Below, piece by piece: positions 1 through 25,672 of a stretch of DNA of 25,672 nucleotides (the first letter of the stretch is position 1; every line of letters starts with the position of its first letter). The position numbers and the translations under genes are program-made. The notes beneath the pieces are model-generated. The model ran no database searches and was not told the DNA's origin. It saw only the letters and a program-made list of their open reading frames with translations. Source of the stretch: a virus; the IMG/VR virus record IMGVR_UViG_3300044858_006072, positions 1-25,672 of that record; one strand, 5' to 3'.

Positions 1-1
1 A

Positions 2-124
2 CACCGGGGCACGCTGACGATCAAGGCGGTGTGTGTGGACGCGAGCGACGCGCTCTCCGCCGTGCGCACCACGGTGATCACCTACCGACCGCGCACCGCC
101 GCGCGCGTCATCCTCGTGCTGTAG
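2..124 (+). CDS. C-terminal end of a tail/fibre-region protein (partial)
   Basis: An open frame enters from the left edge and stops with TAG at 122-124, giving the last 40 residues of a protein. The fragment alternates hydrophobic and polar residues (LTIKAVCVDAS, TTVITYRP, ARVILVL), as in a beta-rich carbohydrate-binding or Ig-like domain. It lies just upstream of the lysis block, where tail-fibre or baseplate genes usually sit in this type of phage. Family assignment is not possible from 40 residues. The third-position G/C bias matches the rest of the late operon. Confidence 0.5.
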   Translation, partial: HRGTLTIKAVCVDASDALSAVRTTVITYRPRTAARVILVL

Positions 125-188
125 TCCGCCGATCCCCGACTGTCCCATGGGCGGCTCATCCCCGCCGTCCAAACTCCTGGAGATTTCC

Positions 189-494
189 ATGACCGAGACA
201 AACGAACGCCTGGCGCGCGTCGAAACCCAGGTTGGCGCTCTGATTGAAGCCCAAACCGAACTGCGCGACGATATGAAGGCCCTGGTGAGTCAGATGGCAT
301 CGCTCACAACGGCGTTGACACACCCCGACCAGTTCACCGACAAGCGGTTGCGCATGCTCGAGCAGCGCGCCGATCGCGCGGAGGGTGGGGGTCGCGTGCT
401 GCTGTGGCTGCTAGGCGGAGGCAACTTGCTGGGGCTGATCTCGCTGCTGGGGGCGCTGGTCTGGCTGTCGCAGCATATGCCGGGGGGAAAATGA
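189..494 (+). CDS. XhlA-like phage membrane protein (coiled coil plus one membrane segment)
   Basis: A 101-residue protein. I chose ATG 189 because GGAG lies just upstream (about 178-181) and the reading starts with MTETNERLARVETQ; an earlier in-frame start at 147 has no such site. Residues 3-65 are an amphipathic helix with heptad character (RLARVETQVGALIEAQ). Residues about 68-93 form one hydrophobic segment (LLWLLGGGNLLGLISLLGALVWL). This layout is typical of XhlA/haemolysin-type proteins and of small holin-accessory proteins. Its stop overlaps the start of the next gene (ATGA), so the two are probably translationally coupled. It probably sits in the cytoplasmic membrane and helps lysis; that role is inferred from layout and position. 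Confidence 0.7.
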   Translation: MTETNERLARVETQVGALIEAQTELRDDMKALVSQMASLTTALTHPDQFTDKRLRMLEQRADRAEGGGRVLLWLLGGGNLLGLISLLGALVWLSQHMPGGK

Positions 495-1477
495 TACAAG
501 TGCTTTATCCGCCAACTGTGCGGTGGGATCATTTACATCAGTCGCCGCATCAGATGCTCCGTGCGCTGGCTCGTCTCGGGTGCAAGTGCATCTTCTGCGA
601 TATCGACACGGCGCGAAAGTCGGCGGACGAAATTGAGCCTGGGGTATGGGTGGTTCCGCGAGAAGGGTGGGCGCGCGTGGTGGATCGCAGCAAGCCGCTC
701 GTAGTGCTCAACTCTCACGCTAAGCTCACCCCAACCATCGCCCGCTACCGCCCCGATCTCTCGATCTTCTGGCTGTTGGACCTTCCCGTCGAGCAGTTCG
801 TTGGATGGGCGCCCGACATCGAGGGGGCCGTGCACTATCACCAGCGGATGGTGTGCACTGCTGCCGCGTTGCAGGAGGCCTACCCGCAGGCCACGCTTAT
901 CCGCAACGGGTCTGATTATGCCCACTTCGCCACATCCGCACCGCGCCCGGCCGACATGCCAGCGGGCACGGTGGCGGTCTTTTCCGGCGCCATTGCCCCG
1001 TGGTGTGACTGGGAGGGCGTGCAGGCGATGGCGCGGGCGAATCCCGACTGGACGATTCTGCTCCTCGGCAGCGAATACGAGATGCGCTGCCCGGTCGCAC
1101 CCAATATCGTCTGGCTGGGCCACAAGCCCTACGCGGACCTCCCGGGCTACCTGCAGAACGCCGACGTGGCACTGATGCCCTTTCGGGTTACGCCCATGAC
1201 CAACGCCGTGAGTGCGTGCAAGCTGGGTGAGTACCTCGCCGCTGGCACGCCGGTGCTCAGCACACCGATCCGTGAGGTAGTCGACACCGCCGTTGATGTG
1301 GTGCAGATCGTCCCCATGGCGCAGTGGCCGACGGCGCTGGCCAGCGTGCCTACCTACGCCTCGCCTGAGGCTCGACAAGCCTTCGCGCGGGCCAACACGT
1401 GGGACATGCGCGCTGCCGACATGCTGCGGGTAATAGTGGAGGGATTGCGATGCGTTTCGCCGTCGTCGCGCCGGTGA
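491..1477 (+). CDS. GT-B fold glycosyltransferase (TuaH/GT4-like)
   Basis: A 328-residue protein starting at ATG 491, which overlaps the preceding stop by four bases. The N-terminus (VLYPPTVRWDHLHQSPHQML) fits the W-x(2)-L-x-Q-x-P-H pattern of TuaH-like polysaccharide glycosyltransferases. The C-terminal half has the GT-B donor site: WLGHKPYADLPGYL near 208-221, DVALMPF at 225-231, then a K-L-x-E-Y-L-A-A-G-x-P-V run at about 244-255. It should transfer a sugar from a nucleotide-sugar donor; the acceptor is unknown. It overlaps the next glycosyltransferase by 28 bp and sits between a membrane protein and the endolysin. It may modify host surface glycan, a virion protein or phage DNA; the sequence does not decide between these. 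Confidence 0.85.
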   Translation: MIQVLYPPTVRWDHLHQSPHQMLRALARLGCKCIFCDIDTARKSADEIEPGVWVVPREGWARVVDRSKPLVVLNSHAKLTPTIARYRPDLSIFWLLDLPVEQFVGWAPDIEGAVHYHQRMVCTAAALQEAYPQATLIRNGSDYAHFATSAPRPADMPAGTVAVFSGAIAPWCDWEGVQAMARANPDWTILLLGSEYEMRCPVAPNIVWLGHKPYADLPGYLQNADVALMPFRVTPMTNAVSACKLGEYLAAGTPVLSTPIREVVDTAVDVVQIVPMAQWPTALASVPTYASPEARQAFARANTWDMRAADMLRVIVEGLRCVSPSSRR

Positions 1478-2214
1478 AGAACCGGGCGTGGATATTGCCG
1501 AACTACCTAAACTGCCTGGAATGGGTAGCCATGGACCACCAGGTGAGCTTCCACTTCATCGATGACGGCAGCACTGATGACTCCGTCAAGCTGCTCTCAT
1601 CCTGGATGCAGACGCACCCGGGCACGCTGACGACCCTCGAGCCGACGGACGAGCACAACACCTCCAGCCGGGACGCGCGCAACCGGCTGGCGTGTTACCG
1701 GCGCCTGGCGCAGCTCCGTAACGATCTCATCCTCGAGGCGCTGGCGGCCGGCGCGGATTGGCTGGTCTCCATCGATACCGACGTGCTGGTGGCGCCGTGG
1801 TGCGTGAGTCAGCTCATCGGGCACAACCTGCCCTACTGCGCGGCTCTCATCGACAACACCCAGACCATCACCCCGGCGGTCGCGTGCGCGCGCACGTGGC
1901 CACAATCGTACTACAACGCGATGACGCACTTTGAGGGCGCCTGGCTGCCCATGCGGCAGCCGATCCGCAACCAGGTACTTGAAGCGGACTTGACCGGGGC
2001 GGTGTATGTGGCCTCGAGCGCGGTGCTACGAAGCGGCGCGCTGTTTGCTGCGCACCCTGCCGGCGAGGACGTGGGCTATGCGCTGTCGCTACAGTGCCAT
2101 GGCCACACAATGGCCGTTGACACCGGCTGCCACGCCGTGCACTGCCTGCACCAGCGCGACCTGGCGCAGGCGCTGGACACGTTCACGGCGCTCTGCCGGC
2201 ACGGTGCTCGTTAA
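1450..2214 (+). CDS. GT-A fold glycosyltransferase, family 2-like
   Basis: A 254-residue protein. ATG 1450 is preferred because it gives the standard GT2 N-terminus (MRFAVVAPVKNRAWIL); an earlier in-frame start only adds residues out of character. The nucleotide-binding region has F-I-D-D-G-S-T-D-D at 36-44, and the metal-binding DxD is DTD at 109-111 inside LVSIDTDVLV. No membrane segment is evident, so it should act in the cytoplasm or at the inner face of the membrane. The start lies inside the end of the previous glycosyltransferase gene, so the pair is co-expressed and probably acts on one glycan. The late acidic segment GEDVGYAL (about 218-225) fits the catalytic-base region of GT2 enzymes. 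Confidence 0.85.
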   Translation: MRFAVVAPVKNRAWILPNYLNCLEWVAMDHQVSFHFIDDGSTDDSVKLLSSWMQTHPGTLTTLEPTDEHNTSSRDARNRLACYRRLAQLRNDLILEALAAGADWLVSIDTDVLVAPWCVSQLIGHNLPYCAALIDNTQTITPAVACARTWPQSYYNAMTHFEGAWLPMRQPIRNQVLEADLTGAVYVASSAVLRSGALFAAHPAGEDVGYALSLQCHGHTMAVDTGCHAVHCLHQRDLAQALDTFTALCRHGAR

Positions 2215-2231
2215 GCTGGAGGTTAACATCT

Positions 2232-2648
2232 ATGTCAACGCCTCGATGGCAGAAGTTTGAGCGCTGCAACAGCCTGGCGTATTTGACATCGCTGATGCTG
2301 CGCAAAGCTATGGCCGTGCGCGCAGACGTGCAAGGCCACTTTGACCCAGCGGTTGTGCGGATTGTGGTGTATGAAACCGGGCGCTCGATCGAGCGCCAGG
2401 CTTATCTGGTGCACAAGGGCTCGAGCAAGACCATGCACAGCCGGCATCTCAATGGCGAAGCCTGCGACTTGGTGCCGTATGTGCTCGTGCACGGCCGCTG
2501 GCAGCCCACCTGGGACGATCTGCGCGGCCGTGACGGACGCAGTGTGTGGCAGCTCATCAAAGCCTCAGCGGCGGCGCACGGGCTTGAGACGATTAGCTGG
2601 GACGGTCCCCACATTCAGTTGCCGGCCAACGCGCCGGCCGAAGGGTAG
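2232..2648 (+). CDS. Endolysin, M15 family peptidase
   Basis: A 138-residue zinc peptidase that should cut peptide cross-links or stem peptides in peptidoglycan. The M15 signature S-x-H-x-x-G-x-A-x-D is present (S70, H72, G75, A77, D79). The second zinc/catalytic block W-D-x-x-H is at W123 to H127. H72, D79 and H127 are the expected zinc ligands. There is no signal peptide and no separate cell-wall-binding domain, so release needs a holin, and one follows six bases downstream. GGAGG at 2217-2221 supports ATG 2232. Length fits single-domain phage M15 endolysins such as that of T5. The exact bond cut (L-Ala-D-Glu or another) cannot be told. Confidence 0.9.
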   Translation: MSTPRWQKFERCNSLAYLTSLMLRKAMAVRADVQGHFDPAVVRIVVYETGRSIERQAYLVHKGSSKTMHSRHLNGEACDLVPYVLVHGRWQPTWDDLRGRDGRSVWQLIKASAAAHGLETISWDGPHIQLPANAPAEG

Positions 2649-2654
2649 GACAGG

Positions 2655-2963
2655 ATGAAAATTCGAGTATCGAAAAAACTCAGCGTGCTGGTGGGAACCA
2701 TCCTGCTGGCTGCCGGCGGAGTGCTAACCGGCGAGCTTGAGCTGACGAAGGCGATCATCAGCTTGGTCCCGGCGATCTGCTGGTATTTGGGCGGGCAGTC
2801 GCTGATCGACCTGGTCAAAGTGGGATCGGAAACGCCGGCGCCGGCGCGATTATCGGTCGACAGCAGCTGGGTGCCGGCGGAGAAAAGCCGGGCCGATTTG
2901 CAGCGAATGGTGGATGATGCGGTAAGCCGGCAGATGGTTGGTTCGGGGATTGCACCGGGCTAG
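2655..2963 (+). CDS. Holin-like small membrane protein
   Basis: A 102-residue protein with a short basic N-terminus (MKIRVSKK), a hydrophobic helix at about 9-25, a second at about 32-50, and a charged C-terminal tail. Two membrane helices next to the endolysin is a standard holin layout. AGGACAGG lies directly upstream of ATG 2655, and the gap from the endolysin stop is six bases. It should form the membrane lesion that lets the endolysin reach the wall. No specific holin family is recognised, and the XhlA-like protein at 189-494 is a possible partner. It is the last gene before the att region. Confidence 0.7.
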   Translation: MKIRVSKKLSVLVGTILLAAGGVLTGELELTKAIISLVPAICWYLGGQSLIDLVKVGSETPAPARLSVDSSWVPAEKSRADLQRMVDDAVSRQMVGSGIAPG

Positions 2964-3020
2964 TGGTTGGTGGGGGCGAGCCATTTTGCCGGCGTCGGCA
3001 ACATGGTTTTCACGCGATTA

Positions 3021-3037
3021 CTGGCGCCTGGCGCCAG
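3021..3037. repeat. 17-bp interrupted palindrome after the lysis genes
   Basis: CTGGCGCC and its exact inverse GGCGCCAG are separated by one T. It lies 57 bases past the holin stop and has no following T-run, so a simple intrinsic terminator is doubtful. It could be a protein-binding site in the att region or a weak transcript end. Confidence 0.5.
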
Positions 3038-3068
3038 ATCCTTGGCGACAGTTTTGGCGACGGCGGTA

Positions 3069-3112
3069 GGCGGTGATCGGCGTTTTTCGGCATTTTGTGG
3101 CGGTGATCGGCG
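3069..3112. repeat. Two 14-bp direct repeats exactly 30 bp apart in the att region
   Basis: GGCGGTGATCGGCG occurs at 3069-3082 and again at 3099-3112. A second motif, TTGGCGAC(A/G)G, recurs at 3042-3051, 3054-3063 and 3250-3259. Repeated short sites beside an integrase gene are typical arm-type binding sites for integrase or excisionase, though which protein binds here is inferred. Confidence 0.55.
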
Positions 3113-3129
3113 GCATTTGGCGGCGGTTT

Positions 3130-3227
3130 CACGAGGGAAATAGGTGGGCCGGGCAGGATTCGAACCTGCGACCAAGGGATTATGAGTCCCCGGACCAAGG
3201 GGACCCGCACGAGGGAAATCAGGTGGG
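3130..3227. repeat. Direct repeats flanking the tRNA-like att core
   Basis: CACGAGGGAAAT followed by AGGTGGG occurs at 3130-3148 and again at 3209-3227, the second copy with one extra C. The two copies bracket the tRNA 3' half. An inverted partial copy (ATCCCTCGTG) lies at 3264-3273 inside the end of the integrase gene. They are candidate integrase arm sites. Confidence 0.5.
3145..3191 (-). other. attP: attP core: 3' half of a CAT-anticodon tRNA gene
   Basis: Read on the - strand, this is a perfect tRNA 3' half: anticodon stem (one G-T pair) with loop CTCATAA, five-base variable loop, five-pair T stem with loop TTCGAAT, then the acceptor strand CCGGCCC and discriminator A. CCA is not encoded. 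The 5' half (acceptor GGGCCGG, D arm) is absent upstream, so it is not a working tRNA gene. Phages carry such fragments so that integration restores the host tRNA gene. The target should be a host tRNA-Met or tRNA-Ile2 (both CAT) gene. The adjacent integrase supports this. Confidence 0.85.
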
Positions 3228-3259
3228 TGCGGAGGGCGTGGCGACGAATTTGGCGACAG

Positions 3260-4501
3260 TCAATCCCTCGTGCGGGGGATTTTGTCGCCATCGCGCGACA
3301 AGGCGTCGTTCATGGCGACGCCGGCGGCGGCGACGCTGTCGTGGATGAGGTGGGCGTAGATGTTCATGGTGGTGCTGGTCTGGCTGTGGCCGAGGACGCC
3401 GGAGACGGTGCGGGCGGAGATGCCGGCGGCGATCAATACGCTGGCGGCGGTGTGGCGAAGGCCGTGCAAAGTGACTTTGGGGAGCTCGTTATCGTTGACC
3501 CATTTGGTCCAGGCGTGGGAGAGGGCGTTGGGGGTCATCCATCGGCCGCCAGTGGTGGTGACGATGTGGTCGCCTTCGTCGCGCCACATGCGGCGGGAGG
3601 GTTTGATTTTGTAGAGCATGTAGTGGCGATGTTCGGCCTGTGCGGTCTTCCACGCCGCCAGTGCCTCGAGGGCGATGGGGGGGATGGGGAGCACGCGGTT
3701 GCCGGAGGAGCTCTTGGGGCCTTTGAGCTGGCCTTTGACGCCGGTGGCGGAGACGGTGGCGCGGGTGATGTCGACGGTGGATTTCGTCCAGTCGATGTCC
3801 GACCACTCGAGGGCGATGAGCTCGCCGCAGCGGAGGCCGGCGGAGAGGGCCAGCAGGATCCAGGCGCGCCAGTAGACGGGGGACTCGTCCAGAGCGCCGA
3901 GTATCCACTTGAGGTCGGTGTTCTGGTAGTAGGTGGGCTGCGTTTTCTTGACCTTGGGCGGCCTGGTGGCTTTGCACGGGTTTGACGGGATGTAGAAGCG
4001 GTAGACGGCCTCTTTGAGGCAACTGGAGAGGACGTTGAGCATGCGCCGGCGGGTCTCGCCGGCGAGCCTGGTGGTGCCTTTGCGGCGGTCCAGGCGTTGC
4101 TCCTCTTCGTCGAGCTGCTCGAGCCAGCGGGCGATGTGCTGAGGGGTGAGCTTGTTGAGGGGGACGTGGCCCAGGCCGGGGATGATGCGGTTGCGGAGGA
4201 TCTGGCGGTAGGACTGCTGGGTGGAGAGCTCGAGCTCGCGCTCGACGTGGTCGCGCATCCAGATCGCGGACCACTGGCTGAGGGTGAGGCTGCCGCCGGA
4301 GGGGGCCGGTTTGGCGTGGATGACGTCGTGGGCGTAGGCGGCCGCACGGATGTGCATCTCGGGCTCGCTGGCGGCGTGGATGGTGGTGTAGTGGCGCCGG
4401 CGCGTGCCGTTGGGTTTGAGGCCGTGAGAGACGGTGATTTTCCAGGTATTGGGGCCGCGTGCGGCCCAGGAGTAGGGGAGCTGTGTTTTTTTTGTGGCCA
4501 T
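3260..4501 (-). CDS. int: Tyrosine recombinase, phage integrase
   Basis: A 413-residue site-specific recombinase that should join attP at 3145-3191 to a host tRNA gene. Residues about 1-65 look like an arm-binding domain, about 70-165 the core-binding SAM-like domain (LTLSQWSAIWM onward), and about 190-400 the catalytic domain. The active set is visible: R224 in GLRCGEL, K263, H346 and R349 in LHGLRH, H372 in LGHSQ, and nucleophile Y382 in NIYAHL. It is complete. A stop lies six codons upstream of ATG 4501, so there is no longer form. No close Shine-Dalgarno is seen, which suggests weak translation. It is transcribed towards the att region, as in many siphoviruses of Gram-positive hosts. Confidence 0.95.
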   Translation of the reverse strand: MATKKTQLPYSWAARGPNTWKITVSHGLKPNGTRRRHYTTIHAASEPEMHIRAAAYAHDVIHAKPAPSGGSLTLSQWSAIWMRDHVERELELSTQQSYRQILRNRIIPGLGHVPLNKLTPQHIARWLEQLDEEEQRLDRRKGTTRLAGETRRRMLNVLSSCLKEAVYRFYIPSNPCKATRPPKVKKTQPTYYQNTDLKWILGALDESPVYWRAWILLALSAGLRCGELIALEWSDIDWTKSTVDITRATVSATGVKGQLKGPKSSSGNRVLPIPPIALEALAAWKTAQAEHRHYMLYKIKPSRRMWRDEGDHIVTTTGGRWMTPNALSHAWTKWVNDNELPKVTLHGLRHTAASVLIAAGISARTVSGVLGHSQTSTTMNIYAHLIHDSVAAAGVAMNDALSRDGDKIPRTRD

Positions 4502-4502
4502 G

Positions 4503-4531
4503 TTGACGCGCCCGATCTATCGTGGCAGAAT
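4503..4531 (+). promoter_or_regulatory. Possible rightward promoter beside the int start
   Basis: TTGACG at 4503-4508 and CAGAAT at 4526-4531 are 17 bp apart. It points away from int and would make RNA antisense to the secreted-protein gene and perhaps the repressor operon. Match quality is fair, but no supporting element follows, so it could be chance. Confidence 0.3.
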
Positions 4532-4582
4532 CGGGCTGCCTCCTTGCGGTGATATGTGGGGGGGAAGTCCCGTGTGCTGTAG

Positions 4583-4613
4583 GAGCCTCGAGCGTGGGTA
4601 GCGCTCGAGGCTC
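4583..4613. terminator. 12-bp perfect hairpin between int and the secreted-protein gene
   Basis: GAGCCTCGAGCG (4583-4594) pairs fully with 4602-4613 across a seven-base loop. It lies 45 bases past the stop of the - strand gene at 4658. Neither side has a T-run, so it may be a factor-dependent end, an RNA-stabilising hairpin or a separator between the gene and int. Confidence 0.5.
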
Positions 4614-4657
4614 TGGCGTTTGGTGGGGCTGGCTGCGCTGCGCTGCGCGGCGCCGGG

Positions 4658-5290
4658 TTATTCGCTGATGGCTTTGACGACTTGGCCGGCAGCGGTAAAA
4701 ATACAAAATCCTCCCATGCCGTTAAACTCATCTCCGATGCAGCCTACAGAGGCGCGTGGCTGTCCTCGTTGGTCTTGGCAAACGAGGTATGAGCCTGTTT
4801 TTGCATCGCCTGTCATGAGACGTATTCGGGCTTTGCCAGCCTGGTCGATAAAGTCCATCGCGGGATATCCTGCTGGCAGCATACTCAGCATGACGCGTGG
4901 TTTTTTCTGATCATCCAGTAATGTCAGGCCTGGTAAACCGCTGGGGCCGGATACGCTCACATTTAAGCGCGGTCGGCCTTCGTTGTCTCCCATAAACAGC
5001 GTCGGATCGCCTGTTTCGGTCAGGCCCATGGTGAGGCGCGCTTTGTCGCGCAGATCCTGCATCTGAAAGACGGGTTTATCGTCCACCACCGCCATGATAA
5101 CTCGGCCTTTTCCGTTGGCATCAGTGAGCACGATGCGCTGAGCAAAGAGGGTGGCTGCATTTACATCGTTTAGCGCCTGGTTGGCTTGTGCCGGCATGAC
5201 CAGGCGCGGGCCGAGGTAGGCGCCGGCGGTGAAGACGGTTGCGAGGACCAGGCCGTTGACGACGGCATGCCAAAGTGAGTGGTGACGCAT
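4658..5290 (-). CDS. Secreted or membrane-anchored repeat protein, probable lysogenic-conversion gene
   Basis: A 210-residue protein; GGAGG stands eight bases before ATG 5290. Residues 8-27 are hydrophobic and followed by PAQANQA, a possible signal peptidase site after A36. From 53 on, about seven units recur every 22-26 residues with the pattern hydrophobic-x3-D-x-x-G/K-x-x-R-hydrophobic: LTDANGKGRV, MQDLRDKARL, MGDNEGRPRL, LLDDQKKPRV, FIDQAGKARI, CQDQRGQPRA and a worn last unit. This suggests a repeat beta fold outside the cytoplasm. Base composition is visibly lower in G+C than its neighbours, and it has its own promoter, so it looks like an acquired moron gene expressed in the lysogen. 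Its function is unknown; surface or superinfection roles are only guesses. Confidence 0.8.
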   Translation of the reverse strand: MRHHSLWHAVVNGLVLATVFTAGAYLGPRLVMPAQANQALNDVNAATLFAQRIVLTDANGKGRVIMAVVDDKPVFQMQDLRDKARLTMGLTETGDPTLFMGDNEGRPRLNVSVSGPSGLPGLTLLDDQKKPRVMLSMLPAGYPAMDFIDQAGKARIRLMTGDAKTGSYLVCQDQRGQPRASVGCIGDEFNGMGGFCIFTAAGQVVKAISE

Positions 5291-5318
5291 AGCTAACCTC
5301 CGTGTAATTGGTGCTGTC

Positions 5319-5337
5319 ATCATACCACACCGTGTGG
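5319..5337 (-). promoter_or_regulatory. Promoter with overlapping palindrome for the secreted-protein gene
   Basis: Read on the - strand, TATGAT (5324 to 5319) with an upstream TG-G makes an extended -10 box. No good -35 is seen. A palindrome CCACAC-C-GTGTGG fills 5325-5337, directly upstream, where a regulator would block or assist RNA polymerase. The expected transcript start is about 20 bases before the gene's Shine-Dalgarno. Confidence 0.55.
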
Positions 5338-5370
5338 CTCGACTCGCTCCGCTCGTGGTCGCGCGGACTG

Positions 5371-5979
5371 TCACTGATGGGGGGAATCGATTGGGGGGAA
5401 TCGGTCGCGCCAGGCGTGGCGCCAGATGGATGGAAGGGCGCCGGGGAGGTGGAGGATTTGGGCGGCGCGGAGTGCGTGAGTGGGGGGGGGCCAGAGGGCG
5501 CGGGGGCGCAGGAGGCCGAGGGCGCGCAGTTGGTAGTACATAGCGCGGGTGCTGACCAGGTAGCGGGCGCGCAGGGTGTGCAGCAGGTCGTCGGCATCGT
5601 CCAGAGCGATGGCGTCGGCGAAGACGCGCGTGGCCGGCATGAGGAGGTGCGCGGCGCCGAGCTGGCACAGGCGTTCGAGACGGGCTGGGCACTGGGGGAT
5701 GACGCCGGCATCGATGGCATGATGGATCACCTCGTGCGCGATGGTGAAGCGCAGCTCCTCCACGCAAATTTTGCGGCTGACGATGATGATGCCGGCCGCG
5801 GCGGGCGGCCGCTGATAGCACAAGACCCCGCGGATCCGCGCGGGAGTCGGGCCGAACTTGGCTCGAAGTCCGACCTGGCGCATCACCCTGACGATGTCTG
5901 TGGGAATGTCACCGGCGCAGGTGTCCCATAGCTCAGTCGCCAGTTGTATCACACGCCGATCGGCGTCCGTCTGTGCCAT
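5371..5979 (-). CDS. ImmA/IrrE-family zinc metallopeptidase
   Basis: A 202-residue protein with the zinc-binding motif HEVIH at 82-86 in RFTIAHEVIHHAID, followed by AAHLLMPA at 109-116, as in ImmA/IrrE proteins. The family cleaves its partner repressor (ImmA of ICEBs1) or a stress repressor (IrrE/DdrO). It lies 21 bases after the repressor gene on the same strand, with GAGG upstream of ATG 5979, so both are in one operon. The third ligand usually sits 11 residues before the P of LLMP; here that place is L and the nearest acid is E102, two residues earlier, so activity is likely but not certain. The C-terminal 70 residues (LLRPRALWPPP onward) are family-atypical. Confidence 0.9.
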   Translation of the reverse strand: MAQTDADRRVIQLATELWDTCAGDIPTDIVRVMRQVGLRAKFGPTPARIRGVLCYQRPPAAAGIIIVSRKICVEELRFTIAHEVIHHAIDAGVIPQCPARLERLCQLGAAHLLMPATRVFADAIALDDADDLLHTLRARYLVSTRAMYYQLRALGLLRPRALWPPPTHALRAAQILHLPGALPSIWRHAWRDRFPPIDSPHQ

Positions 5980-6000
5980 CCTTGGCCTCGATTCAATCCA

Positions 6001-6597
6001 TTATTCGTCGGGGTAGGCCTCGCGCAGCATCCGCACCACCAGCTCCACATCGCCGCGATTGATCACGCCGTAGGCATGCAGGCGCGTGGAAAATGCCCGC
6101 ACTTCGGCCTCGAGGTCGTTATAGGGTGGCGGGACGGGCAGGCCGGCGGCATCGAACCAGGCGACGATATCGCGGATATCCATTTTGCGGAGAAATTTAG
6201 TCAGGCGCTCGGGCGCGATGATCGCCGGCGACTCGCCGGCGCGCAGGCGGTCGATCTCCTCGGCGGTGAGCACGTTGCCGGTGAAGAGCCCGATCTGGCG
6301 CGTGCCGTGCAATTTGCAGCGGGCGACCATCGTCGCGAAGACAGTGGCGAGGGCGGGGGAGGGGGTGGGGGAGGGCGTGCAGATACTCCCACCCTTTTTT
6401 TCATCGGTCCTCATCAGCAAGTAATCGACCGTGACCTCGAAGATATCCGCGAGCTTATCGAGCTCCTGGTCTCCAGGTCGAGACCGTTCGAGTTCCCAAT
6501 TAGCAATCGACCCGTCAGTCAGCCCTAGCTTCTCTGCTAAGACCCGTCGTGGCATATCTCCTCTAAGATCTCTCAGTCGTTTTCCGTTAAACGGCAT
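6001..6597 (-). CDS. XRE-family phage repressor (CI/ImmR-like)
   Basis: A 198-residue repressor. I start it at ATG 6597, preceded by a GGGGGAAG run and fitting a promoter at 6619-6647; a longer frame to 6681 would run through that promoter and two operators. Residues 1-66 are an XRE helix-turn-helix (VLAEKLGLTDGSIANWELERSRP, of which GLTDGSIANWE is the recognition part). A Pro/Ser/Thr linker lies at about 74-82. The C-terminal half, with LTAEEIDRLRAGESPAI, may hold a second worn HTH. No S24 (LexA-type) peptidase motif is visible, so release probably depends on the ImmA-like protease encoded next to it. It should bind the TTGAA-N5-TTCAA sites in front of it. Confidence 0.9.
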   Translation of the reverse strand: MPFNGKRLRDLRGDMPRRVLAEKLGLTDGSIANWELERSRPGDQELDKLADIFEVTVDYLLMRTDEKKGGSICTPSPTPSPALATVFATMVARCKLHGTRQIGLFTGNVLTAEEIDRLRAGESPAIIAPERLTKFLRKMDIRDIVAWFDAAGLPVPPPYNDLEAEVRAFSTRLHAYGVINRGDVELVVRMLREAYPDE

Positions 6598-6615
6598 TTG
6601 CTTCCCCCACTGGCA

Positions 6616-6630
6616 TTGAATGTAATTCAA
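6616..6630. promoter_or_regulatory. Operator O1 (TTGAA-N5-TTCAA)
   Basis: A perfect 15-bp site that covers the -10 box of the repressor promoter. Binding here would repress the repressor gene itself. Its centre is at 6623, 38 bp from O2. Confidence 0.75.
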
Positions 6631-6647
6631 ACACGGTCTTTTTGCAA
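6619..6647 (-). promoter_or_regulatory. Leftward promoter of the repressor operon
   Basis: On the - strand, TTGCAA (6647 to 6642) and TACATT (6624 to 6619) are 17 bp apart, each matching four of six consensus bases. The start would be near 6612, about 15 bases before the repressor ATG. Confidence 0.65.
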
Positions 6648-6653
6648 GTCGTA

Positions 6654-6668
6654 TTGAAAAATCTTCAA
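6654..6668. promoter_or_regulatory. Operator O2 (TTGAA-N5-TTCAA)
   Basis: A second perfect 15-bp site, centred at 6661, midway between the two divergent promoters and exactly 38 bp from both O1 and O3. It lies upstream of both -35 boxes. Confidence 0.75.
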
Positions 6669-6686
6669 ATATTTGGTTCAACCATA

Positions 6687-6715
6687 TTGACGTGAAGGTA
6701 CTTCAAGGCTAATAC
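6687..6715 (+). promoter_or_regulatory. Rightward early promoter
   Basis: TTGACG at 6687-6692 and TAATAC at 6710-6715 with 17 bp between. It should start near 6722 and drive the early operon from the Cro-like gene at 6754. Operator O3 fills its spacer and O4 overlaps its start, so repressor binding should shut it off. Confidence 0.65.
6692..6706. promoter_or_regulatory. Operator O3 (GTGAA-N5-TTCAA)
   Basis: One mismatch from the O1/O2 pattern; the inner bases add symmetry (TGAAGGTACTTCA). It sits between the -35 and -10 of the rightward promoter, centre 6699. Confidence 0.7.
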
Positions 6716-6729
6716 TGAGTGAGCTTCAA
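6715..6729. promoter_or_regulatory. Degenerate operator O4 (CTGAG-N5-TTCAA)
   Basis: The right half-site is perfect and the left half matches three of five bases. It overlaps the end of the -10 box and the expected start of the rightward promoter. Its centre is 23 bp from O3, off the 38-bp rhythm. Confidence 0.45.
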
Positions 6730-6753
6730 GCTGGTGGGGCTGGAGGGGTGGAT

Positions 6754-6978
6754 ATGAGTAAGTTGCTTCAAGCTCGGACGGACGCAAAGATCAGGACTCA
6801 CGCGGACATGCTGAAGATTCTGCAGGATGAAGAGGGTGTGAAACTGACTGACCCGTCCATTATTTCGCATTACGAGGCTGGACGCGTGACGCCACCGACG
6901 AACACAAGCATAGCAATTGTTCGCGTTCTTCGTCGTCGCAAAGTGCTGACAAGCGTTGAAGATCTCTTCGGTTTGTGA
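6754..6978 (+). CDS. Cro-like small DNA-binding protein
   Basis: A 74-residue protein. GGAGGGG at 6742-6748 selects ATG 6754 over a GTG two codons earlier. It starts MSKLLQARTDAK and contains an XRE-like helix-turn-helix: THADMLKILQDEEG, then PSIISHYEAGRVTPP as the recognition helix and turn, then IAIVRVLRRRKVLTSVEDLFGL. It is the first gene of the rightward operon, divergent from the repressor, which is the classical Cro position. It probably binds the same operators and limits early or repressor transcription. Length and position fit Cro/antirepressor-type proteins; which of them it is cannot be told. Confidence 0.75.
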   Translation: MSKLLQARTDAKIRTHADMLKILQDEEGVKLTDPSIISHYEAGRVTPPTNTSIAIVRVLRRRKVLTSVEDLFGL

Positions 6979-7004
6979 GAAATCTTCACACCTGGAGGGG
7001 TGAG

Positions 7005-7196
7005 ATGAGCCATCTGCAGACGCATGGGCCCCGGATGCACCCGGTGCGGACGGGGGAGCGGGTGTGGCACTGCGCTGAGTGTCACGAGCTGGTGTCGGTG
7101 GATGAAGTGGTGGAGCACGCGGGGGCGATGGCCGAGCAGGCGTCGCAGGATTTGGCGGTGATGCGACGGGAGCGGGAGGGGGGGACTGGTGAGTGA
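7005..7196 (+). CDS. Small zinc-ribbon-like early protein
   Basis: A 63-residue protein. GGAGGGG at 6994-7000 selects ATG 7005; an earlier in-frame GTG at 6975 would overlap the previous stop with no better site. The middle holds WHCAECHELV, a C-x2-C knuckle with a flanking H, and a later H in EVVEHAG, so it may bind one zinc. The end is a charged helix (MAEQASQDLAVMRRER). Its last codons overlap the start of the next gene, so the genes are coupled. No known family is recognised. Confidence 0.65.
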   Translation: MSHLQTHGPRMHPVRTGERVWHCAECHELVSVDEVVEHAGAMAEQASQDLAVMRREREGGTGE

Positions 7197-7686
7197 GAAG
7201 GCGCTGTTAACGCTGGAGGAAGCCGCGGCCTACCTGCGGGTGTCGGCGCGCACGGTGGAGCGGCTGGTGAGCCCGACGACGGTGCGGATCATCCCGCTGC
7301 GGCACGTGCACATCGGCGGCGAGAAGGGCCTGCTGCGTTTCCGGCGGAGCGACCTGGACTACTACGTGGATCGGCTGGCGCGGGCGAGTGTGCCGGCGCC
7401 GCCTCCCCCGCCGCCGGAGAAGCGCGGGCGGGCAAAGAATACGCCGCGAGCGGAGCCGCTGTCGCTGGCGCCGCCGGCGCGGGTGGGGAATATGCGGCCG
7501 ATCCCGATCGACCTGCCGGTGGACGCGGACGAGGGGCTGGTGGACTGGCTGGCGGTGCAGGAGGCGGCGGAGCGGGAACGTGAGCAGGCGGACCGGGAAC
7601 TGGCGGATACGCCGGTGGCGGATGTGGCGGTGGCTGATCCGCTGGACACGATGCCGGGGATGCCGGCGTGGGAAGCAGTGGGATGA
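7189..7686 (+). CDS. Excisionase/MerR-like helix-turn-helix protein
   Basis: A 165-residue protein with GTG start at 7189, overlapping the previous gene by eight bases. Residues 5-63 fit the HTH_17/excisionase fold: LLTLEEAAAYLRVSARTVERLV, a wing with HIGGEKGLLRFRRSDLDYYVDRL. Such domains bend or bind att DNA (Xis) or serve as regulators. A proline run (PAPPPPPP) separates it from an acidic, alanine-rich C-terminal part that is longer than in plain excisionases (usually 60-90 residues). It may direct excision with the integrase or regulate early genes; its place three genes into the early operon suits either. Confidence 0.75.
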   Translation: MSEKALLTLEEAAAYLRVSARTVERLVSPTTVRIIPLRHVHIGGEKGLLRFRRSDLDYYVDRLARASVPAPPPPPPEKRGRAKNTPRAEPLSLAPPARVGNMRPIPIDLPVDADEGLVDWLAVQEAAEREREQADRELADTPVADVAVADPLDTMPGMPAWEAVG

Positions 7687-8345
7687 GTACGATGACAGAG
7701 GCACGGCGCCGGCTGGAAGCTCGCGCGATCGCGCGGAGGCTGCAGTCGTCGACGGCGCCGCCGGTGGTGATCTACGGCAGCCACGGGGTGCGGGTGACGC
7801 TGGTGGGGGGCCCGCCGGCGATCCGCCTGGAGGTGATGCCGCATGGGCGCAGCCAGTGGGAGCTGGTGCAGCAGGCGACCTTCACGGAGACCGGCGCCAT
7901 CAATGCCATGATCGACGGGGTGCACGGGTTAGTGCTGGCGGCGAACGAGACGCTGCAGGGGGATGACCCGTTGCCGGCGGACGGCGTGGTGGCGGTGGCC
8001 TACGGGCTGCGACTGGTGGTGACCGGGGATTTTCTATTGCGCCTGGAGGCGCTGCCGGTGGGCGCCGAGGCCTGGCTGCTGGTGAGCAAGGCGCTGGTGG
8101 ACAATCAGGGCTGGCTGGGGCTGCTGGCGATGCTGAGCGGGATGAAGGAATCGGTGCGGACGACGCTGCTGGGCATCCTGGCGCTGCTGGACGCGGAGCG
8201 GGCGGCGCAGGACCGGGCGCCGGTCCCGCCGGCGGCGCCGCCGGGACCGGAGGCAGTGGAGGAGCTGATTTCGGTACCGGCGGCGCCCGGGCGGACGCGG
8301 CGGCGGAAGGGAGGGAGCGATGACGACCACCCTGCGTTCCGATGA
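7683..8345 (+). CDS. Early protein with two copies of a G-x-x-W module
   Basis: A 220-residue protein starting at ATG 7683 (ATGA overlap with the previous stop). No known family is recognised. It contains two similar stretches: IRLEVMPHGRSQWELVQQAT with a following helix, and LRLEALPVGAEAWLLVSKAL with a following helix. Each is strand, turn with G and W, strand, then helix. The same stretch occurs once in each of the proteins at 8320, 8639 and 9320, so this protein looks like an internal duplication within that set. The end is proline-rich then basic (RTRRRKGG). Function unknown; its place before the replication genes suggests an early host-takeover or DNA-linked role. Confidence 0.7.
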   Translation: MSTMTEARRRLEARAIARRLQSSTAPPVVIYGSHGVRVTLVGGPPAIRLEVMPHGRSQWELVQQATFTETGAINAMIDGVHGLVLAANETLQGDDPLPADGVVAVAYGLRLVVTGDFLLRLEALPVGAEAWLLVSKALVDNQGWLGLLAMLSGMKESVRTTLLGILALLDAERAAQDRAPVPPAAPPGPEAVEELISVPAAPGRTRRRKGGSDDDHPAFR

Positions 8346-8637
8346 GTCGCTGCGCGCGGAGATCGCGCGCCGGCGGGAGGAGGCCGCGGCAGGGGCGGCG
8401 CACGTGGCGGCCGGGCATCGCTACGTTATCATCGAGATTGGGACGATACGGCTGGTGCACGCGGGGGGGCAGATTCTGTTGCAGACGAACGCGTGCGGCA
8501 CCTGGTGCACGGATCGGACGGTGGAGACCGCCGATCGGCAGGCGGTGCTGGGGCTGATCATCGACATGATCGATCTGGACGAATGCTTGTACGACTACCT
8601 GGTGGGCGCCGGGTTGGTCGAAGATTTGGAGGTGTGA
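8320..8637 (+). CDS. Early protein with one G-x-W module
   Basis: A 105-residue protein; GGAGGGAGCG precedes ATG 8320, and the first 26 bases overlap the previous gene. After a helical N-terminus (SLRAEIARRREEAAAGA) comes the module IRLVHAGGQILLQTNACGTWC, then ETADRQAVLGLIIDMIDL. The end, YLVGAGLVEDLEV, closely matches DLVGAGIVDDPGW in the next gene, so the two are probably tandem duplicates. Third-position G/C bias supports coding. The family is not recognised and the function is unknown. Confidence 0.7.
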   Translation: MTTTLRSDESLRAEIARRREEAAAGAAHVAAGHRYVIIEIGTIRLVHAGGQILLQTNACGTWCTDRTVETADRQAVLGLIIDMIDLDECLYDYLVGAGLVEDLEV

Positions 8638-8638
8638 G

Positions 8639-8974
8639 ATGCAGTTGTCTCCGTTCGGTGAGCGCATGGCGCGGCGGGTTGAAGCGGCGTTGGTCTCGGC
8701 GATGGCGTTAGCTTGGTGGTTCCCGGTGACCTTCGATTTGGGGGGCGGGGAACGCCTGGTGCACTTGGGGGACTCGCTGCGCCGAGAGATCGACTTGGGG
8801 GGCGGGCAGTGGTCGGTGCTGGGATCGGCCAGCGTGTTTGAGGCGCCACGGCTGCGGGCGTTGCTGGCGACGGTGCCGGCGATGCCGGCGGAGGCGTGGG
8901 ACGACCTGGTGGGGGCGGGGATCGTGGATGATCCGGGGTGGTATGAGGAGGTGGCACGTGGACAAGAAGCGTGA
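8639..8974 (+). CDS. Early protein, paralogue of the gene at 8320
   Basis: A 111-residue protein starting one base after the previous stop; GGAGGTG spans the junction. It shares ERLVHLGDSLRREID...GQWSVLG with IRLVHAGGQILLQTN...GTWCTDR in the gene at 8320, and both end in L-V-G-A-G-(L/I)-V-(E/D)-D. These matches in the same order indicate tandem duplication with strong divergence. No catalytic motif, membrane segment or signal is visible. Function unknown. Confidence 0.7.
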   Translation: MQLSPFGERMARRVEAALVSAMALAWWFPVTFDLGGGERLVHLGDSLRREIDLGGGQWSVLGSASVFEAPRLRALLATVPAMPAEAWDDLVGAGIVDDPGWYEEVARGQEA

Positions 8975-9194
8975 ACCGGTGCCCGTGTTTGACGACGGGC
9001 AGGACGCTGTGTTGACCTGTGGGGACGATTGCCAGCGCTGGGCGCCGGAGTCAACGGACAACCCGCGGTGTCCGCACGGCACGTGCTCCGGCAATGCCCA
9101 CCCGGGCAGCCGGGGGAATTGGGTGCTGCGGAATGATCCGTACGCCACGCGGTGTTTGTACATTGTGAAGCGCCAGGCGGTGGGGATCGCGTAG
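8958..9194 (+). CDS. Small cysteine-rich early protein
   Basis: A 78-residue protein. GTG 8958 is chosen because GGAGG stands eight bases before it and the reading MDKKREPVPVF starts cleanly; the same frame extends upstream only as an arginine/cysteine-rich shadow of the previous gene. It overlaps that gene by 17 bases. Cysteines occur as C-x3-C (CGDDC), C-x4-C (CPHGTC) and one more near the end, with H residues nearby, which suggests zinc binding. W-A-P-E-S-T-D-N-P-R lies between the pairs. The family is not recognised. It is followed by a long hairpin, so it may close a sub-operon. Confidence 0.65.
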   Translation: MDKKREPVPVFDDGQDAVLTCGDDCQRWAPESTDNPRCPHGTCSGNAHPGSRGNWVLRNDPYATRCLYIVKRQAVGIA

Positions 9195-9211
9195 TGGAGC
9201 TGGCGCTGCAT

Positions 9212-9253
9212 CCTGGGCCTGCGGGGTTGGTGAGTCTCCTCCGCGGGCCCAGG
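9212..9253. terminator. 13-bp hairpin before the first 32-bp element
   Basis: 9212-9224 pairs with 9241-9253 (one G-T pair) around a 16-base loop. A T-run (9280-9284) comes only 26 bases later, so it is not a textbook terminator. It lies in the 125-bp gap between the genes at 8958 and 9320 and may slow or end part of the early transcript. Confidence 0.45.
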
Positions 9254-9273
9254 CTGGAGCGTTGGGAGCCGTA

Positions 9274-9305
9274 CCTTGATTTTTGGGATTTTGGGATTAC
9301 CTTGA
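9274..9305 (+). repeat. 32-bp A+T-rich leader element, copy R1
   Basis: CCTTGA at both ends, exactly 26 bp apart, with two GGATT units between. The copies R2 (9862) and R3 (12436) share 28 or 29 of 32 bases with it. It lies 14 bases before ATG 9320 and stands out in G+C-rich DNA. Confidence 0.75.
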
Positions 9306-9319
9306 GATTGGAGGCTGTG

Positions 9320-9820
9320 ATGACGGATGAGACCCCTCGAGTAGATGAGGCGGCTGGCACGGGTTCGGCGGCGGAGGAGCCGTGTGATGGCGTGTGCCAG
9401 TCGTGTGAGGCATTTGGGACGCTGCGGGCGGAGATGACGCCGCACCAGTTCCGGGTGCTGGCGAAGTGCGATGACGGGACGTGGGCGGTGCAGGATAGCG
9501 TGGATCTGGACGACATGATCCGCGTGCTGGCGCTGGCGGAGACGTTCAGCCGGTATGCCAGGAACGTGAAGACGATGGTGACGAAGCATTTTCTGATGAA
9601 GGCTGCGCGGTTCAAGTGCGACCGTGAGTGCCCGCATGACGCGGGGACGGCCGGCGGCGTAGAGGCGGACGCTGGTGACCAGGTTGGCCCTGCTGACTCG
9701 ATTGACCTGCAGGTGAGCGAGCTGGTGCGGACGACGATCGAGGAGATGAATGCGAAGCTGCTGTCGATCGGGATCTGCGCGAAGATCGATGTGGTGACGA
9801 TACCGGTGCCGCGCGGGTGA
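9320..9820 (+). CDS. Early protein with Cys clusters and one G-T-W module
   Basis: A 166-residue protein. TTGGAGG before ATG 9320 sets the start; the frame also runs further upstream but only across a hairpin and the R1 element. C22, C26, C29 (CDGVCQSC) and C100, C104 (CDREC, then PH) could bind zinc. Between them is FRVLAKCDDGTWAVQDSVDL with a following helix DDMIRVLALAETF, matching the module in the genes at 7683, 8320 and 8639. The end is a helix-strand unit (IEEMNAKLLSIGI, AKIDVVTIPV). Function unknown. Having R1 in its leader suggests shared control with the genes at 9904 and 12467. Confidence 0.7.
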   Translation: MTDETPRVDEAAGTGSAAEEPCDGVCQSCEAFGTLRAEMTPHQFRVLAKCDDGTWAVQDSVDLDDMIRVLALAETFSRYARNVKTMVTKHFLMKAARFKCDRECPHDAGTAGGVEADAGDQVGPADSIDLQVSELVRTTIEEMNAKLLSIGICAKIDVVTIPVPRG

Positions 9821-9861
9821 CCGGGAGGGGCTTGGCCGAGGAGGGGCGGCCAGGGTCCGGA

Positions 9862-9893
9862 CCGTGAGTTTTGGGATTTGGGGATTACCTTGA
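9862..9893 (+). repeat. 32-bp leader element, copy R2
   Basis: Differs from R1 at three of 32 positions; the left end reads CCGTGA, the right end CCTTGA. Its right end runs directly into AAGGAGAG, the Shine-Dalgarno for ATG 9904. Confidence 0.75.
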
Positions 9894-9903
9894 AGGAGAG
9901 TAA

Positions 9904-10338
9904 ATGATGAGTGAATTTCAGGCTTCGTCAGTGCAAGATCAGGAAGCGCTTGACGGCACGCCGGCGCATGTGGTGGCACTGGGCGGGGCGATTGATATTC
10001 GTTTCCAGTGCGGGCCCATCGCTGATGTGGGAGTGAACGGGACGACGATCGAGGCGGTTGCGCTGGCGTTGGGGCAATGGATCGACGAGGGGTGGAGGGG
10101 ACGAACCAGGTCTAGCGTGCCACCGCGTTGCATCCTGCCGGAGGAGGGGCCGGCAGGCTGGAGCGGGGAGGACGGCGATCCGCTACTAACGCGGGCTACC
10201 GGCGCATGGGGTAGCGATGGAGTGTCGTGTAATCCTGTCCCGGGGCGTGGTCCTGTTTGCGCTGGTGCGCGCCCCGGGCATCGATCGGCGCGGGTGGCGC
10301 CGGCGACGGAGGCAAGTATAGCGACTGAATTAGGCTGA
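9904..10338 (+). CDS. Early protein of unknown function, doubtful C-terminal half
   Basis: A frame of 144 residues; AAGGAG at 9893-9898 fits either ATG 9904 or ATG 9907. The first 60 residues look real: AHVVALGGAIDIRFQCGPI followed by GTTIEAVALALGQWIDEG, distantly like the strand-helix module of the preceding genes. From about residue 63 (WRGRTRSSVPPRC onward) composition changes to Pro/Gly/Arg-rich and third positions lose their strong G/C bias. The gene may have been cut by a deletion or frameshift, with read-through into non-coding DNA. No family is recognised. Confidence 0.5.
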   Translation: MMSEFQASSVQDQEALDGTPAHVVALGGAIDIRFQCGPIADVGVNGTTIEAVALALGQWIDEGWRGRTRSSVPPRCILPEEGPAGWSGEDGDPLLTRATGAWGSDGVSCNPVPGRGPVCAGARPGHRSARVAPATEASIATELG

Positions 10339-10433
10339 TACTGCGCGGGAAGACGCGCGGTGTTTTGTGCTGCGTGGGTGCAGGGTGTGTGCAGGCGGGG
10401 ACGCGCGGGGGGCAGGGGGGCGAGGGCGGACCT

Positions 10434-10464
10434 GTCGTGGTGTGGCGCGCCTGGTTAGAGGGCG
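10434..10464 (+). repeat. Duplicated 31-bp leader, copy L1
   Basis: GCGCGCCTGGTT-(A/G)-GAGGG plus flanking bases match 10752-10782 at about 25 of 31 positions. It lies 15 bases before ATG 10479. Confidence 0.5.
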
Positions 10465-10478
10465 CTGGGAGGTGTTGG

Positions 10479-10694
10479 ATGGCGGTGGCCAAGCGGTGGC
10501 TGTGTTGGAATCCGGGTGGGAAATATCCGACGCGTGAGCACGAGACCCTGGGGGCGGCGGTGGCAGAAGCCAAGCGCCTGGTGGAAGAGCGCCAGTGCCG
10601 CGAGGTGCACGTGCTGGAAACGGTGACGGTGGTGGTGCCGCAGTTGCGGCCGGTGGCGGTGCTGGAGATGCCGGTGGATCCGTTTGCGGAGTAG
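10479..10694 (+). CDS. Small early protein of unknown function
   Basis: A 71-residue protein. GGGAGGT at 10467-10473 selects ATG 10479; the frame is open further upstream but is Gly/Cys-rich there with no start signal. It begins MAVAKRWLCWNPGG, continues with a helix (LGAAVAEAKRLVEERQ) and ends in a strand-rich part (EVHVLETVTVVVPQ) with PVDPFAE. Third-position G/C bias is strong. It precedes the replisome organiser gene and shares a 31-bp leader with it. No known family. Confidence 0.6.
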   Translation: MAVAKRWLCWNPGGKYPTREHETLGAAVAEAKRLVEERQCREVHVLETVTVVVPQLRPVAVLEMPVDPFAE

Positions 10695-10751
10695 CGCCTG
10701 ACCTGATTGACCTGGTTGATTGGAATGACCGGTGATTTGTGCTGGGAGACC

Positions 10752-10782
10752 GGCGTGGTTGCGCGCGCCTGGTTGGAGGGTG
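10752..10782 (+). repeat. Duplicated 31-bp leader, copy L2
   Basis: Similar to L1 at 10434-10464 and includes the GGAGGG that serves as ribosome site for ATG 10786. Just upstream (10699-10730) is a run of short repeats built on GACCTG(A/G)TTGA. Confidence 0.5.
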
Positions 10783-10785
10783 TGT

Positions 10786-11835
10786 ATGCCGAACCGTATT
10801 CTGAAGGACTCTATCTGTACCAGTGAGACGATCGAGGGGTTGACGGACGCGGAGGAGGTGTTTTTCTATCGGCTGCTGGTGCAGTGCGATGATTACGGGC
10901 GCTTTGATGCGCGGCCGGCGGTGATTCGGGCGCGGCTGTACCCGATGCGGATCGACCAGGTGAGCGAGGCGGATGTGCTGGCGCGGCTGGAGGCGCTGGT
11001 GGCGGCGGGGCTGATTCTGTTGTACCAGGTGGAGGGGCGCGCCTACCTGCAGGTGACGACGTGGGAGACCCACCAGCAGGTGCGCGCAAAGAACAGCAAG
11101 TTCCCGCCGATGCCTGCAGGTGCGCGCGATGGATTGCCGCCTTCGCGCGCCTGCCAGCAGATGATATCAGATGCCAGCACATGCACCCGAGAAGCGAGAA
11201 GCGAGAAGCGAGAAGACGATACCCGAGAAGCGAGCAGCGTCACGCCCGAGGAGGCGCGCGTGGGCCCGCACGAGGCGGCAGCGGCGGCTGGGGGTGGTGA
11301 TGACGCGCTGGGAACGGCGGAGTACGCGGGGGAGCCGGTGGTGGGGCGGTTTGTCCGGGAGGTGTGGGCGCCGGCGTTTCCCGCGGCACCGCTGTTGTGC
11401 TCGACGCTGACGGGGCAGGCGCTGGCGGACTTTGAGCGGGCGATTCTGCAGCATGCCCGGGCGCCGGCCGGGGTGGAGGGGCTGCTGGAGGAGATGCGGC
11501 GGCGGCTGCTGGGGGGCGGCTATCGGGAGCGGGTGTTGGCGAAGATGGCGGGCCAGTGGCACGCCAAAGTGCTGGGGTACCTGACGCAGACGGTTCGGGG
11601 GATCTGGGAGGATGGCCATGATGCTCAATCAGGGGCTGTGCGCGGCGGTGCGGGAGCTGGCGGAGGGCGGGTTGGCCCTCGAGGACACATCGGGCCGGCG
11701 GCCGCCGACGATTACGTCGGCGTGGTCGGCGGGGTGCACGGGGTCGACGAGGCGCTGCGGGCCGCTCTCGTTGGCGGAGATCGAGGGCCTGGTGACCACG
11801 GCGGAGTGCGCGGGAGCGGTGGGGGTGGAGGCTGA
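10786..11835 (+). CDS. Phage replisome organiser / replication initiator (DnaD-like)
   Basis: A frame of 349 residues from ATG 10786 (GGAGGG upstream). The first 110 residues are the conserved winged-helix start of phage replisome organisers: MPNRILKDSICTSETIEGL, EEVFFYRLLVQCDDYGRFDARP, then a strand and W-E-T-H-Q-Q-V-R-A-K. The family binds the phage origin and recruits the helicase loader, here encoded next. Residues about 113-185 are a loose linker; about 185-275 form a helical domain (VREVWAPAFP, LEEMRRRLLGGGYRERVLAKM, VLGYLTQTVRGIW). After residue 277 the frame becomes Gly/Val-rich while lying over the loader gene, so the real protein may end near 11620 or that tail may be non-functional. 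Confidence 0.85.
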   Translation: MPNRILKDSICTSETIEGLTDAEEVFFYRLLVQCDDYGRFDARPAVIRARLYPMRIDQVSEADVLARLEALVAAGLILLYQVEGRAYLQVTTWETHQQVRAKNSKFPPMPAGARDGLPPSRACQQMISDASTCTREARSEKREDDTREASSVTPEEARVGPHEAAAAAGGGDDALGTAEYAGEPVVGRFVREVWAPAFPAAPLLCSTLTGQALADFERAILQHARAPAGVEGLLEEMRRRLLGGGYRERVLAKMAGQWHAKVLGYLTQTVRGIWEDGHDAQSGAVRGGAGAGGGRVGPRGHIGPAAADDYVGVVGGVHGVDEALRAALVGGDRGPGDHGGVRGSGGGGG

Positions 11836-12448
11836 TCACCTGGGGTGCTCTGCTGCGGATCTGCGGGAGCACGTGGACGAGGTGTCGTGGTCGTTGCTGG
11901 CGCGGTATCTGCGGGGCCTGGCGGCGATGGAGGCGGAGGGGCTGGGGTGGCTGGTGGACGGGCCGACGGGGACCGGGAAAACCGCGACGCTGGCGCTGCT
12001 GGTGGAGGGGATCATCCGGCATCACGGTGAGGTGCACGAGCCCCAGTCGGAGGCGACGACGCGGGGGATCACGGCGCCGCGGCCACGGGTGATCATCGTG
12101 AGCGAGACGACGATCGCCGACCATTTCAGCCGGCGCGACAAGAGCGAGGCGTGGGAGGCGGTGAAGACGAGTTGGGAGCTGGTACGGCACCTGGTGATCG
12201 ATGATCTGGGGAGCGCGCATTGGGAGGCGTGGGCGTCGAACGGCTGGTATGACCTGATCAACGGGCGGTCGAAGCGGCAGTTATCGACGCATGCGAGCCT
12301 GAACGTGGACCCGTCGGTGGTGGCGGTGGGGCCGAACGCGGCGCGGATCCGGAGCCGGCTGTTGCAGCGGAGTTTTCAGTTGACGATGACGGGGGCGGAT
12401 CGGCGGGTGCGGGTGTCGCCACGTAGATTGTTGGACCTTGATTTTTAG
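11618..12448 (+). CDS. DnaC/IstB-type helicase loader ATPase
   Basis: A 276-residue AAA+ ATPase that should load the host replicative helicase at the phage origin. Walker A is GPTGTGKTA (bases about 11960-11986), Walker B is HLVIDDLGS (about 12190-12216), and the sensor region is RIRSRLLQRSFQLTMTGADRR near the end. GGGAGG at 11606-11611 fits ATG 11618 (six-base spacing); ATG 11612 and 11621 are alternatives. The frame overlaps the organiser gene by 218 bases, with strong third-position G/C bias over much of the overlap, which favours this frame there. Its N-terminus (about 110 residues before Walker A) should hold the helicase- or organiser-binding part. Confidence 0.9.
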   Translation: MMLNQGLCAAVRELAEGGLALEDTSGRRPPTITSAWSAGCTGSTRRCGPLSLAEIEGLVTTAECAGAVGVEADHLGCSAADLREHVDEVSWSLLARYLRGLAAMEAEGLGWLVDGPTGTGKTATLALLVEGIIRHHGEVHEPQSEATTRGITAPRPRVIIVSETTIADHFSRRDKSEAWEAVKTSWELVRHLVIDDLGSAHWEAWASNGWYDLINGRSKRQLSTHASLNVDPSVVAVGPNAARIRSRLLQRSFQLTMTGADRRVRVSPRRLLDLDF

Positions 12449-12467
12449 GATTGAAGGATTACCTTGA
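12436..12467 (+). repeat. 32-bp leader element, copy R3
   Basis: Matches R1 at 28 of 32 positions. The last A of its right-hand CCTTGA is the first base of ATG 12467, and its inner GAAGGA provides the Shine-Dalgarno, so the element is part of the translation start. Confidence 0.75.
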
Positions 12468-12700
12468 TGAAAAAGACGACGGGGAGGGTGGTGCGGGTGA
12501 CGACGCGGTATGTGCCTCGGGATGGGGATGAGTTGCGGCAGGCTGACGTGCGGATTGTGGTCAACACGATCGAGGATGGGATGGTGTTTTATCGGTCGAT
12601 TAGCGGTGCCTATGAGCGCAACTTCTTCAAGCCGACGAACGAGTTTATTTCGGCGGCGAAGGGGTCGGTGCTGCTGCGGCAGGAGGGGAACGAAGGGTAG
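12467..12700 (+). CDS. Small protein of unknown function, last early gene
   Basis: A 77-residue protein from ATG 12467, which directly joins element R3; GAAGGA lies eight bases before. It reads as a strand-rich, basic protein (GRVVRVTTRYVPR, DVRIVVNTIEDGMVFYRSI) with an aromatic patch (YERNFFKPTNEF). No known family. It is the last gene before the promoter and terminator at the early/late boundary, where some phages encode late-gene activators or antiterminators; that is only a positional hint. Confidence 0.65.
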   Translation: MKKTTGRVVRVTTRYVPRDGDELRQADVRIVVNTIEDGMVFYRSISGAYERNFFKPTNEFISAAKGSVLLRQEGNEG

Positions 12701-12702
12701 CC

Positions 12703-12731
12703 TTGACAAACAGGTGTTTTATTGCTAGACT
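12703..12731 (+). promoter_or_regulatory. Near-consensus promoter, probable late promoter
   Basis: TTGACA at 12703-12708 (perfect) and TAGACT at 12726-12731 with the ideal 17-bp spacer. The expected start is A12739 or A12740. It begins two bases after the stop of the last early gene and faces the packaging, head and tail genes. Confidence 0.8.
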
Positions 12732-12732
12732 T

Positions 12733-12769
12733 GCCGGCAACTTGAGTCCTTCAGGTTGCCGGCTTTTTT
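12733..12769 (+). terminator. Strong intrinsic terminator overlapping the late promoter start
   Basis: A 13-bp stem (12733-12745 with 12751-12763, one G-T pair), five-base loop GTCCT and six T's at 12764-12769. RNA coming from the early genes carries the whole stem and should terminate. RNA begun at about 12739 lacks the first six G+C-rich bases of the left arm. Confidence 0.9.
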
Positions 12770-12830
12770 CTACCCACGCTCTCTCCCCTGCCTCGCTCGA
12801 GGCCTGTGCGCTCTCACATGGAGGCGCAGC

Positions 12831-13043
12831 ATGCTCCAGGCGTTTACCCTGCTGATCAATGGCCATGACGTGGCACTGACAGAGGTGTCAGTGTCGTTCA
12901 CGGAGCGCGGTCTGGTGATCTCCTGCATTACCCTTCCCCTTGATAACGACGACGCGGCACGTGCGCGACAGATATTGTCCCTGTGCGGGTGTGATGGCAC
13001 GGGGGACCGTGTAGACGGTGCTGACGGTGTTGACGTGGGGTAG
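12831..13043 (+). CDS. Small late-operon leader protein, unknown function
   Basis: A 70-residue protein; GGAGG at 12821-12825 selects ATG 12831 (the open frame before it covers the terminator). It has strand-like stretches (FTLLINGHDVALTEVSVSF, RGLVISCITLPL) then a helix (DDAARARQILSLCG) and an acidic tail with a short DG(A/V)DG pattern. The strand-helix order recalls the early module proteins, but no clear residue match supports homology. It is the first gene after the late promoter. Function unknown. Confidence 0.6.
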   Translation: MLQAFTLLINGHDVALTEVSVSFTERGLVISCITLPLDNDDAARARQILSLCGCDGTGDRVDGADGVDVG

Positions 13044-13136
13044 TGGGCTGTCTGGCCTGCTGCGTTCTCCTCTGGGCTTTCTTCTGGTTCTTCTTTGGCT
13101 TCCTTCGCTGCGCTTTGGGGCGCGTGAGGTCTTCCG

Positions 13137-13310
13137 ATGATTTTTTCCCTGTTGGTGTTGGCGTTGGCGTCGATGCGGGCGCCGGTGTGCTGGGTGGTGG
13201 CGCCGGCGCGGGACGTGTGGATCGAGTCGCGGCTGCGGCCAGCGCGGAATCGGGCTGGGCGGCGGGCGATTGACCGGATGCGGCTGGTGCCGGATCTCCT
13301 CTTTGTGTGA
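13137..13310 (+). CDS. 57-residue protein with hydrophobic N-terminus
   Basis: ATG 13137 has GAGGT at 13126-13130, seven bases before it. The product begins MIFSLLVLALASM, a short hydrophobic stretch, and ends basic (RPARNRAGRRAIDRMR). Third positions are almost all G or C, which supports a real gene; the other open frame here (from 13043) reads as a poly-aromatic and glycine run and is less credible. The size and layout fit a small membrane protein or an HNH-like remnant, but no motif decides. It ends eight bases before the next gene. Confidence 0.5.
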   Translation: MIFSLLVLALASMRAPVCWVVAPARDVWIESRLRPARNRAGRRAIDRMRLVPDLLFV

Positions 13311-13317
13311 CCTCCTC

Positions 13318-13488
13318 ATGTTTTGCGAGCACGCTATTGTTGACCTCGAGCGCGAGCTGGCGTACCACGCCGTAGTGCGGTGCGTGGAGTGTGGTGAGCC
13401 GTTTGCGGTGCCGATGGAGGGGCTGGAGGAGACGGAGGTGCCCGGGCGGTACCGGCTGCTGGCGATTGACGTGGACGACGATGACTGA
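13318..13488 (+). CDS. 56-residue C-x2-C protein
   Basis: Starts at ATG 13318 eight bases after the previous stop; no good Shine-Dalgarno is seen, so it may depend on translation of the gene before. The product has CVECGEPF, a zinc-knuckle half, and C3 with H5 near the N-terminus (MFCEHA), which could complete a C/H site. It ends in an acidic run (IDVDDDD). It lies directly before the small terminase gene, where small zinc proteins are common in phages. Family not recognised. Confidence 0.6.
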   Translation: MFCEHAIVDLERELAYHAVVRCVECGEPFAVPMEGLEETEVPGRYRLLAIDVDDDD

Positions 13489-13508
13489 CCATATGGGGCT
13501 GACCAAAA

Positions 13509-13964
13509 ATGACAAAAGCCGCGGTTAAAGCCAATGTCGCAGCGCGTCGGGAGCGACTGCTGAAGCTCATCACCGAAGACGGGCACAAGTCGGCGTCGGT
13601 GCGTGAGCTGGCGCAGTTGCTGACGACGGCCGGCTACGAGTGTAGTCATCCCACGGTGGTCAGCGATTTGAAGGCCGTGCGGGCGCAGCTGGCGGCCTCG
13701 ATCGAGGCGATGGGCGTCGACCTGGTGGGGGAGCAGATTGCGGACCTGAACGCGCTGTATGACACGCTGTGGCCGGATCGGGCAGATCCGAAGGTGGCAG
13801 CGATACTGATTAAGATCAGCGAGCGCAAGGCGAAGCTGCTCGGGCTGGACGCGGCGCAGCGGGTTGAGGTAACCGGAGACAAAGGCGGTCCGGTGGCGGT
13901 GACCGTGGATACCGATCCGATTTTGCGGACTCTGGCGGCGCGGGCGGCCGGCGAGGCGTTGTGA
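13509..13964 (+). CDS. terS: Terminase small subunit-like DNA-binding protein
   Basis: A 151-residue protein. Residues about 15-65 form a winged helix-turn-helix (RRERLLKLITEDG, VRELAQLLTTAGYECSHPTVVSDLKAVR). Near the end, ISERKAKLLGLDAAQRVEVTG matches the K-L-L-G-L-D-A-(P/A)-x-(K/R)-x-E-V segment seen at the end of many phage small terminases. The next gene starts two bases after its stop and encodes the large subunit. It should bind the packaging start site on phage DNA and regulate the motor. Start at ATG 13509; the ribosome site is weak. Confidence 0.75.
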   Translation: MTKAAVKANVAARRERLLKLITEDGHKSASVRELAQLLTTAGYECSHPTVVSDLKAVRAQLAASIEAMGVDLVGEQIADLNALYDTLWPDRADPKVAAILIKISERKAKLLGLDAAQRVEVTGDKGGPVAVTVDTDPILRTLAARAAGEAL

Positions 13965-13965
13965 T

Positions 13966-15486
13966 GTGGCGACGTACACCTATGACCAGTTGTGGCAGAT
14001 GTATCTGGTCGCCCAGACGGACGCTGAGCGGCTGGCGATCCGGCAGGAGCTGATCGCCAACGCGCGGGAGCATCCGGCGGATCAGGCGCCGCTGATCAGC
14101 GTGACGGACATGGGGGAGCCGATGCTGCCCCAGCTGTTTCACCGGCGGTGGATCGATGCGATTCGCGAGTATCGGCGGCTGCTGCTGTTGGCCCCGCGCG
14201 GGCACGCTAAAAGCGAATGGATGTCGGGGCAGTTTGCCTTGCACGAGATCGGGCGCGATCCGCGGATTCGCATCCTGCTGGTGAGCTCGGATGACGACCA
14301 GGCGGCGATGCACACGCGGCGGATCAGCCAGTTGATCGACACGGCCGCGTACCGGGTGATTTGGACCTCGCTGCCGGCGCTGGATGAGTGCAGCAAGCTG
14401 CAGTTGCGGTTGGACGTGCCGGGGGCGCATACGACCTGGCGGGGTGAGGGCATTAAGAGTATTGGCCCGGGGCCGCGCGCGGATCTGATCATCCTGGATG
14501 ACGTGGTCAGCCTGAAGAACAGCCGGACGCCGACGCTGCGCCAGGAGATCATCTCGACCTACAACACGGTGATTCGCGGGATGCTGCATCCGGTGAAGGG
14601 CCGTGTTCTGGCGGTGGGGACGCCGTACTACCAGGGCGACCTGTACGAGTATCTGGCGGGCCTGGTGGATGTGCAGGGGCGGTCGATCTATCAGGTCATC
14701 CGCGAGAGCGCGCTGTATCGGGATGGACTGCCGCAGCACTCGGACGATTTTTCTCCTGGGGTGACGCCGCTCTGGCCGGATCGGTTTACCGTGGAAGCCT
14801 TGCAGCAGGTCCGGCAGGAGATCGGCGAGCTGGACTTCGGGAGCCAGTACCTGTGCACCATCCTGACGGCCACCGGGGATGTGTTCAGCCGCGGGATGTT
14901 CTTGCCGATTTCGCGCGAGGAGCTGCCCCAGCTGGTCGAGGTGTGGCTGATCAGCGACACGGCGACGAGCACCAGCAACGAGGCGGACGCGATGATCCTG
15001 ATGACGATCGGGCGTGACGCCGAGAGCAACGTGTATCTCCTCGAGACCGTCAAGGGCAAGTGGGCACCTTTGCAAGCTAAGCAACTGTTGGTTGACACTC
15101 TAAAAGCTTGCCGGGCGCTCTTCAAGCGTACCTTCAGGGGTTTGGCTTTTGAAGACACTAAAGAAAACTATGTTTTCGGCGCGTGGATCAGCGAAGACCG
15201 GACGCTTGGCCATCCGACGATCGTAAAGAACGGCGGTTTGAGCAAGTACGAGCGCGCGCGCTGTATTCTGCCGACGCTGGAAAACGCCCCGGTTTATTTT
15301 GTCCGTGCGCCGTGGAATGGCCCGCTGCTGGACGTGCTGTGCTCGTTCAAAAAAGAGGGTTCGCGGATGCCGGACGATGAGGTGGATACGCTGGTGGTGG
15401 GGTGTGCCCAGCTCTGGAAGATTCGCTTCACGCGCGACTTGAAGCCGCCGCCGGGGCGGTCGATCCAGCTGCTCCCAACTTTGTAG
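13966..15486 (+). CDS. terL: Terminase large subunit
   Basis: A 506-residue packaging motor and nuclease, with GTG start at 13966. The ATPase part has Walker A-like APRGHAKSE at 76-84, Walker B DLIILDD at 173-179 and coupling motif VGTPYY at 217-222. The C-terminal nuclease has acidic residues in LISDTATS (D331) and DDEVDTLVVG (D474), as in the RNase H-like fold of TerL. It docks on the portal, pumps DNA into the prohead and cuts it. Whether packaging is cos or headful cannot be told from this window; a TerL phylogeny would indicate it. Confidence 0.95.
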   Translation: MATYTYDQLWQMYLVAQTDAERLAIRQELIANAREHPADQAPLISVTDMGEPMLPQLFHRRWIDAIREYRRLLLLAPRGHAKSEWMSGQFALHEIGRDPRIRILLVSSDDDQAAMHTRRISQLIDTAAYRVIWTSLPALDECSKLQLRLDVPGAHTTWRGEGIKSIGPGPRADLIILDDVVSLKNSRTPTLRQEIISTYNTVIRGMLHPVKGRVLAVGTPYYQGDLYEYLAGLVDVQGRSIYQVIRESALYRDGLPQHSDDFSPGVTPLWPDRFTVEALQQVRQEIGELDFGSQYLCTILTATGDVFSRGMFLPISREELPQLVEVWLISDTATSTSNEADAMILMTIGRDAESNVYLLETVKGKWAPLQAKQLLVDTLKACRALFKRTFRGLAFEDTKENYVFGAWISEDRTLGHPTIVKNGGLSKYERARCILPTLENAPVYFVRAPWNGPLLDVLCSFKKEGSRMPDDEVDTLVVGCAQLWKIRFTRDLKPPPGRSIQLLPTL

Positions 15487-15493
15487 GTGACAT

Positions 15494-16924
15494 ATGGCCA
15501 ACCATCCTCTCAGCAATCAGATCATGGCGGAGCTCAAGCGCACCCAGCGCTTGCGGACGCTGTATAAGGGCGATCACGGCATGGTTTTGCTGGACGCGCG
15601 CGGGCGCAGCGGGCCGGTGAAGTACGTGCCGATGAATTATCTGGGGGATGGTTTATCCAAAGGCATCACGGAGCTGGTGTGGAGCCGGTACCCGACGATT
15701 ACCGTCGTGGGCAACGAGGCGCAGCAAAAGGCCATTGACCGCCTGACGAAGCTGCTGCTGATTCGCAACCTGGTGAAACCGACGTCGATTGCCTGCAGCT
15801 ATGCCGGGCACTGCGCCTGGCGCATGCGGATTCACCCGAACACGGGGGAGCCGACGCTGCAGATCTGGGGGGCGGAGCACGGGCAGACGTATACGATCGA
15901 GTCGTTTGACGGGTCGCCGGCGCATGCGATTGCGGTGTCGCTGTGGCATACCCGGGCGATCGCCGGCGGCAAAAAGGTCGCGGTGCAGGAGCGCTTTACC
16001 CATGTGCTGGACGCCAAGGGGCGGATTCAGCCCGGAGTGACGCATGAGACTCGGGCGTACAAAGCCAATGACGACGGCTCGATCGGAGAGAGCCCGGTGG
16101 GGCTGGAATACGTGTATCCGGAGGCCTCGCGGCCGGAGCCGGAGGTGTTGTATCCAGCGCTGACGCGGCTGCCGGTGTTTTTGATTCACAACCCGGATCT
16201 GGACGGCGACGGGTGGGGGGACTCGGACTATAGCGACGGGCTGATCAGTTGGCAGCACGAGTACAACCTGACGTATGCGCGGCGCAGCTACAGCTTGCGC
16301 CTGAAGTCGTCCCCGCGGGTAACGGTCGATCCGGCGCTGGCTGATGCCGGAGGCGGAATCGATTTGGACAGCGCGATGATTCAGTATCGGACTCCGGACG
16401 GCGACATGGCGTCGATGGAGGTCAAGGCGGACAACTGGGATGCCGCGCTGGCCGAGAGTGCCGTGCAGATCGACAAGTTGCGCGAAGACTGGTACACCCT
16501 CACGCCGTTGACGCCGGCACTGGTGGGCGATGTGAAGGGCGGGGAATCGGGCACGTCGCGGCGGTTGTCGCTGACGTCGACCATCGCCACCGTCTACGAT
16601 CGGCGCCAGCAGGCAGAGCCGGCGCTGATGTGGGCGTATCAGTGCGCGCAGGAGCTCGAGGCGATGACGGGCACGGCGGACGCGCCGGTGGTTGAAGACA
16701 TGTCGTTTCTCTGGGCCCCACCGATCCCTGAGGACCTCGAGGAGATGGAAGCCAATTCGCGGACGACGATCAACGAGGTGCGGGCGAATCTGCGGTCGCT
16801 GGAGTTGGCGGTAGCCAGGCTGAATCCGACGATGACGAAGGCGCAGGTGCTGGAGGAGTTAGACCGGCTGCTGGCCCTTGAGGAAGCGCGACAGGAAGCG
16901 CAGACGCAGAATCCGGGCTTGTAA
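15494..16924 (+). CDS. Portal protein, SPP1 gp6-like
   Basis: A 476-residue protein; AGGTGA lies before ATG 15494. It follows the terminase directly and precedes the minor head gene, the standard portal place. It begins with LYKGDHGMVLL, has a middle with ARRSYSLRLKSSPRVTV, and a long acidic helical C-terminus (PIPEDLEEMEANSRTTINEVRANL, LEELDRLLALEEARQEAQ), like the crown/wing helices of SPP1-type portals. It should form the dodecameric ring at one head vertex through which DNA enters and leaves. Family naming rests on these features and context. Confidence 0.88.
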   Translation: MANHPLSNQIMAELKRTQRLRTLYKGDHGMVLLDARGRSGPVKYVPMNYLGDGLSKGITELVWSRYPTITVVGNEAQQKAIDRLTKLLLIRNLVKPTSIACSYAGHCAWRMRIHPNTGEPTLQIWGAEHGQTYTIESFDGSPAHAIAVSLWHTRAIAGGKKVAVQERFTHVLDAKGRIQPGVTHETRAYKANDDGSIGESPVGLEYVYPEASRPEPEVLYPALTRLPVFLIHNPDLDGDGWGDSDYSDGLISWQHEYNLTYARRSYSLRLKSSPRVTVDPALADAGGGIDLDSAMIQYRTPDGDMASMEVKADNWDAALAESAVQIDKLREDWYTLTPLTPALVGDVKGGESGTSRRLSLTSTIATVYDRRQQAEPALMWAYQCAQELEAMTGTADAPVVEDMSFLWAPPIPEDLEEMEANSRTTINEVRANLRSLELAVARLNPTMTKAQVLEELDRLLALEEARQEAQTQNPGL

Positions 16925-16962
16925 GCTGTCTTCGCTGCGCTGCGAGGCGCTGAGGTGTGTGT

Positions 16963-18285
16963 ATGCCGATGAAGAATCCTTTGACTGCGCCGACGCCGGA
17001 TCCGGTGACCGAGCAGCTAATTGCGATCTACGACTCGATGGACGCGATCGTGCGCGAGCGGTTGGTGTGGGCGACGCGGCAGTATATCCAGGGGGACTGG
17101 GATCTGCAGCGGGCGGCGATGATAAAAGCGCAGATTGCGGAGACGATGGCGCTGCTGGGGGCGACGGTCGACAACCTTGAGGGGAACGCGCTGAACACCG
17201 TGTGGAGCCTGGGGACGGCGGACGCGATCGCGGAGCTGACGGCGATGGGCGTGCCAGAGGCGCGGCTGCAGTCGGCGATGTTTAACCCGGCGGCGGTGGA
17301 GAGCCTGGCGCGCGATCTGGCAAAAACCCGGGGCGAGTACTTGGGGACGATCAGCGGCGGCAAGGGTTCAATTTTGCGCCAGGTCGATGATTATCTGCGG
17401 CGTTTGAGCGCGAATGAGCTGACCCAGGGCGTGGTGCTGGGAGATCAGCCCTATTTGGTAGGCATGCGGATCCGCGAGGCGGCGATTAACGAGCAGCGCC
17501 TGCAAGTGCTGGCGGGCGAGATCGACCGCGTGGGCACAGTGCCCTATTTCGACAAGGACGGTAACGAGCTGGGACGGCACAGCCTGCACAGCTATGGGCA
17601 GATGGCCAGCCGCACGGGGCTGGCGCGGGCGCGTGAGGAAGGAAACATGGCGGTGCATGAGGCGGCCGGCATCGAGGTCTTCCAGATTAATAAGACGGGC
17701 ACGTTGTGCTATATCTGCCGGCCGTTCGAAGGGCAGACCTTTCGGTATGACTGGAGCACGAGCCCGGAGTATCAGAGATTCCCGCTCCTGCCGCGTGAGG
17801 CGCCATTTCATCCCAACTGTTACCACCGCCGCGTGCCGGTGAGCTATCCGGACGATCTGGAGGCGATGAGCGCCGACGAGCTGGAGACGCTGGGGCGGGA
17901 CAATCGCGGGCTGTACGCCTACATGCGGGACGAGATGCCCCAGGGCAAGGAGCTGATGTGGGCGGCGCGGCATGGGTTCGCGACGGAAGCGCAGCAGCGC
18001 ACGTACCGGCGCATGGCCCACCAGGTGGGCATGCCGGAGAAAGACCTACGCGGGCCTCGGTGGCGCTATGCCGGCATCGAGTCGCGGCGTCCTGAGGCGA
18101 TCGGGCGGATGATCATGGATCCCCGGTTGCGCTACAAGGACGCGATGGCCAGCGAGACCCAGGCCTTTATGCGGTCGCCCAGCTATAAGAAGCAGCGACC
18201 GAAGAGTTTGACCCCAGCGGCCCAGCGCCGTGCGGTGGCGGCGATGCTGCGCGAGGAGCGGGCGGCGGCGCGAATGGCGAGATAG
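16963..18285 (+). CDS. Phage minor head / head morphogenesis protein
   Basis: A 440-residue protein. GAGGT at 16952-16956 selects ATG 16963 over GTG 16957. The centre has TLCYICRPFEGQTF (C249, C252) and PFHPNCYHRR (H283, C286, H288), the Cys/His pattern of the minor capsid and Mu F-like head morphogenesis families. It should sit inside the prohead near the portal and help assembly or DNA entry. Its C-terminus is basic (RRAVAAMLREERAAARMAR). It lies between portal and scaffold genes, as expected. Confidence 0.88.
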   Translation: MPMKNPLTAPTPDPVTEQLIAIYDSMDAIVRERLVWATRQYIQGDWDLQRAAMIKAQIAETMALLGATVDNLEGNALNTVWSLGTADAIAELTAMGVPEARLQSAMFNPAAVESLARDLAKTRGEYLGTISGGKGSILRQVDDYLRRLSANELTQGVVLGDQPYLVGMRIREAAINEQRLQVLAGEIDRVGTVPYFDKDGNELGRHSLHSYGQMASRTGLARAREEGNMAVHEAAGIEVFQINKTGTLCYICRPFEGQTFRYDWSTSPEYQRFPLLPREAPFHPNCYHRRVPVSYPDDLEAMSADELETLGRDNRGLYAYMRDEMPQGKELMWAARHGFATEAQQRTYRRMAHQVGMPEKDLRGPRWRYAGIESRRPEAIGRMIMDPRLRYKDAMASETQAFMRSPSYKKQRPKSLTPAAQRRAVAAMLREERAAARMAR

Positions 18286-18306
18286 CAATTTTAACGGAGG
18301 ACACTC

Positions 18307-18831
18307 ATGCCCAAGACGATTGAAGGCGTCGTGTATTACACCGAGGCCGAACTGGCGGAGCAAAAAACCGCCGCCGCCGCGGCCGCGAAGGCCGAAGCAG
18401 ACAAGGCCGCTGCGGCTGACCTGCAGGCCGCGCAGACCAAGGCGACCGAGAGCGAGGCCGCGACTGCGGCCGCGAAGGCGGAAGCGGAAACGCTGAAGGG
18501 CACGGCTGCCGAAAAAGAGGCCGCGTTGGGCAAGGCAACCCGGCACACCACGCTGGTCGAGAAGCTGGTGGGCGCGGGCTATGGCTACGGCCAGGCCAAG
18601 CTGCTCGCGGAGTTGCCGGCGCTGGGCGCGGTCGACCTGGCCAAAGAGACCGACCTGACGGCCGCGATCGGCACGGTGAAAACGGCGTTTCCGCCGGCGC
18701 CGGCAGATGCGGGAAAGAGCGGCGCCGAGAACCTCGGAAAGGGCGGCGCAAACCCGGGCGATTCTACCATTCCAGTCGCCAATACGCTGAAGGGTGCGTT
18801 GGCCGAGAAACTGACCCCTGCCAAGGTGTGA
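18307..18831 (+). CDS. Capsid scaffolding protein
   Basis: A 174-residue protein with GGAGG before ATG 18307. Residues 13-80 are alanine, glutamate and lysine-rich heptads (AEADKAAAADLQAAQTKA, AAAKAEAETLKG), a long coiled coil. The C-terminal end is short and basic (EKLTPAKV), as in scaffold proteins that bind the capsid. It lies just before the major capsid gene. It should guide prohead assembly and then be removed; there is no protease gene in the window. Confidence 0.82.
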   Translation: MPKTIEGVVYYTEAELAEQKTAAAAAAKAEADKAAAADLQAAQTKATESEAATAAAKAEAETLKGTAAEKEAALGKATRHTTLVEKLVGAGYGYGQAKLLAELPALGAVDLAKETDLTAAIGTVKTAFPPAPADAGKSGAENLGKGGANPGDSTIPVANTLKGALAEKLTPAKV

Positions 18832-18885
18832 CGCGTGAGTTGTTCACACCGTTATTTACACCCCAACCTGTGAAGGAGTTCTCTC

Positions 18886-19830
18886 ATGGCGATTACCCTG
18901 GCTGAAGCCAAACTGCAATCGACGGACCGCATTGTGCAGGCCGTCATCGACGCGTTCCGCAAGAGCTCGTACCTCATGGATACCCTGATCTTCGACGACA
19001 CGGTCACACCGGGTGGCGGTGGGTCGCTGGTCTACGGGTACAACTACGTCCTCACCCAGACCGGCGCCGCGGTGCGCGCGCTGAACGCCGACTACACCCC
19101 GGGCAACGCCGTGATCGATCGCAAGACGGTCACGCTGGTGCCGCTGGGTGGGAAGTACCCGATCGACCGCGTGGTGGCCGCGAGCAATGGCCTGGTCGAC
19201 CGTGTGGCCTTTGAGACCGAGCAGAAGGTCAAGGCGACCAGCGCGCTGATGAGCGACCTGGTTGTCAACGGCAGCGATGAGACGGACTTCGACGGGATCG
19301 ACGCGAGCTGCGCCGACGCCAACGTGATCAGCGGCACAACGATCGATCTCACCACCAGCGCCAATATGGATACCAACAAGAATTTGGCCATCGATGCGCT
19401 GAATCAGGCGCTGTCGCTGGTGCCGGGGGCCAATGCGATCCTGACCGGGCGCATGGGCCGACTGAAGATGATGAGCATCGCCCGTCGTCTCGGCTACATG
19501 TCCGTGAGCGAAGACGCCTTCGGCCGCCCGGTGGAGACCTTCGCCGGCATTCCGATCGTCGACCTCGGCGCCAAGGCCGGCAGCACCGATCCGATCGTGC
19601 GCGAGACGGACGGCGGCGCCACGCCGGTGAGCCTCACCGACATCTACGTCGTTCGCCTGGGGCTGGATGGCGTGCATGCCGCGACGCTGGCCGGGCTGCC
19701 GATGATCAACATCATCACGCCCAATACCAGCCTGGCGGATGCCGTGCTGTATGGCGCGGTGGAGATGGTGGCGGCCGCCGTGGTTCGCCAGCAGGACGCC
19801 ATCGCGAAGATTGAAGGGATCCTAATCTAG
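18886..19830 (+). CDS. Major capsid protein, HK97-fold
   Basis: A 314-residue protein; AAGGAG before ATG 18886 gives a strong start. N-terminal helix (SLAEAKLQSTDRIVQAVIDAF is its general character), then GGGGSLVYGYNYV, an E-loop-like part, and P-domain helix (NGLVDRVAFETEQKVKATSALMSDL). The latter half has an A-domain pattern (AILTGRMGRLKMMSI) and ends in strands (ADAVLYGAVEMVAAAVV). It has the size of compact HK97-type capsid proteins, lies after scaffold and before connector genes, and is followed by three hairpins that may help protect its mRNA. Confidence 0.88.
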   Translation: MAITLAEAKLQSTDRIVQAVIDAFRKSSYLMDTLIFDDTVTPGGGGSLVYGYNYVLTQTGAAVRALNADYTPGNAVIDRKTVTLVPLGGKYPIDRVVAASNGLVDRVAFETEQKVKATSALMSDLVVNGSDETDFDGIDASCADANVISGTTIDLTTSANMDTNKNLAIDALNQALSLVPGANAILTGRMGRLKMMSIARRLGYMSVSEDAFGRPVETFAGIPIVDLGAKAGSTDPIVRETDGGATPVSLTDIYVVRLGLDGVHAATLAGLPMINIITPNTSLADAVLYGAVEMVAAAVVRQQDAIAKIEGILI

Positions 19831-19841
19831 GGTTTTGCCGC

Positions 19842-19925
19842 GTGCCCAGTGATGGGCACTGACTGGCCCGGGCGGTGTGCCTCCCACCGCCCGGGCTGCC
19901 CCCTTTGGCAGCCGGGACGGCTGCC
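19842..19925 (+). terminator. Three hairpins in a row after the major capsid gene
   Basis: Hairpin 1: 7 bp (19842-19848 with 19853-19859) with GTGA, a GNRA-type tetraloop. Hairpin 2: 12 perfect bp (19866-19877 with 19885-19896), seven-base loop. Hairpin 3: 7 bp (19907-19913 with 19919-19925), loop GGGAC. No T-run beyond three bases follows, so partial termination, processing or mRNA protection are all possible. Confidence 0.65.
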
Positions 19926-19939
19926 GTACGGAGAATTGC

Positions 19940-20482
19940 ATGAGCATCACGTTGACCGTGGGCACCAACACCTATCTTAGCCTGGCTGATGCGATCGCCT
20001 ACATGGCGGGGCGGCTGGGAGCTGCGGCGTGGGAGTCGGCGACGTCGGCGCAGCAGACGGCGGCGCTGGTGACAGCCTATCGGGCGATCAACCGGCAGCG
20101 GTACGCGGGGCAGCCGGCCACGGTGACGCAGGTGCCGGCCTTTCCGCGCTCGGGGTTGTGCGACGCGCAGCGGCGGCCGTTGACGGGCACGGTGACGCCG
20201 CAGGATATACGGGACGCCCAGTGTGAAGAGGCGCTGGCGCGGCTGACGGTGCTCTCGCAGTTGACGGAGATACAGGAGGCCAACGCGCGGCTGATCACCG
20301 GCATCAAGTCGGAGCAGATCGGCGACGCGAAAACGGAATATTTCGACCCAGCAAATCAGGCGGGGAGCACGACGACCACGCGGCCGCAGGCGGATCCACT
20401 GAACGAGCCAGGCCTGCAGAGCTCGGTGGCCATTGGGCTGCTGTCGCCCTATTTCCTACGGACGCCGACCGGGGTGCGATGA
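19940..20482 (+). CDS. Head-tail connector (DnaT-like/gp6-type adaptor)
   Basis: A 180-residue protein; GGAG at 19930-19933 fits ATG 19940. It begins ITLTVGTNTYLSLADAIAYM, has a helical centre (QQTAALVTAYRAINRQRYAG) and PQDIRDAQCEEALARL, the pattern of the helical phage adaptor family often annotated as DnaT-like. It should add to the portal after packaging. The long C-terminal part is polar. It overlaps no gene and is followed two bases later by the next start. Confidence 0.8.
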   Translation: MSITLTVGTNTYLSLADAIAYMAGRLGAAAWESATSAQQTAALVTAYRAINRQRYAGQPATVTQVPAFPRSGLCDAQRRPLTGTVTPQDIRDAQCEEALARLTVLSQLTEIQEANARLITGIKSEQIGDAKTEYFDPANQAGSTTTTRPQADPLNEPGLQSSVAIGLLSPYFLRTPTGVR

Positions 20483-20483
20483 G

Positions 20484-20849
20484 ATGGCCAGCAAATTCAC
20501 CAGGCTGATGCCGCACCAGATGATGACGGAGACTCCCAGCGAGATTGATCGCTTTGGCCATGTCATCGCCGTCGACATGGGCGCGGACGATCAGGGGGCC
20601 ACGCGGACCTATCGCTGCCGGATCCAGGGCACCACGCAGGCCTGGCGCGGGGCTGACCCGTCGGTGAGTGTCAGCGCAAAGATTTTTGTCGACGCGTCGG
20701 ATCTGCAGCTGTATGGCATCGATCCGAAAGTAGGCGACCTGGTGACGCTGTCCGACTACTGGGGCGGGCGGACGTATACCATTTTGCACACCGAGGACAA
20801 AGTAGGCCTGGATGGGGTGCGCGACCACCTGGTGGTGTGGGTGGAGTAA
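20484..20849 (+). CDS. Head closure / stopper protein
   Basis: A 121-residue protein, ATG 20484 right after the previous stop. The content is strand-rich (TYRCRIQGTTQAWRG, AKIFVDASDLQLYGI, GDLVTLSDYWGGRTYTILH), which fits the small beta-barrel head-closure proteins that cap the connector. Identification rests on size, fold pattern and place between adaptor and the gp10-like gene. Confidence 0.65.
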   Translation: MASKFTRLMPHQMMTETPSEIDRFGHVIAVDMGADDQGATRTYRCRIQGTTQAWRGADPSVSVSAKIFVDASDLQLYGIDPKVGDLVTLSDYWGGRTYTILHTEDKVGLDGVRDHLVVWVE

Positions 20850-20859
20850 GGGACAACTG

Positions 20860-21198
20860 ATGTCACTGAAGTTTGACCAGTCAAGCCTGACGGCCGGCGT
20901 TGTGGCGCTCGCAGCCCAAGTGGTGCGGGCGGGCGATGAGGCGTTAGAGGAATGGCTGGACGCCCGGGTGGTGGATGCGCAGGAGCGGGTGCCGGTGGAG
21001 ACCGGAACGCTGCACGATGCGATCTACCGCGAAGGCCACGAGATCATCGGCGACACCGACTATGCGATCTACGTGCACGAGGACCTGGAGGCGCAGCACC
21101 CGGAGGGCGAGGCCAAGTTTCTCGAACGGCCCATGCTGGAGAAGGCGGATGAGCTGCCGGCCGGGCTGGCGGTGAAGATTTCGGGAGGTGCGACGTGA
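20860..21198 (+). CDS. HK97 gp10-like tail completion protein
   Basis: A 112-residue protein from ATG 20860. The family signature is clear: VPVETGTLHDAI followed by DTDYAIYVHEDLEAQHPEGEA and KFLERPMLE. In HK97-type phages such proteins work at the head-tail junction. The last four bases overlap the next start (GTGA). Confidence 0.82.
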   Translation: MSLKFDQSSLTAGVVALAAQVVRAGDEALEEWLDARVVDAQERVPVETGTLHDAIYREGHEIIGDTDYAIYVHEDLEAQHPEGEAKFLERPMLEKADELPAGLAVKISGGAT

Positions 21199-21623
21199 TT
21201 ACCAGTCTGGCAGATGCGGTGGCGCAGGCCATTGGCACGGATATCACGCTGACGACGACGATCCGCGTGGACGTGTGCCGGCGACAGGACCCGCGGGCGA
21301 ACGCCATTGTGGTGACGCCCTTTTTCGCGCGGACCCACGAAGTGGGCGTGTATGCGGACCAGCCGATGCAGGTGGCGATTTATCACAGCGATCTGGAAGC
21401 TGCTTTTGATTTGGCGGAGCAGCTCCGCGCCGGCATTACTGATCAGTTCGGCGAGACGGACGGGCGCTTTTGCACCTGGACGATCGCGCAGGCCTGGGAG
21501 GCGGTGCACGTGCGGATTGACCCGGCGGTCTATGCCGGGACGACGCCGGCGGAGAAGAGCAATCCCGAGATGCACAAGTTAACCCTGACCCTCTACATGC
21601 TGGCGCGACGAATCGCGGACTGA
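21195..21623 (+). CDS. Tail terminator protein
   Basis: A 142-residue protein, GTG start at 21195, with GGGAGGTG at 21183-21190. It begins with a helix (LADAVAQAIG), then strands (LTTTIRVDVCRR, NAIVVTPFF, MQVAIYHSDLEAA), and LYMLARR at the end. This mix and the place between gp10-like and major tail genes fit the tail terminator that caps the tail tube. No catalytic motif. It is coupled to the previous gene by a four-base overlap. Confidence 0.72.
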   Translation: MITSLADAVAQAIGTDITLTTTIRVDVCRRQDPRANAIVVTPFFARTHEVGVYADQPMQVAIYHSDLEAAFDLAEQLRAGITDQFGETDGRFCTWTIAQAWEAVHVRIDPAVYAGTTPAEKSNPEMHKLTLTLYMLARRIAD

Positions 21624-21685
21624 TTTTTTCTGGCGCTTTCTGGCGCATGTTCCGACCAAACGACACCCTTCGAAGGAGAGAACTC

Positions 21686-22123
21686 ATGGCACAAACCAAG
21701 CGCCTCGCGCGCGGCACCCTCATCGATGTCAGTGACGGGGGCGCGACCCCCGCCTGGCTGCGGCTGGACTGGAAATCGGCGACTTATGACGAACCGCGTA
21801 CGTTCGTCGACGTGAGCAGCCAGGCTGACGCCGGCTGGGTAAGCGAGCTCGCCGCCGGCGGGCAGATCACGCTGAACGTCGAGAACACCTATCTGCTCGA
21901 TGAAGACAACGAGACCCGCGATCCGGCCCAGTTGCGGTTGGAGACGCTGGCGCGTCTGTTCGGGCCCGCCGGCGTGGGCGTGGTCCGGATCACCGAGATC
22001 AGCGGCGCTTCGGTGACGATCAACGTGAACGTCAAAGTCTCGCCCTGGTCCGGCGGTGAGAAGGACGGCGCAAAGTGGGCTGTCGAGTTGAAGAGCACCG
22101 GCACGCCGACGTTCGCGGCGTAA
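21686..22123 (+). CDS. Major tail (tube) protein
   Basis: A 145-residue protein; AAGGAGAG precedes ATG 21686. It is rich in strands (GTLIDVSDGG, ITLNVENTYLL, GVVRITEISGASVTINVNVKV) as in tail-tube proteins, with WAVELKSTGTPTF at the end. Its place before the chaperone pair and tape-measure gene is the standard tail order. It should form the stacked rings of the tail tube. A strong hairpin follows it, as after the capsid gene. Confidence 0.82.
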   Translation: MAQTKRLARGTLIDVSDGGATPAWLRLDWKSATYDEPRTFVDVSSQADAGWVSELAAGGQITLNVENTYLLDEDNETRDPAQLRLETLARLFGPAGVGVVRITEISGASVTINVNVKVSPWSGGEKDGAKWAVELKSTGTPTFAA

Positions 22124-22130
22124 ATCGTCA

Positions 22131-22187
22131 CGCCGTGGGGCGGGGTGCAGCCCAGCCCCACGGCGGTCACTTCACCCCAGGGGTGAA
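22131..22187 (+). terminator. Two hairpins after the major tail gene
   Basis: An 11-bp stem (22131-22141 with 22155-22165) is followed by a palindrome TTCACCCC-A-GGGGTGAA at 22171-22187. No T-run follows. As after the capsid gene, this probably tunes expression between a very abundant protein and those downstream. Confidence 0.6.
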
Positions 22188-22213
22188 TCGCATCGAGCTG
22201 GAGGAGGCACACA

Positions 22214-22600
22214 ATGGTTCGGTTTACTGACCGCTGGAAGCAGACCGACGCGCAGGCGCCGGTCGTTGAGTTTGAGGCCTTCGGGTTCACCTATCGCGTG
22301 CGCGCGGTTGTGCCGGCCATCGTGCCGCTGATCATCGCCGATCTGCAACGTGCGGACGCGTCAGAGCTGACGCAGATGACCCAGCAGGAGCTGATGGCCC
22401 GCGGGAATGACGTGCTGACGGCGTTTCGCAAGATCATCGACGCGGTGTGCGGCAAGGGCGCGATGGATCTGTGGCTGGAAGCCGGCGCGTCGTTGGACGA
22501 GCTGCGCGACGTGGTGTTTTACATCGCGGCCGGTTACACCGTGGTTGAGGTGCCCCAGGAGGGCGCCGACGACGGCCCTTTGCCCGCAGTGGAGGCCTGA
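22214..22600 (+). CDS. Tail assembly chaperone, short form (gpG-like)
   Basis: A 128-residue protein; GGAGGAGG lies upstream of ATG 22214. It lies between the major tail and tape-measure genes, the place of lambda gpG. It has a strand-rich start (VVEFEAFGFTYRVRAV) and helices (LTQMTQQELMARGNDVLTAF). It should coat the tape-measure protein during tail assembly. A slippery heptamer lies six codons before its stop. Confidence 0.85.
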   Translation: MVRFTDRWKQTDAQAPVVEFEAFGFTYRVRAVVPAIVPLIIADLQRADASELTQMTQQELMARGNDVLTAFRKIIDAVCGKGAMDLWLEAGASLDELRDVVFYIAAGYTVVEVPQEGADDGPLPAVEA

Positions 22601-22929
22601 CTCTCGACGAGCTGCTCGAGCACTGGACGCTGCTCGAGTGCGACTGCCTCCGCGAGTACCGGATAGACGACCTGGCTGCGTGGTGTTGGGCCCATCCGCT
22701 GGATGAGTTCATGGTGCTCGTCTCCGGACTGAAGAGCAACAGCCGATTTATGGAGTGGTGGGCACACGCCCATCCCGCGGATCCGGAGGACGCTCCGCCG
22801 TCTGCGATCTCCCGCAATGCCCCCGTGGGCTCGTTCATTCAGGCCATGGCCGCGCGCCATCCCGAGGCCTGGGCGAAAGCGCACCCACCAACACGCCCCA
22901 TAGAGGACACATCCCATGCCAGTGCATAA
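22214..22929 (+). CDS. Tail assembly chaperone, -1 frameshift form (gpGT-like)
   Basis: If ribosomes slip -1 at 22576-22582, the product joins 123 residues of the short form to 115 residues of the -1 frame, 238 in all. The second part (ARSGGLTLDELLEHWTLL, then YRIDDLAAWCWAHPL) has clear protein character but no start codon or ribosome site near its beginning. Its stop lies inside the tape-measure start region. This mirrors lambda G/GT, where the long form is made at a low, fixed ratio. Confidence 0.88.
22576..22582 (+). promoter_or_regulatory. Slippery heptamer CCCTTTG for -1 frameshifting
   Basis: In the frame of the chaperone it reads C-CCT-TTG, the X-XXY-YYZ form. After a -1 slip both tRNAs re-pair on CCC and TTT. 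It is placed 16 bases before the stop of the short form. Confidence 0.85.
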
Positions 22930-25672
22930 CGCTGGGATCGTGCGCGCCGCCGCCGAGCTGAACCTGTCGCCCTACCTGCAATCGCTGAAGCAGATGGAGA
23001 CGGGGACAGCCGCGGCGGCGCGCGCGGCATCTCGCCAGTTCGAACAGACGGGCTCCGCCGTGCGGGGAATGGCCAGCCAGTTGTCGGCCGTCAGCAATTC
23101 GTTGCTGCTGGTGGGCGGCGCGGGGCTGACGGCCAGTGGCGCCATGGTGAAGCTCGGGGGCGATCTGGAGCAGACAGCGAACGCCTACGAGGTCATGCTG
23201 GGCAGTGCCAGCCGGGCGCAAGCGCTGCTAACCGATGTGCAGCAGTTCGCGGCGGCGACGCCCTTCCGGCTGCCGGAGATCCAACGTGCGACGCGGTCGC
23301 TGCTGGCTTTTGGCATTTCCTCCGAGCAGATTATCCCGACTCTGCGCATGATCGGCGACATTGCCGCGGGCACGCAGCAGCCGATCGGTGAACTGTCGGA
23401 GATTTACGGCAATGCCGCGGTGCAAGGCCGGCTGTTCATGGAGGACATCAACCAGCTGACCGGGCGTGGGGTGCCAGTGATTCAGGCGTTGGCCACAGTG
23501 ATGGGGGTAACCGCCAACGAAGTCCGCGGACTGGTGGAGAGCGGAAAGATTGGATTTCCTGAGCTGCAGCGCGCCTTTCAGGTAATGACGGCGGAGGGCT
23601 CGCAATTTGGCGGGATGACGGAAAAGCTCGCGCAGACCACGCTGGGGCGCTGGACAACCGTGATGGACGGCATGGGCGCCACGCTGATCGGTATGAGCGC
23701 GGCGCTATTGCCGATGGCCAACCAGATTAGCGCTATGCTGACGCGGCTGACGGAAGCGGTGAATGGCATGAGCGCCGCGCAGAAGGCGGCGCTGGGACAG
23801 ACAGTGGTGTGGGGCAGCGCGTTGCTGCTGGGCGTGGGCGCGGCCATCAAAGCGGGCGAGGGGCTAGCTGTTGTCGCGGGCCTCTTCCCGGCGGTGGCAG
23901 AGGCGGCCGGCGCGGCAGGGGCGATATCGGCGGTGGCGGCCGGCCGGCTGGCTGGCGTGATCGCGACGATCAAAACTGGCGTGAGCATGACGCTGCTGTC
24001 GCCGATCGGCCTGGCCATCGGCGCGACGATCGCGGCGATTGTCGGATTGATCGGAATCCTGATGAGCACGGGGCCAGAACTCAAGTTTTTCCGCGAAGCT
24101 GCCGGCGGCGGATTGCAGGTGCTCAAGGCGGTGGCCATCTCGCTGCTGCCTAGCCTCAAGTCGTTGATGTCGTCCCTCTCTGGCGTTTTTCAGGTGGTAG
24201 GACTGTTGGCAGGCAGTCTGCTGGCAACATTGCTGCCAATCGTGGCCAAGGTTGTCCAGGCGCTAGCGTTCGTGCTGATTCCGGTGCTGCAGGGCGTGGC
24301 CTTTCTCATTCGGTTGATCGTCGGCCTGGTGACGGCACTGGGCGCATCGATGGCCGACATGCTAGGAGGGCATTTTTCCAATTTAGGCCGGCACTGGCGC
24401 GCCTTCGCGTCCGACGTGAAGGCGGGCTGGCGCGAGATGCTGTCCGAGAGCCAAAAGGGCTTGGATACGCTGGTGCTCGGGCCCAATGTCAGCACCGTGA
24501 CGCCACGCGCAGACAAGCCCGCGTCGACACCTGCACCCGCGGCCGCGGCGACAGTGGTGGTGCCGGCGCGGATCGAGCTGGTCGACATCGCCAATTTGCC
24601 GGCGATGGAGGCGCTGCTGCTGCGCCTGCAGGCGCGCGCCTCGGCGATTAGTGGGCAGTTAATCAATCTGGATCCGGAGAGCGACGAGGCCAAAAAACTC
24701 TCGGCAGAGCTGTCTACGGTCAACACGCGGATGGGAGCCATCAAGAGCCGCGTCGACGAGTTGCGCGAAGGCGTCACTCGGGCGGCGGAGGCCTCCGGAG
24801 CGATGGCGCGAGCGCTGGCGCAGGCCGGGGCGCAGATCGCCGGGCAGAGCCTGCAGGTGGGCCTGGCCCGCTTGCGGCAGAGCCTGGCGCTGGGAGACAG
24901 CGAGCGCGCGGCCGCGGCATTGGTCACGCGCCGGCAGGAGCTGCAGCTGGCTAACGTGCGCGCGATCGCGGTCGCGGAGAGCACGCGCGATCAGGCGTTG
25001 CTGGCGGCCGCCCGGGCGGTAGATCTGACCGATGGACAGCGGGGGGACAAGCTGCGGGCAATCAATGCCGCGCACGAATTGGCGGTGGTGCAGCTTAGTC
25101 GGCAACACGACCAGGCGACGGCGCTGATCGAGGCGGATGAGATCCGGCTGCAGCACGCGCAGCGCCTGCGTGACCTCGCGCGCGAGAGCAACCGGGCGAT
25201 TATTGAAAGCGGTCTGAGCTTGGTCCGGACACTGGGCGATCTGACGCGCGGCGGGCGGAAAACGGCGTTAGCCAAAGAGCTGCTGGCCGGTACCAACGGC
25301 ATTAGCGCCTTCGAACGCCAACGGCGGGAGGCCGCCATCGCCACCGACACGGCGGTCAATGCCTACCAGACCGCGCGGGAGAAATCGCGGCAGGCGCTGG
25401 AAATAGCGCACCTCGAGGAGATTTCGGCGCTGAAGCGCAACCCGGCGACCACACCGGAAGGCCTGCAGGCGGCAGAGCTGGCCCATGCGGAGGGGATGCT
25501 CCGCTATGACGAGGCGACAAAAAACGCCCTGGCAGATCAGGAAGCCGCGCGAGAGCGCAGCCTGGCTCTGATCGAGCGGCAAGAGCGTGCGGCGCGGGCC
25601 CACGTGGACGCTGAGCAAGCTGTAGCGGATCTGGCCACCAAGCGCGCGCGGAACGCGGCAGGCCTGGCGACG
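22916..25672 (+). CDS. Tape-measure protein (partial, runs off the window)
   Basis: An open frame of 919 codons from ATG 22916 to the last base; the stop lies beyond. It overlaps the chaperone fusion by 14 bases; AGAGGA lies upstream. Residues about 75-260 match the tape-measure N-terminal domain: ANAYEVMLGSASRAQAL, FAAATPFRLPEIQRATR, GNAAVQGRLFMEDINQLTGRG and FPELQRAFQVMT. Hydrophobic runs follow (TIAAIVGLIGIL; about 410-475). After about residue 560 it is long helical, Ala/Arg/Glu-rich and coiled-coil-like. It sets tail length and is probably ejected with DNA. At least 919 residues implies a tail well over 100 nm if the usual residue-to-length relation holds. Confidence 0.93.
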   Translation, partial: MPVHNAGIVRAAAELNLSPYLQSLKQMETGTAAAARAASRQFEQTGSAVRGMASQLSAVSNSLLLVGGAGLTASGAMVKLGGDLEQTANAYEVMLGSASRAQALLTDVQQFAAATPFRLPEIQRATRSLLAFGISSEQIIPTLRMIGDIAAGTQQPIGELSEIYGNAAVQGRLFMEDINQLTGRGVPVIQALATVMGVTANEVRGLVESGKIGFPELQRAFQVMTAEGSQFGGMTEKLAQTTLGRWTTVMDGMGATLIGMSAALLPMANQISAMLTRLTEAVNGMSAAQKAALGQTVVWGSALLLGVGAAIKAGEGLAVVAGLFPAVAEAAGAAGAISAVAAGRLAGVIATIKTGVSMTLLSPIGLAIGATIAAIVGLIGILMSTGPELKFFREAAGGGLQVLKAVAISLLPSLKSLMSSLSGVFQVVGLLAGSLLATLLPIVAKVVQALAFVLIPVLQGVAFLIRLIVGLVTALGASMADMLGGHFSNLGRHWRAFASDVKAGWREMLSESQKGLDTLVLGPNVSTVTPRADKPASTPAPAAAATVVVPARIELVDIANLPAMEALLLRLQARASAISGQLINLDPESDEAKKLSAELSTVNTRMGAIKSRVDELREGVTRAAEASGAMARALAQAGAQIAGQSLQVGLARLRQSLALGDSERAAAALVTRRQELQLANVRAIAVAESTRDQALLAAARAVDLTDGQRGDKLRAINAAHELAVVQLSRQHDQATALIEADEIRLQHAQRLRDLARESNRAIIESGLSLVRTLGDLTRGGRKTALAKELLAGTNGISAFERQRREAAIATDTAVNAYQTAREKSRQALEIAHLEEISALKRNPATTPEGLQAAELAHAEGMLRYDEATKNALADQEAARERSLALIERQERAARAHVDAEQAVADLATKRARNAAGLAT

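Follow-up and report, generated by a model that had tools for sequence, protein, structure and literature searches.

Composite promoter–terminator cassettes known as PeSLs have reportedly been described in T4-like phages, by Arbiol and others in 2010 and by Comeau and others in 2014, and RB49 is the type phage. In the lambda PR'-tR' layout, the terminator is situated wholly downstream of the transcription start and Q is needed. The name PeSL is spelled out, in a passage of one source on the RB49 type, as 'promoter early stem-loop', with composite promoter–terminator motif as an alias (PMC4503421). In the archaeal virus HGTV-1, a conserved motif ahead of genes, formed by a TATA-like element and an inverted repeat, has been likened by its authors to the PeSLs (PMC3950731).

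The locus described here belongs to a 65% GC virus record of 25,672 bp (the window, that is, the whole stretch of DNA analysed), which may be a fragment. At 12703–12769 a sigma70-like promoter runs into a terminator in such a way that the predicted start falls within the left arm of the hairpin, leaving the promoter's own RNA, as folded, without the base of the stem (the start-in-arm register). The PeSL is the closest known kind: in both, a terminator stem-loop is fused with a strong sigma70-like promoter in a gap that separates co-oriented genes, and RB49 carries the same start-in-arm form between genes 56 and modB. The differences are also clear. PeSLs occur as several similar copies per genome, which can recombine with one another, whereas the window scan found one composite in 25,672 bp of a record that may be incomplete; PeSLs serve the early genes of a T4-like myovirus, whereas the window belongs to a temperate phage unrelated to T4, with integrase and repressor, where the element heads the terminase/portal unit at the early/late boundary and bears no trace of being mobile or of genes having been shuffled. 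Since it departs from PeSLs in copy number and in lacking a T4 context, the element is called a PeSL variant and not a member, although its sequence suggests that it would work like a start-in-arm PeSL. With lambda PR'-tR' it shares a sigma70 promoter with a terminator close behind, both placed where the late unit begins, but the predicted start is inside the left arm and no complete terminator lies downstream of it. As to HGTV-1, the likeness consists in the pairing of an inverted repeat with a promoter element, and the differences are an archaeal promoter and many copies per genome. To our knowledge, the start-in-arm register is not known for the HGTV-1 motif.

Genome context and anatomy of the element

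The window has a temperate layout, with integrase and repressor followed by early and then by terminase/portal genes. The integrase (3260–4501) and an ImmA-like protease with a CI-like repressor (5371–6681) are on the minus strand; Cro-like, excisionase-like, replication initiation and DnaC-like genes run rightward on the plus strand up to 12448. The last early gene is a 78-aa ORF (12464–12700, plus strand) with no Pfam or PHROGs match, whose TAG (12698–12700) ends 2 nt before the -35 hexamer. After the element, the first likely ORF (12831–13043, plus strand, 70 aa) is preceded by GGAGG at 12820–12824 and matches no family, and the late unit (13509–19830, plus strand) contains the position of a putative small terminase, the large terminase, portal, a head protein and the major head protein; major tail proteins are also found among the genes after the element. 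The composite is therefore placed exactly at the early/late boundary, after the last early ORF and before the terminase/portal unit. Scans of the early genes against PHROGs and Pfam recognised no antiterminator family, most early ORFs having no match there.

Two other features of the record can be mentioned. A glycosyltransferase gene (group 1, 404–1477) is located at the late end of the phage, ahead of an endolysin-like gene. Beside the integrase, positions 3148–3195 of the minus strand resemble the 3′ half of a tRNA whose anticodon is CAT; no complete tRNA exists at that place, which is probably the phage attachment site. Because the lysis and integrase genes are on opposite sides of this tRNA half, the record seems to be a circular or packaged form and not the edge of a prophage.

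All parts of the element are on the plus strand. The -35 hexamer TTGACA (12703–12708) is separated by a 17-nt spacer from an extended -10, TGC-TAGACT (12723–12731; hexamer at 12726–12731), and the stem-loop occupies 12733–12763 (arms 12733–12746 and 12750–12763), with a T6 run at 12764–12769. The stem has 14 pairs (8 G-C and 2 G-U) if the last G-U is included, and 13 in the minimum-energy fold; its outer arms, GCCGGCAAC and GTTGCCGGC, flank a core at 12742–12754. By the rule of 5–10 nt after the -10, transcription is predicted to start at 12736–12741, inside the left arm. The original prediction of TTGACA-17-TAGACT followed by a 13-bp hairpin with T6 at 12733–12769 is thus confirmed, and both elements proved to be alone of their kind in the window. 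On both strands, TTGACA-17-TGcTAGACT (12703–12731) is the sole sigma70-like site with at least 10 of 12 matches, and the hairpin the sole terminator with a stem of 10 bp or more followed by T5. In dinucleotide shuffles, 0.32 promoters of that score are expected per window (0.03 with the TG), together with 0.055 (about 0.06) strong terminators, and a promoter and a terminator so arranged that transcription begins within the left arm are expected about 5e-6 times.

Intrinsic terminators require a stem close to the U-tract, and it is here that the two RNAs differ. The folding of both, which had been proposed as a check, gives -23.0 kcal/mol for the whole stem of RNA initiated upstream, and -7.6, -5.3 and -3.8 kcal/mol for RNA begun at 12738, 12739 and 12740, respectively, whose remaining stem ends 5–7 unpaired nt short of the U-run. 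Starts from 12736 to 12741 remove the outer 3–8 bases of the left arm and with them the base of the stem, so that the argument is independent of the exact start at 12739. Promoter-initiated RNA would accordingly be expected, from these folds, to escape termination. Further downstream, a fold predicts base pairing between the GGAGG ahead of the first late ORF and GCGCTCTC, which closely precedes it (12806–12831); this structure might exert translational control on the ORF.

Recurrence of the start-in-arm register

The register has been searched for in IMG/VR with the pattern TTGACA-N17-TANNNT-N(x)-GCC-N(12-30)-GGC-TTTTT, and sites were kept if the stem had 8 pairs or more. The complete scan for x = 0–6 gave 72 matches, of which 57 are distinct (that is, not letter-identical, so one phage family may count more than once) and 29 have such stems, with offsets peaking at 0–2. 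In the equally wide and complete scan for x = 12–18, 51 matches and 9 such sites were obtained; the register 0–6 nt after the -10 is therefore three times commoner than that at 12–18 nt (29 versus 9). Location between the stop and start codons of co-oriented genes was observed in 17/29 sites of the first class and 3/9 of the second and, among the matches listed, in 3/27 at 24–30 nt and 12/45 at 40–46 nt. When the 30 sites (including that of the window) are folded with an RNA that starts 7 nt after the -10, the median hairpin energy is -3.0 kcal/mol in place of -13.6 and a median of 4 unpaired bases is left ahead of the U-run. The DNA around the fetched sites, a small sample, contained 2 sites at offset 0–9 against 0.4 expected. 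Because the same layout is present in many unrelated phages, it looks like a reusable design and not an accident. One observation counts against the composite reading proposed below: TTGACA promoters located 24–30 and 40–46 nt upstream of GC-rich terminators, whose RNA would be expected to stop there, are no less frequent in the collection, with at least 120 matches in each class, more than in the 0–6 class. Our guess is that such promoters make short terminated RNAs. Transcripts of this kind, very short and terminated, may be widespread in phages.

Among named phages, the layout is found in the Krischvirus group, RB49 included. In the gap between genes 56 and modB, a stop codon is followed by TTGACA-17-TATTAT, GCCTCC...GGAGGC, T6 and ATG; the RB49 stem has an internal mismatch, was missed by the strict scan and was found by reading the gap. 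In this element, the hexamers are annotated as a promoter in GEC-3S and the adjoining hairpin as a terminator in Ec_Makalu_002. A second family of sites is that of Certrevirus (phiTE and its relatives). A comparison by eye of phiTE with A73, a distant phage of the Vequintavirinae, shows that the -35 (TTGAC), TGTAAT-T and the zero offset are kept, and that the stem changes from GCCCTC/GAGGGC to ACCCCT/GGGGGT with compensation, including G-C to A-T and T-A to C-G. No named relatives were found for another two composite sites (L025 and L042). The idea that the design is special to the window phage is consequently not supported, given that RB49 and others carry the same register, and these sequences suggest that it is more general than the original prediction held.

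The register is one among several in RB49. Most of the RB49 gaps examined have other layouts, with a terminator followed by a promoter, a stem in the -35/-10 spacer or a stem over the -10. Many early promoters of this phage (NC_005066, L201–L203) have perfect stems, either in the -35/-10 spacer, for example TTGACAGGGGATCGGTGATCCCCTATACT, or across the -10 without a T-run.

A proposed composite boundary element and its alternatives

The interpretation we hold to be reasonably probable is that of a composite terminator–promoter placed where two co-oriented units meet. Polymerase from the early operon would make the complete stem and stop at 12764–12769; polymerase starting at the embedded sigma70 promoter would begin within the left arm, would not make the part of the stem abutting the U-run and would continue into the terminase, portal and capsid genes. 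A single element would in this manner insulate the late unit from early read-through and supply its own start without an antiterminator. Anatomy, the low chance expectation, folding and a register that recurs and survives changes of the stem give partial support to this claim of the original prediction; from the same model we infer promoter use, the position of the 5′ end, termination efficiency and timing, which stand as predictions. The passage of early polymerases over the promoter would be expected to occlude it, and a polymerase that retains sigma after termination could initiate again at the promoter, some 30 bp behind. Recycling after termination has been shown in vitro for the RNA polymerase of E. 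coli (PMC6978380, PMC11347151).

In the lysogen of a temperate phage, a late promoter so close to consensus should be active, which counts against the composite. The need to keep it silent in this state is the main reason why our confidence goes no higher than the level given above. Four copies of the motif TTGAA-N5-TTCAA, with 0, 0, 1 and 2 mismatches, lie at 6616, 6654, 6692 and 6715 (window 6616–6729) between the CI-like and Cro-like genes, the one at 6692 inside a promoter-like site (6687–6716); they are likely repressor operators. An operator of this immunity type at the late promoter was considered and rejected, near-exact copies being confined to the immunity region. Silencing may instead come from a further repressor, from poor reading of the promoter by the host sigma, from leader control through the predicted pairing of the ribosome site of ORF 12831, or from true PR'-like antitermination.

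This last possibility corresponds to a delayed promoter of the lambda PR'-tR' type, constitutive but stopped at or just after the hairpin until an antiterminator made early lets the polymerase through. It would also account for lysogen silence, and it agrees with a temperate layout in which a strong promoter heads the late unit, with the finding of no repressor operator at the promoter and with the many early ORFs without known function. It fits worse than the composite, however, because RNA begun at the promoter cannot, as folded, form the stem by the U-run and because no antiterminator family was recognised among those early genes that were scanned, most of them without a match; moreover, the window has no second strong terminator downstream. 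We regard it as unlikely. Still less probable is that the dyad is mainly an operator, at which a phage regulator represses the late promoter, the terminator role being secondary. An inverted repeat covering about +1 to +30 would allow a bound protein to block the promoter, the lysogen problem would be solved, and the inversion of the core described below would leave the dyad nearly unchanged as a site; on the other hand, a T6 directly after the repeat is terminator-like, the repeat lacks the spacing of the immunity motif and its close copies elsewhere in the window do not exceed chance. Finally, that only the terminator of the early unit is real, with a fortuitous promoter-like sequence and a late unit starting elsewhere, is similarly improbable: a match to the consensus is in itself no proof of function, and the data require no further strong late promoter, other promoter types being outside the scan, but extended promoters of such quality are expected 0.03 times per window at 65% GC, this one sits exactly at the functional boundary and the same composite is found elsewhere.

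An allele with an inverted core and its significance

Relatives of the window are scarce. None was found at the DNA level in named phages, searches of IMG/VR with the terminase, DnaC and a small ORF protein recovered only one near-identical contig, a terminase protein search of GTDB genomes gave no relative, and the 18-mer GCTAGACTTGCCGGCAAC had four scattered matches in GTDB genomes, about the chance level for 257 Gb. The sole relative, contig IMGVR_UViG_3300046006_002921 (L001), is identical to 11721–19614 of the window (7.9 kb) except at 12742–12754, where it carries the reverse complement of the core with one further base change. The two alleles, written as arm, core and arm, are GCCGGCAAC-TTGAGTCCTTCAG-GTTGCCGGC in the window and GCCGGCAAC-CTGAAGGGCTCAA-GTTGCCGGC in the contig; the promoter, the 9-bp outer arms and the T6 are the same. 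The stem with the inverted core is weaker (-19.1 versus -23.0 kcal/mol) because G-U pairs turn into C-A mismatches, and RNA begun at 12739 likewise folds without the terminator stem. Both sequences thus appear to preserve the composite. An assembly artefact was considered and seems less likely as the origin of the inverted core, since the 9-bp arms are shorter than usual assembly k-mers and the contig has an extra substitution.

A template-switch event is the likely source of the inversion. Loop inversion by template switching during replication, in which the core of a hairpin is reverse-complemented and the flanks are kept, has been reported in rRNA genes (PMC8794818). The change between window and contig is of the same kind, with unchanged flanks. 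The loops in rRNA genes are mostly of 4 nt, with a maximum of 7–8 nt (PMC8794818), whereas here the core has 13 nt and belongs to a phage terminator beside a predicted start. This allele is new here and goes beyond what had been expected of the locus. That a start inside a terminator is a general, convergent boundary device of phages (insulator plus promoter), whose core flips in this population as a reversible switch tuning early read-through, is a long shot. If true, the flip would swap the first transcribed bases and the strength of the stem (-23.0 versus -19.1) at a rate exceeding that of all other changes across the 7.9 kb. The inverted-core allele is in itself a natural experiment on the evolution of hairpins at transcription starts.

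Since the terminator arm starts 0–4 nt after the -10 in many phages, the proposal can be tested directly as a general rule, and annotators gain a simple way of reading DNA now marked as a promoter in one phage but as a terminator in its relative. If the proposed composite is right, one 67-bp element would separate two phases of expression with no protein, placing a stop and a fresh start at the same site, which suggests a compact insulator–promoter part.
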